Shown: one piece after another, positions 1 to 64,000 of the stretch
How the letters are laid out: each line of letters opens with the position of its first letter
Numbering within the stretch: position 1 is the first letter of the stretch
Source: Mucinivorans hirudinis
GTDB lineage: Bacteria; Bacteroidota; Bacteroidia; Bacteroidales; Rikenellaceae
Length of the DNA: 64,000 bases
Reading direction: 5' to 3'
Assembly: GCA_000723505.1 (NCBI GenBank)
Contig: HG934468.1
Span: forward strand, 2,264,798-2,328,797
The notes under the pieces: generated by a model
Told to the model about the DNA's origin: nothing
Seen by the model: the letters and a program-made list of their open reading frames with translations, nothing else
The model's database searches: none
Position numbers and translations under genes: made by a program

Positions 1-915
1 GCAAACACCTACGATATTGAGCGGTGGCAAGAGGCGATATCCTTAGAGCACAATACTATGATTCGCGCTCGCGAGATTGCCGCAGACCTAGGGCTTAAGA
101 TGAAAATCGGTGATGTCGAGTATCAGGGTGACCGAATGAAGGCTATATTTTATTACATTGCTGACGACCGTGTCGATTTCCGAGAGTTAATCAAAATTTT
201 TGCCGAGCAGTTTCGTATCCGTGTTGAGATGCGCCAAATCGGTGCGCGGCAGGAGGCGGGACGTATCGGCGGCATCTCGGCGTGCGGACGCGAGCTCTGC
301 TGCTCGACGTGGCAAAATAGCTTCAGTAGCGTTGCCATCGGTGCGGCACGCCAGCAGGAGATTTCGCTCAATCCACAAAAGCTTGCCGGTCAGTGCGGTA
401 AACTGAAATGTTGCCTCAATTACGAGGTGGACAGCTATATTGATGCTCGCAAGGATTTTCCTCGCATCAATGCTCCTTTGCAGGCTATGGATGGTGATTA
501 TCATTTGGTTAAGAGTGATATTTTCAAAAAGACTATGTGGTTTTCACCCGACCCGTATTCAACGGCTGTGATGATTCCGATATCGATAGAACGGGTCTAC
601 AAAATATTGGCACTAAATCGTAAGGGGGTCAAAGTTGATAAGTTGGTGGATGAGACAATGCAAAAAGTTGTCGCACCGACCGAACCAAGTTTCATAAACG
701 TTGTGGGCGAAGAGAGCATCACACGCTTCGACAAAAACAACAAACCACGCCGCAACAACTCTCCCAACCGTAACAACGGTAACGGGGATAATCGTCCGCC
801 GCGGGAGGCTGCTAAACAGCCTAATGAACAGCAAGATAAGCCTCGTAATCACGAAAATACTAAGCCGAAGCACAACAATCGTCCACGCACACAGCGTAAA
901 CCTCAGCAAAGTTGA
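1..915 (+). CDS. PSP1-domain protein, RicT/YaaT-like (5' end outside window)
   Basis: The reading frame is open from the first base, so the gene starts upstream; the ATG at 58 is internal. The visible part is a PSP1 domain with the paired-cysteine motifs GRELCCSTW and KLKCCLNYE that mark the RicT/YaaT family. In Bacillus this protein belongs to an FeS-containing complex that affects RNA processing and phosphorelay; its role in Bacteroidota is not settled. The last ~75 residues are a low-complexity tail rich in Asn, Pro, Lys and Arg, probably disordered and possibly nucleic-acid binding. The stop codon overlaps the gldH start (TTGA), so the two are probably translationally coupled. Confidence 0.9.
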   Translation, partial: ANTYDIERWQEAISLEHNTMIRAREIAADLGLKMKIGDVEYQGDRMKAIFYYIADDRVDFRELIKIFAEQFRIRVEMRQIGARQEAGRIGGISACGRELCCSTWQNSFSSVAIGAARQQEISLNPQKLAGQCGKLKCCLNYEVDSYIDARKDFPRINAPLQAMDGDYHLVKSDIFKKTMWFSPDPYSTAVMIPISIERVYKILALNRKGVKVDKLVDETMQKVVAPTEPSFINVVGEESITRFDKNNKPRRNNSPNRNNGNGDNRPPREAAKQPNEQQDKPRNHENTKPKHNNRPRTQRKPQQS

Positions 916-1379
916 AGCGAACGTTGATAATACTTGCAATCGCTCTATCGCTTTACTCTTGCCGGAGGGAGGGTTATTTCGGTGTGTTCGATATGCCTTT
1001 GAATAGAAGTTGGGGAGTGGGGGAGTGGGTGGAGTTCGACTTTGTGCAGAGCGACACAATCAATCTGCACAAAATTGAACTCAGCATTAGGCATAGCCTC
1101 AATTTCGGTTTCAGGAATCTGCCGTTGGAGATTCAGACACACTCGCCCGACAATAAATATTGGCGTGATACAATTATACTCAAACTCACTGATGCCGACA
1201 ATGATTGGGTAGGGCAAATGGGTAGTAATCATATTGATTTTCAGAGTTATTATCGCCGCAATGTGAGATTTACACATAGTGGTAATTACGTTATCAAAGT
1301 TAAACATCTCCTGCCTGTGGATAGTCTGGAAGGAGTCAATGCCGTGGGCATTATAGTAGAAACTGATGGGAAAAAATAA
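912..1379 (+). CDS. gldH: Gliding-motility-type lipoprotein GldH
   Basis: This 155-residue protein begins with a lipoprotein signal peptide (MKRTLIILAIALSLYSC) whose lipobox ends at Cys17, so it should be anchored in a membrane from the periplasm. The mature part, with the early aromatic and PLNRSW...W-x-x-F stretch, fits the GldH family, which is also found in non-gliding Bacteroidales where its role is unclear. The start is TTG at 912, overlapping the stop of the upstream gene; it is chosen because it gives a clean signal peptide. The 3' end overlaps trmB by 14 bp. No other gliding genes are in the window, so a motility role should not be assumed. Confidence 0.82.
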   Translation: MKRTLIILAIALSLYSCRREGYFGVFDMPLNRSWGVGEWVEFDFVQSDTINLHKIELSIRHSLNFGFRNLPLEIQTHSPDNKYWRDTIILKLTDADNDWVGQMGSNHIDFQSYYRRNVRFTHSGNYVIKVKHLLPVDSLEGVNAVGIIVETDGKK

Positions 1380-2121
1380 GCATAAACGTTTCAGCGAGAA
1401 CCTTACTTTTGGCTGTATGGTTCAACCGCTTTTCGAGGATATTTTTCACAAAGACCACCCGCTGAAAGGGCGTTGGTGCGCAGATCATTTTCGCAACGAC
1501 AACCCTATTGTTCTGGAGATTGGTTGCGGGCGAGGTGAATACACGGTGGAGCTTGCACGCCGCCACCCCGACAAAAATTTTATTGGCATCGACATCAAAG
1601 GTGCTCGTATGTGGCGCGGGGCTAGAACTATTACTGATGAGGGACTTACCAATGCGGCATTCCTCAGAACACGTATCGAGTTTATCGAGTCCTTCTTTGG
1701 CGAGGGTGAAGTGTCGGAGATTTGGATAACGTTTCCCGACCCTCAACTCAAAAAGCAACGAGCGTCAAAGCGCCTGACCGCACCCCCCTTTTTAGCAAAA
1801 TATGCCGACTTTTTGCGGGGCGATGGAGTTATTCACTTAAAGACTGACTCTCAGCATCTCCACGAATACACAAAGGCGCTGCTCGCGGAGAACGAAATCG
1901 CGGCTGAGGTTTCCAATAATGATATATATGGCAGCGGTTTTGCCGATGAAAAACTTTCGATAAAGACCACCTACGAGGCGCGTTTTCTCTCTCAGGGTCT
2001 GTCTATTACGTATCTAAAATGGAGTTTAGGCGGTAAGAGAAACTTTCACGCGCCACTCTTCATCCCCGACCAGGAAGAGGGTACTCTCGATGATGATCGC
2101 CAGCTTGCCGCCACCGAGTAG
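1366..2121 (+). CDS. trmB: tRNA (guanine-N7-)-methyltransferase
   Basis: The enzyme methylates G46 of tRNA with S-adenosylmethionine, in the cytoplasm. The SAM-binding motif VLEIGCGRGEY is at residues 49-59, followed by IGIDIKGARMW, the family motif FPDP at 123-126, KRLTAP at 135-140 and LKTDS near 159-162. The length of 251 residues is slightly above the usual 210-240, from a longer C-terminal tail. It starts inside gldH (14-bp overlap), so ricT-gldH-trmB is one transcription unit, closed by the hairpin at 2163-2201. Confidence 0.95.
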   Translation: MGKNKHKRFSENLTFGCMVQPLFEDIFHKDHPLKGRWCADHFRNDNPIVLEIGCGRGEYTVELARRHPDKNFIGIDIKGARMWRGARTITDEGLTNAAFLRTRIEFIESFFGEGEVSEIWITFPDPQLKKQRASKRLTAPPFLAKYADFLRGDGVIHLKTDSQHLHEYTKALLAENEIAAEVSNNDIYGSGFADEKLSIKTTYEARFLSQGLSITYLKWSLGGKRNFHAPLFIPDQEEGTLDDDRQLAATE

Positions 2122-2162
2122 TCAATCCTAAGTTCGGCATATTGGTTTGCTCATATTTTGTA

Positions 2163-2201
2163 AAGCAATACGGGCTCTATAATTTAGAGCCCGTATTGCT
2201 T
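2163..2201. terminator. Bidirectional terminator hairpin
   Basis: A perfect 17-bp inverted repeat (2163-2179 with 2185-2201) with a 5-nt loop lies between the convergent genes trmB and DUF1015, only a few bases from the DUF1015 stop. It can end transcripts from both sides. The T-runs after each arm are weak. Confidence 0.85.
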
Positions 2202-2205
2202 AGTA

Positions 2206-3444
2206 CTATTCTAATGAGTGAATTACCACGCCTGAGCGAAGTTTAGGTTCAAACCAAGTCGTCTTCGGAGGCATAATATTGCCGCTGTCGGCAATGTCTA
2301 TAAGTTGCTTCATAGAAACTGCATAGAGTGCAAATGCCACAGCCATTTCGCCGCTATCAACGCGGCTGCTTAATTCGCCAAGTCCACGAATACCACCCAC
2401 GAAGTCTATACGTTTCGATGTGCGCAAATCTTTAATATCCAAAATCTTATCCAAAACAAGATTCGAGAGAATTGTCACGTCCAGAACTCCTATTGGGTCG
2501 TTATCATCGTATGTCCCCTCTTTGGCAGTCATTGAATACCATTCGCCGTCGATATACATTGCGAAGTTGTGTAGTGCATTTGGAGTGTAAATCTCCTTGC
2601 CTTTCTTCTCAACCACAAATGACTCTTCTAATTTCGCAATCAACTGCTCTTTCGTAAGACCATTCAAATCCTTAACAACGCGGTTGTAGTCAATTATTTT
2701 CAGTTGATTATCCGGGAAAATAACCGACAGGAAGTAGTTATACTCCTCATCGCCCGTGTGGTTGGGATTTGCCGCCTTTTTCTCCTGACCAACCAATGCT
2801 GCCGCCGCTGTACGGTGGTGTCCATCAGCAACATAAAGCGCCGGTACTTGAGCGAAAATTTCGGTGATACGGTCGTTCACAGCCCTATCTTTGATAACCC
2901 AGAAGTGGTGTCCAAAGCCATCCTCCGCAACAAAATCATACTCGGCAGGCTCTCTGACAACCTTAGCCACAATCTCATCAACCTCATCAATAGCAGGATA
3001 TGAGAAGAAAACAGGCTCTATATTTGCCTTCTGAATACGAACGTGAATCATACGGTCTTCTTCCTTGTCCTTGCGGGTGAGCTCGTGTTTTTTGATTTTT
3101 CCGGTTTGGTAATCATCCGTATTACAACATACCGCTAAGCCATACTGAGTACGTCCGTCCATAGTTTGGGCATAAACGTAGTAGTGCTCCTCTTCATCCT
3201 GCACCAACCAGTTGTTAGCCTTCCATTTTTTGAAATTTTCGACAGCCTTGTCGTAAACCACCTGTGTGTGCTCGTCTATAGGTAGGTCGAAATCAATTTC
3301 GGGTTTGATGATGTGGAGCAGCGATTTCTCGCCTGCTTCTGCCTGAGCCTCAGCTGAGTTCAAAACATCATAAGGGCGTGAAGCAACCTCAGCCGCAATC
3401 GCCTTGGGTGGGCGTATGCCCTTGAAAGGTTTGATTTTTACCAT
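2206..3444 (-). CDS. DUF1015 family protein (ParB/sulfiredoxin-like; possible serine kinase)
   Basis: This 412-residue protein has the length and signatures of DUF1015: an early KPFKGIRPP segment, KHELTR near 119-124 and ADGHHR at 206-211. The family has a ParB/sulfiredoxin-like fold. Other members of that fold (archaeal SerK, staphylococcal SbnI) phosphorylate free L-serine. The gene lies 3' of serA and the thioesterase on the same strand and close to serC, so a role in serine metabolism is a reasonable inference but is not shown by the sequence. The gap to the thioesterase is only 6 bp, which indicates an operon. Confidence 0.85.
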   Translation of the reverse strand: MVKIKPFKGIRPPKAIAAEVASRPYDVLNSAEAQAEAGEKSLLHIIKPEIDFDLPIDEHTQVVYDKAVENFKKWKANNWLVQDEEEHYYVYAQTMDGRTQYGLAVCCNTDDYQTGKIKKHELTRKDKEEDRMIHVRIQKANIEPVFFSYPAIDEVDEIVAKVVREPAEYDFVAEDGFGHHFWVIKDRAVNDRITEIFAQVPALYVADGHHRTAAAALVGQEKKAANPNHTGDEEYNYFLSVIFPDNQLKIIDYNRVVKDLNGLTKEQLIAKLEESFVVEKKGKEIYTPNALHNFAMYIDGEWYSMTAKEGTYDDNDPIGVLDVTILSNLVLDKILDIKDLRTSKRIDFVGGIRGLGELSSRVDSGEMAVAFALYAVSMKQLIDIADSGNIMPPKTTWFEPKLRSGVVIHSLE

Positions 3445-3450
3445 CTTTAT

Positions 3451-3873
3451 TTATTTTTTCAACAATTCGTTAGCTTTTTCGTTGAGTTCCCTTTCTCTTT
3501 CGTTCTCCGCAACAAAGGTGAGTCCGTGAGGCTGCGCCTTGGTGTTTTCATCTACATAACAGAATGTTATGAAAGCATCCGACACTAGAACTTTGTCGTC
3601 GCGGCAGTCGTGCACCTCGATATAGACCGTAATTGTCGTACGTCCGGTGCGTACGATGCGACTTTTCAGCTCTATGATATGACCCGCTCGCACAGGGTGA
3701 AGTATCTCCAAGCCGTGCAGTTGCAGGCACACAATATTATGAGGGTCCAGTTCGTATGCCACCGCTATAAAACCCGACTCGACAGTCCACTCAGCGCACC
3801 TTCCCGCAAAGAGCGTACCGTGGTGGTTCAAGTCTTCACCTTTTACCAGATGACAAGTTGTGTGTGTTTTCAT
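3451..3873 (-). CDS. Acyl-CoA thioesterase, hotdog fold
   Basis: The protein hydrolyses acyl-CoA thioesters; the physiological substrate is unknown. It is about 140 residues and carries the hotdog signature DLNHHGTLFAGR, followed by the long helix and the beta strands ending in the FITFCYVD segment. The chosen start (MKTHTTCHLV) matches the usual family N-terminus. A GTG at 3933 would add 20 residues that look unlike the family. It lies between serA and DUF1015 on the minus strand and is probably cotranscribed with them. Confidence 0.85.
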   Translation of the reverse strand: MKTHTTCHLVKGEDLNHHGTLFAGRCAEWTVESGFIAVAYELDPHNIVCLQLHGLEILHPVRAGHIIELKSRIVRTGRTTITVYIEVHDCRDDKVLVSDAFITFCYVDENTKAQPHGLTFVAENERERELNEKANELLKK

Positions 3874-3934
3874 TTTTTCGGAATCGGGAATCGTGGTGAT
3901 AACTTTTCCGCAGAAACAGTTCCCGCGATTCACC

Positions 3935-4858
3935 CTAGAATTTATTAACCTGAAATTTAGTAATACCCTCTTTCAAGAAGAGCATAATTTGATTAGCGGC
4001 TGCCAATCCTGCGTTAATGTTTGCCTCGGCAGTCTCTGCGCCCATCTTTTTAGGAGTTCCGAAGTAGCGTTTACCGAATTTTTCTGCAAATTCCGCTGCC
4101 GCTTCCGGCGCAATATCGGTGGCATATTTCAGGTCGGCACGTTCCTCCATCGCCTTTATCAAACCCACCTCGTCGATAACCTCTTTGCGGGCAGTGTTTA
4201 CGATTGTGGCACCCTTGGGCATCGACATAGCCAAAGCGTAACCGATTGACCCTTTGGTTTGTGCCGTGGCAGGAATGTGCAAAGATAGATACTCTGATTT
4301 TGCATAAAGTTCTTCCACTGATGCAACTTCTTCCACGTGATCATTTGCAAAAATGGCTTTGTCGGCTACGAATGGGTCAAATGCGATGACCTTCATTCCC
4401 AACGCCTTGCCGGCTAAGCCAACCAAGCGACCCACGTTGCCGTAAGCGTGGATACCAAGAGTTTTGCCGGCAATTTCCGTGCCCGCACCGCCGAACTGCG
4501 CACGTGCCATAAAAATCATCATACCGATAGCCAGCTCTGCCACAGCATTCGAGTTTTGCCCCGGTGTGTTCATCGCCACAATTCCTCGAGCCGATAGCGC
4601 GTTCAAATCCAAATTATCGAAGCCCGCACCGGCGCGCACCACGATTTTCAGATTCTTGGCGGCATCCACCACAGCCTGCGTAACTTTGTCTGAGCGAACA
4701 ATTAGCGCATCCGCACTTGCCACAGCAGCATAGAACTCCTCTAGGGCGGTGTATTTTTCAAGCAATACAAGCTCGCAGCCAGCTGCCTCTACAATTTTTC
4801 TAATACCGTCCGTTGCGACTTTCGCAAACGGTTTTTCGGTAGCAACAAGTACTTTCAT
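3935..4858 (-). CDS. serA: D-3-phosphoglycerate dehydrogenase (short, type III-K-like)
   Basis: It oxidises 3-phosphoglycerate to 3-phosphohydroxypyruvate with NAD+, the first step of serine synthesis. The 307 residues comprise only the substrate and Rossmann domains; no ACT domain for serine feedback is present. The nucleotide-binding loop is GIHAYGNVG near 135-143. The catalytic Arg lies in NTARKEVID (about 224). At the place of the usual catalytic His (TPH) there is Lys (TPKKMG, about 269-274), as in the Lys-type short PGDHs. It is preceded by a ~280-nt leader if the promoter at 5147-5177 is real. Confidence 0.92.
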   Translation of the reverse strand: MKVLVATEKPFAKVATDGIRKIVEAAGCELVLLEKYTALEEFYAAVASADALIVRSDKVTQAVVDAAKNLKIVVRAGAGFDNLDLNALSARGIVAMNTPGQNSNAVAELAIGMMIFMARAQFGGAGTEIAGKTLGIHAYGNVGRLVGLAGKALGMKVIAFDPFVADKAIFANDHVEEVASVEELYAKSEYLSLHIPATAQTKGSIGYALAMSMPKGATIVNTARKEVIDEVGLIKAMEERADLKYATDIAPEAAAEFAEKFGKRYFGTPKKMGAETAEANINAGLAAANQIMLFLKEGITKFQVNKF

Positions 4859-4884
4859 ATTTTTATAATTAGATATTATATTAA

Positions 4885-4939
4885 GTGGGCTTCTAAAACT
4901 TAGTAGCTCATCATCTTGGGGTTGTTCTGCGGAACGTTA
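4885..4939 (+). repeat. Dispersed intergenic repeat, copy C1
   Basis: The core ATCATCTTGGGGTTGTT (about 4910-4926) is identical to 33227-33243. The flanks (ggNcttctNaaaNNttag before, gNggaacgtt after) align by eye with 52797-52852. Function unknown; it lies in the presumed serA leader. Confidence 0.55.
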
Positions 4940-5146
4940 CGCTTTTCTTTTGGGTTTTTTATGTGGACTTTTTAGATAAAAGGAGCCGTAATTAAACCAA
5001 AATATAAATTTAAACAACCTCTCTAGTACTCCATCACTTTTCCGATTCCTATCCTCCTATGATTTCACGCTTCAACCATAGGGCAATATCTGGAGGTATT
5101 TTGGCGGTAATCAGTCTGTTGTGTGTTTCCGCATCACACAGCTACA

Positions 5147-5177
5147 CAAAGATATAAATAATAGATTTATTTTGCAA
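5147..5177 (-). promoter_or_regulatory. Candidate promoter for serA
   Basis: On the minus strand a -7 element TATCTTTG (5154-5147) fits TAnnTTTG, with TTG at 5177-5175 placed 20 nt upstream. The same -7 sequence occurs before the V-ATPase operon. It would give a ~280-nt 5' leader. Confidence 0.5.
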
Positions 5178-5325
5178 TGTTTTCTTGCAAAAACTATACG
5201 TAATATTGCGTTAAAAGGGAGGCTTTAAAACGATAAGGCTTATTTTTTCTATCCGTTGTGGGCATAAGCTCTATTGGTTTGATGGATTATTACAACAATA
5301 TAATAATCGAATCAAGGTTAAAAGG

Positions 5326-5354
5326 AAAGAGCCCGGTGAAATACCGAACTCTTT
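5326..5354 (-). terminator. Weak terminator hairpin after serC
   Basis: AAAGAG (5326-5331) pairs with CTCTTT (5349-5354), and an inner CGGT/ACCG pairs across a 2x2 mismatch. On the minus strand the arm is followed by CCTTTTAACC. It sits about 80 bp past the serC stop. The stem is imperfect. Confidence 0.4.
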
Positions 5355-5432
5355 CTCAGGCTTATTAATATTTTAACCCCGTCTAACTTTTTGGGTGCAG
5401 TTCATTTTTTTCAAGGGCGGGGTAGAAATTAG

Positions 5433-6512
5433 TTAGCATTTGCAGACCGACTTCTCGAACTCCTGCATACACTCAACTAGAGCCTGTACCGACTCCATTG
5501 GTAACGCGTTGTAGGTCGAGGCGCGGAAGCCACCAACGAGGCGGTGACCCTTCAAGCCAACCATACCTTTGCTCTTTGCAAAGTCAAGGAAGAGTGCGGG
5601 GTCTGTATCCTTGCACTTCTCGCTGTAAATGAACGGTATGTTCATCAACGAGCGGTCTTCAACCGCAACGGGCGAGGCAAAACAAGAGTTGCGCTCAATC
5701 TCATCGTACAATAACTTAGCCTTCGCCACATTGATTTTATTGATTGCGGGCACGCCGCCGATTGATTTCAACCATTTCAGAGTCTCCTTAACCACAAAGA
5801 TTGGGAATACGGGAGGAGTGTTGAACATCGAACCCTCTTTGATGTGAGTGCGGTAATCTAACATTGTGGGGATTGCACGCTCTACCTTACCTAAGATATC
5901 CTCGCGAACGATAACGAAAGTTACCCCGGCAGGTCCCATATTCTTCTGAGCGCCACCATAAATCAACGCATATTTCGACACATCCACCGGGCGCGAAAGA
6001 ATATCCGAAGACATATCTGCCACCAAATTCACAGGGCAATCTATATCTGTCTGATATTCCGTGCCGAAGATTGTATTGTTTGTTGTGATATGGAAATAGT
6101 CCAAATCCGTCGGGATGGTGTATCCCTTGGGAATATAGGTGTTGTTTTTGTCCTCGGACGATGCAACTTCAACGACTTCGCCAAAGATTTTAGCCTCTTT
6201 CATTGCCTTTTTAGCCCAAACACCGGTGTTGGCATAACCCGCTTTTTTGTTGAGCAGATTGAAGGGTACCATACAGAATTGCATCGAAGCACCGCCGCCT
6301 AGCCAGAGGATTTTGTAGTTATCCGGAATTTGAAGAAGTTCGCGAAAGAGATTGGTCGCCTCGTCTATGACTGCTTCAAAATCTTTTGTGCGGTGCGAAA
6401 TCTCTATCAATGAGAGTCCTATGCCATTCAAATCCAGAACAGCAGCAGCAGCATTTTCTATTGCAACGCGTGGAAGGATGCAAGGTCCTGCCGAGAAATT
6501 GTGTTTTTTCAT
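5433..6512 (-). CDS. serC: Phosphoserine aminotransferase
   Basis: It converts 3-phosphohydroxypyruvate and glutamate to phosphoserine; the same enzyme can act in vitamin B6 synthesis, and pdxB is also in this window. At 359 residues it has normal length. The start [10 protein letters not shown] is the family N-terminus, so the ATG at 6512 is preferred over an upstream ATG at 6569. The PLP-binding lysine is Lys190 in [18 protein letters not shown] at 40-45 and GGFRAS near the end are further family motifs. A candidate promoter lies at 6557-6587. Confidence 0.96.
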
Positions 6513-6556
6513 AACTTTTATGGGGGTTTGAATTAAATGTTGTACTTTTGGAGCTA

Positions 6557-6587
6557 CTAAAGTAAACATTATTTATCTATTCTCAAA
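6557..6587 (-). promoter_or_regulatory. Promoter of serC
   Basis: On the minus strand TTTG (6587-6584), 19 nt, then TACTTTAG (6564-6557) matches the Bacteroidetes -33/-7 consensus at all but one conserved position. It is about 45 bp upstream of the serC start. Confidence 0.6.
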
Positions 6588-6634
6588 ACAAAAAGCATTA
6601 TTGCACGCAATAATTTTTTTGCTCTATCTAAATT

Positions 6635-7978
6635 GTGACAGACTTTACTCAGGGTCGTATTGGGCGACAAATCATAACATTCTCTATTCCTATTATTTTA
6701 GGTAACTTCTTTATGCAGTTCTACCAGATTGTAGACAGCATAATCGTCGGGCAGGTACTCGGCAAGGAGGCTCTGGCAGCTGTGGGTGCGGCTTTTCCCG
6801 TAATTTTTGCGGTCATTGCGTTGATGATTGGCATTGGTAGTGGTGCCTCTGTGGTCATTGCTCAGTACTTCGGAGCCAAACAAACCGAAAAGGTGATAAC
6901 GGCAAGCGACACTATTCACATATTTTTTATATCCGTCAGCATCATTATAGGGATTTTGGCTTATTTTTTTAGCGAAGATGTTTTTCGTTTTATAGACCTG
7001 CCCGAGGATATTTTGCCGTTGGCTGTGCCTTATCTGCAAGTTTATCTTGGCGGTATCGTCTTTATGTTTGGTTTCCAGACTATAAATGCCATTTTACGTG
7101 GCGTGGGCGACTCTAAAACTCCGCTATATTTCTTGGTTCTATCCTCTTTGCTCAACGTAGTGCTTGATATTGCATTTGTCTTATGGTTTGGCTGGGGTAT
7201 TGTCGGAGCGGCGTGGGCTACCGTGTTGGCGTCTGCGGTTGCCTATTTTGCTTCGATTTACTATATAAATCGCAAGGATTTCTTTTTCCGTATTGACCTT
7301 TTTCGCCTCAAATTCGACAAGAAGATTTTTGGACAGAGTGTCCGTTATGGTCTACCCACGGGCATTCAGCAGTCTGTTGTTGCTTACGGTATGGTTGCAT
7401 TGATGTCAATAGTGAGCGGCTTTGGCACTGATGTTGTGGCAGGTTATTCCATTGGCATACGCGTTGAGAATCTCGCGGTGATTCCTGCGATGAACTTTGC
7501 CTTGGCTTTGCAGAGTTTCACGGGGCAGAACGTGGGTGCGGGAAGGTGGGATAGGGTTAGGGAGGGGCTGAAAAAGACGCTTATATTTTCATCTATTACC
7601 TGTGTTATAATCACGACTTTGATTGTGCTGTGGGGTAGGGAGATTTTGATGATGTTCACCAGCGATATTCAGGTTATAAATGTGGGCGAGGAGTATTTGG
7701 TTATTGTCAGTTCATTTTATCTTCTCTTTAGTTCGATGTTTGTTATTAACGGTATGTTACGTGGGGCGGGGGCTGTTATTGTACCTATGTTCACCACTAT
7801 GATTTCGCTGTGGTTGGTTCGTATTCCGTTGGCGGTGTGGTTCTCGCGCGAGATTGGCGAGGTGGGTATATGGTGGTCTGTTCCTGCCGGTTGGGCGCTG
7901 GGGTTGATATTATCTTATGTGTATTATAAGACAGGTAAGTGGAAGAAGCATTCGCTTTTCGCTAAAGGGGACTTCTAA
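6635..7978 (+). CDS. MATE family multidrug/Na+ efflux transporter
   Basis: This 447-residue inner-membrane protein has about 12 hydrophobic segments and two MATE repeats. The first opens with GRIGRQIITFSIPIILGNF and contains the family stretch VDSIIVGQVLGKEALAAVG; a GVGDSKTPLYF loop follows. MATE proteins export cationic compounds using Na+ or H+; the substrate cannot be told. The start is GTG at 6635. It is divergent from serC and stands alone, ending before the convergent hairpin at 8138-8184. A further small hairpin (CAATAAAA/TTTTATTG, 8037-8069) lies in the 3' gap. Confidence 0.9.
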   Translation: MTDFTQGRIGRQIITFSIPIILGNFFMQFYQIVDSIIVGQVLGKEALAAVGAAFPVIFAVIALMIGIGSGASVVIAQYFGAKQTEKVITASDTIHIFFISVSIIIGILAYFFSEDVFRFIDLPEDILPLAVPYLQVYLGGIVFMFGFQTINAILRGVGDSKTPLYFLVLSSLLNVVLDIAFVLWFGWGIVGAAWATVLASAVAYFASIYYINRKDFFFRIDLFRLKFDKKIFGQSVRYGLPTGIQQSVVAYGMVALMSIVSGFGTDVVAGYSIGIRVENLAVIPAMNFALALQSFTGQNVGAGRWDRVREGLKKTLIFSSITCVIITTLIVLWGREILMMFTSDIQVINVGEEYLVIVSSFYLLFSSMFVINGMLRGAGAVIVPMFTTMISLWLVRIPLAVWFSREIGEVGIWWSVPAGWALGLILSYVYYKTGKWKKHSLFAKGDF

Positions 7979-8137
7979 AAATTAATCGATTGAGATTTTG
8001 ACAACTCTTTCACGCAATTTCAGCGCTACCCCCACCCAATAAAAGCCAATTATACTGGGGTTTTTATTGCAGCTCAAGCCTTGAACTTATTCGAATTATC
8101 CAAATTATTCGATGCCGAGTTAATACTTGTAAGACTA

Positions 8138-8184
8138 GCTTAATTCAACTTAACAAACATTGTATTTGTTAAGTTGAATTAAGC
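8138..8184. terminator. Bidirectional terminator hairpin
   Basis: A perfect 20-bp inverted repeat (8138-8157 with 8165-8184) with a 7-nt loop separates the convergent MATE and S46 peptidase genes. It is followed by GTTTTGATATTTTTG. Confidence 0.85.
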
Positions 8185-8201
8185 GTTTTGATATTTTTGA
8201 T

Positions 8202-10268
8202 TTATTTAATCACCATCTCATCAATAAGATATCCGGCACCACCAAGTTTGTCGATAATAAAGAGTACGTAGCGAATATCTATCGCAATATTTCGGCATAC
8301 GACGGGGTCGTACTGAATATCACTCATTGTGCCCTCCCAGCAGCGGTCGAAGTTTACCCCTATCAACTCACCGCCGGCATTCAACACAGGTGAACCGGAG
8401 TTACCTCCCGTAGTATGGTTGGATGCTATAAAAGCCACAGGCACAGTGCCATTAACCGCCCATCTACCATAATCTTTCGTCGCATAAATCTCTCGCAACT
8501 TTTCGGGAACGTCGTAGTCATAGATGTCGGGATTGTCCTTTTGCATAACGCCGTCTAACGTTGAAACAGGTTGATAATAAACTGCATCACGCGGCTGGTA
8601 GCCATCAACTTTACCATAGGCAACACGAAGAGTTGAGTTTGCATCGGGATAGAATGGGCGGTTGGGTTGCATTGCCATCAACCCGCGCATATAGGTGCGA
8701 TACAACAGCTCAATTTGTTGATTTATTTCATTATACTTAGGCGTAATATCCTTTTTCATCTTCTCATTGAACGACTTTGCCAGGACGAAAGCAGGGTCAG
8801 CCTCCACAATCTCCTTGTAGTTTGGCGCGTCAATCAACTCCAAAACCTTGTTTTTGTCTACAAAAATCGAAGTTGCGTAGATGTTGTCCAACAATTTGTC
8901 GGATGGAGTATTCACAAAAATATCAGGCAAGAAATTCTTATCTAAATTCTTTTTTATCAGGGATAAAAGCGCGTAAGTTGTCTCCTTGTCGATTGGCTGG
9001 AAGTAATCTTTATAAAACTTTTCGACAGCATCTTTTTTCACACGGGCAGTGTCACCAAATGCGCCGGCAAACCTCAACAGTTCCATCGCCTGTGGTGCCT
9101 CCATATAGAAATCGCGCGCAAAGGCATAAGGTTCAAGCTCTTTGTAGAGCGCATCAAATTTTTCGACAGTGCCCTTGTACTCAGGCTTATCCGCCGACCA
9201 TTTTATGAAATCCTCTTCTAACTTCTTCTTATTCTTAACAGTGTTAAGTCTCTTAACACCAATCACTTCGCCCTGCCATTTTTTCCACGCATTCGACACG
9301 CCCGCATTTTTCGCCGCATATTGAATCCTCACTGCCGCATCCTTTGCCTGCTCGCGATTCATAATATCGAGACGGCGAGTGCGCAAATCAATTTTGAGCG
9401 GGTTGCCAATCTCTTCTATATATCGAACTGCCTCTGAATGAAGATATTCATTTGTGCGACCGGGGAATCCGTAGACAAAAGTGAAATCACCCTCCTTGAT
9501 ACCTTTTGTCGAAATTGCAAGCGATTTTTTAGGTTTGAAAGGTACATTCTTTGGCGAATATTTTGCAGGCTCGTTATTCCCGTCGGCATATATGCGAAAT
9601 ATTGAAAAGTCGCCCGTGTGACGGGGCCACATCCAGTTGTCGGTGTCGCCGCCGAACTTGCCGATTGAGGAGGGTGGGGCGAAGACCAAACGCACATCCT
9701 CGTAAACTTTATATAGAAACAAGAAATATTGATTGCCGTAATAAAGTGATTCCACCGTGGCTTTCAATCCATTATCCTTTGTGGCAGCCTCCACAATCCC
9801 CTTAATGTTTGCCTTGATTTTACCCTGACGCTCCTTTTCGTTCATCTGGGCGGTTACGCCGGCAAGTGCCTGTGGAGTAACATCTTTCATCTCTTGCAGG
9901 AACGAAACCGTCAGACCGGGATTGGGCAACTCCTGCCCTTGGTTCATCGCCGCAAAGCCGTAGGTTAGGTAGTCGTTTTGAACCGTCGAGTGTGCCTGGA
10001 TTTGTCCGTAGCCGCAGTGGTGGTTGGTAATCATCAACCCCTTGTCGGAAATCAGCTCGCCCGTGCAACCGCCGCCAAAACGCACAATGGCATCTTTGAG
10101 ACTTGCCTTATTAATCGAGTACAAATCTTCGGCTGTAAGCTTCAATCCCTTAGCCTTCATCTCTTTGATTCGCCCCTCGCCCAGCAGGCTCGGTAGCCAC
10201 ATACCCTCGTCCGCCCTTGTGCTTAGAAACGAGAAGATGATTAGACCGGTCACTAAAATTTTTTTCAT
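8202..10268 (-). CDS. S46 family dipeptidyl peptidase, DPP11-like (Asp/Glu-specific)
   Basis: This is a secreted serine exopeptidase that removes dipeptides in the periplasm, supporting peptide use. A signal peptide ends near residue 18. The catalytic triad is visible: His84 in TNHHCGYGQ, Asp220 in PRHTGDFS and Ser624 in GGNSGSP. Arg642 (NFDRCW) lies 18 residues after the serine, where DPP11 has the Arg that selects acidic P1 residues and DPP7 has Gly, so DPP11-type specificity is predicted. The length of 688 is slightly below the ~720 of the Porphyromonas enzymes. It is the last gene of a six-gene operon, 1 bp after maf. Confidence 0.93.
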   Translation of the reverse strand: MKKILVTGLIIFSFLSTRADEGMWLPSLLGEGRIKEMKAKGLKLTAEDLYSINKASLKDAIVRFGGGCTGELISDKGLMITNHHCGYGQIQAHSTVQNDYLTYGFAAMNQGQELPNPGLTVSFLQEMKDVTPQALAGVTAQMNEKERQGKIKANIKGIVEAATKDNGLKATVESLYYGNQYFLFLYKVYEDVRLVFAPPSSIGKFGGDTDNWMWPRHTGDFSIFRIYADGNNEPAKYSPKNVPFKPKKSLAISTKGIKEGDFTFVYGFPGRTNEYLHSEAVRYIEEIGNPLKIDLRTRRLDIMNREQAKDAAVRIQYAAKNAGVSNAWKKWQGEVIGVKRLNTVKNKKKLEEDFIKWSADKPEYKGTVEKFDALYKELEPYAFARDFYMEAPQAMELLRFAGAFGDTARVKKDAVEKFYKDYFQPIDKETTYALLSLIKKNLDKNFLPDIFVNTPSDKLLDNIYATSIFVDKNKVLELIDAPNYKEIVEADPAFVLAKSFNEKMKKDITPKYNEINQQIELLYRTYMRGLMAMQPNRPFYPDANSTLRVAYGKVDGYQPRDAVYYQPVSTLDGVMQKDNPDIYDYDVPEKLREIYATKDYGRWAVNGTVPVAFIASNHTTGGNSGSPVLNAGGELIGVNFDRCWEGTMSDIQYDPVVCRNIAIDIRYVLFIIDKLGGAGYLIDEMVIK

Positions 10269-10269
10269 T

Positions 10270-10857
10270 TTATATCTTTTTAAGTTCTTGGTAAAGTTTC
10301 TGAATCGGCAACCCCATCACGTTATAGAACGACCCCTCGATTCGTTCAATCGCCGTGCAACCTATCCACTCCTGAATCCCGTAAGCTCCCGCCTTGTCCA
10401 TTGGCGCATACTTTTCTACATAGTAATCAATCTCTTCGTCTTCGAGCTTCCTGAGCCAAACTTTTGAAATGGCGTCAAACTGATGTATTTTTTCGTTGGT
10501 TCGTATCACAACCCCCGTAATCACATCGTGAGCCACTCCGCTGATTTTGTGAATCATCCTTACAGCATCTTTCTCATCCACAGGCTTGCCGATAACATCT
10601 TCATTTACAATCACTACCGTATCTGCTGTAATAAGAATATCATTTGCACCGAGGGGGTGAGGATAGGCACAGGACTTTTTCATTGCCAAATAGATAGGGA
10701 CTTCCGCCGCAGGCATATCCGCAGGAAAAGTCTCATCAACCTCATATTTATCGGCGAGCGTAAAGGGCAACTCAGCCATCGCCATCAACTCGCGACGACG
10801 CGGTGAGGCTGAGGCGAGGATAATTGTTTTGTCTTTTAATTTACTGTGTAACAACAT
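10270..10857 (-). CDS. maf: Maf-family nucleoside triphosphate pyrophosphatase
   Basis: Maf/YhdE proteins hydrolyse dTTP, UTP or modified NTPs to monophosphates, a house-cleaning function, and are linked to septum inhibition in Bacillus. The N-terminal signature ILASASPRRREL and the later ITADTVVIVNEDVIGKP motif are intact, as is YEVDE. The length of 195 residues is normal. It lies 1 bp from both neighbours in the lpxB-trmD operon. Confidence 0.93.
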   Translation of the reverse strand: MLLHSKLKDKTIILASASPRRRELMAMAELPFTLADKYEVDETFPADMPAAEVPIYLAMKKSCAYPHPLGANDILITADTVVIVNEDVIGKPVDEKDAVRMIHKISGVAHDVITGVVIRTNEKIHQFDAISKVWLRKLEDEEIDYYVEKYAPMDKAGAYGIQEWIGCTAIERIEGSFYNVMGLPIQKLYQELKKI

Positions 10858-10858
10858 A

Positions 10859-11467
10859 CTATTTTATTTCAAAATCCAGCAATGTTCGCCCTTCGAGCTT
10901 GGCGGTTATGCGGTCGCCTATTTTCAAAGTCTCAACTCCAACGGGCGTACCCGTGAAAATCAAATCCCCAATTTTCAATGTAATAAACTGAGAAACATAG
11001 CTTATAACCTTATCTATTCCAAAAATCATATCCGAGGTTACCCCCGTCTGTTTGCGGATGCCGTTCAAATCCATCGTAAAGGTGATCACCTCAGGCAGTT
11101 CGCCTTTGGGAATAAATTGGGGTGCCACGGCTGCCGAATGGTCAAACGCCTTGCAAATTTCCCAGGGCAGACCCGCATTTTTGTATTGCGTTTGCAGGTC
11201 GCGCGCCGTGAAGTCGATGCCCAGACCAATCTCGTCATAACATCTATGAGCAAATTTTTCGTCAATCGCCTTAACAACACGATTAATGCGCACCACCAAT
11301 TCGCACTCATACTGCACATCGTCGGAGAATGATGGCAGGTAGAAAGGCTCGTTATTGCGTAGCAGAGCCGTGTCGGGCTTCATAAAAAAGATTGGCACTG
11401 TGGGTGTTGCGCTACCCAATTCACGAATATGCTCGTGATAATTCATTCCTATGCAGATAATTTTCAT
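10859..11467 (-). CDS. Fumarylacetoacetate hydrolase-family protein
   Basis: This 202-residue FAH-fold enzyme resembles the small acylpyruvase/oxaloacetate decarboxylase group (FAHD1/YcgM). Family features are IGMNYHEHI at the start, the metal-site stretch YECELVVRI, GIDFTARDLQ and the C-terminal LIFTGTPVGVE. The substrate is not predictable beyond a small dicarbonyl acid. The start overlaps the lpxB stop by 4 bp, showing translational coupling. Confidence 0.88.
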   Translation of the reverse strand: MKIICIGMNYHEHIRELGSATPTVPIFFMKPDTALLRNNEPFYLPSFSDDVQYECELVVRINRVVKAIDEKFAHRCYDEIGLGIDFTARDLQTQYKNAGLPWEICKAFDHSAAVAPQFIPKGELPEVITFTMDLNGIRKQTGVTSDMIFGIDKVISYVSQFITLKIGDLIFTGTPVGVETLKIGDRITAKLEGRTLLDFEIK

Positions 11468-12552
11468 CGTTTTGCTAGTTGTCCATACATCTCTTTTGCC
11501 ACCCGTTGCGAAGCTCCTGCCGAGCCTATTTTAGCGTAAAGCTCTTTATAGTCTGCTGAAATTTTGTCTATTTTAGAGCCGCCGGGCAGAATTGCACGCA
11601 ACTCATCGCAGCCTTTGCCGACAGTGAAATCGCTTTGTATCAACTCGGTAACTACCGTGCGATTCATTACAAGATTGACAAGTGAAATCCATTTTAGTTT
11701 CACCAATCGAGCAGCTATCCACATAGACACTGCCGGTCCCCGGAAACAGACCACTTGCGGAACTCCCAACAGTGCAGTCTCCAAAGTTGCCGTTCCGGAA
11801 GTAACAAGCGCGGCTCGCGAACGGGCAATGGTAGAGTATGTTTCGTTACAGATATACTCTACGTTACTACCGATTAGATATTTGTCATATATTGCTTTAT
11901 CTAACCAAGGTACAGCCGTAACTACAAATCTGTAGTCGGGAAAGGCACGGCTAATCTCAACCATCGTAGGTAGGTTATGGTCTATCTCGTGTTTACGACT
12001 ACCTGCAACCAATGCTACGATATTATCCTTTTCCACTTCGCCCCGCTCTGACACAGAATCCATCAGCGGATTTCCGAAGTAGTGCGCTTCGATTGAGAAT
12101 TTTCGGAAATAGTCCACCTCGAAAGGGAAAATAACAAACAGCTCATCTACATACTTTTGGATAAGTTTCACCCGTCCCTCTTTCCACGCCCACACCTTGG
12201 GGGCGATATAGTAGAAGGTTTTGATGCCGTTGGCTTTTGCAAACTTTGCCATTTTGAAGTTGAAACCGGGGTAGTCAATCAAAATGAGCACGTCGGGTTG
12301 CCACGCTTTGACATCCCGCTGGCAATCACGCAAAAAACCTACAATTTTGCGTAAATTCATCAACACCTCCAAATAGCCCATTATGGAGCTCTCTTTGTAG
12401 TGCTTCACCGGTTTAGTGTCAGCGGCTTGCTCCATAAGGTCTCCACCCCAAAATCTAAATTGAGCTTGTGGGTCAGCCTCTTTTAACCCTTTTATCAGAT
12501 TCGAGCCGTGCAAATCACCACTCGCTTCACCTGCTATTATGTAGTATTTCAT
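11464..12552 (-). CDS. lpxB: Lipid-A-disaccharide synthase
   Basis: LpxB joins UDP-diacylglucosamine and lipid X into the disaccharide precursor of lipid A, at the inner face of the inner membrane. It is 362 residues long. The family start [18 protein letters not shown] supports the ATG at 12552 rather than one 57 bp upstream. Further GT19 motifs are [22 protein letters not shown] and [10 protein letters not shown]. It overlaps trmD by 4 bp and the FAH gene by 4 bp. Confidence 0.95.
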
Positions 12553-13223
12553 TTCAATAAATCGGGTCTCAATAATTTTGTGCGCTCCATTGCCTGCTCC
12601 TGCTGCCACTCGTCAATCTTGGCAAAGTGTCCCGAAAGCAGCACTTCGGGTACGCTCCATCCGTTAAATTCGGCAGGGCGTGTGTAGACAGGCGGGGCGA
12701 GCAGACCATCCTGAAAGCTGTCAGTCAGTGCCGAAGCCTCGTCGCCAATAGCCCCTGGGATTATCCTCACAACACTGTCCGTAATTACTGCCGCCGCCAA
12801 CTCGCCACCCGTGAGCACGTAATCGCCTATGGAAATTTCACGCGTTATCAGGTGCTCCCGAACGCGGTGGTCTACACCCTTATAGTGCCCACAAAGGATG
12901 ATTATATTATCCAATAGAGACAACCGATTTGCCTCACCCTGATTGTACTGAATACCATCGGGTGAAGTATATATTATTTCGTCATAGTGACGCTGACTCT
13001 TCAATTCGGTTATGCACTTATATATGGGTTCAATTTTCATCACCATTCCCGCCTCTCCGCCAAAGGGGTAGTCGTCCGCTGTGCGGCGCATATCATCGCA
13101 CCAATCACGCAAGTTGTGGATGACAATCTCTGCCAGCCCCTTTTCGCGTGCACGCTTTATAATAGATTCACTCAGAGCACCATCCAGAAGTGCGGGGTGG
13201 AGAGTGATAATATCAATTCTCAT
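12549..13223 (-). CDS. trmD: tRNA (guanine-N1-)-methyltransferase
   Basis: TrmD methylates G37 of tRNAs with S-adenosylmethionine and prevents frameshifting. This 224-residue protein has the SPOUT trefoil-knot motifs: the [11 protein letters not shown] loop, [12 protein letters not shown] and [15 protein letters not shown]. Most bacteria place trmD beside rpsP and rimM, but here it lies in an operon with lpxB and a metallo-beta-lactamase-fold gene. It overlaps the upstream gene by 11 bp. Confidence 0.95.
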
Positions 13224-13890
13224 TCGATTTGTAGTTTACTTCGCCCTGCAACACCTCCGAAATGAAGGGGTTGAACATCAACTCGTGCGCAATGGTGCTC
13301 TTGCCGCCGTGTCCGGGGAAGAAGTCGCAATCGCCCAAGGATACGATTTTTTCCAGAATGCTATTCATCAACTGCTCATAATCTCCACCGGGCAGGTCGG
13401 TACGCCCGATGCTCTCGCGAAAGAGGGTGTCACCGGTGATAAGGATATTTTCGGAAGGTAAATGTATGCACACTCCGCCGGGCGTGTGCCCGGGCGTGTG
13501 GATAATTCGTACAAGGGTCTCTCCTAACTTAATCTCAGCCTGCTCCGCCAAATCAATTTCGATAGTCGGCACCGAGCTGATATTAAATCCCATAGAGGAG
13601 GCATAGAGTGGCACCATCTCCATAATCGCCCTATCGTCTCGGTGGAGGGCAAAAGGAATGCTCCACTCGCGTTTTACGAACTCCACGCCGCACACGTGGT
13701 CGATATGTGCGTGGGTATTGAGAGCCATAACTGGCTTCAAACCATTCTTTTCAATAAAATTTTTTAGTGTACGCTGCTCATTTTCCGTGTAACAACCCGC
13801 ATCTACGATAAGGCATTCACCCTTTTCGTCGTAAATTACATAACTGTTCTCACCAAAGGGGTTGAATGTGAGCGTTGCAATCTTAATCAT
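13213..13890 (-). CDS. Metallo-beta-lactamase-fold hydrolase (glyoxalase II-like)
   Basis: This 225-residue enzyme has the di-metal motif THAHIDH at residues 59-65, then [22 protein letters not shown] and FFPGHGG, as in the glyoxalase II/YcbL group of thioester hydrolases. The ATG at 13890 gives the usual start [17 protein letters not shown]; an ATG 12 bp upstream is possible. It is the first gene of the operon reaching to 8202. A -7 promoter element lies about 155 bp upstream. Confidence 0.88.
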
Positions 13891-14045
13891 AACACACTTC
13901 ATTAAAAAATTAGTAATTCCGCAGCAACTCCAACGTGCCGCAACTTTCTAACTATAATCCCGACCGACCCACCCACAGAGGTTATGTGACCTCTAAATCA
14001 CCTTCCGTTCGGTAGTCATTTCGCCTATCAATTTACATTGATATG

Positions 14046-14053
14046 CAAATATA
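14046..14053 (-). promoter_or_regulatory. Candidate -7 element for the MBL-trmD-lpxB operon
   Basis: TATATTTG on the minus strand fits TAnnTTTG. No clear -33 box is seen at the right distance, so this is weaker than the other promoter calls. Confidence 0.4.
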
Positions 14054-14302
14054 GTTATTTTTCGTCCATTTTACTCGACCTTCTCAACTTTTTTGCGACT
14101 CCCGAACGGTTGACTGATGAAAAGGGCTGTGTTTACACAGTTATTGGGATATGGCTGTCATTTTATTTTGCTGATATATATAATTTTTAATCAACGACTT
14201 ACTTCATCTGAAGGGTTAGGGGCATTAGTGCCGGCAAGGGAACAGACGGCTATGTCCGGAGGATGCAGACCTAAAATTTGAAAAAATGTAGTGATGGATG
14301 AG

Positions 14303-14331
14303 TTGTCTATCACTATTTTTTTATATCTTTG
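14303..14331 (+). promoter_or_regulatory. Promoter of the V-ATPase operon
   Basis: TTG (14303-14305), 18 nt, TATCTTTG (14324-14331) fits the Bacteroidetes consensus and predicts a start point about 20 nt before the ntpE ATG. An imperfect inverted repeat covers the -33 box. Confidence 0.65.
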
Positions 14332-14357
14332 TTTCCTATAAAAAAAAATAGATACAG

Positions 14358-14960
14358 ATGGAAAATAAATTGCAACAGCTCACCGACAAGCTATACAATG
14401 AAGGTCTGCAAAAGGGGCAAAAAGAGGCTCAAGAGGTGCTTGAGAATGCCAGAAAGCAAGCCGAAAGGATTATTGCCGATGCCAAAGCCGAGGCTACACG
14501 CATTGTAGAGGATGCTACGCGTGCGGCAGCAGAGCTTAAAACTAATACTCACAACGAGATACGTTTGGCAGCTACTCAGACAATGAGTTCGTTGCGTGCT
14601 CAAATCGAGGGAATGGTTGTGGCAGAGGTTGTTACGCCTCAGGTTTCGGCTGCTTGGAAAGATGGTGAGTTTGTTAAGAGTATGATTTTGAGTGCTGTGG
14701 GTGCGTTCAATCCTACGGTGGGCGAAGTCAAGTTGGTTGTGCCCGAGACTATGGTTAGCGAGGTGAAATCGGCTCTGGCTCACAAATTTGCGTCAGGTGT
14801 GGAGGTCGTGACCGATGCCCGCGTGAAAGTTCCGTTCCGCATAGCTCCCGCCGATGGCAGCTACTATGTGAGCTTTACGGATGTGGACTTCACCAATTTG
14901 ATTAAGGCGTACATTCGTCCCAAAGTTGCTGAACTACTTTTTGGTGCAAAAGATGAATAA
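14358..14960 (+). CDS. ntpE: V-type ATPase subunit E
   Basis: Subunit E forms part of the peripheral stalk that joins the catalytic head to the membrane part. The 200-residue protein opens with a long charged, Ala/Gln/Lys-rich helix with heptad character (residues 1-80), followed by a compact C-terminal domain, as in the family. It is the first gene of the operon, and its 3' end overlaps the next gene by 8 bp. Confidence 0.85.
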   Translation: MENKLQQLTDKLYNEGLQKGQKEAQEVLENARKQAERIIADAKAEATRIVEDATRAAAELKTNTHNEIRLAATQTMSSLRAQIEGMVVAEVVTPQVSAAWKDGEFVKSMILSAVGAFNPTVGEVKLVVPETMVSEVKSALAHKFASGVEVVTDARVKVPFRIAPADGSYYVSFTDVDFTNLIKAYIRPKVAELLFGAKDE

Positions 14961-15759
14961 TGAATATTACTGTCTCGTTGCGGGGCTTGCCGAGTATAGT
15001 TATGCCGACAAGAGAGGCAAAATTGACATCGAGGCTATTCGCACGGAAATCAACGAGGTGCTTTCTGCTCAGGATAAGAAAGCACTCGAGTTGTTGTATC
15101 TCTACTACGACATTGAGAATGTTGTCAACATCCTTAATAACAGCAAATTGCCTTTCAATGTATTGGGTAATTTGACAAGGGTGCAGGTAGAGGAGGAGAT
15201 TTCTGCATTCGAGACTGACGATGAACCGTTTGAGTCCTTGCTGCCGCCACCGCTCCGCCTGACCTTGGATAGATACTTGGGCAGATATGTGGCTGAGGAT
15301 GACGAGCTAAATTTCGATAAATCGTTGTTGGAGAAATCACTCCACGCCGACTACTTCTTGTTGTGTAGTACGATAAAGTGCGATTTCCTCAGAAAATGGT
15401 GTGAGTATGACCGTATCATCCGCAATATTATTGCAGTGCGCCGTGCAGCTCAGCTCGAAAAAGAGCCTATTATGGTGGGCGAATTGGAGGATGAGCGTGA
15501 ATTTGAATACTACTCTGAGCTGATTTCGGTGTTGGAGACGCGCGATTTTGTGGAGCGTGAGACCAAAATGGATATGCTTCGCTTGACCATTGCAGAGGGA
15601 TTGTCGGAGCATAACTACTTTGATATAAATATGTTGCTGGCGTATTTGGTGAAACTTAATATTCTCTTCCGTTGGTCGTCCTTAGACAAAAAGGTTGGCG
15701 AGGAGCGTTTCCGTGCCATTGTGAAGGGTTTTACGGACAGTGCCCAGATAAATATATAG
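14953..15759 (+). CDS. DUF2764 protein, probable V-ATPase subunit C/d counterpart
   Basis: DUF2764 genes occur in Bacteroidetes V-ATPase operons between subunits E and A, where subunit C stands in other operons. This 268-residue protein has no membrane segment, and its start YYCLVAGLAEYS resembles the family. No classical subunit C, F or G gene is seen in this operon, so replacement of subunit C is inferred from position. The ATG at 14953 is preferred over one 27 bp upstream because it gives the shorter overlap and the family N-terminus. Confidence 0.8.
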   Translation: MNNEYYCLVAGLAEYSYADKRGKIDIEAIRTEINEVLSAQDKKALELLYLYYDIENVVNILNNSKLPFNVLGNLTRVQVEEEISAFETDDEPFESLLPPPLRLTLDRYLGRYVAEDDELNFDKSLLEKSLHADYFLLCSTIKCDFLRKWCEYDRIIRNIIAVRRAAQLEKEPIMVGELEDEREFEYYSELISVLETRDFVERETKMDMLRLTIAEGLSEHNYFDINMLLAYLVKLNILFRWSSLDKKVGEERFRAIVKGFTDSAQINI

Positions 15760-15762
15760 TTA

Positions 15763-16062
15763 ATGCGTAATGACTTACTTAAATCCATATATTAACACTG
15801 TGCCAAAAACATAGAGTTGAGGTTTGTATTCGCTTCGGTTCTTTCCGAGAAATTTAACGAAAGAAGCGATATTGATATGGTTGTGAGGTTTGATACAATG
15901 GATTTGATGGAATATGCCGACAATTATTTCGACCTAAAGGAGCAATTAGAAGTTGTTTTGAAACGTCCTATAGATTTGCTCGAGGAGCAAGCTATTAGAA
16001 ATACGTTGCTGAAAATGAGAATTAACGAATCAAAACAGCTTATCTATGGAAAAGGAAATTAA
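15763..16062 (+). pseudogene. MNT-type nucleotidyltransferase, nonsense-interrupted
   Basis: A single frame reads MRNDLLKSIY, TAA stop (15793-15795), HCAKNIELRF and on through SEKFNERSDIDMVV, the Asp-x-Asp motif of minimal nucleotidyltransferases (MntA/antitoxin type). The family motif FGS reads FAS here, so the nucleotide-binding Gly is lost too. A downstream TTG at 15817 could in theory start an 81-residue fragment. No HEPN partner gene follows. It is the first item of the cargo between DUF2764 and ntpA. Confidence 0.7.
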
Positions 16063-16084
16063 TGTGTGGTAGAGCAAATTTTGA

Positions 16085-17248
16085 ATGCGTAATATACTAC
16101 TAATATTATATGTCGTTTTGTCGCTTGTGGCGGCGGGGCAGGATGCTAAGCAAGGCGTTGCGAAGGAAGAAATTCTTCGCACTAATCCCTATTTGCAAAA
16201 TCCTACTAATGCGGGAATTACGGTCTCGTGGCAGACCAATGTTCCTTGTTACAGTTGGGTGGAGTATGGTTTGGATACGGCGCATATGCAGCGGGCGCAC
16301 ACGTTGATTGCGGGGCAGGTGATTTCAAATAACAAGCTCAATAAGATTAGAATCAACGATTTAGAAAAAGGTAAAAAGTACTATTATAGAGTTCATTCGC
16401 GGGAGATTATCGAGTTTAAGCCCTACAAAAAAGTATTCGGGGAGGAGTATGTTAGCCCTTTTTATAGTTTTTCGTTACCAACAGACGGCAAGGAAGAGTT
16501 TACGGCTCTTGTTTTCAATGATTTACATCAGAAACGCGAGTTGATGGACGCACTGATAAAGGTTGTGCGCGAGGGGGGTGTGGAGTATGATTTTGTGGTT
16601 TTTAATGGCGACTGCATCGATGACCCAAGCACTGAGGCTCAAGCTATCGAGTCTATATCATACTTCAATGATAGGGTGGGGGCGAGCTCCAAGCCTGTGA
16701 TTTACATACGCGGTAATCACGAGATTCGCGGAGCATTTTCGATGGATTTCACCACACTTTTTGACTATGCAGGTGGCAAGAGTTACGGAGCGTTTTCGTG
16801 GGGAGATACGCGCATTGTGATGCTGGATTGTGGCGAGGATAAACCGGATGACCACTGGGTTTACTACGGGCTGAACGACTTCAATAATTTCCGTCGGGAG
16901 CAGGTTGAGTTTTTGAACGCAGAACACGCAAGTGCTGCATTCAAAAAGGCTGCAAAAAGAATTTTGATTCACCACATACCGCTATGGAATAGTCCGCAAG
17001 CCGCAGAAAATGAGACGGATAAATATCAACCTTGTACAGAAATGTGGGGTGATTTGATTGCGGCTGAGCCCTATAATTTGATTCTGAACGCTCACACTCA
17101 CCGTTTTGCCTCTTTCAAAAAGGGTGCGATACCGGTGGTAATTGGCGGAGGAAATACGATGAATAGTGCGAGCGTGATGGTGCTGACAAACAAGAGTTTG
17201 GAGTGTTATAATACCAATGGTGAACAGATATTGAATTTAGAGATATGA
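16085..17248 (+). CDS. Exported metallophosphoesterase, purple-acid-phosphatase-like
   Basis: A signal peptide (about residues 1-18) precedes a fibronectin-III-like N-terminal domain (about 30-130) of the sort found in purple acid phosphatases. A calcineurin-type domain follows with D146-L-H148, GD-C-I-D (175-179), GNHE (210-213), a later HHIPLW and HTHR. It probably hydrolyses phosphoesters in the periplasm; the substrate is unknown. It overlaps the zinc-ribbon gene by 4 bp (ATGA). It is cargo relative to the V-ATPase genes around it. Confidence 0.85.
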   Translation: MRNILLILYVVLSLVAAGQDAKQGVAKEEILRTNPYLQNPTNAGITVSWQTNVPCYSWVEYGLDTAHMQRAHTLIAGQVISNNKLNKIRINDLEKGKKYYYRVHSREIIEFKPYKKVFGEEYVSPFYSFSLPTDGKEEFTALVFNDLHQKRELMDALIKVVREGGVEYDFVVFNGDCIDDPSTEAQAIESISYFNDRVGASSKPVIYIRGNHEIRGAFSMDFTTLFDYAGGKSYGAFSWGDTRIVMLDCGEDKPDDHWVYYGLNDFNNFRREQVEFLNAEHASAAFKKAAKRILIHHIPLWNSPQAAENETDKYQPCTEMWGDLIAAEPYNLILNAHTHRFASFKKGAIPVVIGGGNTMNSASVMVLTNKSLECYNTNGEQILNLEI

Positions 17249-17499
17249 GTGCAATATGTCAGAGTTGCTCGATGCCGCTCTCGAAAGACCCGGGCAGAGG
17301 TGGAACAAATGCCGACGGAACTCACAGCGAGAAATATTGTGGTTACTGCTACCTCTCAGGTGAGTTTACCTATAAGACCGACAATGTAAAAGAGTTTCAG
17401 GAACATTGCCGCCAAATGATGCGCCAAAAGGGGATGAATCCATTGGTTGCGTGGCTCTTCTCGCGAGGCTACGCGCGCTTGGAGCGGTGGAAGAGGTAA
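17245..17499 (+). CDS. Small putative zinc-ribbon protein
   Basis: This 84-residue protein has two CxxC pairs (C5/C8 and C32/C35) in a ribbon arrangement, with the typical CQSCSMPL start, and fits the small putative zinc-ribbon family of unknown role. It is translationally coupled to the phosphoesterase through an ATGA overlap. Confidence 0.8.
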   Translation: MSAICQSCSMPLSKDPGRGGTNADGTHSEKYCGYCYLSGEFTYKTDNVKEFQEHCRQMMRQKGMNPLVAWLFSRGYARLERWKR

Positions 17500-17506
17500 G
17501 AATAAT

Positions 17507-18397
17507 ATGAACAAAGCTATACCATACAAGTTTGATAACCAATTCAAAGCGGCAGCAAGAAAGCACCAATCTAACTTTCGCGAAAGGGTGTTGTTTGTTG
17601 ATATTGATTTGAGTACAAAAGAGAAATATGGTACATTTTTAAGTGAAAATGCAGCCAAAGAGGGGTTGAACTTTTACGAGGGTTATCGCGACGAGATAAA
17701 AGGGGTTGCAGGAAAATATAATCAAGGCTCGTGGGCTAATATGCTTAGGAGCGAACATATTCCCCTGAATATTTTTGTGCCGATGAAATTGGATAAGCAG
17801 AAAACAAAAAGGTTGCTAAATGATATGTTGAAGTTGGATATTGCTGCTATTGACGATATTAAAATAGAATACGCACCCGACCCGAAAGAAAATTACCTCC
17901 AAGACAGAACGGCATTTGATACATATATAGAGTATACTCATAGGGATGGGAGCAAAGGCGGAATAGGAATTGAGGTGAAATATACGGAAGTTGCGTATAA
18001 ACTTATTAGCGGTTCAACTGAGGAACAGGTGGTTACAAGGGAGGATAACATATATCAAACTTGTGGTTCGAAAAGTGGATATTTTATCGATGCAACTGAT
18101 AAGAGGTTAATTGAAGACGATTTCAGACAGATATGGCGTAACCATCTATTGGGCGTTTCAATGATGCAAAAATTTGATATAAAATATTTTAACTCCGTTC
18201 ATCTCTATCCTGCCGGTAACGACCATTTTGTAAAAATAATACCTAAGTATGAAGAGTTGCTTACGGAAAATGGAAAGCAAACATTTACCGCTCTGACCTT
18301 TGAAAACCTTTTTGAGTATATGAAGAACTACTTCACAGACGACAAGCAAAGGGATTGGGTTAATTATTTGCAAAGACGATATATTATAGAAAAATAA
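17507..18397 (+). CDS. PGN_0703-like putative restriction endonuclease, PD-(D/E)XK type
   Basis: The 296-residue protein resembles the PGN_0703 family of putative restriction endonucleases. A candidate active site is D138 followed by E156-x-K158 in GIGIEVKYTE. The ATG at 17507 is chosen because an in-frame upstream ATG would lie inside the zinc-ribbon gene. No methyltransferase is adjacent, so a classical restriction system is not supported. It is followed within 12 bp by repeat element R1, which has a relative after another nuclease gene at 49.2 kb. Confidence 0.65.
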   Translation: MNKAIPYKFDNQFKAAARKHQSNFRERVLFVDIDLSTKEKYGTFLSENAAKEGLNFYEGYRDEIKGVAGKYNQGSWANMLRSEHIPLNIFVPMKLDKQKTKRLLNDMLKLDIAAIDDIKIEYAPDPKENYLQDRTAFDTYIEYTHRDGSKGGIGIEVKYTEVAYKLISGSTEEQVVTREDNIYQTCGSKSGYFIDATDKRLIEDDFRQIWRNHLLGVSMMQKFDIKYFNSVHLYPAGNDHFVKIIPKYEELLTENGKQTFTALTFENLFEYMKNYFTDDKQRDWVNYLQRRYIIEK

Positions 18398-18409
18398 ATA
18401 ATACAATAT

Positions 18410-18604
18410 ATGAAATTGTCATAATCCCATTTTGAGCAACCAACAGCGATGATTATCTGCATATTGCGCGCCCACAGAACGCCGCCGGTGGTGGGATGCA
18501 GAATGGTGCGTAGCCGCTCGGGCAATTTCCGCCGTGTGGAGAGACGACGGGCTGACCGATTTTCGTCAGAAAATCGGTTTAGCAAACATAAGTAACTAAT
18601 AAAC
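18410..18604 (+). repeat. Palindromic element R1, 3' of a nuclease gene
   Basis: It starts with ATGAAATTGTCATAA (18410-18424), has GC-rich arms (GCCGCCGG...GGGATGCAGAATG, 18481-18505) and an 8-bp-stem hairpin CCGATTTT/AAAATCGG (18556-18577), then TTAGCA. The same parts in the same order occur in R2 at 49058-49236 on the other strand. It lies between the nuclease stop and ntpA. Confidence 0.75.
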
Positions 18605-18621
18605 TACTATTTGTAAAAAAT

Positions 18622-20376
18622 ATGAAAACAACAGGTGAAGTTGTGGGTATCATCGCTAACCTTGTAACGGTCAAGGCAAACGGGGCGGTGGCGCAAAACG
18701 AAATATGTTTTATCACTTTGCGCTCGGGCGTGAGGTTGATGGCAGAGGTTATCAAAATTACCGGAGAAAAGGTTTTTGTTCAGGTCTTTGAATCTACTCG
18801 TGGATTGAGCATTGGTGCACCCGTTGAATTTGAGGGATATATGCTCAATGCAACCCTGGGTCCGGGTATCCTCAAACGTATCTATGACGGACTGCAGAGC
18901 GATTTACAGGCAATGGAAGGTGTGTTTTTGCAAAGAGGGCTTTACAACGACCCACTGGATATGAGCAGCGAATGGGAATTTACGCCGACAGCTCAGGCGG
19001 GCGATAAGGTGCAGGCGGGCGATTGGCTCGGCTGGGTGCCCGAAGGGTGGCTCGAACATAAAATTATGGTGCCCTTTGCCTTTAAGGGCGAGTATCGGAT
19101 TAAATCGATAGTCGAAAAGGGGGTCTGTAAAATTACGGATACTGTGGCTGTTCTTGTGGATAATAGTGGTGAAGAACACAATGTTACGATGATTCAGAAG
19201 TGGCCTGTGAAGATTCCCATTACCGCATATAAGGATAAGCCGCGCCCAATGCGTACAATGGAGGTGGGAATGCGAGCTATAGACACATTTAACCCCATTG
19301 CCGAGGGTGGCACGGGATTTATTCCCGGTCCTTTCGGTGCTGGAAAGACAGTATTGCAGCACGCAATATCAAAACAGGCTGATGCGCAGGTGATTATAAT
19401 TGCCGCTTGCGGTGAGCGTGCAAATGAGGTTGTGGAGACCTTTGTGGAATTTCCGGAACTGGACGACCCACGTACAGGGCGCAAATTGATGGAGCGTACA
19501 GTGATTATCGCAAACACATCCAATATGCCCGTTTCGGCGCGTGAGGCTTCGGTTTACACGGCGATGACCATCGGTGAGTATTATCGTGCTATGGGTTACA
19601 AGGTTCTGTTGTTGGCAGACTCGACCTCGCGTTGGGCGCAGGCTCTGCGTGAGATGAGTAATCGCCTCGAGGAGCTGCCCGGACAGGATGCCTTCCCGAT
19701 GGACTTACCGGCAATTATCTCGGCGTTCTATGCACGTGCCGGTTTCGTATATCTCAACAACGGGCAGAGCGGCTCGGTAACTTTCATTGGTACGGTTTCG
19801 CCAGCAGGTGGTAACCTCAAAGAGCCTGTTACTGAGGCTACTAAAAAGGCAGCAAGATGTTTTTACGCTCTTTCTCAGCAGCGTGCCGACTCCAAGCGTT
19901 ACCCCGCTATCGACCCTCTGGATAGCTACTCGAAATATTTGGAGTATCCCGAAATTATCGAATACTTAGGCGAAAAATTTGGTAGCGACTGGGTGGGCAA
20001 AGTTAATGCGGCAAAGACTATTGTTCAGCGCGGTAAGGAGGCTTACGAGCAAATCAACATCTTGGGTGATGACGGCGTGCCGGTTGAGTACCACGACCGT
20101 TACTGGAAGTCGGAACTCATCGACTTCATAATCTTGCAGCAGGACTCCTTCGATAAGACGGACTCGAACTGCCCGATGTCACGACAGGTGTATATGTTCG
20201 ACTTGGTGATGGGTATATGCAATATGGGGTTCCGGTTCTCTAATTTTGAGGAGGTTGTATCATATTACAAGAATCTGATAAACTCACTTCGTCAGATGAA
20301 CTACTCACCCTTCGAGAGCGAGGAGTTCAATAAGTATCTTGCGCAAACAAAAGCTATTTTGGCTGAAAAAGAGTAA
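18622..20376 (+). CDS. ntpA: V-type ATPase catalytic subunit A
   Basis: Subunit A hydrolyses or makes ATP in the A3B3 head. The P-loop GPFGAGKT is at residues 236-243. The family-specific non-homologous region precedes it (about 110-200). The arginine-finger region and C-terminal domain look intact. The length of 584 matches the family. It is separated from DUF2764 by about 2.8 kb of cargo and from ntpB by 1.7 kb, although these genes normally adjoin. Confidence 0.97.
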   Translation: MKTTGEVVGIIANLVTVKANGAVAQNEICFITLRSGVRLMAEVIKITGEKVFVQVFESTRGLSIGAPVEFEGYMLNATLGPGILKRIYDGLQSDLQAMEGVFLQRGLYNDPLDMSSEWEFTPTAQAGDKVQAGDWLGWVPEGWLEHKIMVPFAFKGEYRIKSIVEKGVCKITDTVAVLVDNSGEEHNVTMIQKWPVKIPITAYKDKPRPMRTMEVGMRAIDTFNPIAEGGTGFIPGPFGAGKTVLQHAISKQADAQVIIIAACGERANEVVETFVEFPELDDPRTGRKLMERTVIIANTSNMPVSAREASVYTAMTIGEYYRAMGYKVLLLADSTSRWAQALREMSNRLEELPGQDAFPMDLPAIISAFYARAGFVYLNNGQSGSVTFIGTVSPAGGNLKEPVTEATKKAARCFYALSQQRADSKRYPAIDPLDSYSKYLEYPEIIEYLGEKFGSDWVGKVNAAKTIVQRGKEAYEQINILGDDGVPVEYHDRYWKSELIDFIILQQDSFDKTDSNCPMSRQVYMFDLVMGICNMGFRFSNFEEVVSYYKNLINSLRQMNYSPFESEEFNKYLAQTKAILAEKE

Positions 20377-20383
20377 ATTTTGG

Positions 20384-20638
20384 ATGTTAAACGCTGAATT
20401 ACAACAAAGAAGAGCATCTCTCATTAATAGAATCTCTAAATTAGATACCATTTACGATATTGAATATTTAGAGCAGGATGTTACTATGCTCGAATATGAG
20501 AGAGATGGCAGCATAATTCCGCCGTTTGCCATAACCGACCGAGAGTTGAGTGTGCTTCTGAAAAAAAGAGAAGCAAATCCCAATCCCATTTATATTTCCA
20601 ATGAGGAGGTAATGAAACGGTTGGCACAATGGGAATGA
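20384..20638 (+). CDS. Putative antitoxin of a RelE/ParE-type pair
   Basis: This 84-residue hydrophilic protein has a helical, Glu/Leu-rich N-terminus (LNAELQQRRASLINRISKL) and no recognised DNA-binding motif. Its 3' end overlaps the toxin gene by 10 bp, the usual antitoxin-first layout, and this is the main evidence. It starts 7 bp after the ntpA stop. The ATG at 20384 is chosen because a longer version would lie within ntpA. Confidence 0.6.
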   Translation: MLNAELQQRRASLINRISKLDTIYDIEYLEQDVTMLEYERDGSIIPPFAITDRELSVLLKKREANPNPIYISNEEVMKRLAQWE

Positions 20639-20931
20639 AAATAATTTGGCAAAAGGAAGCAGAAGAGGAATTTGCCGAGATAATGAAGTGGTACAAGGAT
20701 AATTGTGCTCCATCAGCTCGTGACAAACTAATGAAAAATATAGGGCAACGAATAGTATTGTTATCGAGGCAGCCATTTATTGGCAAACGATTTTTCACAT
20801 CAACTGACACAGAAAAAGAGTATAGAATTTTGAAAATATATAGGAATCTAAGAGTGATATATTATTTCAGTAATGATAATATTTGCATTGTTCATATCGG
20901 AGATTGTCGTAACACTTTTGTAAATTGCTAA
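20629..20931 (+). CDS. RelE/ParE-family toxin
   Basis: This 100-residue basic protein fits the RelE/ParE superfamily: KIIWQKEAEEEFAEI at the start, a central helix pair, GKRFF, and the strands YRILKIYRNLRVIYYF and IVHIGDCR. Members act as mRNA interferases or gyrase poisons; which applies cannot be read here. The start may be 20629 or 20635. It is part of the cargo inserted between ntpA and ntpB. Confidence 0.82.
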   Translation: MGMKIIWQKEAEEEFAEIMKWYKDNCAPSARDKLMKNIGQRIVLLSRQPFIGKRFFTSTDTEKEYRILKIYRNLRVIYYFSNDNICIVHIGDCRNTFVNC

Positions 20932-20938
20932 AACAGTA

Positions 20939-22057
20939 ATGTCTATGTATGTTATCGATGAAGAGACCAATAGTATCTCGAAAATACGCAAATGTTCTTT
21001 CAAAGACTTAAACTATGGTGAAAGGGAACATTTACAGGAATGGATAGCTAAAGAACCAAATTCACTCGGTGAAGAATTGCTGATAATACAAAAAGAGTTC
21101 AGCGGTTTCAGTGAAACTAACGAAAGACTTGATTTATTGGCATTAGATAAATTTGGTAATCTCGTTATTATTGAGAACAAACTTGACGATTCAGGTACAG
21201 ATGTGACTTGGCAAGTTATCAAGTACGCTTCGTATTGTTCAAATCTATCAAAGCAAGAAATAATTCAGATATATCAAAAATATCTCGGTTACGTTGGAGT
21301 TGCTGAAGAAAAATTGTCGGAATTTTTCAATAAAGATATATCAGAAATAGAATTAAATAAAGGCGCAAATTCTCAAAGACTTTTCTTGGTTGCAGCAAAT
21401 TTCAGAAAAGAGGTAACGTCATCGGTAATTTGGTTGTTAAATTATAATCTTCGGATTAAATGTTTCAAAGTAACTCCATATAAGCTACAAGAAAAGATAT
21501 TTCTTAACTTTGAGCAAATTATTCCAATGTTAGATGCGGGTGACTACACTATCAGAATGACAACAAAAAAGCAAGAAGAGACACAAGAGGAAGAGATAAT
21601 AAAGCAGTCGCAAATTGTTAGACAAAAGTTTTGGACTGCATTTTTGGTTTATGCAAATGGACGCTCCAATCTATTTATTAACAATTCGTACTCTTCTGAA
21701 AATTGGCTGGCAAAAGGGATTGGGTTATCAGGCGTAAATCTAAATCTTGTTATCAGTAAAAAAAGTTGTAGAACTGAAATTTACATCAGCATTGGTTCTA
21801 AAGAGTTGAATAAAAAAGTCTTTGATCTTTTTTTTGTGAAAAAAGATGAAATTGAAACTGCTTTTGGGGACGAATTAATATGGGAAAGAAAAGATGATAA
21901 AATTAGTTGTAGAATAAAGTCGGAAATAGAACTCAATTGCTATGAGGAAGATAACTGGAATGAAGCATTTGATTTTCTAATTAACACATCTCAACGACTT
22001 GACACGGCAATAAAAAAAACTATTACAGAAATTTCGAAGGTGATAAAACAATTTTAG
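20939..22057 (+). CDS. DUF4268 protein with an N-terminal PD-(D/E)XK-like nuclease domain
   Basis: The N-terminal ~100 residues hold a nuclease-like core: LQEWIAKEPNSLGEELLIIQ, then RLDLLALD (D65) and IIENKLDDSG (E79-x-K81). A middle helical region and a C-terminal DUF4268 domain (about 220-370) follow. Such proteins occur as accessory genes and may act on foreign DNA; the target is unknown. It is clearly AT-richer than the flanking V-ATPase genes, which suggests transfer. It follows the toxin gene by 7 bp. Confidence 0.8.
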   Translation: MSMYVIDEETNSISKIRKCSFKDLNYGEREHLQEWIAKEPNSLGEELLIIQKEFSGFSETNERLDLLALDKFGNLVIIENKLDDSGTDVTWQVIKYASYCSNLSKQEIIQIYQKYLGYVGVAEEKLSEFFNKDISEIELNKGANSQRLFLVAANFRKEVTSSVIWLLNYNLRIKCFKVTPYKLQEKIFLNFEQIIPMLDAGDYTIRMTTKKQEETQEEEIIKQSQIVRQKFWTAFLVYANGRSNLFINNSYSSENWLAKGIGLSGVNLNLVISKKSCRTEIYISIGSKELNKKVFDLFFVKKDEIETAFGDELIWERKDDKISCRIKSEIELNCYEEDNWNEAFDFLINTSQRLDTAIKKTITEISKVIKQF

Positions 22058-22096
22058 TTATTAAATATACTTTGCTAAAAATATAAAACAACATAA

Positions 22097-23407
22097 ATGA
22101 CAGCATTTCAGAAGATATACACCCAACTGGGTGCTATCACAAAAGCAACCGTAACATTGAAGGCGTCGGGAGTTGCCAACGACGAACTGGCGACCGTGGC
22201 GGGGCGTTTGGCTCAGGTGGTGAAGTTGGCGGGCGAAAACGTTACCTTGCAGGTTTTTGCGGGCACAGAAGGTATTCCGACCAATGCCGAAGTAATTTTT
22301 CAGGGAACACCACCAACGCTCAAGGTGAGTGATGAACTCTGCGGGAGGTTTTTCAATGCCTATGGTCTGCCGCTGGATGGTGAACCCATTCAAGGGCGAG
22401 AGGTGGAGATTGGCGGGCCGACGGTTAATCCCTACAAACGCAAGCAACCCTCAGAGCTTATTGCTACAGGGATTGCAGGTATCGACCTGAATAACACGCT
22501 GGTTTCGGGGCAAAAGATTCCATTCTTTGCCGACCCCAACCAACCTTTCAATCAAGTGATGGCGATGGTTGCTTTGAGGGCGCAGGTAGACCGTATCATA
22601 CTCGGCGGTATGGGTATGACCAATGATGACTACCTTTTCTATAAGAATGTTTTTGACAATGCCGGAGTTTTGGATAGAATCGTTTCGTTTGTGAACACGA
22701 CCGATAATCCGCCTGTTGAGCGTCTTCTTGTGCCCGATATGGCATTGACGGCGGCTGAGTATTTTGCAGTGGAAAAGAACGAGAAGGTGCTCGTACTGCT
22801 CACCGATATGACCCTCTATGCCGATGCTTTGGCGATTGTGAGTAACCGTATGGACCAGATTCCGTCCAAGGACTCTATGCCCGGCTCGCTATATTCGGAT
22901 TTGGCAAAAATTTACGAAAAGGCGGTGCAGTTGCCCGGTGGCGGTTCGATTACCATTTTGGCGGTTACGACACTCTCCTCGGGAGACATCACCCACGCTG
23001 TGCCCGACAACACGGGATATATCACTGAGGGTCAGTTGTTCTTGCGTAATGATTCGGAAATTGGGAAGGTTATTGTAGACCCATTCCGCTCGCTTTCTCG
23101 TCTAAAACAACTTGTGATTGGTAAGAAAACACGCGAAGACCATCCGCAGGTGATGAATGCTGCCGTGCGTCTTTATGCCGATGCTGCAAATGCGCGCACG
23201 AAGCTCGAAAACGGTTTCGACCTTTCGGACTATGACACTCGAACATTGGCTTTTGCCAAGGAGTACTCTGAGGAGCTGTTGGCAATAGACGTAAACATCT
23301 CTATTACAGAGATGTTAGATACGGCTTGGAGGCTCTTTGCCAGACATTTCCAAAAGTCGGAGGTGGCTATCAAAGAGGCTTTGGTTGAGAAGTACTGGGT
23401 GAAGTAA
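22097..23407 (+). CDS. ntpB: V-type ATPase subunit B
   Basis: This is the non-catalytic subunit of the A3B3 head. The 436-residue protein has the family body (SGVANDELATVAG near the start, then PFFADPNQPFNQ) and lacks a functional P-loop, as expected. It ends 110 bp before ntpD; that gap holds no gene. Confidence 0.96.
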   Translation: MTAFQKIYTQLGAITKATVTLKASGVANDELATVAGRLAQVVKLAGENVTLQVFAGTEGIPTNAEVIFQGTPPTLKVSDELCGRFFNAYGLPLDGEPIQGREVEIGGPTVNPYKRKQPSELIATGIAGIDLNNTLVSGQKIPFFADPNQPFNQVMAMVALRAQVDRIILGGMGMTNDDYLFYKNVFDNAGVLDRIVSFVNTTDNPPVERLLVPDMALTAAEYFAVEKNEKVLVLLTDMTLYADALAIVSNRMDQIPSKDSMPGSLYSDLAKIYEKAVQLPGGGSITILAVTTLSSGDITHAVPDNTGYITEGQLFLRNDSEIGKVIVDPFRSLSRLKQLVIGKKTREDHPQVMNAAVRLYADAANARTKLENGFDLSDYDTRTLAFAKEYSEELLAIDVNISITEMLDTAWRLFARHFQKSEVAIKEALVEKYWVK

Positions 23408-23517
23408 TATCGCACTTTTATTTGCGTTGCTCTGTAATTTTAGCGGTGGAAAGACTCTGCGCTAAGTGGTGGGGACAAAAATAGATTGCGGGTAAAACCT
23501 GAAATGAGATAGAATCA

Positions 23518-24108
23518 ATGATAAATTTTCAATTCAATAAAACATCGCTCAACGACCTTGGCAAGCAGCTCAAGATGAGGGAGAAAGCACTCCCTACGAT
23601 TAAGAGTAAGGAGGCGGCTCTACGTTTGGAGGTCAAAAAGGCTAAGGATATCGAGAAGCAGCTTGATGATAAAATCGAACAGACCATCTCCTCGTATGAG
23701 TATATGGTTGAGCTGTGGGGTGAATTCGACACTTCGCTCATCGAGATTGAGGATGTTCAGCTTCGCAGCGTGAAGATTGCGGGGGTGAATATTCCTCAGT
23801 TGGACGAGATTATTTACAGCGAAAAGCCCTACAATCTCTTCACGGCTCCGCTTTGGATAGCAGATGGTGTCGAGATACTTAAATCGCTGGCTCAGATTGG
23901 CATAGAGCGCGAAATTATGAACCGTAAACGCGAGATTCTGGAGCATACCCGCAAGAAGACCACCCAGAAGGTGAACCTCTACGAAAAGGTGCAAATTCCG
24001 GGTTATCAGGAGGCTATACGCAAAATTAAGCGTTTCCTCGAAGATGAGGAGAACCTGAGCAAGGCTGCTCAGAAGATTGTTAAATCAAGAATAGAGGAGG
24101 CAAGCTAA
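23518..24108 (+). CDS. ntpD: V-type ATPase subunit D
   Basis: Subunit D is the central rotor shaft. At 196 residues it is predicted as long N- and C-terminal coiled-coil helices around a short central strand region, as in the family. Its TAA stop overlaps the ntpI ATG by 1 bp. Confidence 0.9.
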   Translation: MINFQFNKTSLNDLGKQLKMREKALPTIKSKEAALRLEVKKAKDIEKQLDDKIEQTISSYEYMVELWGEFDTSLIEIEDVQLRSVKIAGVNIPQLDEIIYSEKPYNLFTAPLWIADGVEILKSLAQIGIEREIMNRKREILEHTRKKTTQKVNLYEKVQIPGYQEAIRKIKRFLEDEENLSKAAQKIVKSRIEEAS

Positions 24109-25886
24109 TGATTGTAGAATTAACAAGATACCGGTTTTTGCTCTTCCACACGGATGTGAAGCTGTTCTTGGAGCGGCTGCGCGAGGTGGGGCTTGTTGAT
24201 GTTACCACAACCTCGTGGCAGGGGACACCCGAGCAGATGGAACTACTCGAAAAAGCGGAACATTACAAGAGTGTTGCCAAGGCAATGGCTTCGGTGAGGG
24301 GTGAGGGACACTCTTTTAATAAAGTGAAAGATGCTGTTAGCCAGTGGGATAGTGCCGTGGCAGAAATTGAGGCTTTGGAAGTGGCTATTGAAAAGGCGCG
24401 CTTACAGGCTCAGAATGTGGAGATATGGGGTGAGTTCGACCCCAAGGCTATCACACACCTTCGGGGTCAGGGGATTTTTGTGCGCTTCTTTGAGGTGGCT
24501 ACCAAGGAGTTTCGCGAGGATTGGAGTTATGAATATCCGATTGAGGTGGTGGCGACAAGGGGGTCAAATACTTACTTTGTAATTGCTGCATCGCCCGAGC
24601 AAGAGATTGATTTGCCGGTAATTGAGCACCCCGCGCCGATGAAATCGGCAGATGATTACTTGGCAGATGCTGCGAGCTATTTGGAAAAGCAGGTCTGTAT
24701 GCAGACTCTCAAGGCACGCGCCGCATTGTCTGCCGAGGCTATAATGGCAGAGTCGAGGCATATGCGCGAGCAATTTGAATTTGCGAGGGCGAGCGAATCG
24801 GGTGAGGAGTTTGCCGAAGGGTCGCTTGTGGTGATTGAGGGTTGGAGCGAAAAGGCACATATGCCGGCGATAGAAAAGTTCGCTCAGGGTGAGGAGGTTG
24901 TATACTTTGCCGAAGCGGCAAAAGAGGAACACAACCCGCCTGTGAAGCTCAAAAATAGATTTTTTGCGCGGCTGTTCGAGCCTATCGGTCAGCTCTATAT
25001 GTTGCCTCGTTACAATGAGTTAGATGTAACACCATTCTTTGCACCGTTTTTTATGATATTCTTCGGAATGTGTTTTGGTGACGCGGGATATGGGTTGTTG
25101 CTTATTGTGGCGATTTTGGTGCTGTGGAAGAGAGTTCCCAAAAAGTTCCACGACTTCCTCTGGCTTGGAATTTTTTTGAACATTGCCACTGTAATTTTCG
25201 GGCTGCTCACCGGTAACGTCTTCGGCATTGAACTCGCAAAGATGGAAAAGTTAGTGGAGTTCAAAGATTACTTCATTGCCAACGAAAATATGTTCAACGT
25301 TGCCATTGGGCTTGGAGCAGTACAAGTGCTTTTTGGTCAGATACTTCGCATTTTCAACAGGAGTAAGCGCGGAGGCAGTTTCCTTTATGGACTTTCGAGC
25401 CTTGGGTGGGTGATTCTCTTCATCTCGCTCGGGGTTGCATTTGCTGAGCTAACACCTGCATTTACAGTTAGTTCTACTGCGTTCTACATTACCGCCGGTA
25501 TTGCCTGCTTCCTGATTCTATTTATGAATTCGCCGGGCAAAAATCCGTTCATCAATTTTGGCAAGGGACTTTACAGTTTCTATGAGCAGGCTACGGGCGT
25601 TATCGGCGACTTGATATCTTATGTGCGTCTGTTTGCCATAGGCTTAGCCGGAGCGATAATTGCGCAGGTTTTCAATGCCTTGTCCGTTGGTTTGAGCGGC
25701 GATATTCCGGTTGTGAGTTGGATAGTTATGGCTGCAATATTGCTCATAGGACACGGTTTGAATATCTTTATTAGCATACTCGGAGCGTTTGTTCACCCTG
25801 TGCGTTTGACCTTCGTTGAGTTCTACAAAAATGCTGAATTTGAGGGTGGTAGCCGTGCTTTTGAACCGTTTAAGAAAGTGGAATAA
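24108..25886 (+). CDS. ntpI: V-type ATPase subunit I (membrane a-type subunit)
   Basis: The first ~310 residues are soluble and helical (stator arm); the rest has about seven to eight membrane segments. The conserved arginine facing the rotor ring is in LISYVRLFAIGLAG, about residue 506. The length of 592 is normal. Together with NtpK it forms the ion path. Confidence 0.95.
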   Translation: MIVELTRYRFLLFHTDVKLFLERLREVGLVDVTTTSWQGTPEQMELLEKAEHYKSVAKAMASVRGEGHSFNKVKDAVSQWDSAVAEIEALEVAIEKARLQAQNVEIWGEFDPKAITHLRGQGIFVRFFEVATKEFREDWSYEYPIEVVATRGSNTYFVIAASPEQEIDLPVIEHPAPMKSADDYLADAASYLEKQVCMQTLKARAALSAEAIMAESRHMREQFEFARASESGEEFAEGSLVVIEGWSEKAHMPAIEKFAQGEEVVYFAEAAKEEHNPPVKLKNRFFARLFEPIGQLYMLPRYNELDVTPFFAPFFMIFFGMCFGDAGYGLLLIVAILVLWKRVPKKFHDFLWLGIFLNIATVIFGLLTGNVFGIELAKMEKLVEFKDYFIANENMFNVAIGLGAVQVLFGQILRIFNRSKRGGSFLYGLSSLGWVILFISLGVAFAELTPAFTVSSTAFYITAGIACFLILFMNSPGKNPFINFGKGLYSFYEQATGVIGDLISYVRLFAIGLAGAIIAQVFNALSVGLSGDIPVVSWIVMAAILLIGHGLNIFISILGAFVHPVRLTFVEFYKNAEFEGGSRAFEPFKKVE

Positions 25887-25908
25887 ATTAATAACAAAAT
25901 AAAAATAA

Positions 25909-26361
<453 letters not shown>

Positions 26362-26376
26362 CAGTTATCTAACCAA

Positions 26377-26415
26377 AGAGAAGGCAATCATTTGGGAAAA
26401 ATGGTTGCCTTCTCT
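26377..26415 (+). terminator. Terminator of the V-ATPase operon
   Basis: AGAGAAGGCAA (26377-26387) pairs with TTGCCTTCTCT (26405-26415). A further five pairs, one of them G-T, extend the stem to 16 bp, and GTTTTAT follows. Confidence 0.9.
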
Positions 26416-26661
26416 GTTTTATATAACTCTCAGTTAAGTCTTATTCGATAATTCGTTAAAATTTTTGCTATAAAAAACCGGTTAAATTTTGCCATTAAAG
26501 TTTGAAAACGGACTCAAAAATATTTTGAGCCCACCGGCATCTATCACTTCGTATATCGTTTAATCATCATAATTTCAATCTTTTACCATCATTATGTGCC
26601 GGATAAATTGGGCTAGGTAACAATTTTAAGTTTCATATTAACGATAATCACACCTCTCCGG

Positions 26662-26964
26662 TTAGGGAACTAATTCCACAAATGCAGCCACTAGTGGTAT
26701 GGAATTGAAATATTTGAGATTAATTTTACACTTCCTTATTTCGCCAAGTTGTCCGCGGTCGGTAACTTTAATGGCACCCGATCGACTGAGGTCGAAAAGC
26801 AGCGGATATATACGCAACACATCCCCACCATATTCTACGGCAATTTTTTGAACCTCGATAGGCTCCTTGGTTTTATTTAGATAGTTTAATAGCAGGATTC
26901 CATCCTCAAGTTTGTGGTAGCTGAATCCCAACTCTACACACAGATTACGAAAACGAGTCTTCAT
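26662..26964 (-). CDS. Hypothetical protein, possible winged-helix fold
   Basis: The 100-residue protein is not recognised. It is basic at the ends and has a helix-helix-strand pattern (GILLLNYLNKTKEP, IYPLLFDLSRSGAIKVTDRG) compatible with a winged helix. It stands alone between the V-ATPase terminator and the phosphate cluster. The 300 bp before it on the plus strand hold only the operon terminator. Confidence 0.5.
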   Translation of the reverse strand: MKTRFRNLCVELGFSYHKLEDGILLLNYLNKTKEPIEVQKIAVEYGGDVLRIYPLLFDLSRSGAIKVTDRGQLGEIRKCKINLKYFNSIPLVAAFVELVP

Positions 26965-27135
26965 CTTAATAGTTTAATTTTGAATTAGTAGTTATAATTC
27001 CCAAAAACACCTATATAACACAAGCAAAGTAGTGGTAGGTTCTGCATTTATTGCATATGTCGAAACTGATGGATGCAGAGTTCTTTTCTAAAATAGTGAC
27101 GAAAAATTTATTAATGTGTCACCCCTAAATTTGGA

Positions 27136-27194
27136 CAAAGTGCATTATATTTCAAATGTTCAATATCATAATATGCTGAAAATATTGCACTTTG
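27136..27194. repeat. Imperfect inverted repeat
   Basis: CAAAGTGCA (27136-27144) pairs with TGCACTTTG (27186-27194), with near-complementary AT-rich sequence inside. It could be the remains of an insertion-sequence end or a protein-binding site. Confidence 0.5.
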
Positions 27195-27389
27195 CAATGC
27201 ATCCACTAGGCATTTTGCTTGGCAGAGTAATCCCAAGGCAAAAGTAGCCTGTTTATTTGTGATATGTGCAGTATCTAAAATAGGCAAATTAGTACAAATC
27301 TCTTTTTACATAAAAAAGCTGCATTATTACCACTGCAATCACTGGGGTGTCGATAAGAAATTATCAAGAAAACCAAATAATTTCACCTT

Positions 27390-27437
27390 TACATAACCAC
27401 TTCTTAATTATTTCTTAACAGCAGCCGTGTAACTTTG
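27390..27437 (+). promoter_or_regulatory. Pho-box-like promoter of the phosphate porin
   Basis: TTCTTAA occurs at 27401-27407 and 27412-27418, exactly 11 bp apart, with a weaker third unit (TACATAA, 27390-27396) in phase. An 11-bp period is typical of PhoB/PhoP sites. A -7 element TAACTTTG follows at 27430-27437, and no TTTG -33 box is present, as expected for an activator-dependent promoter. Confidence 0.6.
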
Positions 27438-27463
27438 CGGTGTAAAACAATAAATAATTCCGA

Positions 27464-28735
27464 ATGAAAAAGATTTTATTATTAGCAGCGGCAACGCTAT
27501 TTTGCTCGGCAGCAATGGCTCAGGAGCCTGAAATGTCGCCAACGGAGCAAAACACGTCGGCAATCGTTTCAATTAAAGACGAGCTTGCCAAGTTGGGCTC
27601 TATCAAAATCAGCGGCTATGTGCAGGGGCAGTGGCAGTGGGCGAATCCCGCCGGAGCAACCCCATCGGGCTTTATCCGCACCTATGGAGATGCCTTCTCA
27701 GCGGATATGAACAACCGCTTCAATATTCGTCGCGGGCGCATAAAATTCACCTACACAAAAGGTACTATCTCGGCAGTAATCCAACCCGATTTTACCGAAA
27801 AAGGTGTCGCAATGAAGGATGCTTACGTTAATTATACATCACTCAAAAAGACGCTTACCATTCGTGCCGGTCTCTTTGACCGCCCCTTTGGTTACGAAAT
27901 CGAGTACTCCTCCTCCCAGCGCGAATCGGCTGAGCGTAGCCGCACATTCTTGGCTCTCTTCCCCGGCGAACGCGGTGTGGGTGCAAAGGTGCAGCTCAAG
28001 GGTTCGAGCGGTCTTCTTTCTATGTTTACTCTGGATGCAGGTCTCTTTAATGGTAACGGCATCGCGGTGGAGACAGACTCTTACAAGGACTTTATCGGTA
28101 AACTCGCCTTCCAAAAGAATTTCGTCTCAACTCAGCTCAATCTTGCCGTTTCATTGTATCAGGGTACTATCTGGGGTAGGAGTGCAACGGGCGAAAAATT
28201 TAATAAATACAGCTTCACCGGCGGCGAATGGAAAAAAGAGGAGGTGGCGAATGACACAAAATTTGCTCGTCAGTACCTTGGATTCTCGGGACGCGTTATT
28301 CAATACTGGGGTATAGGCACAACAAACCTTGTTGGTGAGGTGATTATGGGGCAGCAGCCTTCGGGTAAAACTGCTTTTGCAAACTCGGCAGGCGCATCTT
28401 TCAACGGCACGGGCGATATTTATCTTCGTCAATTCCGCGGCGGTTATGCAATGTTGGTACAGGACTTGGGCTTTTCTAAGAGCAGCATTATGCTGAAATA
28501 TGACTCTTTTAACCCCAATACTAAAATATCACTTTCGGAGCTTAATGCAGGCAAGGGTACGGCAGCAGATGTTCCATACACCACCGTTTCGGTTGGTTAT
28601 CTCTATAGGTTCAACGAGTCGCTACGTCTAATGGCTCAGTATGATATGACCTCGGCAAAGAAGACCGATATGGCGGCTATCAACGATTTCAAGATTCCAA
28701 ACGTCCTAACAATCCGCGCACAAGTTAAATTTTAA
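27464..28735 (+). CDS. Phosphate-selective porin (OprO/OprP-like)
   Basis: This 423-residue outer-membrane beta-barrel protein has a signal peptide cleaved near AMAQ (20). Alternating-strand barrel segments follow, including KISGYVQGQWQW and FNIRRGRIKFTYTKG, and the sequence ends in the aromatic VKF typical of outer-membrane proteins. OprO/OprP porins take up phosphate or polyphosphate. The promoter carries Pho-box-like repeats and pstS follows 76 bp later, which supports the role. Confidence 0.88.
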   Translation: MKKILLLAAATLFCSAAMAQEPEMSPTEQNTSAIVSIKDELAKLGSIKISGYVQGQWQWANPAGATPSGFIRTYGDAFSADMNNRFNIRRGRIKFTYTKGTISAVIQPDFTEKGVAMKDAYVNYTSLKKTLTIRAGLFDRPFGYEIEYSSSQRESAERSRTFLALFPGERGVGAKVQLKGSSGLLSMFTLDAGLFNGNGIAVETDSYKDFIGKLAFQKNFVSTQLNLAVSLYQGTIWGRSATGEKFNKYSFTGGEWKKEEVANDTKFARQYLGFSGRVIQYWGIGTTNLVGEVIMGQQPSGKTAFANSAGASFNGTGDIYLRQFRGGYAMLVQDLGFSKSSIMLKYDSFNPNTKISLSELNAGKGTAADVPYTTVSVGYLYRFNESLRLMAQYDMTSAKKTDMAAINDFKIPNVLTIRAQVKF

Positions 28736-28754
28736 TCGCGGGAATCATAGCTGA

Positions 28755-28787
28755 CCTACCAGTCCTAAATTTCCTGCCAGTCCTAAA
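28755..28787 (+). repeat. Short tandem repeat, AGTCCTAAA type
   Basis: CCTACCAGTCCTAAA is followed by CCTGCCAGTCCTAAA between the porin and pstS. The same units, in larger number, occur at 47780-47856. Confidence 0.6.
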
Positions 28788-28811
28788 ACTCACAAAAAAA
28801 ATCACGAAAAA

Positions 28812-29618
28812 ATGAAAAGAATATTATTAGCTGCAATCGCGGTAACTGTTACTATTGCCGCTTCGGCACAAAAAATCAAGGGTTCGGATACAGTGCTTCC
28901 ACTTGCACAAAAGGTTGCGGAGCAGTATCAAAAGGATGGTAACACGGGTGTAGTTGTTACCGGTGGTGGCTCGGGTGTGGGTATTTCGGCACTCATCGAC
29001 GGCTCTACGGACATAGCAATGGCTTCGCGTCCGATGAAATTCGACGAAAAACTCAAACTCCAACAAGCAGGCAAAAACCCTGTGGAAAAGACCATTGCGT
29101 GGGATGCTCTGGCGGTGGTGGTAAATCCGAAAAACACGGTATCGCAACTTACCCGCCAACAACTCGAGGATATTTTTACGGGCAAAATCACCAACTGGAA
29201 GCAGGTGGGTGGCGCAGACGAAAAAATTGTTGTCTACTCGCGTGAGAGCTCCTCGGGCACTTATGAGTTCTTCAAGGAGCATATTCTCAAAAACAAGAAC
29301 TACAAGAGCGACATCCTTTCGATGCCTGCAACGGGTGCTATCATCCAATCGGTTTCGCAAACTCCGGGAGCGATAGGTTATGTGGGTGTTGCATACCTCA
29401 ATAACTCAGTCAAAGCATTGGAGGTTTCTATGGATGGCAAAAAATTTGTTACCCCCTCTTATGCAACCGCAAAGGATAAGAGCTATCCGGTGGTTCGCCC
29501 TCTATACTTCTACTACCTGAAAGCTGACGAGAAGAAGGTTACACCTTTCGTGGGCTACATTATGGGTAGCAAGGGTCAGGCGATTGCTAAGGAGATGGGC
29601 TATATCGATATTTTGTAG
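28812..29618 (+). CDS. pstS: Phosphate ABC transporter substrate-binding protein
   Basis: PstS binds phosphate in the periplasm and delivers it to PstCA. After a signal peptide (cleavage near ASAQ, 20) come the phosphate-site loops KGSDTVLP (24-30), GGGSGVGIS (51-59), ASRPM (71-75) and RESSSGTYEF (144-153). At 268 residues it is of the short PstS type. The signal peptide has no lipobox, so the protein should be soluble or loosely held. Confidence 0.95.
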   Translation: MKRILLAAIAVTVTIAASAQKIKGSDTVLPLAQKVAEQYQKDGNTGVVVTGGGSGVGISALIDGSTDIAMASRPMKFDEKLKLQQAGKNPVEKTIAWDALAVVVNPKNTVSQLTRQQLEDIFTGKITNWKQVGGADEKIVVYSRESSSGTYEFFKEHILKNKNYKSDILSMPATGAIIQSVSQTPGAIGYVGVAYLNNSVKALEVSMDGKKFVTPSYATAKDKSYPVVRPLYFYYLKADEKKVTPFVGYIMGSKGQAIAKEMGYIDIL

Positions 29619-29624
29619 AGTAAA

Positions 29625-29668
29625 TACGCACATAGGGAGTCAGAGAACAGACTACTCCCTATGTGCGT
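29625..29668 (+). terminator. Hairpin between pstS and pstC (possible attenuator)
   Basis: A 16-bp stem (TACGCACATAGGGAGT with its exact complement) and a ~13-nt loop fill the pstS-pstC gap. No T-run follows, so it may instead stabilise the pstS mRNA and give more PstS than permease. Confidence 0.7.
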
Positions 29669-29687
29669 ATTCTATATTTCCATAATA

Positions 29688-30896
29688 ATGAAAAGAAACA
29701 TTAGGAAATTTTTCGAGGCAGTTGTCGAAAAAATACTTTTGGCGAGCGGAGCGGTTACTTCGGTAACCATTCTACTCATCATTCTCTTCCTCTTTCGCGA
29801 AGGGTCAGGACTCTTCCGAACACCCATTGTCGAGGGTGGATATTCGCTCATTGTCAACTCCTCTAACCGAGTAACCAATTTAGAGCCGCAACAGATTAAA
29901 GACATCTTCGATGCCAAAATCGAAAACTGGTCGCAGGTTGGCGGAGCAGATGAGCCAATTTTGGTTTTCCGCCTCAACGACATCGTCAACTATGCGAGTG
30001 CTGAGGAAATTGGTGAAGATTTTTCGGGGATGGCTGCCGTGCTGGGGCGCGTTATAGAGGAAAATAAAAATATTATTGCCTTTGTTCCCACCGAATACCT
30101 GCCCGCCCAATACGACGGCAGAAATATTGCCGAAGAAGACATCACCCCCTCGGAGTTTTTTATGGGCGAAGAGTGGTTTCCCACAGCTCAACCTGCCCCG
30201 CTATTCGGTGTTTTGCCCCTGATTTGGGGTACGCTATGGGTGTCGTTGGCGGCGATTTTGTTTGCACTTCCCTTTGCAATGGCGGCGGCAATATACATCG
30301 GGGAAATTGCCCACCCACGTATTCGTAAGATTCTCAAACCGCTCTTTGAACTGCTCGCCGGTATCCCCTCGGTGGTTTACGGCTTTTTTGGGTTGGTTGT
30401 GATTGTACCTTTGGTGCAACAACTCTTTGGATTGCCTGTGGGCGAAACGGCACTTTCGGGGGCGATAATTTTGGCAATTATGGCACTACCTACCATTATA
30501 ACCGTAGCGGAGGACTCCATCAGAAATGTTCCTCGCGCAGCGCGTGAGGCATCCTTGGCACTGGGTGCGAGTAAGTGGCAGACGATATGGCGCGTGGTGT
30601 TGCCCTATGGCATCAGCGGGATTATGGCAGGTGTGGTGCTCGGCATAGGGCGTGCCATTGGCGAGACTATGGCGGTGTTGATGGTTACGGGTAATGCAGC
30701 CGTAATTCCGACAACGCTGCTTGAACCCGTGCGAACAATACCCGCAACCATTGCCGCCGAATTGGGCGAAGCTCCCGCAGGCGGCGCACACTACCAGGCA
30801 CTCTTTATGTTGGGGGTAATACTCTTCTTGATAACGTTGGTCATCTCTATATTGGCAGAATTTTTTGCATCCAAACGTCCTAAACCACAGATATAA
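29688..30896 (+). CDS. pstC: Phosphate ABC permease PstC with a PstS-like insertion
   Basis: PstC and PstA form the inner-membrane channel. This PstC has about 402 residues, against ~300-320 in most bacteria. The extra part follows the first membrane helix (about 17-37). Residues 52-94 align without gaps to PstS 101-143, including DIF-x-x-KI-x-NW and QVGGADE, and AFVPTEYL (131-138) recalls the PstS segment GYVGVAYL. The permease part begins near 175 with the EAA-type loop in AAREASLALGAS. The ATG at 29688 is chosen; an upstream ATG lies inside the hairpin. It overlaps pstA by 1 bp. Confidence 0.93.
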   Translation: MKRNIRKFFEAVVEKILLASGAVTSVTILLIILFLFREGSGLFRTPIVEGGYSLIVNSSNRVTNLEPQQIKDIFDAKIENWSQVGGADEPILVFRLNDIVNYASAEEIGEDFSGMAAVLGRVIEENKNIIAFVPTEYLPAQYDGRNIAEEDITPSEFFMGEEWFPTAQPAPLFGVLPLIWGTLWVSLAAILFALPFAMAAAIYIGEIAHPRIRKILKPLFELLAGIPSVVYGFFGLVVIVPLVQQLFGLPVGETALSGAIILAIMALPTIITVAEDSIRNVPRAAREASLALGASKWQTIWRVVLPYGISGIMAGVVLGIGRAIGETMAVLMVTGNAAVIPTTLLEPVRTIPATIAAELGEAPAGGAHYQALFMLGVILFLITLVISILAEFFASKRPKPQI

Positions 30897-31759
30897 TGAG
30901 CAATTATTATCAAAGGAAGAAAAAGACGCAAGGCGTAGCATTTTTCTTGTTCAAGTTGATGAGTTGGACCATTGTCGCAATTCTCTTTTGGATACTCGGT
31001 TTCTTGGTGGTCAAGGGTGTCGGAGTGATTAACTGGGAGTTTCTCACCGCCTCACCCGAGGATGGAATGACCAAGGGCGGAATTTTTCCCGCCATTGTCG
31101 GAACGCTCTGTTTGGTGGTCGGCTCTATGGTATTTGCCTTCCCCATCGGGGTGATGTCGGGAATCTATATTGCTGAGTATGCGGCTAATAATTTCGTTGT
31201 GAAATTTATACGAGTGATGACCAATAATTTGGCATCCATTCCCTCCATTGTATTCGGGTTGTTTGGTATGGCTCTATTTGTTAATACTTTGGGCTTCGGG
31301 GACTCAATAATTGCGGGCTCGCTCACTTTGGGATTACTGGTTCTGCCAGTTGTTATCCGCACAACGGAAGAGGCGCTCAAATCCATAGACGGCAGTTATC
31401 GCAGCGGCTCGCTTGCATTGGGTGCAAGTAAGTTGCAGACCATTCGTAAGGTAACTCTGCCGATGGCTATGCCCAATATTATTACGGGTCTGATACTCTC
31501 CGTTGGGCGTGTCTCGGGCGAGACCGCGCCAATTCTCTTTACCGTGGCTGCATACTTTCTACCCAAGCTGCCAACCTCGATTTTCGACCAAGTTATGGCA
31601 CTTCCCTATCACCTATACGTTTTGGCAACAAGCGGTACGGACATAGAGGCGGCACGCCCAATGGCTTATGGCACGGCTCTGGTGCTGATTTTGATAGTGT
31701 TGATTATGAATCTCCTGGCAAACGTTATGCGAGGGTTCTTTGCAAAAAAATTGAAATAA
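30896..31759 (+). CDS. pstA: Phosphate ABC permease PstA
   Basis: This 287-residue inner-membrane permease has about six membrane helices and the EAA loop [21 protein letters not shown]. It pairs with PstC. Start and stop overlap the neighbouring genes by one base each, so pstC-pstA-pstB are translated as a coupled unit. Confidence 0.95.
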
Positions 31760-32508
31760 TGATTATAGAGGCAAAAAATGTAGATTTCTGGTACGGCAAC
31801 TTTCACGCCCTGCGGGGAATCTCGATGAACATAGAAAAAAATACGGTAACGGCTTTTATCGGTCCGTCGGGTTGCGGTAAATCGACTTTCCTCAGACTGA
31901 TGAACCGGATGAATGATTTGATAGACCACACTCGCCTTACGGGTGAAATTCTCATCAAAGGTGAGAATATTTACAGCCGTGGGGTCGAGGTCGATTTGTT
32001 GCGGTCGGAGGTAGGTATGGTTTTCCAAAAGCCTAATCCGTTTCCAAAGACAATTTTCGAGAATGTGGCGTACGGCTTAAAGGTCAATGGTGAGCGCAGC
32101 AAAAGCGTCATCAGGGATAAGGTTGAAAATGCTCTAAAACAGGCGGCTTTGTGGGGTGAGGTTAGCGATAAGTTGAACCAGTCGGCAATGGCACTCAGCG
32201 GCGGACAGCAGCAACGCCTCTGCATTGCGCGCGCACTGGCAGTGAGCCCTGATATTATCCTTATGGACGAACCTGCGTCGGCACTCGACCCCATTTCGAC
32301 AGCCAAAATCGAGGAGTTGATCTTTGAACTAAAAAGCAACTACACAATCGTTATTGTTACTCATAATATGCAGCAGGCTGCCCGCGTGAGTGACAAGACA
32401 GCCTTCTTTTATTTGGGTGAACTTATCGAATACGACAACACGAAAACGATGTTCCTGAACCCTAAAAAGGAGGCAACTCAAAACTACATCACCGGACGCT
32501 TCGGTTAG
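31759..32508 (+). CDS. pstB: Phosphate ABC transporter ATPase
   Basis: PstB powers phosphate import on the cytoplasmic side. Walker [10 protein letters not shown] (about 35-43), the Q-loop ([16 protein letters not shown]), the signature [15 protein letters not shown] and Walker [14 protein letters not shown] are all intact. The 249-residue length is normal. Confidence 0.97.
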
Positions 32509-32547
32509 TCTCCCTTCTTCCTTCTCAAAACTCACACCATCCCAACA

Positions 32548-33219
32548 ATGAAACACACAGAAAACGAAATAAAAACCATCCATCAAGCCTACAACACAAT
32601 GTGGGAGTTAGTGGAGCAGCAGGTACGCAAGGCGTATGATGCTTTTACAAAAGGTGACAAAAATTTGGCGAGAGAGATAATTTCTCGCGAAAAAATGGTA
32701 AATTCGCAGGAACTTGTCGTTGATGCCCATTGCGAGAACTTCTTGGCACTCTTTGCCCCAGTGGCTGTAGATTTGCGATTTGTACTCTCCTTGTTGCAGA
32801 TTAACAACAACTTAGAGCGCATAGGAGACTTTGCCCAAAGCATCGCTCTATTTGTACTCTATCAACAAACAAAGCCGTTGGATGCGGAGTTGGTCAAGAG
32901 GTTGCAACTTCAAAAGATGATTGACACCTCCCTTAAAATGATGGAGTTAGCACGCTGTTCTTTCGATAGCGAAGACTCGACAAAGGCTAACAGAGTGTTG
33001 GGTATGGACGATGTGATAGACCGTGCCAATGACGAGGTTACGGCTATCATTGCCGAATATATCACCGCCCATCCCGAACAGACCAAGGAGATGTTGCACT
33101 TGCTACTTGCAATCCGCCGTATCGAACGCATTGGCGACCGTCTGAGCAATATAGCTGAAAATGTAGTTTTTTACATTGATGCAAAAGAGATTAGACATAA
33201 GGGGACATTTAAGAATTAG
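32548..33219 (+). CDS. phoU: Phosphate signalling protein PhoU
   Basis: PhoU is a cytoplasmic all-helical protein that links Pst transport to PhoR and restrains the Pho response. This 223-residue sequence has two three-helix repeats with the metal-binding patterns NNLERIGDFAQSI and RRIERIGDRLSNI. It lies 39 bp after pstB in the same unit. Its last codons overlap repeat copy C2. Confidence 0.94.
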   Translation: MKHTENEIKTIHQAYNTMWELVEQQVRKAYDAFTKGDKNLAREIISREKMVNSQELVVDAHCENFLALFAPVAVDLRFVLSLLQINNNLERIGDFAQSIALFVLYQQTKPLDAELVKRLQLQKMIDTSLKMMELARCSFDSEDSTKANRVLGMDDVIDRANDEVTAIIAEYITAHPEQTKEMLHLLLAIRRIERIGDRLSNIAENVVFYIDAKEIRHKGTFKN

Positions 33220-33258
33220 CAAATAATCATCTTGGGGTTGTTACTTAGGAATGTATTG
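33200..33258 (+). repeat. Dispersed intergenic repeat, copy C2
   Basis: It shares the 17-bp core ATCATCTTGGGGTTGTT with C1 (4910-4926) and GAATTAGCAA-type flanks with C3 (52797-52852). It lies between phoU and the response regulator gene. About 30 bp later comes ATATTAACTGGGCATTAAAC, closely related to 43388-43407. Confidence 0.55.
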
Positions 33259-33390
33259 TTGTTTTTCGGAATTTTTAGAAACCCGCATATTAACTGGGCA
33301 TTAAACAAAAATGGAGGTTGAGTGGCTGAGAATATGAATCAATAAACGGTTTGCTTCTCATCAATTCGACTTATCAACTTATCACTTAAA

Positions 33391-34068
33391 ATGAAAATTC
33401 TTGTTGTAGACGACGAGGCTGATTTGCGGGAGATACTGCAATTCAACCTTGAAAGCGAAGGATACACTGTCGATGTAGCCTCCTCGGCAGAGGAGGCTCT
33501 TGGTGTGCTTGAGCCCGACCACTCGCTTATAATCCTAGACGTGATGATGGGTGAGATGAGCGGCTACAAGATGGCTGAGAGGCTGCGTAAGGAACTCTTC
33601 AACAACGTACCGATTATCTTTCTAACTGCCAAAACACAGGAGAACGACCTGCTCACCGGCTTTTCCGTAGGAGGTGATGACTATATCACCAAGCCTTTTT
33701 CAATTAAAGAGCTGTTGGTTCGGACAAAGGCTTTGCTCAAACGTGCCTCTATGGCAGAAGAGAACGGGCAACAGCGTGATACTGTACAAATTGGTGAACT
33801 CACCATAAACGTCATCACCAAGGAGGTTACATTCGGTGGCAATACAATGCTTCTCACCAAAAAAGAGTATGAAATATTGCTGTTACTTGCCAGAGCCAAC
33901 GGGCGCTTCCTCTCTCGCGAGGTGATTCTGGACAAGGTCTGGGGAGATACTTTCGTTGCCGAACGGACGGTGGATGTCCACATCACCAACCTGCGTAAGA
34001 AACTTGCAGATACCAAACTTACCGTAATCTCGCGCACAAATTATGGCTATTCGTTGGAAGAGAAATAG
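33391..34068 (+). CDS. Response regulator, PhoB/OmpR family
   Basis: The receiver domain (1-120) has the acidic pair VVDDEAD, phospho-acceptor Asp in LIILDVMMGE (about 50) and Lys in YITKPF. A C-terminal winged helix follows (about 130-225, LTKKEYEILLLLARANGRFLSR). The gene lies after phoU and overlaps the kinase gene by 26 bp, so it is probably PhoB/PhoP for the Pho regulon, including the Pho-box-like site at 27.4 kb. The link is inferred from context. Confidence 0.9.
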   Translation: MKILVVDDEADLREILQFNLESEGYTVDVASSAEEALGVLEPDHSLIILDVMMGEMSGYKMAERLRKELFNNVPIIFLTAKTQENDLLTGFSVGGDDYITKPFSIKELLVRTKALLKRASMAEENGQQRDTVQIGELTINVITKEVTFGGNTMLLTKKEYEILLLLARANGRFLSREVILDKVWGDTFVAERTVDVHITNLRKKLADTKLTVISRTNYGYSLEEK

Positions 34069-35446
34069 TTTCCGGCAACAAATCATACTGTTCTACCTCG
34101 TTCTGTTCATCGTGTTCGGAACGGGGGTGTTTGTTTTTCAGCAATACAGAGAGGCGAATTATCGCAAGCAGGCATTAGAGAATATTTTGAAATCCTATGC
34201 CGGCATAATCCAAAGGGGAGGTGTTACGGATGCTCTGCCCTCGAACCTTCGGGTGACGATTGTCAAAGGCGACGGGCAGGTCATCTTCGACAATGAGGTG
34301 GAGGATTTGAACTCGATGGACAACCACCTGCAAAGACCCGAGATAGAGAGTGCATTATCCAAGGGAGAGGGTGTGACAATAAGGCATTCGCAAAGCAAGA
34401 AGCAGGATTTTTTCTACTATGCCGTCCGATATGGCGACAACTATTTGCGAGTTGCGTTGCCCTTTGACCTCGAGCTTAAGTCGCAGTTGAGCAACGACAA
34501 CGTTTTCTTGCTCTTCTTCCTACTATTTTTTGTGGCGGCTCTAATATTTGTTTTGGTCATATCCGACCGTTTTGGCAATAATATAAGCCAGTTACACCGC
34601 TTTGCCACAGCCACCGACAAGGGTGAAAACATCGAATTAAACTTTATCGACAACGAACTCGGCGACATCAGCCGCCAAATTGCCCACAATTATAACCTTC
34701 TCATTGAGAGCGAAGCACGCTTAGCACAGGAGCACCAAAAGCTCTTAGAGAGCACCGAGACAAGTCGGCGAATGAAACACGAAATGACGGGCAACATAGC
34801 GCACGAGCTCAAAACCCCCGTTGCAGCCGTTCGCGGCTATATCGAAACCCTGCTTTCGCAAAAAGTCCCCTTAGAACGACAACAACAATTTCTGCTCCGA
34901 TGCCACGACCAAATCATCCGCCTCTCCCATCTAATTGATGATATATCACTCATAACCAAGATAGAGGAGGCTCCAACACTGTTTGCCAAGGAGAGTGTAA
35001 ACCTGCTTGACACTTTGAATGAGGTGCTATACGACCTTCAGGAAGAGATAACGAGTGCCGGGGACAGTGTCGAAGACAACCTACCCGATACACTCTTTGT
35101 GAATGGCAGTCGCACATTGATTTACTCCATATTTCGCAACTTAGTCGAAAATACGCTCAAATATGCGGGGCGGGGCGTGACAATATCCGTAGACCTGCTC
35201 GCCGGAAGCGAAGAGTACTACACCATATCATATCGCGACAATGGGGCAGGCATATCCTCCGAACACTTTCCTCGCCTCTTCGAGAGATTCTATCGTGTCG
35301 ATTACGGGCGCTCGCGCGAGGGCGGTGGCTCGGGTTTGGGACTCTCCATCGTGCGCAATGCAGTTGCCATCCATCGTGGCGAAATATCTGTATCCACTCC
35401 CCCACAGGGCGGTGTAGAATTTATCTTTACACTAGCAGTGAAATAG
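34043..35446 (+). CDS. Sensor histidine kinase, PhoR-like
   Basis: This 467-residue membrane kinase has helices near 12-31 and 150-170 around a ~115-residue periplasmic region, then a HAMP-like linker, the HisKA box with phospho-His in IAHELKTPVAAV, and a HATPase_c domain (N-box NLVENTLKYAG, DNGAGIS, GGGSGLGLSI). It partners the regulator just upstream. PhoR in other bacteria senses phosphate through PhoU and Pst; both are adjacent here. Confidence 0.9.
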   Translation: MAIRWKRNSFRQQIILFYLVLFIVFGTGVFVFQQYREANYRKQALENILKSYAGIIQRGGVTDALPSNLRVTIVKGDGQVIFDNEVEDLNSMDNHLQRPEIESALSKGEGVTIRHSQSKKQDFFYYAVRYGDNYLRVALPFDLELKSQLSNDNVFLLFFLLFFVAALIFVLVISDRFGNNISQLHRFATATDKGENIELNFIDNELGDISRQIAHNYNLLIESEARLAQEHQKLLESTETSRRMKHEMTGNIAHELKTPVAAVRGYIETLLSQKVPLERQQQFLLRCHDQIIRLSHLIDDISLITKIEEAPTLFAKESVNLLDTLNEVLYDLQEEITSAGDSVEDNLPDTLFVNGSRTLIYSIFRNLVENTLKYAGRGVTISVDLLAGSEEYYTISYRDNGAGISSEHFPRLFERFYRVDYGRSREGGGSGLGLSIVRNAVAIHRGEISVSTPPQGGVEFIFTLAVK

Positions 35447-35529
35447 CTGCCAAATCTGTGCAATCAACCACCATTAATAGTCTTTGGTACGAAAATTGCG
35501 CAGCAATAGTGAAAAGATTTATTAAAAAA

Positions 35530-36057
35530 ATGAAAGATACTGAAAAACAAGTCGTTGATAATGACGCTCCAGAGACAATTAATGTAGAAGAAGTTGCGCA
35601 GACTGACGAAATGACAGATGCAGAGCACTCCACAAGTGACAATGAGGCAGCCATATGGCAGGATAAATATATCCGTTTGTCGGCTGAGTTCGACAACTAT
35701 CGAAAGCGGACTCTCAGGGAGAAGATGGAACTCGCCGCAAGTGGCGGAGCAGATGTGTTGAAGGCTATTTTGGGCACGTGCGACGATTTCGAGAGGGCAC
35801 TGTCGGCGATGGAAGATTCATCTGAAAAAGAAGGAATTACATTGGTTTATCAGAAATTCCGAGATACGCTCAAAACAAAAGGGGTTACCGAAATTGAATG
35901 TCTTGGAAAGCCCTTTGATGTAGATTTTGCGGAGGCTATAGCCAAGATTCCCGCAACGACACCCGAGCAAGTTGGCAATGTAATTGACGTTGTGCAGAAG
36001 GGCTATATGCTCAGAGATAAGGTTTTGCGATTTGCCAAAGTTGTGGTTGCCGAATAA
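35530..36057 (+). CDS. grpE: Nucleotide exchange factor GrpE
   Basis: GrpE releases ADP from DnaK. The 175-residue protein has an acidic, disordered N-terminus (1-45), a long dimerisation helix including RLSAEFDNYRKRT, and the C-terminal beta domain ending KGYMLRDKVLRFAKVVV. The ATG at 35530 avoids an implausible upstream extension. dnaJ follows after one inserted gene; dnaK is not in the window. Confidence 0.95.
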   Translation: MKDTEKQVVDNDAPETINVEEVAQTDEMTDAEHSTSDNEAAIWQDKYIRLSAEFDNYRKRTLREKMELAASGGADVLKAILGTCDDFERALSAMEDSSEKEGITLVYQKFRDTLKTKGVTEIECLGKPFDVDFAEAIAKIPATTPEQVGNVIDVVQKGYMLRDKVLRFAKVVVAE

Positions 36058-36109
36058 CCCTTTTATCGCCCAACTCAAGCACCATACTCAACCCACTCCC
36101 ACCCGAAAA

Positions 36110-36883
36110 ATGAAAAGAATCATCGCCTTATCAATGGTATTGCTACCCTTTTTAGCATTTTCACAAAACCACGAAAAATATCTCTCCAAGGAGCTTGTCG
36201 TGGGGCGTGATACGTTGAAATATCGCATTTTGTATCCCGAAAATTTTTGTGCCTGCGAGAGCTACCCTGTGGTGTTCTTCCTGCACGGGTCGGGCGAGCG
36301 CGGTGGCGATAACCAAAAGCAGCTTACGTGGGGAGCGGATGTTTTTTTGGATTCGACTTTTCGTAAAAACCATCCTGCCATCGTAATTTTTCCGCAATGT
36401 CCCCAAGGCGAGCGTTGGTTCGACAACAATAACTATGAGGCTCTCAGAGAGGATATTGAGCGAACAGAAATGAGTGATATTCAGCAATCGAAAGTCAGCA
36501 TAATGTTGGACAATCTCATTGATTCAACCCAAAAGTGGACTTACGTAGATACAGATCGCTACTACATTGTTGGGCTTTCGATGGGCGGATTCGGAATATA
36601 CGAACTACTTAGTCGCCGTCCCGACACATTTGCAGCGGCAGTTCCCATTTGCGGCGGTGGAGTTTTGAAGGATGCAAAACGTTACGCAGAAAATGTGTCG
36701 ATTTGGATTTTCCACGGACAAACCGATGATGTTGTCAATGTCGAATATTCGCGTAAGATGTACGATAAGTTGAAAAGTCTCGGAGCAGACGTGCAGTATA
36801 CAGAGTTCCCCGGGGTAACCCACAACTCTTGGACACCGGCATTTGCAACGGAAGGGCTGATGGATTGGATTTTTAGTAAATAA
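36110..36883 (+). CDS. Exported alpha/beta-hydrolase esterase
   Basis: The ATG at 36110 gives a signal peptide (cut near LAFSQN, 20) and a 257-residue protein. The catalytic residues are visible: Ser157 in GLSMGG, Asp207 in GQTDDVV and His238 in GVTHNSW; the oxyanion stretch is [11 protein letters not shown] (57-67). It resembles the PHB-depolymerase/LpqC-like and dienelactone-hydrolase-like group, probably a carbohydrate or acyl esterase in the periplasm. It sits between grpE and dnaJ, where it has no obvious functional link. Confidence 0.85.
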
Positions 36884-36954
36884 CGAGAATCGGGAATCGA
36901 GGCGCTAATAAGGGGCTTGCGAAAATTGTTGAACCGATTCACGAAAGAAAAAAT

Positions 36955-38127
36955 ATGAAAAGAGACTATTACGAAGTGCTCGGCATAGAAAAGAGTGCCA
37001 CACAAGACGATATAAAAAAGGCTTACCGCAAAGCGGCTATACAGTTCCACCCCGACAAAAATCCCGGTGACAAAGATGCTGAGGAGAAGTTCAAGGAGGC
37101 AGCAGAGGCGTACGATGTGTTGAGCAATGCCGAGAAAAAGGCGCGCTACGACCAATTCGGACACGCGGCTAATGCACAAAGTGCCTCGGGTGGTGGTGGG
37201 TATGGAGGCGGCTACGGAGGCTTCGAAGGCTTTGGAGGCGGCTTCACTATGGACGATATTTTCGACCGCTTTGGCGATATTTTCGGAGGACATTTTGGCG
37301 GTGGCGGTGGTTCTCGTGCGCGTCGCCAGCGGGTCAATCGCGGTTCAGATTTACGGGTGAAGGTGCGTTTGACACTTGCCGAGGTGGTGAACGGAGCTAC
37401 CAAGAAACTCAAAATTAACAAGATGAATGCCTGTGATGCTTGTGGCGGAAGCGGGGCTTTCGATAAGGATTCTTACACAACCTGCTCAACTTGCCACGGC
37501 GCGGGATACGTTACTCAAGTTGTCAATACAATGTTTGGTCAGGCGCAAACTCAGTCTGTCTGTCCAACGTGCGAGGGTGTGGGCAAGATTATCACCAAAA
37601 AGTGTGAGAAGTGCTCAGGTAGCGGAGTGACCAAGGGTGAGGAGGTTGTCGAGGTGCGCATTCCGGCGGGCGTTGCTCAGGGGATGCAGTTGTCGGTTGC
37701 CGGCAAAGGCAATGCGGCGTATCACGGCGGAGTGAATGGCGACTTGTTAGTACTGATTGAGGAAGAGCCCCACAAAGAACTTGAACGCGAGGGTAATGAT
37801 TTGATATATAATCTAAAGCTCAACATTGCTGATGCAGTAATGGGCGCTTCGGTGGAAGTGCCGACGGTGGACGGACGTGCGAAAATCAAGATAGACCCGG
37901 GTACACAGGCGGGTCGAGTATTGAGGCTCAGGGGCAAGGGTGTGCCCGATGTGAATGGTTACGGCACAGGTGATATATTGGTGGTAGCGGATGTTTTTAT
38001 CCCTACACACGTTTCGCCGGCAGAGAAGGATGCTCTCAAAAAACTGCAAACTTCGGAGAACTTTAAGCCCAAACCCACCAAAGAGCGCAATCTGTTTGAG
38101 CGGATGAAGAGCTATTTTATTTCTTAA
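36955..38127 (+). CDS. dnaJ: Chaperone DnaJ
   Basis: DnaJ delivers clients to DnaK and stimulates its ATPase. The J-domain carries HPD at 32-34. A Gly/Phe-rich region follows (about 75-120), then four CxxCxGxG zinc motifs ([32 protein letters not shown]) and the C-terminal substrate domains. The length of 390 is normal. Confidence 0.97.
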
Positions 38128-38175
38128 GGGAGCTTATAAAGATTAGCCGTTAGTTACTTTGTAATTTTCGGAAGT
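38126..38175 (+). repeat. Dispersed intergenic repeat, copy C4 (degenerate)
   Basis: GGGAGCTTATAAAGATTAG after dnaJ resembles the left part of C3 (GGAGCTTCTGAAAATTAG), but the right part has diverged. This is the weakest of the four copies. Confidence 0.35.
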
Positions 38176-38247
38176 ACCATTAACGAATCGATAATCGGGA
38201 GACTCAGGATAAAGTCCCTTAGTCTTATTTTTCCTCACCATTGACCG

Positions 38248-39222
38248 ATGCAAATAGCAATTGACCCATATATACCATTTGTTCGCGGCTTATTCGAGAA
38301 GTATGGTGCAAAGGTGGTCTATGGCGACAACATCAACGGGTGCGATGCGGTGATTATCCGCACTCGTACCCGTTGCGATTCAGCTTTTCTGAAAAATCAT
38401 TCACCAAAGATAATTGCGACAGCAACAATTGGTTACGACCATATTGACGTTGAGTATTGTCATCGGCACGGAATCGAATTGGTAACGGCAGCAGGATGTA
38501 ATGCTCGCGCGGTGGCGCAGTGGGTTTTTGCTGCTTTGATAGCCTTAAATGTGGATAATCCACCGGAACATACCCTTGGCATTGTCGGAGTTGGTAACGT
38601 GGGTTCGGTGGTGGCCAGGATTGCCAGGAGTGTGGGTTTTCGTACTCTGCTTTGCGACCCACCGCGTGCTGCACACGAAAACGGCTTCGTTACGCTTGAT
38701 TTTCTATTAGAAAATTCGACAATCGTAACCCTCCACACCCCATTGAATACGACAACGCGTGGAATGGCAGATGAGATTTTCTTCAAAAAAATTTCGCGCG
38801 AAGCGATTTTTCTCAACTCCTCACGCGGAGAGGTTGTAAATGAACGAGCGTTATTGGATTCGGGGCTCAAAAAAATCGCACTTGATGTTTGGTGCAATGA
38901 GCCCAAGATTGATAGAGAGTTATTGGAACGTGTAAATATAGCTACGCCCCACATTGCCGGATACTCCCAGCAAGGCAAGGCTATGGGTTCGGCTATTGTA
39001 GTGCGGGCTGTGGCGGCGAGTTTGGGGATTGATGAGCTGCTAAATTGGTATCCTCCTGAGGTAGAGCCCACAATGATCAATGAAAGTCTGACTTGGCAGC
39101 AGATGCGGCAGACTATGTGCGCCAATTACTCCATTCTTGCCGATGATTGTGCCCTCAGAAAAGCCCCCCTTCAATTCGAGAATCTGCGTAGTAATTATCA
39201 CTATAGGAAGGAATTTTTTTAG
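38248..39222 (+). CDS. pdxB: 4-phosphoerythronate dehydrogenase
   Basis: PdxB oxidises 4-phosphoerythronate in DXP-dependent vitamin B6 synthesis; SerC, also in this window, catalyses the next step. The 324-residue 2-hydroxyacid dehydrogenase has the Rossmann motif GVGNVG, the catalytic Arg in FLNSSRGEVV and His in ATPHIAGYS. The characteristic PdxB C-terminal dimerisation part is present but somewhat short. Terminator at 39316-39355. Confidence 0.9.
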   Translation: MQIAIDPYIPFVRGLFEKYGAKVVYGDNINGCDAVIIRTRTRCDSAFLKNHSPKIIATATIGYDHIDVEYCHRHGIELVTAAGCNARAVAQWVFAALIALNVDNPPEHTLGIVGVGNVGSVVARIARSVGFRTLLCDPPRAAHENGFVTLDFLLENSTIVTLHTPLNTTTRGMADEIFFKKISREAIFLNSSRGEVVNERALLDSGLKKIALDVWCNEPKIDRELLERVNIATPHIAGYSQQGKAMGSAIVVRAVAASLGIDELLNWYPPEVEPTMINESLTWQQMRQTMCANYSILADDCALRKAPLQFENLRSNYHYRKEFF

Positions 39223-39315
39223 CCCAACTTTAACGCCTAAAAGTTTTTTCGGCGTTTTTGCCCAAAAACGGGGATGATTTCATTCTATTGAGTTAATATT
39301 CCCACATCAATGACC

Positions 39316-39355
39316 AGAGAGTATGACCCTTTTCCGAGTTCATACTCTCTTTTTT
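39316..39355 (+). terminator. Intrinsic terminator after pdxB
   Basis: An 11-bp stem AGAGAGTATGA (39316-39326) with TCATACTCTCT (39340-39350) is followed directly by a T-run. Confidence 0.9.
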
Positions 39356-39376
39356 ATGATATTGCACCTAATAGAG

Positions 39377-39407
39377 TTTGTTATTTCAAAAACAATCATT
39401 AAATTTG
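39377..39407 (+). promoter_or_regulatory. Promoter of the NuoF-like gene
   Basis: TTTG (39377-39380), 19 nt, TAAATTTG (39400-39407) matches the Bacteroidetes consensus exactly. The ATG is 25 bp further on. Confidence 0.8.
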
Positions 39408-39432
39408 TTATTCCGTAATAAAACGTTGCGCA

Positions 39433-41301
39433 ATGCAAAAAATCACCGACCGCAATCAACTCTTTACCCTACAAGAGGAGTATGCAAAGAAACTTCAAGA
39501 GAGGCTCAATCCGCAATCTGCTCGCAAAGATATTCTTGTCTGCGGCGGAACGGGATGCAAGGCTTCTCAGAGCAGTCTGATAATTGAAAATCTGCAACAA
39601 GCTGTGCAACTTTTTGGTATTGGTGAGCAGGTGAGTGTGGTGCAGACGGGCTGTTTCGGTTTTTGCGAAAAGGGCCCGATCGTTAAAATTATGCCCGACT
39701 TGACCTTCTACACCGAAGTTAAACCCGAGGATGCCGAAGAGATTGTACGCGAACATATTGTGGCGGGCAGAAAGGTCGAACGACTACTCTATACCGACCC
39801 CGTGAGTGGCATCCATATCGAGGATTCGGCACATATGAGCTTCTATAAGAAGCAGTTGCGTGTGGCTTTAAGAAATTGCGGTTTGATAGACCCCGAGAAT
39901 ATTGAGGAGTACTTAGCAGAGCGTGGTTATGAGGCACTTAGCAACACACTACTAGAATCTCCCGAGGTGGTTATCGACAAAATAAAGAGGTCGGGATTGC
40001 GCGGACGCGGTGGTGGCGGCTTTCCTACGGGGGTGAAGTGGGAGATAGCATCAAAGGTTGCGGGAGAGCCCAAGTATGTGGTTTGCAATGCTGACGAGGG
40101 TGACCCGGGGGCTTTTATGGATAGAAGTATTATGGAGGGAGACCCCCATTCGGTGATTGAGGCAATGGCTGTGTGCGGGTATGCGATAGGGGCGAATCAC
40201 GGCTTGGTCTACATTAGGGCGGAGTACCCCTTGGCGGTGCACCGTCTACAAACTGCTATACGTCAGGCGCGCGAGGTGGGGCTGTTGGGTAAAGATATTC
40301 TCGGTAGCGGCTTTGATTTCGATATAGAGATACGTTACGGAGCGGGTGCGTTTGTCTGTGGCGAGGAGACGGCTTTGATTCACTCGATGGAGGGTGAGCG
40401 GGGTGAACCGACACTTAAACCGCCCTTTCCGGCTCAGAGCGGCTACAAGGGAAAGCCTACAAATGTCAATAATGTGGAGACTCTGGCAAATGTGCCCGCA
40501 ATATTGCTAAAGGGCGCTGAGTGGTTTGCATCAATCGGCACGGAGAGTTCCAAGGGGACAAAGGTTTTCGCGCTGGCTGGTAAGATTAACAACGTGGGGC
40601 TAATCGAAGTGCCTATGGGCACAACCCTGCGTGAGGTCATATTCGAGATTGGCGGTGGTATTAAGAATGGCAAGAAGTTCAAGGCTGTGCAGACCGGTGG
40701 CCCTTCAGGTGGATGCCTCACTGAAAAGCATTTAGATATGCTCATCGACTACGACAACCTGATTGCTGCCGGCTCGATGATGGGTTCGGGCGGTATGATT
40801 GTTCTTGACCAGGACGACTGTATGGTCTCCGTAGCGAAATTTTACTTGGAGTTTACCCTTGATGAATCGTGTGGCAAGTGTGCGCCTTGCCGCATCGGCA
40901 ATCGTCGCCTCTTCGAGCTTTTGGAACGTGCCACAAAGGGCAAAGCTGAAGAGGAGGATATTGATAATCTAATCAATATGAGCAATGTTATCAAAGATAC
41001 GGCGCTGTGTGGCTTGGGTCAGACCTCACCCAATCCCGTCCTCTCGACAATGGATAACTTTATGGAAGAGTACCGTGCCCATATCATTGACAAGCGCTGT
41101 CCTGCAGGACGTTGCAAGGATCTGACAATCTATAATATTGATGCTAGGGCTTGCGTCGGTTGCACTGTTTGTGCACGCAACTGCCCCGTGAATGCAATTT
41201 CAGGCGAGCGCAAACAACCCCACGCAATAGACCAAAGTGTCTGCATCCGTTGCGGTGCGTGCTTGGCGAAGTGTAAGTTTAATGCTATATTCACCTCGTA
41301 A
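39433..41301 (+). CDS. NuoF/HydB-like NADH-binding iron-sulfur flavoprotein
   Basis: The 622-residue protein has a thioredoxin-like [2Fe-2S] N-terminus (CGGTGCKAS, then TGCFGFCEKGP), FMN-site GRGGGGFPTG, NADH-site CNADEGDPGAF, an SLBB domain, the N3-type cluster motif ESCGKCAPCRIG plus the later Cys in TALCGLGQ, and two C-terminal [4Fe-4S] sets (CVGCTVCARNC, CIRCGACLAKC). This layout is that of HydB/HndC of NAD(P)-linked, often electron-bifurcating, enzymes rather than plain NuoF. No hydrogenase or NuoE-like gene is adjacent, so its partner is unknown. Confidence 0.92.
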   Translation: MQKITDRNQLFTLQEEYAKKLQERLNPQSARKDILVCGGTGCKASQSSLIIENLQQAVQLFGIGEQVSVVQTGCFGFCEKGPIVKIMPDLTFYTEVKPEDAEEIVREHIVAGRKVERLLYTDPVSGIHIEDSAHMSFYKKQLRVALRNCGLIDPENIEEYLAERGYEALSNTLLESPEVVIDKIKRSGLRGRGGGGFPTGVKWEIASKVAGEPKYVVCNADEGDPGAFMDRSIMEGDPHSVIEAMAVCGYAIGANHGLVYIRAEYPLAVHRLQTAIRQAREVGLLGKDILGSGFDFDIEIRYGAGAFVCGEETALIHSMEGERGEPTLKPPFPAQSGYKGKPTNVNNVETLANVPAILLKGAEWFASIGTESSKGTKVFALAGKINNVGLIEVPMGTTLREVIFEIGGGIKNGKKFKAVQTGGPSGGCLTEKHLDMLIDYDNLIAAGSMMGSGGMIVLDQDDCMVSVAKFYLEFTLDESCGKCAPCRIGNRRLFELLERATKGKAEEEDIDNLINMSNVIKDTALCGLGQTSPNPVLSTMDNFMEEYRAHIIDKRCPAGRCKDLTIYNIDARACVGCTVCARNCPVNAISGERKQPHAIDQSVCIRCGACLAKCKFNAIFTS

Positions 41302-41500
41302 ACATATATGGCTCAAAGTATTGATTTTGAGACATTGTTGATTGATTGACTAAGTGGGGAAAGAGAATTTTAGTAGTTCCCGAGTTAATATTTACCATAT
41401 CGAAGCGTGTCCGGCGAATCTCATAGTTTTTGAATAAATTATTACTAGATAAAGTTAATAATTTTACAACAAAATAATAACACCGTTTATCTTTTTTGAC

Positions 41501-41508
41501 TAACTTTG
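41501..41508 (+). promoter_or_regulatory. -7 element before the acyltransferase-argG genes
   Basis: TAACTTTG fits TAnnTTTG 22 bp before the ATG, without a clear -33 box. About 60 bp upstream, TGAATAAATTATTA (41431-41444) resembles half of an ArgR box, which could explain activator or repressor control. Confidence 0.5.
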
Positions 41509-41529
41509 CCGCTCAAAAAAAGCAATAAA

Positions 41530-42090
41530 ATGAGTATCGAAGATTTTGATGTGTTGGTTGCCACAGACGAGCACATTAAGTTTGCACAAGAGATATGCGA
41601 TGAGATGGCAGAATCTGCCAAAGCTCGCGGTACGGGTATTGCCAAACGCACATCCGAGTATGTGGCAAAGAAAATGGTTGAAGGAAAGGCTGTTATAGCC
41701 TTTCACAAGGATGGACGCTGGGCGGGATTCTCTTATATTGAATCGTGGGGACACGACCATTTTGTTGCCAACTCAGGTTTGATTATAAATCCGATATTCC
41801 GAAAAATGGGTTTGGCAAAGGCAATAAAATTCAAAACTTTTCTGCTGTCACTCGAAAAATTTCCGGGTGCGAAACTCTTCGGTCTCACAACCGGCTTAGC
41901 GGTAATGAAAATCAACTCTGAAATTGGCTACCGCCCGGTGACTTACTCTGAATTAACGGATGACGACGCCTTTTGGAAGGGTTGCGAAAGTTGCGTCAAT
42001 TTCCCTATACTCGAAGCCAAAGAACGTAAAAATTGTCTATGCACCGCAATGTTGTTTGACCCGGCGCTGGACAGCGTAAAAATAAGATGA
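41530..42090 (+). CDS. GNAT acyltransferase, probable arginine-pathway N-acylglutamate synthase
   Basis: This 186-residue GNAT-fold protein has the acyl-CoA-binding region PIFRKMGLAKAIKFK and SEIGYRPVTYSEL. It overlaps argG by 4 bp (ATGA). In Bacteroides a GNAT gene beside argG acts at the first step of the N-succinylated arginine pathway, so the same role is inferred here. The ATG at 41530 is chosen by its spacing from the -7 element. Confidence 0.75.
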   Translation: MSIEDFDVLVATDEHIKFAQEICDEMAESAKARGTGIAKRTSEYVAKKMVEGKAVIAFHKDGRWAGFSYIESWGHDHFVANSGLIINPIFRKMGLAKAIKFKTFLLSLEKFPGAKLFGLTTGLAVMKINSEIGYRPVTYSELTDDDAFWKGCESCVNFPILEAKERKNCLCTAMLFDPALDSVKIR

Positions 42091-43277
42091 AAAAAGTAGT
42101 ATTAGCATTTAGCGGAGGTCTTGACACCTCATATTGTGCGATTTACCTATCCAAGGAGATGGGTATGGAGGTGCACGCGGCACTGGCAAACACCGGCGGA
42201 TTTTCCGATGAGGAACTTGCAAAGATAGAAAAGCGCGCTCTTGCACTTGGAGTTAAGAGCTATGTATGTTTAGATGTTGCCCAGCAATATTATGACGAAA
42301 ACATAAAATATATGATTTTCGGCAACGTGCTTAAAAACAGTACATATCCGATTTCGGTATCCTCCGAACGAATTGTGCAGGCAACGGCTATTGCAGACTA
42401 TGTAAACAAAATTGGTGCGGACTATGTTTGCCACGGCTCAACGGGTGCAGGCAATGATCAGGTTCGTTTTGATATGGTTTTCAACATATTATGCCCACAG
42501 GCGGAGGTCGTTGCACTGATTCGTGAAAAACGTCTTTCGCGCCAAGAGGAGATTGATTACCTTCGCACGAATGGCGTGGATTTCGACTTCAAAAAAGCTG
42601 AATACTCTATCAATCAAGGTCTTTGGGGAACATCTGTGGGCGGACGCGAGACACTGACCTCCTGTGAAACATTACCAGAAGAGGCGTACACCTGTCAGCT
42701 GAAAGAGACTGACAAAAAGTGTGTTACGCTAACTTTTGAGAAGGGAGAGTTGGTGAAAATAGATGGTGTCGAATATGGGAGGATTGAGGCTATTCGCAAA
42801 CTGCAAGACATTGCGGCGCCATATGCCGTTGGGCGCGATATGCACGTTGGCGACACGATTATCGGCATAAAGGGGCGCGTAGGGTTCGAAGCGGCTGCGC
42901 CAATGATTATCATAAAGGCTCATCATACTCTTGAAAAACACACACTTACAAAATGGCAACTCTTCTGGAAAGACCAAATTTCGGCATTCTACGGCAACCA
43001 TCTCCACGAGGGACAGTACTACGACCCGGTAATGCGCGATATGGAGGCTATGTTGGAGAAGTCGCAACGCAATGTTAGCGGCGATGTCTATGTCGATTTA
43101 CATCCTTATCGTTTTGTGGTAGTGGGCATTAGCTCCGAACACGACTTGATGAGCAGCAAATTTGGAGCCTACGGCGAAACGATGAGCGATTGGAGTGGCG
43201 ATGATGTACGCGGATTTGGTAAAATCTTTGGTAATCAGGTTGCTATATATCGCAAAATTAATGGAGATTTGAAGTAG
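42087..43277 (+). CDS. argG: Argininosuccinate synthase
   Basis: ArgG joins citrulline and aspartate using ATP. The PP-loop AFSGGLDTS is at residues 7-15, and HGSTGAGNDQVRFD and YSINQGLWGTSVGG are intact. The length of 396 is normal. In relatives argC, argD and other genes follow, but here the operon ends and a ZIP gene faces it. Confidence 0.97.
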   Translation: MKKVVLAFSGGLDTSYCAIYLSKEMGMEVHAALANTGGFSDEELAKIEKRALALGVKSYVCLDVAQQYYDENIKYMIFGNVLKNSTYPISVSSERIVQATAIADYVNKIGADYVCHGSTGAGNDQVRFDMVFNILCPQAEVVALIREKRLSRQEEIDYLRTNGVDFDFKKAEYSINQGLWGTSVGGRETLTSCETLPEEAYTCQLKETDKKCVTLTFEKGELVKIDGVEYGRIEAIRKLQDIAAPYAVGRDMHVGDTIIGIKGRVGFEAAAPMIIIKAHHTLEKHTLTKWQLFWKDQISAFYGNHLHEGQYYDPVMRDMEAMLEKSQRNVSGDVYVDLHPYRFVVVGISSEHDLMSSKFGAYGETMSDWSGDDVRGFGKIFGNQVAIYRKINGDLK

Positions 43278-43327
43278 GGTCGAGATAATTTTAGGATAGA
43301 CCACCCGCCAGCATAAATTAGCAATGC

Positions 43328-43376
43328 TTTTCCACATTGTCACTCCGTTCTTGCCGCAGTATGACAATGTGGAAAA
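43328..43376. terminator. Hairpin between argG and the ZIP gene
   Basis: TTTTCCACATTGTCA (43328-43342) pairs perfectly over 15 bp with 43362-43376 across a 19-nt loop, between convergent genes. The long loop is unusual for a terminator, and A/T at the stem base gives T-runs in both directions. Confidence 0.65.
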
Positions 43377-43448
43377 CGACGCTTAATATATTAACTCGGC
43401 ATTAAACAAAATCCAGAGCCCGCGACAAACGACATAAAGCATTATAAA

Positions 43449-44198
43449 TCAAATGTATTGCAGCATTGCAACGGTTATAATGCCTACTATGAGTGCGAAT
43501 GTTGCATATCGCTGGTATCCGTGTTCGTGCGATTCGGGAATAATTTCGTCACTGACCACATAGATTATCGCCCCAAAGGTAAAGCCATAGAAAAGTATTT
43601 CGAGCATAACGGGTAGGCTGCCGAGAATTGCACCTATCACCACACCCGGCAACATCATAAGTGCAACACCGAAACTGAAGAGTAGAGCTCGCGTTTTGGA
43701 CATCCCCATTCTCAGGAGCGGAATCATCACAATCAAACCCTCAGGAATTTTCTGAATCATCATTGAGGCGGCAACCATCAAGGCATTACCGCTTACGCCC
43801 TTACCGAAGACTATGCCGGTTGCCAACCCCTCGGGAATGTTGTGGATGGCGATAGCAATTACCAAAAGCAGAGTACGGTTTGCCCTGGGGTTTGGACTAC
43901 TCTCTTCTCGCATCTGCCCTCCGTCAATGTGAATATGGGGTATGAATCTATCTAGCAAACTGATAAATACCGCCCCGGCAATTATCCCAAACACCGCGAC
44001 GGATATTGCCGAAAATTCACTTTGAGAAAAGGCTGTGGGCAGTAATCCTAAAAAAGCTGCCGCCATCATAACTCCGGCGGCAAAACCTAAGAACATATCG
44101 TTGATGCGGTGGGTGATTTTTCTAAAAATCAGACCCAGCACCGAGCCGAAAACGCTTGTCAAAATGACGCAGCACCCGGCAATTATGGCATATATCAT
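43449..44198 (-). CDS. ZIP family metal transporter
   Basis: The 249-residue inner-membrane protein has about eight membrane helices. The metal-site motifs HNIPEG and QKIPEG lie in helices IV and V, and a short His-containing loop (PHIHIDGG) lies between helices III and IV. ZIP proteins import zinc or other divalent metals. It is convergent with argG. Confidence 0.9.
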   Translation of the reverse strand: MIYAIIAGCCVILTSVFGSVLGLIFRKITHRINDMFLGFAAGVMMAAAFLGLLPTAFSQSEFSAISVAVFGIIAGAVFISLLDRFIPHIHIDGGQMREESSPNPRANRTLLLVIAIAIHNIPEGLATGIVFGKGVSGNALMVAASMMIQKIPEGLIVMIPLLRMGMSKTRALLFSFGVALMMLPGVVIGAILGSLPVMLEILFYGFTFGAIIYVVSDEIIPESHEHGYQRYATFALIVGIITVAMLQYI

Positions 44199-44397
44199 TG
44201 TCGAAAATTTTCTTAAAAGTTACTCTTTACCATCATTGCTGCAAGGGGGCTAAAATATTACCATTTACCTACCTCTCTCACAATACCTCTCAAACGGCTG
44301 GTAATAAACCCATTATATTATATATCGAAACTTATTTTGCAGCGAGATTTGCAATAGAGCAATTTGACTTTCAGATGAAGTACATCGTTCGAAAAAT

Positions 44398-45501
44398 CTA
44401 TTGTTTGCCCAATTTCTCATAAATGATGCGTACCTCACGCGTGAGTTTATCCGGCGAGAAAGTGGCACGAGCATACTCTAAACCCCGGGCAACCATAGAT
44501 TTTCGCAGCTCATCATCAGACAGAACTCGAGATATGGCAGCGGATATTTCGCGCGGTTCAGCAGGGTCGATGTAGAGTGCACCGTCACCGCCTGCTTCGG
44601 GCAAGGAACTTACATTGGAAGTGATTACGGGCGTACCACTTAGCAAAGCCTCGGTTACGGGTAACCCGAAACCCTCGTAAAACGATGGGTATACAAATAG
44701 TTCTGCACACTGATAAAAAGCCTGCAATGTTTGCGTATCGCGCACAGAGTCTAACATTATAATTTGGTCAGAAATCAGGTTGTCGTCTATAAATTTCAAT
44801 ACCTTATCCTTGTAAGAAGAGCCATTACCAACGACAACCATCGGTAAACGATGCTCCTTGGGCAACATCACGTAAGCCTCCAAAAGCCCCAAAAGATTTT
44901 TTCGAGAGTTAAGAGAGCCTACGTACAAGATATATTTCTCGGGCAGATTATAGTTTTTAAGTTTTTCGCGGGGGTTTTCTTGCTGTTCGTAATAAATAGG
45001 GTTAATAGATTGGTAAACGACCTCTATTCTGTCTGCTGACGTGCCGAAATAACGAATAATATCGCGCTTTGTACTCTCACTTATGGCGATAATCTTGTCT
45101 GCCCGGCGGCACGAGTGGCGATATTTTATGCCATAAATAATTCGCTCTACAAGTGGAAACATCTCGGGGAAAGTACGATAACACACATCGTGAATGGTAA
45201 CCACACTCTTTATGCCGCTACGGTGAATCCCAAAAGGTAGGTCGTGGCTCAAACCGTGAAAAATCTCTACTCCGTCTCGCTTCAAATCTTTTATGACACC
45301 GAGGCTTCTCCAAAACGGGTGCTTAGAGTGCGGCATCCGAGTTATAGCTCCCTTAATATCAGGTATTTTCCTCTTTGGAGTATATAGATATAGTTCATCC
45401 TGCGGAAATAATTTAATAATATTTCCCACCAACGTGCGGGAGTAGTTGCCCAGTCCCGTGAAGTTGCAATATAGCCTCTTCGCATCGTAACCTATTTTCA
45501 T
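44398..45501 (-). CDS. GT4 family glycosyltransferase
   Basis: This 367-residue GT-B enzyme uses a retaining mechanism. It has the N-terminal GLGNYSRTL loop, YVGSLNSRKNLLGLLEAY, and the donor-site motif FYEGFGLPVTEAL with the conserved E-x7-E spacing. Donor and acceptor are unknown; it may act in capsule or LPS synthesis, but no other sugar genes are nearby. Confidence 0.9.
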   Translation of the reverse strand: MKIGYDAKRLYCNFTGLGNYSRTLVGNIIKLFPQDELYLYTPKRKIPDIKGAITRMPHSKHPFWRSLGVIKDLKRDGVEIFHGLSHDLPFGIHRSGIKSVVTIHDVCYRTFPEMFPLVERIIYGIKYRHSCRRADKIIAISESTKRDIIRYFGTSADRIEVVYQSINPIYYEQQENPREKLKNYNLPEKYILYVGSLNSRKNLLGLLEAYVMLPKEHRLPMVVVGNGSSYKDKVLKFIDDNLISDQIIMLDSVRDTQTLQAFYQCAELFVYPSFYEGFGLPVTEALLSGTPVITSNVSSLPEAGGDGALYIDPAEPREISAAISRVLSDDELRKSMVARGLEYARATFSPDKLTREVRIIYEKLGKQ

Positions 45502-45641
45502 CTGTGTATATTTTTGTATTAATTTGTATAATAGCTATTTAAGGTATAATTAAGAGATTAAATTTTCATCTTCGTACTCCGTGCCTATAAAGGCAGTGGT
45601 AACACCTGTTGGTTCTTAATTTTGTGCCCAAATCTCTTTGG

Positions 45642-45704
45642 ACATAGGTCAATTTCATACTCAAGCTCTTCTAAGGGAAGTCTCAGAAAAAATGCGACCT
45701 ATGT
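45642..45704 (-). ncRNA. Candidate structured RNA 3' of the IS110 transposase
   Basis: ACATAGGTC (45642-45650) pairs with GACCTATGT (45696-45704) across 45 nt that can form a smaller hairpin, and another short hairpin (GCCTATAAAGGC, about 45585) lies nearby. IS110-family elements encode a bridge RNA in one non-coding end, and this ~270-bp gap is the only room in this copy. The assignment is speculative. Confidence 0.3.
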
Positions 45705-45772
45705 TGTTGCCTTAAATATAATGCTTGCTTAAAACGAAATAAAAAATGTAGCTTGGTGAGATGCAGCCCATT

Positions 45773-46998
45773 TCATAAAAATACACTAACATCAACACCT
45801 AATGCCGATAAACGATTCAAATAGTTTCGTATCTGCTTCTTCTGCTTGCGAGGATTGTGGTCGTGTAATTCAGGCTCACGATAGGGCTGTTTGTTTAACA
45901 AAATGAAGTATGCGGCTACAATAATTTTATGCCCAATGGCTACAAGTGCTCGCTTCTTACCTCGTCTGCCTACCAAACTCTCATACTTTCGCTTCAAATA
46001 ACAATCCTTCTTACGTGTTGCCCCCCACCCACACTCTACCAATATCGAAGTAATATGGCTATTACCCTTTATGGTCTTTGTACTTTTTTTTTACCCGCAC
46101 TCTCATTATTGCCCGGACTTACACCACAATAAGAACTTAAATGGTTCTCATCAGGAAATCGTTCCATATCAACACCTATCTCGCTTATAATACCAATGGC
46201 ACTATCTCGCCCAACACCCGGTATGGTCTCCAATAGCTCCAATTCAACTTCATAATCAGAAACAGCCTTGGCTATTTCTGCATCCAACCGCTCCAACATA
46301 GCATCATCATTAGCTATCACATCTCGATGAAACTGCAACATAAAACGATGATGATCGCTAACCTTACCCTGCAAAGCTTTGACAAACTCACTACGAGGTG
46401 TCTTTATCTTGCCGTGATAAAACCGCATTAATTGATTTACATCACTCTCTCCATCTATCAATGCACTGATGATATTGCGACCAACGGCTCCATCAACATC
46501 ACTCAATACACTTGATAACTTGATATTGCAATCCTCCAATATCTTGATTATACGATTCTTCTCTGATGCACCATGAGCTACTAACTTCTTCTTGTAGCGA
46601 ACTAAATCTCGTAAATCTCTTATGTCGCGTGGAGGGATAAAGCTACCTTTGAGTAGTCCGCTTACCAATAATTTGCTCAACCATTTGCTATCCTTCTTGT
46701 CGGTCTTATGACCAGGCACATTCTTTACGTGCCGAGCATTAACCAAAATAACCTCAAAATCATCCTCCAAAATATTGAACACAGGCTTCCAATAAATACC
46801 GGTGCTCTCCATCGCAATATGAGTGACACCCGCATCTTTGCACCAATCACGCAAAGATTCCAAGGAAACGGTAAAACCGTCAAACTCCTTTGTGCCGACA
46901 ACTTCGTTGCCTCGTTGAATGGTTGCAACTATCAAATCCTTATGGACATCAATCCCGCAACCAACCCCAATGTAGGGGGTAAATAGTATCTCTTCCAT
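45773..46998 (-). pseudogene. IS110-family transposase, frameshifted
   Basis: The first frame (46998-46069) has the RuvC-like DEDD domain: D17 in CGIDVHKD, Glu in AMESTGIYW and two Asp in GHKTDKKDSKW. The C-terminal transposase domain follows (ETIPGVGRDSA, SYCGVSPGNNESAGKKK), with the presumed catalytic Ser at NNESAG. At a run of nine A (T9 on the plus strand, 46084-46092) the frame breaks. Adding one A, or a -1 slip, continues it as STKTIKGNSHITSILVECGWG down to 45773. Either it is dead by a 1-nt deletion or slippage restores it. Confidence 0.85.
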
Positions 46999-47074
46999 TG
47001 AACATAGTGTTAGTTAATCAATAGGCAAAGATACTCATCTCTGTTGGTATGCTCAAAAGGAGATTATGAGAATT

Positions 47075-47362
47075 TCATAGCTTCTTAAAAATTTGATGAA
47101 TCCACCTCGCCCAAAGGTACAATAAAACGGGGAATACAAATATAATTAATTTATTGTATTCCCACGCATCTGCAAAATTAAATTTGAGCACCGAGACCAC
47201 TGCTCGCGTCATTCCACAGCCATAGCAGTGATGTCCCGTGAGATTCGTCCAAAGGCAAAACGTGAAACCATCATCCACCATCCAACTCTCGGGCAGGAGG
47301 TAGCCGACAACCGGAATTGCTAATAGTAAAACAAGCAGGCTATATCTTAACCAATTTGCCAT
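47075..47362 (-). CDS. DUF2752 membrane protein
   Basis: This 95-residue protein has three hydrophobic segments and the family core CLWTNLTGHHCYGCGMTRA, with Cys residues that may bind metal. The function is unknown. The ATG at 47362 is preferred over one 42 bp upstream. It overlaps the TM2 gene by 23 bp, and such pairs are common in Bacteroidetes. Confidence 0.85.
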   Translation of the reverse strand: MANWLRYSLLVLLLAIPVVGYLLPESWMVDDGFTFCLWTNLTGHHCYGCGMTRAVVSVLKFNFADAWEYNKLIIFVFPVLLYLWARWIHQIFKKL

Positions 47363-47684
47363 CGCCGTCGTGGTAATTACCCACCACAAGCATAATAATA
47401 TCAATGATAACCCATATGCCGCAACCCCCCAGCGTGAAAAGTTGCGCTATACCCACACCGGTTTTTCCCACATAAAAACTGTGGATGCCGAGAACACCTA
47501 AGAACCAAGCCAATAACAGGACAACCAAACCGTTCTTGTCGCTGATATTGGGGTTATGTTGCGTAGCCGACGGACAAGGAGGTGTCTGCCACTGACCCTG
47601 ATGAGTCATAAAGTCATATCCGCATTTCGAGCAGAAGCGGTCGCTATCCTGCAATTGCATTCCGCATTTAGGGCAATATTTCAT
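47340..47684 (-). CDS. Zinc-ribbon TM2-domain protein
   Basis: The N-terminal zinc ribbon (CPKC...CSKCG, residues 4-22) is followed by a linker and a TM2 domain (about 50-110) with two membrane helices and a short polar turn (FYVGKTGVGIAQLF). The role is unknown. The ATG abuts the heptamer array: the last repeat unit supplies the bases directly before the start codon, so the array forms the whole proximal 5' leader. Confidence 0.85.
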   Translation of the reverse strand: MKYCPKCGMQLQDSDRFCSKCGYDFMTHQGQWQTPPCPSATQHNPNISDKNGLVVLLLAWFLGVLGIHSFYVGKTGVGIAQLFTLGGCGIWVIIDIIMLVVGNYHDGDGKLVKI

Positions 47685-47770
47685 TTGTGATTTGTGATTT
47701 GTGATTTGTGATTTGTGATTTGTGATTTGTGATTTGTGATTTGTGATTTGTGATTTGTGATTTGTGATTT
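47683..47770. repeat. Heptanucleotide tandem array, (ATTTGTG)x12
   Basis: Twelve perfect copies of ATTTGTG (CACAAAT on the minus strand) plus a partial unit fill 47683-47770, directly upstream of the TM2 gene. Perfect repeats suggest recent slippage and copy-number variation. Confidence 0.97.
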
Positions 47771-47779
47771 TTAGAGCCG

Positions 47780-47856
47780 ACCTACAAGTCCTAAACGTCC
47801 TAAACGTCCTAAACGTCCTACAAGTCCTACTGTCCTACTGTCCTACAAGTCCTAAA
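47780..47856. repeat. 9-bp tandem repeats, CCTAAACGT/CCTACAAGT type
   Basis: About eight units of the form (A/C)GTCCTA(A/C)A or TGTCCTAC follow one another between the heptamer array and prfA. Similar units occur at 28755-28787. Confidence 0.9.
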
Positions 47857-47866
47857 TCACAAAAAA

Positions 47867-48946
47867 TTACTCTGTTGCTGCCGCAAGTCGTTCCGCATTT
47901 TCTGCCACCTGCAGTTTATCCAAAACTTCGTCCAAGTCACCGTCCAAGACTCCGTTTAGGTTATAGCAGGTGTAACCGATACGGTGGTCGGTCATACGTC
48001 CCTGCGGGTAGTTGTATGTGCGAATCTTTGCCGAGCGGTCGCCGGTGGATACCATTGTCTTGCGTTTGCCCGAGATTTCGTCCAAATATTTTTGATATTC
48101 AAGGTTGTAGATGCGTGTGCGTAACTCCTCCAAAGCCTTATCAAAGTTTTTGAGTTGCGATTTTTGGTCTTGACACTGCACCACAATGCCCGTAGGAATG
48201 TGCGTAAGGCGAATTGCCGAATAGGTCGTATTGACCGACTGACCACCCGGGCCCGAAGAACAGAACGTATCCTTGCGTATGTCGCCCATATTAAGCTCAA
48301 TATCAAACTCCTCCGCCTCTGGCAGCACAGCCACCGATGCTGCGGAGGTGTGGACGCGTCCCTGAGTTTCGGTCTGAGGCACACGTTGCACGCGGTGAAC
48401 GCCCGACTCATACTTGAGTATGCCGTAAACCCCATCGCCGATAACCTTAACAACCACCTCTTTATAGCCTCCGGCAGTACCCTCGCTCACCGAGTTGATT
48501 TCGTAGCGCCAGCCGCGCCGCTCGAAGAATTTTATGTACATACGCAACAAGTCTCCCGCAAAGATTGCCGCCTCGTCGCCACCCGTGCCGCCACGAATCT
48601 CTACGATGGCGTTCTTGGAGTCCTGAGGGTCGGCGGGGATAAGCATTAACTTTATATCCTCCTCCATCTGAATCACTTGCGGCTCTAACTCCTCAATCTC
48701 GCCCCGTGCCATCTCGCGCATCTCCTCGTCCCTTTCGGTTGCAAGCACATCTTTTGCTCCCTGCAAGTTCGAGAGCGCGTTTTTATACCTATCTGCCATT
48801 TCGACAATAGGTTGCAACTCCTTGAACTCCTTGTTGAGCCTAATAAACTGCTTCATATCCGAGATAACCTCGGGCATAGTAATATCCTCGCTCACCTTTT
48901 TGAATTTGTCCCGAATCCCTTCGAGACGGCTCAGTATATCTGACAT
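47867..48946 (-). CDS. prfA: Peptide chain release factor 1
   Basis: RF1 ends translation at UAA and UAG. The 359-residue protein has the PCRF domain, the peptidyl-hydrolase motif GGQ in SGPGGQSVNTT and the RF1 stop-recognition region with a P-x-T tripeptide before it. The last ~15 codons run into the 9-bp repeat zone. prmC, a usual partner, is not adjacent. Confidence 0.96.
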   Translation of the reverse strand: MSDILSRLEGIRDKFKKVSEDITMPEVISDMKQFIRLNKEFKELQPIVEMADRYKNALSNLQGAKDVLATERDEEMREMARGEIEELEPQVIQMEEDIKLMLIPADPQDSKNAIVEIRGGTGGDEAAIFAGDLLRMYIKFFERRGWRYEINSVSEGTAGGYKEVVVKVIGDGVYGILKYESGVHRVQRVPQTETQGRVHTSAASVAVLPEAEEFDIELNMGDIRKDTFCSSGPGGQSVNTTYSAIRLTHIPTGIVVQCQDQKSQLKNFDKALEELRTRIYNLEYQKYLDEISGKRKTMVSTGDRSAKIRTYNYPQGRMTDHRIGYTCYNLNGVLDGDLDEVLDKLQVAENAERLAAATE

Positions 48947-49057
48947 AGTGTTATTTATTTACTACAAAATTTTCAATTACTTTTTTGTTATATGCTTTCC
49001 AACCACCTCTGTAATCTCTGCTTGATACTTCTACCGCGTTGCTTGTAAGTATTTATC

Positions 49058-49236
49058 TGTTAATAGATAACTCTTTTTGTGCTAAGCCGATTTTAGAGAT
49101 AAAATCGGGCAGCCCGCCGCCGCCCCACGCGGCGGGCTGCATTCTGCATCCCACCGCCGGCGGCTGTCTGAGGGTGAGATACGCACAAATGCCCATTACT
49201 GTTGCAATGCTAATAATTAGCTTATGACAATTTCAT
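49058..49236 (-). repeat. Palindromic element R2, 3' of a nuclease gene
   Basis: Read on the minus strand it starts with ATGAAATTGTCATAA (49236-49222), continues through GCCGCCGGCGGTGGGATGC, a GC palindrome at about 49111-49138 and CCGATTTT/AAAATCGG (49087-49108), then TTAGCA, in the same order as R1. The first 15 bases are the last four codons and stop of the nuclease gene. Confidence 0.8.
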
Positions 49237-50193
49237 TTTCAAAAAATCACAAAACTCTCTTATTTCATCCATATTTCTAATAAAAACCTCATATCGTTCT
49301 GAGCCTAAACTACCCTTCTTTTTCACTCCTTCTCCTCTATATCTGTCTTCGTAAATAATTTCAGCATGCTCTGACAAATCTAAAATATTGATATTGGTGT
49401 TTATTTGTAGTATTGATTTCCTGCCCGATTTACCTCCAAGTCCAACTGCGGAGAATGTAGTTTTCTCAGTTACAATCTTCATTTTGGATTGTTGTGCTTC
49501 AATATCCACTTTTGTTAAGCCTTTCAAAAAATCATAAAAATAGGTAAAAGCCTCTTTTGCCTTAGGCTTTAACCCGAAGAATTTCTCTATTTCATAATAA
49601 TCGGGCGATTGATTGATAATGTTCTTTATATCAGCAATTTTCTTAGTATTAGTTGATTCAATTTTAATATCGTCGGGGTCATTGTTTTGATAATCAATGA
49701 AAATTAAATCGTTCTCAAACCAAAAGTACTTTATTAAAGTAAAATTATTTTCTTTTATTTTTTTGACTCTTTCAATCTGTGTTATGCTATATTTTTTTGC
49801 AACCAAAATTACTTCTACCTGGTTCTGGTTTAACTCTGTGAACTTAGGTAAAGTTATATCATACTTTTGAGTAGCATTGAGGTACATGTCTGAAAAATGT
49901 TCCTGCATGAAATCTCGGTAGTCAGCAGCTTGGTCTGTAATATTTTTATCATAATCTTTTTTCAACTCAAAAACTACAAACCTCTTGCTGCTTGGATTGT
50001 ATGCGACAATATCGACAAATCCACTTGTGCCTGAACTCCTTACAGCTCCTTTTAATGGAAATTCTTCTGCAATAAAAACTAATTGAGGAAATAGAGAATT
50101 CCAATTCCCGCAAATTATTTTTCGTAAATCCTTTTCAGGTTTATCCACCTGCATTAGGATTTTGTTATCTCTGCTTGAAAAGAGTTTAGCCAT
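49222..50193 (-). CDS. PD-(D/E)XK-type nuclease-like protein with DUF5655-like C-terminus
   Basis: The N-terminal domain has a candidate active site D61 (GFVDIVAYN) and E76-x-K78 (VVFELKKDYD). The C-terminal ~90 residues, with YEVFIRNMDEIREF, resemble DUF5655. The 323-residue protein may be a DNA-acting defence or transfer gene; the target is unknown. The region is AT-rich against prfA and purE. It overlaps the small upstream gene by 8 bp, and its last codons (MKLS) coincide with the start of element R2. Confidence 0.65.
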   Translation of the reverse strand: MAKLFSSRDNKILMQVDKPEKDLRKIICGNWNSLFPQLVFIAEEFPLKGAVRSSGTSGFVDIVAYNPSSKRFVVFELKKDYDKNITDQAADYRDFMQEHFSDMYLNATQKYDITLPKFTELNQNQVEVILVAKKYSITQIERVKKIKENNFTLIKYFWFENDLIFIDYQNNDPDDIKIESTNTKKIADIKNIINQSPDYYEIEKFFGLKPKAKEAFTYFYDFLKGLTKVDIEAQQSKMKIVTEKTTFSAVGLGGKSGRKSILQINTNINILDLSEHAEIIYEDRYRGEGVKKKGSLGSERYEVFIRNMDEIREFCDFLKMKLS

Positions 50194-50368
50194 TTGTCTT
50201 TTTAGGTATTATATATTCTTCAAGTATTTCAGCCATCTCACAAGCTATTTGCCTTTGACCATCAACATCTTCAAAACTCCAACAATCATCAGTTTTATAA
50301 TAATTGTTGAGCTCTTTGATTAATTTTCGTAATGCTTTAATATCCTTGACTTTAATATCTATCTGCAT
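50186..50368 (-). CDS. Small hypothetical protein upstream of the nuclease-like gene
   Basis: This 60-residue, helix-rich charged protein (MQIDIKVKDIKALRKLIKEL at the start) is not recognised. Its 8-bp overlap with the nuclease-like gene suggests coupled translation, and it could be a partner or inhibitor of it. Confidence 0.55.
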   Translation of the reverse strand: MQIDIKVKDIKALRKLIKELNNYYKTDDCWSFEDVDGQRQIACEMAEILEEYIIPKKTNG

Positions 50369-50393
50369 TTTGAAGAGTTTAATTTAGCATTTA

Positions 50394-51137
50394 TTAACAA
50401 AGCTGTGAGTATTTTTGTTGCCAGTCATAGAATTGCTTGCACTTAACAATTTTTTTTACTAAACTTTCTATTGAATTCGAACCATATAGCGCACCCATTA
50501 AATCTTTTGACAAATATTGGCTTTCTGATACTTTACTCGCGTTTCCTGTTTCTTCGTCAATATCTACCAAAATTACACCAATGATTGGTTTTAGTGCCAA
50601 AGAAACATTACAACATATATCAATTAAGCTCATAATGTGATATTGTTGGATATATTCCAATCTCAAAACACTTCTATCTTTTTTGAAATATGGTATAGGG
50701 TCTCTGAAAATAACTATTTGGTAATAAGGTATTGATATTCTTTGAATATTTGCCGCTTTACCCATCATCTGCTCGAAATAATTATTTGCGTTCTGCTTGA
50801 AATTGGATGTTACAAACTTTACTCCAATACAACAAACAGGCTTTCCTTTGTCTGTTACGCAAATGTCTATTGTTTTGTTGTAGTACTTACCCTTTACCTT
50901 TTTTTCTTTCTGCCTTATTGTTCTCGTTTTGGACTGACCGTGAGCAATATACGTCTCCTCGAACACCTCATTGCTAATATAGTTATATTCAAAATCTTCA
51001 CCCCAAATAGATTGAGCAATTTTGCCAATATATCCGTGCAGTGGCTTTAACTTTTTGGTGCTTCTTTCGCCAAATTCCAAATATTGTAGAAATGACTCTT
51101 TTATTGCTCCAAGCAAATCCTCTTCTCTATATTCCAT
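50394..51137 (-). CDS. Restriction-endonuclease-like protein, atypical active site
   Basis: This 247-residue protein has a helical start (EDLLGAIKESFLQYL) and the stretch YYNKTIDICV...KPVCCIGVKFV, which looks like a PD-(D/E)XK core (D91, K107). The usual acidic residue two before Lys is Gly105, so activity is uncertain, and the acid may have moved. KFVTSNFKQNANNYFEQMMG follows, as in some restriction-like families. No methyltransferase is adjacent. The product is not recognised beyond this. Confidence 0.5.
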   Translation of the reverse strand: MEYREEDLLGAIKESFLQYLEFGERSTKKLKPLHGYIGKIAQSIWGEDFEYNYISNEVFEETYIAHGQSKTRTIRQKEKKVKGKYYNKTIDICVTDKGKPVCCIGVKFVTSNFKQNANNYFEQMMGKAANIQRISIPYYQIVIFRDPIPYFKKDRSVLRLEYIQQYHIMSLIDICCNVSLALKPIIGVILVDIDEETGNASKVSESQYLSKDLMGALYGSNSIESLVKKIVKCKQFYDWQQKYSQLC

Positions 51138-51152
51138 AATAGTATTATGTTT

Positions 51153-51302
51153 TTACTCAAAATACCCCCCGAATGCCGAGGCTATTTCGCCCCACACATA
51201 TCGCCAACGGGTCGCAATACCGATGATTAACACCAGTATAAGTCCCCACATCATCTTCTCGTTCAGTGTGCGCGAACGCCATAGGTCTAACAAGCTTTTC
51301 AC
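51153..51302 (-). CDS. Small single-helix membrane protein coupled to purE
   Basis: A GTG start at 51302 overlaps the purE stop as GTGA and opens a 49-residue frame: MKSLLDLWRSRTLNEKMMWG, a hydrophobic helix (LILVLIIGIA), then ATRWRYVWGEIASAFGGYFE. The basic N-terminus and single helix suggest an inner-membrane protein. The overlap and amphipathic ends argue that it is real. The function is unknown. Confidence 0.6.
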   Translation of the reverse strand: MKSLLDLWRSRTLNEKMMWGLILVLIIGIATRWRYVWGEIASAFGGYFE

Positions 51303-51808
51303 ACACGAAACTTAAATTGAACTCCTGCTAACTCTTCGTTAGCCTTTACTATCTTACTCTTCATATCTTCCTTGAAGGCAATAACTTTCTGCTGAATAGA
51401 CTCCTCGCCCGTACCGATGATTTGCGTAGCGAGGATAGCCGCATTCTTCGCACCGTCCAAAGCAACCGTAGCCACGGGGATACCTGCGGGCATTTGCAAG
51501 ATGGAAAGGATTGAATCCCAGCCGTCTATCGAGTTGCTCGACTTCACAGGAACGCCAATCACGGGTAGCGGTGTAAGTGCCGCAATTACCCCCGGAAGGT
51601 GTGCCGCTCCGCCTGCTCCGGCGATGATAACCTTGATGCCGCGTGTGTGTGCCGCGCGTGCAAAATCAAGCACCATATCGGGGGTGCGATGCGCCGAGAG
51701 GGCGTTAATTTCAAATGGAATCTCCATTTGGTCGAAAAATTTTGCAGCCTCCTCCATAACCTTCATATCCGAAGTGCTGCCCATTATTATTGATACTTTT
51801 GCCTTCAT
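51299..51808 (-). CDS. purE: N5-carboxyaminoimidazole ribonucleotide mutase
   Basis: PurE moves the carboxyl group from N5-CAIR to give CAIR in purine synthesis. The 169-residue class I enzyme has the start SIIMGSTSDMKVM, the active-site His in SAHRTP and AGAGGAAHLPGV. The ATG at 51808 is preferred over an extension that would reach into the region before it. purK is not adjacent. Confidence 0.95.
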   Translation of the reverse strand: MKAKVSIIMGSTSDMKVMEEAAKFFDQMEIPFEINALSAHRTPDMVLDFARAAHTRGIKVIIAGAGGAAHLPGVIAALTPLPVIGVPVKSSNSIDGWDSILSILQMPAGIPVATVALDGAKNAAILATQIIGTGEESIQQKVIAFKEDMKSKIVKANEELAGVQFKFRV

Positions 51809-51888
51809 ATTTTTTATAGATTCTATTACTCTTTTACCAACAGCTACAAAAGCTATCTTTCGCGCCCACAAAATTACAAAAAAAATAA

Positions 51889-52734
51889 TCATTCCACGCA
51901 TCTACTGAACGATAGTTTTGCAGCCTCCTCGTCGGGCAGGCAGGCTAGGTGAAACTTATCTGTGCCGGCAATAATCCCCGAGAGGGTCGCCATAGCCATA
52001 TCGGCGTGCTCTTCGCAAACCATAAAGGGTGGCATTGCCGAATGCACAATCGCCGCAAATGCCTCGCGATTATTTAGTTTGGTAAGTTTATTGTATGGCG
52101 CTTGGCTGAGCCGATATATACCGCCAATCGGTACACTCGCATTGCGATATATACACCCTTTGCCGCTCCACGGCGTGCCGCAAACCACAACCTCGCCATC
52201 TATAATTCTCGCGGCAGGTCCGTCATCATTTAGCAATTCAGAACCCTCTATATGCTTCAACCACAACTTTGTATGAGTACTTTTCCCCGTACCCGACTCT
52301 CCGAGGAAGAGATAACCCTTTCCGCCGTTTTCCACAACAGAGCTGTGTAGAATGAGCGTTCCAAAAGGCAGTGTCGCGTAGTTGAAAGCCACCAAAAGCA
52401 GAAGCTCAACAACGTGTCTGCGAGGCGAGGAGCAATACTCGAAATAGGTCGGGCAGAAACCTTTCCACCGAATTTGCGACACTTCGCCGTCAATGTCATC
52501 AACCCTATTCCAAATGAAGTTTTCTCCTCGGCGATATAGTGAACAGTGAGACTCGAACCACCCCCACTCGCCAAGTTTCTCGTAGTCGGTTATGGGGATA
52601 GTCTCGTCGCTCAGCTCTATTCGAAAATCAACCTCACCTTCACAAACCTCGAAAGGGGCGAACGAGGGAAAACATATACTCTTACCAAAGGTTTCAACTG
52701 ATAGTTTGAAACCTGCTATATTGTAATACTGCAT
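51889..52734 (-). CDS. HPr-kinase-like protein (peptide-modification type)
   Basis: This 281-residue protein has a Walker A loop GESGTGKST (145-153) and an acidic LLNDDGPA segment, the C-terminal kinase fold of HprK without its regulatory domain. Such kinases occur with nucleotidyltransferases in lasso-peptide-like and related clusters, where some phosphorylate a peptide's C-terminal residue. The next gene upstream on the strand is such a nucleotidyltransferase. No precursor peptide or PqqD-like gene was seen. Confidence 0.78.
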   Translation of the reverse strand: MQYYNIAGFKLSVETFGKSICFPSFAPFEVCEGEVDFRIELSDETIPITDYEKLGEWGWFESHCSLYRRGENFIWNRVDDIDGEVSQIRWKGFCPTYFEYCSSPRRHVVELLLLVAFNYATLPFGTLILHSSVVENGGKGYLFLGESGTGKSTHTKLWLKHIEGSELLNDDGPAARIIDGEVVVCGTPWSGKGCIYRNASVPIGGIYRLSQAPYNKLTKLNNREAFAAIVHSAMPPFMVCEEHADMAMATLSGIIAGTDKFHLACLPDEEAAKLSFSRCVE

Positions 52735-52796
52735 CTTGTGTTATTTGTTATCGCGAACGAATGTGTGGAATATTTTTGAAATAAAATAGATTGCTA

Positions 52797-52852
52797 ATGG
52801 AGCTTCTGAAAATTAGCAACTCATCTTCTTTGTGTTGTTCAGCTGAATGTTC
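52797..52852 (+). repeat. Dispersed intergenic repeat, copy C3
   Basis: GGAGCTTCTGAAAATTAG, CAACTCATCTTC and GTTGTTC align with C1 along its whole length, with about a quarter of the bases changed. It lies between the nucleotidyltransferase and kinase-like genes. Confidence 0.5.
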
Positions 52853-52945
52853 TGCTGTTATTTTGTTTTTTTATCGTCGTCTTTCAAGCCGAATTACTCG
52901 CAATAGCCTGCACCATACTTGATACGGGAACAGTGAAAAGGTTGT

Positions 52946-54001
52946 TTATTTTTTCTGAAAATTTCGTGCAACGGTGTCAATAAATTGACTGCGGTAGATG
53001 GGCAACCCGATTTTGCGGTAACGCCACAGTCGGCTGACCATCGTAATAAGTGAGTAATATTTATTAACTAATTTATTCTTAGACTTTTTATATGATTTAT
53101 TGTGATTACCGAAATTGCCTCCCTTGACGATATCCTCGAAAATCAGTGCAGTGATAACATCTTTAATCGGTGCAACAGGCAGGCAGGTACTATCAACCTC
53201 AAAATAATCAACCAACAAGGAGAATAGTCGGGGAATAATCCTTTCGGTTCGCGTTGCAACCATTGCTCGGCTGAACTCAGCGGAGTCTATTCTACTTTTT
53301 GTAAAGAAGAGTGCCAAATCGGATAAGTGCCTCAGCCCTACACCCTTCACCAGAATGTGATATGCTATGTGCTCACACAGATATATCGCATTAATTTGTG
53401 GTGCAAGTGTCTTATATGTAGCCCCTTCGATAATTACATCCTCGGACTCAATTCGGTTTTTGAAAAATTGATTGCTCGAGGGTGTATGGGCTAAAAACTT
53501 GTGATTTTCGACGACGACATCCTCGAAACTCATAGTGTAGTGCCGCTGCCCATCCTCAATCTTCTTTGCTCCGGCTGCAAGCATCAACTCATTAGATTTG
53601 ATATAATTACCAGTAATCAACAAATCTATATCCCCTCCGTCTCTGAGTTTGGGCACAGGGTAGTATTGGGCTATTGCTAAACCTTTTAATAGCAGAAAAT
53701 CGACCTCTTCTGCACGATATATGGCAGCGATCTGCGCCAATTTTTCGATGCACGTGCGATTGTGCTCCTGCTTCTGCTGCGAGAGGGCAAGCCATTCAAA
53801 AAAGATTGCGCGCGGTGGGCGGCACTCCTTTGGCAGGGTCGATAGGGCATCGAAACAGAGCGAGACAACGGCACTTTGGCGTGCCATCGTAAAAATCAGT
53901 TGCCACTCTTGGACTGTTGTCTCGCTAAATGCCAAAGGATCTAAATCTCTGCCATATAATGCACTGCGAAGCAGTAAAAGTAGTTTTTCCATTGCCGACA
54001 A
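52946..54001 (-). CDS. Nucleotidyltransferase-family protein (NTP_transf_5 type)
   Basis: This 351-residue protein has the motif LLLKGLAIAQYYPVPKLRDG followed by GDIDLLI, the Gly-Asp-x-Asp core of the family of large uncharacterised nucleotidyltransferases. The N- and C-terminal parts are helical. Members pair with HPr-kinase-like genes in peptide-modification clusters, as here. The substrate is unknown. A -7 element lies 170 bp upstream. Confidence 0.8.
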   Translation of the reverse strand: MSAMEKLLLLLRSALYGRDLDPLAFSETTVQEWQLIFTMARQSAVVSLCFDALSTLPKECRPPRAIFFEWLALSQQKQEHNRTCIEKLAQIAAIYRAEEVDFLLLKGLAIAQYYPVPKLRDGGDIDLLITGNYIKSNELMLAAGAKKIEDGQRHYTMSFEDVVVENHKFLAHTPSSNQFFKNRIESEDVIIEGATYKTLAPQINAIYLCEHIAYHILVKGVGLRHLSDLALFFTKSRIDSAEFSRAMVATRTERIIPRLFSLLVDYFEVDSTCLPVAPIKDVITALIFEDIVKGGNFGNHNKSYKKSKNKLVNKYYSLITMVSRLWRYRKIGLPIYRSQFIDTVARNFQKK

Positions 54002-54172
54002 TTAAAGCGCAAATGTAGTACAAAAATAGCAATAAATAAAGGGAACTTCCAGTCTATGGAATCAGCCCTTTTGTAATAATACGCTGTTAATCAAATAGTA
54101 TTTATTGGCGAAAACTCTAAATTCTACATATGAGACTACATGGCAGGTGCGAAAAATAGAATTTTCCAACTG

Positions 54173-54180
54173 CAAAGTTA
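54173..54180 (-). promoter_or_regulatory. Candidate -7 element for the nucleotidyltransferase gene
   Basis: TAACTTTG on the minus strand fits TAnnTTTG, 170 bp before the start. There is no clear -33 box. Confidence 0.4.
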
Positions 54181-54272
54181 ATACATTGAGCCGATAAATT
54201 TGTACGGTTATAACCAAATTCGAATAGTCTCAATTCATTCCGGCAAGTTAAGGCAACCGGTGTCCTACCTCT

Positions 54273-54316
54273 AAAACTACACAGAAACAATAATCACGTT
54301 GTTTCTGTGTAGTTTT
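54273..54316. terminator. 18-bp perfect hairpin
   Basis: AAAACTACACAGAAACAA (54273-54290) pairs with 54299-54316 across an 8-nt loop, with a T-rich run after the right arm. No plus-strand gene precedes it, so it may be a second terminator of the island or a remnant of an inserted element. Confidence 0.65.
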
Positions 54317-54466
54317 GTTTTATCTACTACCTTAATAGGCTATTTTTAGCAATAACTGTTTGTCATTACAACGAAAGAATTCCATTCTTTTTTAGGCCTG
54401 TGGACTCTCAGCCCATAATGTAATTAAGGCTTAGTAGATTGTGATAACAGTATTTCTAATCAAATA

Positions 54467-54501
54467 AAAACACCGATACTTGCAAGATGTATCGGTGTTT
54501 T
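54467..54501 (-). terminator. Terminator of the HU-like gene
   Basis: AAAACACCGATAC (54467-54479) pairs with 54489-54501 over 13 bp, and on the minus strand TTTTATTTG follows the stem. Confidence 0.85.
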
Positions 54502-54528
54502 CGACATTTGATTTGAATTACATTCTCC

Positions 54529-54813
54529 TTAAAGAGGTGTTTTCCTATCTTTCTTAATGGAAAAAATGATCACTTTTCTGTCTGGCGCAAATTCCATACG
54601 TTTGGTATGAATGTTTAGTAGATTTCGTCCTTTATGAGTTCTAACGGAGAATCTTCCGAAATTATGCAGACTGACATTGTTGCCCTGCTTGAGCGAGTCT
54701 GATATGATATCTAAAAGCGACTCTGCAATTTCGTTAAGTTCCCATAATGGATAAATTGTACCCTTTTCTGATAGTTGCTCCTGTAACTTGTTAATTAACT
54801 GTTTTTTATTCAT
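54529..54813 (-). CDS. HU/IHF-family DNA-binding protein
   Basis: This 94-residue DNA-bending protein has the helical N-terminus MNKKQLINKLQEQL and the core VSLHNFGRFSVRTHKGRNLLN, then the arm and C-terminal strand MEFAPDRKVIIFSI. Such HU variants are common on Bacteroidales mobile elements. It follows the 68-residue gene by 4 bp. Confidence 0.88.
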   Translation of the reverse strand: MNKKQLINKLQEQLSEKGTIYPLWELNEIAESLLDIISDSLKQGNNVSLHNFGRFSVRTHKGRNLLNIHTKRMEFAPDRKVIIFSIKKDRKTPL

Positions 54814-54817
54814 TGGA

Positions 54818-55024
54818 TTAAAAAGAGTATCGAGAACATAATGGCTTTATGTGTATCTCGACACGCTTGTCTTCCAAAATCCGCAACATCGCTTTATAAA
54901 GAGGTAGCTCTTCTACCCCTGCTATTTTGAGTGCCTCAATCTTCATCGTGTTTTCGATGAGTTCAAGATACTCTTGCTCGGTGATTGTTACATATTTTAT
55001 GTGGTTAGATTTTAACTTGGCCAT
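54818..55024 (-). CDS. Small hypothetical protein before the HU-like gene
   Basis: The 68-residue protein is not recognised. A GAGG Shine-Dalgarno-like site precedes the ATG, and the 49-bp leader repeat (55033-55081) lies 9 bp upstream, shared with the gene at 55450-55989. It probably forms an operon with the HU-like gene. Confidence 0.6.
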   Translation of the reverse strand: MAKLKSNHIKYVTITEQEYLELIENTMKIEALKIAGVEELPLYKAMLRILEDKRVEIHIKPLCSRYSF

Positions 55025-55032
55025 AACCTCGA

Positions 55033-55081
55033 TTGGTTACATCTATATCCTTCAGTTTATCATCTATAATCTTTCAGTTTA
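55033..55081 (-). promoter_or_regulatory. Leader repeat, copy 1 (two 21-22-bp iterons)
   Basis: The 49-bp sequence is nearly identical (2 differences) to 55999-56047. On the minus strand it contains two tandem units of the form TAAACTGAARGAT-ATAGATG, and it ends 9 bp before a start codon. It could be an operator for a shared regulator. Confidence 0.75.
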
Positions 55082-55474
55082 CTTTTCGCCGTAGTCTGCC
55101 GGAATCTCACCCCACTCTCTATTATCCCAATGTAGAACTTCAATAGTCTCGACCTCTGCGGCAAAGGCTTTCAGAAACACCTCCGCTTTTTGAAGTGCAG
55201 GATTGCGTTTCTTAGAGGCTGTGCGCTTTGCTTTAAACCACGCTATTGCTGTGGTGCTATCGGTATAGATGGTTCGTGGAGAGTAGCCGTTTGCGATAAT
55301 GTATTTGACCGCTTCGACTACTCCCAAGAACTCTCCTATATTAATAGTCTGAAGACCCAGAGACACGCTGAACAGCTCTTCGCCCGTGGATATATCCACA
55401 GCTCTGTATCGGGTTAATCTGTTTTTGGTGGAGTGAGCGCCGTCTGTGGCTATTCCGTGAGTGGGTCGGCACAT
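55079..55474 (-). CDS. RNase H-fold protein
   Basis: This 131-residue protein fits a type I RNase H-like fold: first Asp in ATDGAHS, Glu in NIGEFLG, Asp in IYTDSTTAIAWF, and a final Asp in EIPADYG. It may cut RNA in RNA-DNA hybrids or act in element replication. It overlaps the upstream gene by 25 bp, and its stop lies inside the leader repeat. Confidence 0.75.
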   Translation of the reverse strand: MCRPTHGIATDGAHSTKNRLTRYRAVDISTGEELFSVSLGLQTINIGEFLGVVEAVKYIIANGYSPRTIYTDSTTAIAWFKAKRTASKKRNPALQKAEVFLKAFAAEVETIEVLHWDNREWGEIPADYGEK

Positions 55475-55989
55475 TGTAACACGTAGTCCGGTACATGATA
55501 TCCATCTCGACGCATACGTTGTACGACCTGCTTCGCTTTGTGAGATAGGTCTTCGATGACCTGTTCGACATCTTCAATTTCTCCTGTATCTCGGAGAAAT
55601 TTGGTGATACCCGCCAGTGTTCTGGTGGATACGTTTCTACCGTCTTTGGGGTCGAAGTAGACGATTTTGTTTCCAAACGAAACGGTTACTTGATAGATTC
55701 CGTTTGAAATGATGAATGTGTCTACATGAGCTTTGAATAGAGCTAACCTTGCCGACACGACCACATAGCCTGTGCTATTGTGCATCGGCTTTAATTCAAC
55801 GTCATAAAGTTTGTTGACTTGAATTTTGTCTTTGAGCTCTTTTGCAAGAAGACAGATTTTTTTGCCAAAGCGGGAATCCTCTCGAACCCCAAGTAATTTA
55901 CTGGTTTTTGATTGACGAGATACAAAACCTATGATCTCGCCTGTCTGCTGTGATACCGCAAATTTCATTTGCGTTTTCTCCAATTCCAT
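55450..55989 (-). CDS. Hypothetical protein of the RNase H module
   Basis: The 179-residue protein is not recognised. It has a beta-rich first half (MKFAVSQQTGEIIGFVSRQS) and a helical C-terminus (VEQVIEDLSHKAKQVVQRMRR) that could bind nucleic acid. It is coupled to the RNase H-like gene by overlap and has the shared leader repeat 10 bp upstream. Confidence 0.6.
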   Translation of the reverse strand: MELEKTQMKFAVSQQTGEIIGFVSRQSKTSKLLGVREDSRFGKKICLLAKELKDKIQVNKLYDVELKPMHNSTGYVVVSARLALFKAHVDTFIISNGIYQVTVSFGNKIVYFDPKDGRNVSTRTLAGITKFLRDTGEIEDVEQVIEDLSHKAKQVVQRMRRDGYHVPDYVLQCADPLTE

Positions 55990-55998
55990 TTTTCATTA

Positions 55999-56047
55999 TT
56001 GGTTCCATCTATATCCTTCAGTTTATCATCTAAAATCTTTCAGTTTA
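55999..56047 (-). promoter_or_regulatory. Leader repeat, copy 2 (two 21-22-bp iterons)
   Basis: It is nearly identical to 55033-55081 and again ends about 10 bp before a start codon. Just upstream, TGCCTCAAA occurs twice (about 56054 and 56075). Confidence 0.75.
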
Positions 56048-56141
56048 TCATTGTGCCTCAAATTTAATTATTTTGCCTCAAACAACCAAACTTTATTCGC
56101 TTAATTTTCTGTGTGTTAGGCAGCTACATTTACAGAGAAAG

Positions 56142-56804
56142 CTATCGTTTTACCTGTAAATAATCTTGTTCCGTTACGTGACTGAAACGCTCGTCAGATG
56201 AGGACGTTACCTCACATTGCCAGTACCTGTATGTCCGTCCTGCTTGGAGGTTGTAAGGATATACATCAAATTCTTTCAAAAAAAGTATGCCGATGTCGTA
56301 TGCAAATGGGGTTTGTACCTCTGGAAAGCGTTCGTTGGGCTGTCGATAGAGTTTTTTATACTCGGTTCCATATACCCAAATGTTGGTCAATCGAACATCA
56401 GGGTCGATGTCGTATCTCTTTGCCCACTCTACAAAGTCATATATATCGGTCTCGATTAGTCGGTGGTTGAAATGGTCGCCTGCCTCAGCTTCGAGTCGCT
56501 TGTACGAGTCCCAAATCGGTTGTCGGGTGAGAATCTCTTTGTATCGCTTCTCTGTGACATAATCAGTGGTGTACCACAGGAGCTCATACCCATTACCGGT
56601 GGAGTCCTCGATATATGCACGGTCGAATTGGTACCGCTTTACCATATAACTGTTGTCGATGTCTATCTCATCATAGCCCATACAGGAGCGAAAGAGCCCT
56701 ATAACGGCGATGAGTATCAAAAAAGAAGTGGTGCCACCCAAAAGTAACACCACTCCACAGCCCTTATCAGCTATATCAATGAATCTATTCGTCTTGTTCA
56801 TCAT
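56142..56804 (-). CDS. Hypothetical membrane-anchored protein
   Basis: A single membrane helix (about residues 12-38, GCGVVLLLGGTTSFLILIAV) precedes a ~180-residue soluble, acidic, Tyr-rich domain that is not recognised. The ATG at 56804 follows an AGG site. A truncated copy of this gene's first 24 codons remains at 59377-59449, so the gene originally followed the MutS-I-like gene in the duplicated block. Confidence 0.6.
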   Translation of the reverse strand: MMNKTNRFIDIADKGCGVVLLLGGTTSFLILIAVIGLFRSCMGYDEIDIDNSYMVKRYQFDRAYIEDSTGNGYELLWYTTDYVTEKRYKEILTRQPIWDSYKRLEAEAGDHFNHRLIETDIYDFVEWAKRYDIDPDVRLTNIWVYGTEYKKLYRQPNERFPEVQTPFAYDIGILFLKEFDVYPYNLQAGRTYRYWQCEVTSSSDERFSHVTEQDYLQVKR

Positions 56805-56818
56805 AATCCTCTGCTTGG

Positions 56819-57049
56819 TTAATATTGACCACAAATTTCTTTTACGTGCGCTCGCGCTGTCTCTGGAGCGACAAATCCCTCCATATATTTTTTGAGCTCT
56901 TCATCGCTCATTGCGTTGAACTTATTGAGCAGTTCGGTGATGGCGGCATTGAGGTAGACCGGTGCAATCCAGCTGTCGTCCAACACTCGCTTGATGCGTT
57001 TGTCCATAGGAATAAGCTTTTGTTCGGTGGTTTTCTTTTCTCGTGGCAT
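56819..57049 (-). CDS. Hypothetical protein, duplicate of 60920-61165
   Basis: The 76-residue protein starts PREKKTTEQKLIPMDKRI and is about 80% identical by eye to the gene at 60920-61165 up to near its end, where the C-terminus is altered by the junction at about 56836. It is helical and charged, function unknown. Confidence 0.6.
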   Translation of the reverse strand: MPREKKTTEQKLIPMDKRIKRVLDDSWIAPVYLNAAITELLNKFNAMSDEELKKYMEGFVAPETARAHVKEICGQY

Positions 57050-57050
57050 A

Positions 57051-57355
57051 TCAGCTTGCTATTTTGTTGGTTTGATTGTAGAGCCAGATGGTGTATATGT
57101 AACCTTTTCCGCCACGATAGGCAACAGCATAGGTTGCATTATCGAATGTTTCCCAGTTGCATTCTCCAACTGTATATCTCTCTTGGTAGTCGTCTTGGTG
57201 AAACTCGGTGAGCATCTTTTTCTGCTCGTCGTTCACCTCATCACTGGTCAGGATAAACTTTGGAGTCGCCCAAATCAATATCCATAAAGTAGACCTCGCG
57301 GTCGCCGCATTTGAGCTTATCCGGATCGCCCTCCATCAGAGATAGCGGTTCAAAC
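57051..57355 (-). pseudogene. Frameshifted duplicate of the gene at 61167-61571
   Basis: Residues from FILTS to the end (TNKIAS) are nearly identical to the second copy, but one extra base near 57260 shifts the frame, and a deletion at about 57355 removes the 5' part (the 61471-61914 segment of copy B). No intact start remains. Confidence 0.8.
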
Positions 57356-57455
57356 TTTATCACCATCGAAATCAGTTCTGACCATCAGTGTGTCGTCTTC
57401 GATCACGAAAGATTCCACTACGCAATTAACTCCGGTGTCCTCGGTTGCTCTATAC
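57356..57455 (-). pseudogene. Fragment duplicated from the gene at 61573-62142
   Basis: About 100 bp match 61915-62014 (the CGCAATTAACTCCGGT region and its flanks) with about 15% differences. Homology ends near 57455, where unrelated GC-richer sequence begins. Confidence 0.75.
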
Positions 57456-57641
57456 GTCTCTATAATTCGCATCCCGCATCTCCCCCAACCCCCCCCACGG
57501 AAAAAAATCCGTCTTCATCCGCTCGATCCGTCTTATCCGTGTTCTATTTCAGGGCGCAAAGATGAGCCCCTACGGGGGAATATCGCAGCAGCTCCGCATC
57601 GGGAAAGCAAGATGAAGTTGAAAAGATACACGAAATACTAT

Positions 57642-58502
57642 CTACATAGAAAAAACAAGACGAAACCCATAATCGTCAACAATAGTAGAAGGTGCTCTGT
57701 TCAGGCGATAAAACACCGCGCAACAATCCTCATGCCAAGCAAAGCTGCCTCCTCTAAGCACCCGATTCCGTCCTCTGACCGAACCGCACGGATTGATATT
57801 ATCCCGCTCCGAATACAACCCATACCGATCCCAACACCATTCATACACATTGCCGCTCATATCATACAATCCCAACTCATTTGGCATCAGTTCGCCAACG
57901 CGATGACAATACTCACCACTGTTGTCGCCTGTCCACCCCACCGCATCAATCTTATTGCTTCCCGAATAGAGAAAACCGTTACTCCTACGCCTGGCTCTTG
58001 CAGCAAATTCCCACTCTGCCTCGGTCGGCAAACGAAAACCTCTTCTTCCTTTCATCCATTTAAAACCTGATCCACATCTCACATAGGTAGGCTTGTGGCC
58101 ATATCGTTTGTTCAAGGCATTGCAAAACTCCACGCACTCACCCCAAGAAACATTCACCACCGGACACTCGTCGACAATATCCTTCGGCACATACCCAATC
58201 GGAATAGAGCCGGCTGTTTCTTCCGGTAATTCGATGGCAAATTCGCCCCCAATCGCTTCTATCCGGTCTCGCGAAACAAACAACACATCGTTTCCATCCT
58301 CATCGAAATCAGACGGATTATATCCCATAACCTCCACCCATTGGGCTTGAGTTACGGGATATTTACTCATGAAATAATCCGACAGCGTTACCTCACGCAT
58401 AGGCATTGTGTCAATACGTTTGTCACTTCCCATCTCAAACGAACCGCCCTCCACAAAAAGCATTTCAGTAACAAATTTATCTATTATTCCACCTGCACAC
58501 AT
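57642..58502 (-). CDS. SUMF1/FGE-fold protein, catalytic cysteine pair incomplete
   Basis: The 286-residue protein has the formylglycine-generating-enzyme fold: FVEGGSFEMGS, YPVTQAQW, PVVNVSWGECVEFCNAL, GFRLPTEAEWEFAAR, GLYDMSGNVYEWCWD, VLRGGSF and GFRLVF. Of the two copper-binding Cys of true FGEs, the first position is Trp (SFAWHEDCC) and only the second is Cys, so oxidase activity is unlikely. It may act as a binding or structural domain. Its ATG overlaps the stop of the upstream gene by 1 bp. Confidence 0.88.
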   Translation of the reverse strand: MCAGGIIDKFVTEMLFVEGGSFEMGSDKRIDTMPMREVTLSDYFMSKYPVTQAQWVEVMGYNPSDFDEDGNDVLFVSRDRIEAIGGEFAIELPEETAGSIPIGYVPKDIVDECPVVNVSWGECVEFCNALNKRYGHKPTYVRCGSGFKWMKGRRGFRLPTEAEWEFAARARRRSNGFLYSGSNKIDAVGWTGDNSGEYCHRVGELMPNELGLYDMSGNVYEWCWDRYGLYSERDNINPCGSVRGRNRVLRGGSFAWHEDCCAVFYRLNRAPSTIVDDYGFRLVFSM

Positions 58503-59221
58503 TACTTTGGGGCAGTATCGGTTGCATACTCGTATAGCTTTTTGATGTCTTTTGATTCTATGATTCTATTAGCGCACGTCACTTTGTGGCGATCATCGTA
58601 TAAACCATAAAACACAATAACAGTCCCTACCAAATTAGTACTGTTCAACTTGAAAACACGCTCGTCTTGCGGATCATTTTTTAGCCCGACGATTCTACAT
58701 ACATCAAGCTCTTTATCTTTGATCGTAAGATTGTCTATCTTCTCAAATTCATACCCCATCCACACACTATTTTTATTTCTTCCCCAATAGCATTGCGCCC
58801 TTTTGTTTTGAACGATAATCAAGCGCGGAGCAAGCCTCTCAATCTCTTCTTGAGTAATGGCGAGCAGTTGCCCCATCAATGGTAAATTTGTTTGAAACAA
58901 TCGCTCGAAATCCTCTTGCTTCGAGAAAAAGAGAGGAAACAAATCAAGGTAGGCTGCTTTGGGAAGAAAGTTGCCAAGCATCTGTTTTGTTCTCTTCCAG
59001 TAAGGTGTGCTTTCATTGGTATCTTTTAGGCTGGAACATATCTTCTCATTGCTGGATGCTTCCTTCGTATTGTAGGACGGATTGATCCCAACAACCAAAA
59101 TTTCTTCTTCGGGATTATTCTTTACATAGAAAACCCCACGATTAAGCACCTGAATAATCTCCGTTTCTTGTTGATTTTGGGTCTTGAATTTATCAATGAC
59201 CTCTCTGATCTTTTCTTTCAT
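58502..59221 (-). CDS. Uracil-DNA-glycosylase-like protein
   Basis: This 239-residue protein has VVGINPSYN (about 43-51), which recalls motif A of MUG/TDG-type uracil-DNA glycosylases (GINPG), and a central RLIIVQNKRAQCYWG strand. The remaining motifs are not clear, so the fold call is tentative. It forms a two-gene unit with the SUMF1-like gene and appears inserted within the duplicated block. Confidence 0.45.
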   Translation of the reverse strand: MKEKIREVIDKFKTQNQQETEIIQVLNRGVFYVKNNPEEEILVVGINPSYNTKEASSNEKICSSLKDTNESTPYWKRTKQMLGNFLPKAAYLDLFPLFFSKQEDFERLFQTNLPLMGQLLAITQEEIERLAPRLIIVQNKRAQCYWGRNKNSVWMGYEFEKIDNLTIKDKELDVCRIVGLKNDPQDERVFKLNSTNLVGTVIVFYGLYDDRHKVTCANRIIESKDIKKLYEYATDTAPK

Positions 59222-59376
59222 AATGATTCTTTGTTTTTGAAATGCCTATTAATTAATTATCGAGCGCAAATATAGACGATGTAAAACTACTGTGAAACCC
59301 ACAGGTAAAAGACTTTTTTTAAAAAAAATATTGCTGTCCGATAAAACTTTTTGATAACGTCTAAAAATAGGACTGA

Positions 59377-59449
59377 ATTCTCCAAATAGCAACACCACTC
59401 CACAGCCCTTATCAGCTATATCTATGAATCTATTCGTCTTGTTCATCAT
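59377..59449 (-). pseudogene. Truncated 5' end of the membrane-protein gene at 56142-56804
   Basis: It encodes MMNKTNRFIDIADKGCGVVL as in the intact copy, then diverges at about 59383. It overlaps the end of the MutS-I-like gene, as the intact gene's ancestor must have done. Confidence 0.75.
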
Positions 59450-59744
59450 AATCCTCTGCTTGGTTAATATTGACCACAAAATTGCCGTCACTATCTCGCA
59501 TTTCGGAGATACATATCGCACAGCCGGCATCTAACAGTGTGTTTGAAATCTCCTCTTGTTCCGTCTCGGCAATACGGACGGTTAATACACCATCTATGAC
59601 GGTGGATGCTAGCCCCGCAACGGTTGCAACAACGGTTGCATCCTGTTCGTATGCTTCAAAAAACTCTCCGTTGTGGAATAGTATGATTGTCTCTTCTCCT
59701 CGTCGAGCCTTCATTGCTTGGAGAGCTTCGGTTTTACTTATCAT
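59430..59744 (-). CDS. Stand-alone MutS domain I-like protein
   Basis: The 104-residue protein reads TIILFHNGEFFEAYEQDATV, closely like the start of MutS domain I, where GDFYELF holds the Phe-x-Glu that probes mismatched bases. Here that pair is Phe28 and Glu30. The following ATVAGLA and ISNTLLDAGCAICISE segments also fit domain I. Nothing else of MutS is present. Domains like this may recognise DNA distortions in element-coded proteins; the role is unknown. Confidence 0.6.
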   Translation of the reverse strand: MISKTEALQAMKARRGEETIILFHNGEFFEAYEQDATVVATVAGLASTVIDGVLTVRIAETEQEEISNTLLDAGCAICISEMRDSDGNFVVNINQAEDYDEQDE

Positions 59745-60102
59745 CGTTATCTTGTTTTTGCTGTTTATTCAAGCATTTGGTGCAGATACCTTGGTTGCGT
59801 TTCCACTGAGATATATTTGTATTCTCGCCGCAACTCGTGCAGGGTCTATGAGTTATTTTGCTGTCATAAACTATTTGCTCGATGTAGCTTCTTGAATACC
59901 CATACTTTTTCATCAAGGCTTCAATAATATGCCTTTTGACTAATCTGCGATCCTTGGTTTGCTCCTTAAACTCAAATAAAATAAGGTTGTTACGCACTAT
60001 CTTAGTGTCAAGTAGATGCCTGACACTTATCACTGTTTTTATGTCAATCTTCTGGATCCTTGCCAGAAAAAGTAACTCTTCTTTTGATAATTCTTTTCTC
60101 AT
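59734..60102 (-). CDS. Hypothetical protein with C-terminal zinc ribbon
   Basis: The 122-residue basic protein has a helical first part (ELLFLARIQKIDIKTVISV, then VKRHIIEALMKKYGYSRSYI, resembling a helix-turn-helix) and a zinc ribbon CTSCG...CTKCL (about 86-107). It may be a DNA-binding regulator. It overlaps the MutS-I-like gene by 11 bp. Confidence 0.6.
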   Translation of the reverse strand: MRKELSKEELLFLARIQKIDIKTVISVRHLLDTKIVRNNLILFEFKEQTKDRRLVKRHIIEALMKKYGYSRSYIEQIVYDSKITHRPCTSCGENTNISQWKRNQGICTKCLNKQQKQDNDDK

Positions 60103-60203
60103 TGCTCGTATTGACAGTTAATTGCGCCATATTTATCTGTGGGTAAAATCGTTGACGGTTTTTCTTCACTCCGAGAAACATTAGCAAATATAGTGCTTTT
60201 TGC

Positions 60204-60623
60204 TCATATTTCTTTGTAGTTTCTCAAATGTGTATAGATAATCTCGCCAAGTTGCTCCTCATTTTCAATTTTGACTCGATTTCCAATGGGTAATGCACTT
60301 TTCAGAGGTGTAAAGTAAATCGAGAAATCTTCGCCATCAGGAACAGAGAATCCGCCCACGGTTTGCAAGCCTACCTTAATTCTGTAGTACTCTTTAATGG
60401 GGCGGTAAGTTTCCGGGTTGGGAATCTTTATCGTTCGTCGTTTCTTGCGCATATATGCTGCCAGTAGCTCATATACGGGAATGATAACCTCATTTAAGTA
60501 GCTTGGCGAGGTGGGCATCTGTAATTTGCGCTCTTCGCTCGAAAGACGACAAACCCTTTCAATTTCACTGAGATATAAATCTAAACGCTCAGTGTACGCA
60601 TCAATCAATTCTTGAAAATTCAT
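60204..60623 (-). CDS. Hypothetical protein of the accessory island
   Basis: The 139-residue protein is not recognised. It has a helical N-terminus, a basic central patch (RKKRRTIKIP) and a beta-rich end. It lies 12 bp after the LPD28 gene. A 100-bp gap without a gene follows. Confidence 0.55.
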   Translation of the reverse strand: MNFQELIDAYTERLDLYLSEIERVCRLSSEERKLQMPTSPSYLNEVIIPVYELLAAYMRKKRRTIKIPNPETYRPIKEYYRIKVGLQTVGGFSVPDGEDFSIYFTPLKSALPIGNRVKIENEEQLGEIIYTHLRNYKEI

Positions 60624-60635
60624 TGTATCACTGTT

Positions 60636-60923
60636 TTAGTTTTCGATTGTTCCTATTTCACCAAGAAAATTATAATCTTTAATGGGCGTATAATCTCCTT
60701 TGGTCATCTTAATTGGTTCCTGCGTGAGTATTGTTCCGGTGTGATTGACCAACACAACTGGTTCTATGGTGGAAAAATCACGCCTGTCTCCGGAACGAAT
60801 ATCATAAGCGTAATAACCTTTGGGAAGCGAGTCGCGGTCGACTCGAGCATTGGTAAATAGTGCCGGAATGTTATTTACCTCAATCTTTTGGAAGTCTGTT
60901 TCTAAATAATGTATCGGTTTCAT
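60636..60923 (-). CDS. LPD28-domain protein
   Basis: The 95-residue protein carries the LPD28 pattern: PALFTNARVDRDSLPKGYYA, YDIRSGD, IEPVVLVNHTGTILT and ending in NFLGE. LPD28 is a small domain of large polyvalent proteins on plasmids and phages; stand-alone copies are common in conjugative elements. It marks this island as mobile DNA. Confidence 0.8.
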   Translation of the reverse strand: MKPIHYLETDFQKIEVNNIPALFTNARVDRDSLPKGYYAYDIRSGDRRDFSTIEPVVLVNHTGTILTQEPIKMTKGDYTPIKDYNFLGEIGTIEN

Positions 60924-61165
60924 TCTTGGATGTTGTTTAGTCGATTATAAATCTCTTTTACGTGTTCTCGGGCAGTTTCAGGTGCGACAAGCCTGCTCAT
61001 ATATTGGGTTAGTTCCTCATCGCTCATTGCGTTGAACTTGTTGAGCAGTTCGGTGATGGCAGCATTGAAGTAGACCGGAGCAATCCAGCTGTCGTCCAAC
61101 ACTCGCCTAATACGCTTGTCCATAGGAATGGGCTTTTGTTCGGTGGTTTTCTTCTCTCGTGGCAT
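60920..61165 (-). CDS. Hypothetical protein (intact copy of the 56819-57049 gene)
   Basis: The 81-residue charged helical protein starts PREKKTTEQKPIPMDKRI and is not recognised. It overlaps the LPD28 gene by 4 bp (ATGA). Its close duplicate lies 4 kb away. Confidence 0.65.
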   Translation of the reverse strand: MPREKKTTEQKPIPMDKRIRRVLDDSWIAPVYFNAAITELLNKFNAMSDEELTQYMSRLVAPETAREHVKEIYNRLNNIQE

Positions 61166-61166
61166 A

Positions 61167-61571
61167 TCAGCTTGCTATTTTGTTGGTTGAATTGTAAAGC
61201 CAGATGGTGTAGAGATAACCTTTGCCGCCACGATAAGCAACAGCATTTGTAGCTTTGTTGAATGTCTCCCAGTTGCATTCTCCAACTGTATATATCTCTT
61301 GGTAGTTGTCTTGGTGAAACTCGGTGAGCATCTTTTTCTGCTCCTCATTAACCTCATTGCTGGTCAGGATAAACTTAGTGTCGCCCAAATCAATATCCAT
61401 AAAGTAAACCTCTCGGTCGCCGCATTTGAGCTTGTCCGGGTCACCCTCCATCAGAGATAGCGGTTCAAACATGGCATCATCCGGGTCGATGTCGAAACTC
61501 TTTACCCAGCTGTGTAGCTCGGGATAGTATGCAATCCCCTCGCTTATTTCAGTTACTATGATTGTCTTCAT
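61167..61571 (-). CDS. Hypothetical protein (intact copy of the 57051-57355 pseudogene)
   Basis: This acidic 134-residue protein starts at the ATG at 61571 (MKTIIVTEISEGIAYYPELH). It has repeated acidic loops (IDPDDAMFEPLS, MDIDLGDTKFIL) and a Gly-rich AYRGGKGYLYTIWLY end. Not recognised. Confidence 0.65.
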   Translation of the reverse strand: MKTIIVTEISEGIAYYPELHSWVKSFDIDPDDAMFEPLSLMEGDPDKLKCGDREVYFMDIDLGDTKFILTSNEVNEEQKKMLTEFHQDNYQEIYTVGECNWETFNKATNAVAYRGGKGYLYTIWLYNSTNKIAS

Positions 61572-61572
61572 A

Positions 61573-62142
61573 TTAGATTTCGTTTGAAAATTCATATATT
61601 TCGGTAAGAATAAAATCGCCGGTCCCAAATTCGCATAGAGATTTCAAGTCGGTCAGAGATTTGCAATAGTAGAACACCAAATCATCTTGGTCGTCCAACT
61701 CATTATTGAGTTTGATAGTCACATCGCAAAGGGGGCTGTTGTCCAGAAACTTCACACAACACGATACATAGAGCGGTTCGTCATTATGTTCATCTACATA
61801 GGCTTTGAACATGCCGTCTATTTTTCGCTGAAGGTGCTCCTTGTTCGCCTCCAACATCAGATAGAGAATATTGGCTAACTCTTCAGCGTGGAAGCTATCC
61901 AATTCTAATGTGAACTTATCACCTTCAAAATCAGTTCTGGCCATCAGTTTACCGTCTTCGATAACAAACGATTCTACTACGCAATTAACTCCGGTCTCCT
62001 CAGTGGCTTTGTAGGTTCGCCCATTTGCAGGCTCAACCTCTCCGCCAAGTATTTGCACCAGCAGAAACATCGACTGCTTAATCTTTTCGTATCGCTCCTT
62101 AATCTCTGCTTTGAGAGATTGTATCTTTTCTAATTCGTTCAT
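61573..62142 (-). CDS. Hypothetical protein, coiled N-terminus
   Basis: The 189-residue acidic protein begins with a helix of coiled-coil type (ELEKIQSLKAEIKERYEKIK), followed by a beta-rich domain with an AELANILYLMLEANKEHL helix. Not recognised. It lies 1 bp before the next gene, as in an operon. Confidence 0.65.
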   Translation of the reverse strand: MNELEKIQSLKAEIKERYEKIKQSMFLLVQILGGEVEPANGRTYKATEETGVNCVVESFVIEDGKLMARTDFEGDKFTLELDSFHAEELANILYLMLEANKEHLQRKIDGMFKAYVDEHNDEPLYVSCCVKFLDNSPLCDVTIKLNNELDDQDDLVFYYCKSLTDLKSLCEFGTGDFILTEIYEFSNEI

Positions 62143-62144
62143 TG

Positions 62145-62396
62145 TTAGTTGTATTTAGGTTTACAGCGTTTCATTACTTGTAAATCATCATAGCCGATAC
62201 TTTTCAGTTCAGCCAAAAGGTTGGAGTACTCACTCTCCGTGGCGGGAGTAGTTGCAGCGATTACTCCGGCATAGTCAGCATCTGAATGCTGTCCAACGTG
62301 CATATAAGAGCCTACCATTAGTCTATTGATCTGCTCTGGGAACAAGGCGATAATATCACCGCCCTGTTTGAATTTGCGAAAAACTACCTTAGTCAT
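62145..62396 (-). CDS. Small conserved mobile-element protein
   Basis: The ATG at 62396 gives an 83-residue protein of a type often seen in conjugative elements: VVFRKFKQGGDIIALFPE, then GSYMHVGQHSDADYAGVI, ESEYSNLLAELKSIGYD and a basic end. The function is unknown. Its start overlaps the 56-residue gene by 8 bp. Confidence 0.7.
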   Translation of the reverse strand: MTKVVFRKFKQGGDIIALFPEQINRLMVGSYMHVGQHSDADYAGVIAATTPATESEYSNLLAELKSIGYDDLQVMKRCKPKYN

Positions 62397-62559
62397 TGGT
62401 GCCGCATATTTCGGTGTCAGTAATATTGAAGTCGCCCACACCGCCGAAACTGTAATCGGATTCAGAGATAAGCTCTTGCACATCTTCGTCTGTAATCTGT
62501 TCCACCTTGTCGTTCTCAATGTCGAGACGGATAGTGATATAAACTGTTTTAGTTGCCAT
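62389..62559 (-). CDS. Small acidic protein (56 residues)
   Basis: An ATG at 62559 opens a 56-residue frame: MATKTVYITIRLDIENDKVE, then an Asp/Glu-rich middle and a SYSFGGVGDFNITDTEI segment. It overlaps both neighbours (11 bp upstream, 8 bp downstream), which supports it as a coupled gene. Not recognised. Confidence 0.65.
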   Translation of the reverse strand: MATKTVYITIRLDIENDKVEQITDEDVQELISESDYSFGGVGDFNITDTEICGTND

Positions 62560-62929
62560 TTTTTTCTTCGTTTTCTTTGGTTAATGTATAATCTATACTT
62601 GTCAGAATATCGCTGAGCCAGTGCACATTTGTGCAGGCAAAGTCGTGATCTTTGCTAGAAAGGGTCAAAGTATAACCCATGCATTCGCTGTATACTTCAA
62701 TCTCGAAATCGGTTTCACCATCCAGCATTACGGTTTGCACCACACAGTCGTGTCCGCATCCGTCATCGTCGAACCACACCACATAAGAGAGGTGATCGGG
62801 CTCTTCATCCAAGGTTACCACTGTGATGTCGTTACTTTTAAGCAGGTCGATAATCGCTTCGGTTATCTCTTTTCTCAGAGCCACGATGCGGTCGTCGAAA
62901 CTATTAATCAGGTCTTGCGTCTGTTTCAT
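62549..62929 (-). CDS. Hypothetical acidic protein
   Basis: The 126-residue protein has a helical start (QTQDLINSFDDRIVALRKEI), a DDDGCGHDC loop and a Trp/His-containing end. Not recognised. It is coupled to the 56-residue gene by overlap and lies 2 bp from the upstream gene. Confidence 0.6.
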   Translation of the reverse strand: MKQTQDLINSFDDRIVALRKEITEAIIDLLKSNDITVVTLDEEPDHLSYVVWFDDDGCGHDCVVQTVMLDGETDFEIEVYSECMGYTLTLSSKDHDFACTNVHWLSDILTSIDYTLTKENEEKNGN

Positions 62930-62931
62930 TG

Positions 62932-63591
62932 TTATCTGTTTAAGATTATTATTTCCACACGCTGAGAGCGTACAAATTCGATTGAGTCGGTGGAGACAAT
63001 TTCACCATCCGAAATGATGTCTTGATCGTCGAGAGTAACCATATCTTCTTCCAGTAGGTCGCAGATGAAACCTCCGCTCTTATCAGATACAGCGTAAACT
63101 TTACCGTCCAACTCTTTCATAAACTCGTCGTAGTCCTTGAATATATAGAGGTGTTTACAGGGAGCCATAATGATCCTCAGATTGTACTCCCGAAATTTAT
63201 CCGGTGTCATTTTGGTGCCTTTGAACAGGGATTTCGAGTTGCTGAAAATGCCCTTCATCAGTTGTCTGACATACTCCTCTTGGGTAATCTCTTCAACCTC
63301 GGCAAAGCACATTGCCAAGTCATCAACGGTTATTTTGAAGTCATCAGGCAGCCGATTGCCATAACGGTTCTGGTTGATGGTGCGGCGCATCTGTTCATCC
63401 AGCATTGCGTTGCCGACACCGGGATATGTCAGAAACAAATACCTCCCTTCACACTGAGCAACACCAAAGCCATCAAACAGATAGGCTGTAATCTCCTTCT
63501 CATCAACCTCTGGAAAATCCGGTGTATTTAGCTCCATCGTCAGGCTTACCAGTCCGCCCAACTCTTCGATTCTTTTTGCATTTATATTCAT
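62932..63591 (-). CDS. Hypothetical protein, first gene of the island operon in view
   Basis: The 219-residue protein is not recognised; it has a KDYDEFMKELDGKVYAVSDK stretch and ends basic. A small hairpin GCGAG/CTCGC lies 20 bp upstream (63609-63623), and the IS630 copy begins soon after, so the operon promoter may have been supplied or cut by the IS. Confidence 0.6.
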   Translation of the reverse strand: MNINAKRIEELGGLVSLTMELNTPDFPEVDEKEITAYLFDGFGVAQCEGRYLFLTYPGVGNAMLDEQMRRTINQNRYGNRLPDDFKITVDDLAMCFAEVEEITQEEYVRQLMKGIFSNSKSLFKGTKMTPDKFREYNLRIIMAPCKHLYIFKDYDEFMKELDGKVYAVSDKSGGFICDLLEEDMVTLDDQDIISDGEIVSTDSIEFVRSQRVEIIILNR

Positions 63592-63669
63592 CTTTGTACT
63601 TATTTGGTGCGAGCCGCACTCGCTATTATTTACTTATTTGTCTGTTTTAGAATAGTGGCTAGTGTTATG

Positions 63670-64000
63670 TTAATTTTGAATTGACGGATATAATTTTTTG
63701 AGTTTTATTCTTGCATCTTCATTTGTAAATTGCCAGTTAATTTTCAAGTTTGCGTTATTTCGATGGTTTTGCCACGCTTCTACCTCAGCGATAACTTTTT
63801 CTTTGGTAGGAATATGCCTATTCAAACACTGACCATTGAGCACGTGTAACTCTATCTCTGCCATATTCAACCAACTGCCGTGCTTGGGAGTTAAAATAAA
63901 CTCAAATCTATCCCATAACTCCTTTGCCTGCTCAGGTGGAAAAATCTCATAAAAAGCAGAACCATCGTGAGTTTTGAAGTTATCCATAACCAATTTTATC
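63670..64000 (-). mobile_element. IS630-family transposase (5' part outside window)
   Basis: This is the C-terminal part of a DDE transposase of the IS630/Tc1 superfamily: LVMDNFKTHDGS with the second Asp, PKHGSWLNMAEIE with the final Glu, then QCLNRHIP. The frame is open to the window edge. The element's left part cannot be judged. Confidence 0.9.

Follow-up and report, generated by a model that had tools for sequence, protein, structure and literature searches.

The first domain of MutS is usually known as the start of a huge repair machine driven by ATP, and a gene that encodes this domain by itself raises the question of what the domain could do alone. Such a gene lies in a 64,000-nucleotide stretch of the Mucinivorans hirudinis genome (contig HG934468.1, positions 2,264,798 to 2,328,797), called the window below. 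A preliminary description had drawn attention to a 104-residue protein resembling MutS domain I and had placed it on a mobile element, where it might bind mismatches or compete with the MutS of the host.

Identity of the 104-residue protein

The open reading frame proved to be real and lies on the minus strand, which the preliminary description had left unstated. It begins with ATG, and the same frame read on the plus strand is interrupted by stops.

59430-59744, minus strand: stand-alone MutS domain I protein, 104 aa (Pfam profile, AlphaFold2, Foldseek, VIA-align)

The motif GEFFEAYEQDA that had been singled out is present as residues 26-36 (F28, F29, E30), with the Phe-x-Glu pair at 28 and 30. 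In a Pfam scan the MutS_I profile (PF01624) matched residues 15-83 with 33.7 bits (E 4.8e-8; curated cut-off 20.6), bearing out the described resemblance. It was the only domain to reach its cut-off; the connector, core, clamp, ATPase and other MutS domains were unmatched, in agreement with the clamp, lever and ATPase having been described as absent. An AlphaFold2 model built from a two-sequence alignment contains three helices and five strands, with residues 84-104 at low confidence (mean pLDDT 76.8 and pTM 0.69 for the best model; the other four average 63.2 to 48.6). All 50 matches listed by Foldseek for this model were MutS/MSH chains (best E 1.1e-5). VIA-align gave Z 14.0 to MSH3 (8om9_B; 86 residues, 2.0 Å) and Z 12.8 to residues 10-112 of E. 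coli MutS (6i5f_B), compared with Z 5.6 for XPB helicase, the best fold other than MutS/MSH among the matches listed. The predicted fold is that of MutS domain I.

A MutS_I search of the whole genome found three places: the chromosomal MutS (895-aa frame, 148.3 bits), the window gene (32.8 bits) and a copy at 2963325 (L012). Using the window protein as query added a stand-alone paralogue at 1843365 (L013), 49-50% identical to it and barely over the MutS_I cut-off at 20.9 bits, together with a short tail fragment (window 56788-56835). By profile and predicted fold, the product of the window gene is a stand-alone MutS domain I, distinct from the MutS of the host. With domain I of MutS/MSH proteins (e.g. 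E. coli MutS residues 2-115) it shares the fold and a G-x-F-[FY]-E-x-[FY]-x-x-D-A core, but it has no connector, core, clamp, lever or ATPase and is very acidic.

Other searches added little. The window protein had no match among PDB sequences or PHROGs at E up to 1, nor in plasmid records at E up to 0.01, and its single MutS match in NCBIfam was far under the cut-off. Pattern scans with single proteins, either the window protein or that of a second genome of the same order (G663), did not find relatives, and a promoter and terminator scan gave signal no greater than in shuffles.

Gene neighbourhood and phage relatives

Relatives of the stand-alone gene were found in Bacteroides neonati, B. 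graminisolvens, IMG/VR records (G698 and G699), the genome G663 and a faecal bacteriophage clone from Mexico (MT836406; 10.6 kb, deposited UNVERIFIED and without annotation). MT836406 encodes the same two MutS_I proteins as G663 and was the sole match among 50,697 phage records (E up to 1). G698 and G699 carry one identical MutS_I sequence, which the B. graminisolvens and B. neonati contigs share, judged by motif and identities; as these contigs are possibly the same records renamed, all four were counted as one lineage. Several neighbours of the window gene recur around its relatives and make up what we call the arm:

62932-63591, minus strand: 219-aa conserved arm gene (synteny)
62549-62929, minus strand: 126-aa conserved arm gene (synteny)
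62145-62519, minus strand: 124-aa conserved arm gene (synteny)
61573-62142, minus strand: 189-aa conserved arm gene, matched in G698, B. neonati and B. graminisolvens
61167-61571, minus strand: 134-aa conserved arm gene, 94% identical in this genome's prophage
60920-61165, minus strand: 81-aa conserved arm gene (synteny)
60636-60923, minus strand: LPD28 (large polyvalent protein associated domain 28), small solo protein (PF18843, 91.1 bits; MT836406 homologue 101.4 bits)
60204-60623, minus strand: 139-aa conserved arm gene, matched in L012, G663, G698, MT836406, B. neonati and B. graminisolvens and not in this genome's prophage
59734-60102, minus strand: basic helical zinc-ribbon protein of 122 aa, whose gene shares 11 bases (59734-59744) with the MutS_I gene
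58502-59221, minus strand: 239-aa protein, no Pfam family over cut-off; second extra gene between MutS_I and the next arm gene
57642-58502, minus strand: FGE-sulfatase-domain protein; extra gene between MutS_I and the next arm gene
56788-57457, minus strand: decayed second copy of part of the arm, holding fragments of the 189-, 134- and 81-aa genes and a MutS_I tail of 16 codons (56788-56835)
56142-56834, minus strand: protein with a membrane-like N-terminal stretch (by eye); in relatives, the next arm gene after MutS_I
55450-55989, minus strand: 179-aa conserved arm gene (synteny)
55079-55474, minus strand: RNase H-like protein, 131 aa (synteny; homologues against Pfam RNase_H E 4.6e-5 and 2.6e-4, under the curated cut-off)
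54818-55024, minus strand: 68-aa conserved arm gene (synteny)
54529-54813, minus strand: HU-family DNA-binding protein (PF00216, 59.4 bits)

The window, this genome's prophage, G698, B. neonati and B. graminisolvens have in common, with gains and losses, the order methylase/SNF2, 204 aa, DUF4116-like, 219, 126, 124, 81, zinc ribbon, MutS_I, membrane-like, 179 and RNase H. The arms of G698, B. neonati and B. graminisolvens also carry the 139-aa, 68-aa and HU genes; in the arm of this genome's prophage these three and LPD28 were unmatched. G663 and MT836406 keep the order for the genes that are present and lack the zinc-ribbon and 81-aa genes. LPD28 was found in the window, G663 and MT836406 and as a fragment in L012, and was unmatched in the loci of the prophage, G698, B. 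neonati and B. graminisolvens. The two extra genes of the window (57642-58502 and 58502-59221) were unmatched in the other element stretches compared.

Identity between the window and the prophage runs at 86-95% from the DUF4116-like to the 81-aa gene and falls to 49% across the zinc-ribbon/MutS_I pair; the three genes after MutS_I have 76%, 53% and 79%. This profile looks like module exchange. Set against B. neonati, the pair (43% and 50%) does not stand out as the most divergent section of the arm.

On the stretch with the 1843365 paralogue, a Mu-type portal (PF06074, E 5e-49) is accompanied by a ClpP-like head protease, a DUF2586 tail sheath, a tape measure and hub proteins of the baseplate. 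Further Portal_Mu matches came from G698, G699 and G663, which puts a portal of this type some 23-45 kb away from the stand-alone MutS_I gene in all four records searched, two of which share one MutS_I sequence. Measured start to start, the portal match and the MutS_I gene are about 23 kb apart in this genome, 31.5 kb apart in both G698 and G699, and 45 kb apart in G663, whose portal is on the opposite strand. The window copy is a remnant without a portal, since the sole Portal_Mu match of this genome lies on the stretch of the 1843365 paralogue.

The mobile setting proposed earlier stands, with phage structural genes in the records of the paralogue and the relatives. A conjugative home for the stand-alone form was provisionally set aside, as Mu-type portals and other phage structural genes occur in the same records. 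The element carrying stand-alone MutS_I looks like a tailed phage, and its relatives and chromosomal copies suggest that it is temperate with a host in Bacteroidota. The best explanation of the gene order is that stand-alone MutS_I belongs to a syntenic cargo arm of such a phage.

Three further features were seen in these elements. A transposase end (DDE_3, 44.8 bits) lies within the arm remnant at window 63670-63993. G663 has a second MutS_I gene in the same arm (L050:5692-6168, equal to MT836406 3884-4360), whose product has a 66-residue N-terminal extension and scores 56.5 bits. The related phages also encode a reverse transcriptase with a YSDD box (L066:15348-16622 of IMG/VR record G698, RVT_1 E 1.8e-21; also G663 near 284874-286124), which found no counterpart among eight stretches compared from this genome. 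IGxxxSQ is the pattern of diversity-generating reverse transcriptases; it is absent here, and no adenine-biased repeat pair was found in about 44 kb.

Relation to polyvalent proteins

Iyer et al (2017; PMC5512222) described MutS-I within polyvalent proteins of Bacteroidetes and Firmicutes as the only instance to date of this domain outside MutS. About 80% of their MutS-I domains co-occur with ArdC-N, the two being grouped together, and for the fused domain they suggest DNA binding, at short single-stranded stretches soon after entry. The same authors link LPD28 with an MPTase and note that several LPDs also occur solo, near phage or transfer genes. By titles and abstracts, theirs is the sole paper on mobile elements among those found to name the MutS-I domain, and in the literature searched LPD28 was mentioned there alone. 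The portion of PMC5512222 consulted names no solo form of MutS-I, and no report of a stand-alone phage MutS_I was found in literature searched largely without subscription papers.

The genes analysed here resemble the polyvalent proteins in that MutS_I occurs outside MutS, in mobile DNA of Bacteroidota, in company with LPD28, LPD29, a DNA methylase and a helicase. Polyvalent proteins are encoded by phages or conjugative elements; here a phage arm is indicated through the paralogue and the relatives, the window copy being a remnant. They differ in architecture: polyvalent proteins have 2 to 15 domains per polypeptide, whereas the window protein has one domain over cut-off in 104 aa, and on the putative tailed phage the domain makes up an entire protein of 97-110 aa (158 aa for the second G663 copy). 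Fused instances were seen in G219 (ArdC-N, MPTase and MutS_I; 753 aa) and in G082 (RadC, methylase, MutS_I and helicase; 2131 aa), which has a close homologue in G186. ArdC-N domains, which are antirestriction domains that bind single-stranded DNA, thus co-occur with MutS_I in G219, but had no match among those arm proteins near the stand-alone gene that were scanned (a subset of ORFs). The polyvalent-type neighbours of stand-alone MutS_I are LPD28, LPD29 and an N6_Mtase plus helicase. Several arm genes are single pieces of what is fused elsewhere into polyvalent proteins, namely solo LPD28, LPD29, the adenine-methylase/SNF2-helicase and MutS-I. The phage carries these pieces as separate small genes, and its stand-alone MutS_I is a small, unbundled version, a modest extension of published work and not a new system.

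In the light of this setting we tentatively propose that stand-alone MutS_I is a DNA-associated accessory or counter-defence protein of the phage. The protein would be produced together with the zinc-ribbon protein, and its domain I fold would direct it to phage DNA that is distorted or partly single-stranded, or to a partner that binds such DNA. It may act soon after phage DNA entry or during replication, shielding or handling the phage DNA against host processing. Counting against this proposal are the patchy spread of the gene, the lack of a match for the partner in some relatives, the fact that other arm genes diverge more than the pair when compared with B. neonati, and the rearranged window copy without a portal; the strong acidity of the window protein also speaks against direct contact with DNA.

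Charge and the overlapping zinc-ribbon gene

The window protein has a pI of 4.1 and a net charge of -16 in 104 aa, and its domain I alone carries -10 or -11, whereas 39 distinct domain I sequences bearing the GDFYE motif average +0.7 and span -5 to +5. Its gene overlaps that of a basic protein. The 122-aa zinc-ribbon protein has a pI of 9.7 (net +11 in the two measured) and is predicted to form five helices followed by a zinc ribbon (pLDDT 88.2, pTM 0.62), with Cys 88, 91, 107 and 110 conserved in all four aligned rows. This protein may bind DNA; a fold search with its model gave nothing significant (best E 0.77).

These charges raise the main alternative to the accessory proposal, possible though less probable, in which the fold is kept as the scaffold of an acidic protein-binding module. 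The target of such a module would be either the zinc-ribbon partner or a factor of host repair or defence, and the module might work by mimicking DNA or by regulating the partner. The loss of the mismatch-stacking Phe in relatives (below) would fit this alternative as well. Across the stand-alone proteins net charge is -16 for both the window protein and L012, -8 for L013 and -7 for L061 (47% identical to the window protein), all of which have a zinc-ribbon partner, and 0 for both G663 proteins, for which the partner was unmatched. Acidity is therefore not universal, which weighs against the alternative, and the Glu and EAY core is invariant in a five-row alignment (A4) of the domain; moreover, the partner is only putative. 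Nor is the zinc-ribbon/MutS_I pair universal, because the synteny comparison left the partner unmatched in both G663 and MT836406.

A bolder idea, which we consider improbable, is a two-gene phage system in which a complex of acidic MutS_I and the basic protein of the overlapping gene would recognise distorted phage or host DNA and block or divert mismatch repair, recombination or defence of the host. If true, the MutS fold would have found a new use here, with no ATPase and, in most lineages, no stacking Phe.

Residues that read mismatches

In MutS, the Phe of the Phe-x-Glu pair stacks onto the mispaired base; an Ala in its place disrupts specific binding, and a Gln in place of the Glu abolishes discrimination (PMC3848065). 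Every one of the 43 genomes tallied has GDFYE in its MutS (37 frames of MutS length, one of 674 aa and five shorter, probably cut by contig ends). The stand-alone proteins vary: GEFFE in the window and L012, GNVYE in L013, GDSFE and GESCE in G663 and MT836406, and GDYYE in the Bacteroides and IMG/VR records. Unlike MutS, four of the five stand-alone lineages have replaced the Phe (by Val, Ser, Ser and Tyr), the window with L012 being the one to keep it; the Glu is retained in 5/5. Among MutS_I proteins that are neither MutS nor stand-alone, the motifs are EKGYE (G331), GNTYE (G343), NEVYR (G219) and GSFYE (G082 and G186), so that over all groups outside MutS the Phe is present in 2/9 and the Glu in 8/9. 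The tally comprises 83 rows and leaves out a broken copy (G235), a weak match (G483, 553-aa frame) and a contig-edge fragment (G255).

The preliminary description had named absence of the Phe-x-Glu pair from homologues as an observation that would speak against it, and this holds for the Phe and not for the Glu. The reading of base mismatches as such does not appear from these sequences to be the conserved job of stand-alone MutS_I, and since the mismatch-reading Phe is lost in most relatives, the window protein probably assists the virus and is not a sensor of mismatches.

This bears on the model proposed earlier, by which the protein would bind mismatches or compete with host MutS, and would thereby impair mismatch repair and lower the barrier that keeps diverged DNA from recombining. 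Phe and Glu are indeed kept at the reading positions in the window protein, in its 95% identical copy and in the polyvalent homologues G082 and G186. Against this, the Phe is missing in most stand-alone lineages, lever and ATPase were unmatched, and the strong negative charge (pI 4.1, net -16) and missing clamp make competition with host MutS less likely; the portions of the literature consulted offered no support for competition by domain I alone. We regard this model as highly improbable.

Selection and ancestry

The window protein and the 2963325 copy are identical at 98/103 residues (95%), with dN 0.023 and dS 0.118. The resulting dN/dS of about 0.2, from point estimates without a statistical test, is in line with purifying selection on the stand-alone gene. 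In comparison with L013 (49/97 identical; dN 0.49), dS is 2.4 and saturated.

In a tree of domain I, five of the six stand-alone rows group together (100/100), and a long branch separates this clade from 28 domain I rows of MutS, including that of the host. The sixth, the 158-aa G663 protein, groups with MutS and polyvalent rows. The tree has long branches and a midpoint root, and its bootstrap was not settled, so that support values are rough. An origin as a fragment of the MutS of the host was rejected, as the stand-alone clade is separate from the host row; owing to the long branches, unsettled bootstrap and midpoint root, the rejection is limited to a recent origin from the host gene.

That the gene is a functionless remnant, a MutS fragment or decaying phage gene merely carried along, is suggested by its rearranged arm without a portal, the decayed second copy (56788-57457) and nearby transposase genes, and is very doubtful given the dN/dS of about 0.2 between copies, a gene order common to other host species and a clade separate from host MutS (with long branches and rough support). 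A free domain I that is apparently under selection, with its Glu fixed and its Phe variable, is a natural experiment in what the domain is capable of by itself.

Distribution

In the class sample 287/296 genomes matched MutS_I, and six, this genome among them, did so in more than one place. The extra places in the other five are frames of 2131 and 2132 aa (G082 and G186), 757 aa (G219) and 400 aa (G331), and a frame with seven stops (G235). Within the order, profile A2 matched 14/393 genomes and found small frames in two (G000 and G663); the remaining twelve comprise nine with 869-909-aa frames and three whose frames are 444, 446 and 553 aa long. The stand-alone family is rare in the order. 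A broader profile, A3, matched 373/393 genomes of the order, nine of them in more than one place. The survey of extra places leaves out G036, G545, G606 and G632 and three of the four places in G343, one of which is a frame of MutS length. Finally, G343 also encodes a 423-aa protein (L085:1459-2730) with MutS_I near its start (90 bits), the motif GNTYE and no further Pfam match at E up to 0.05.
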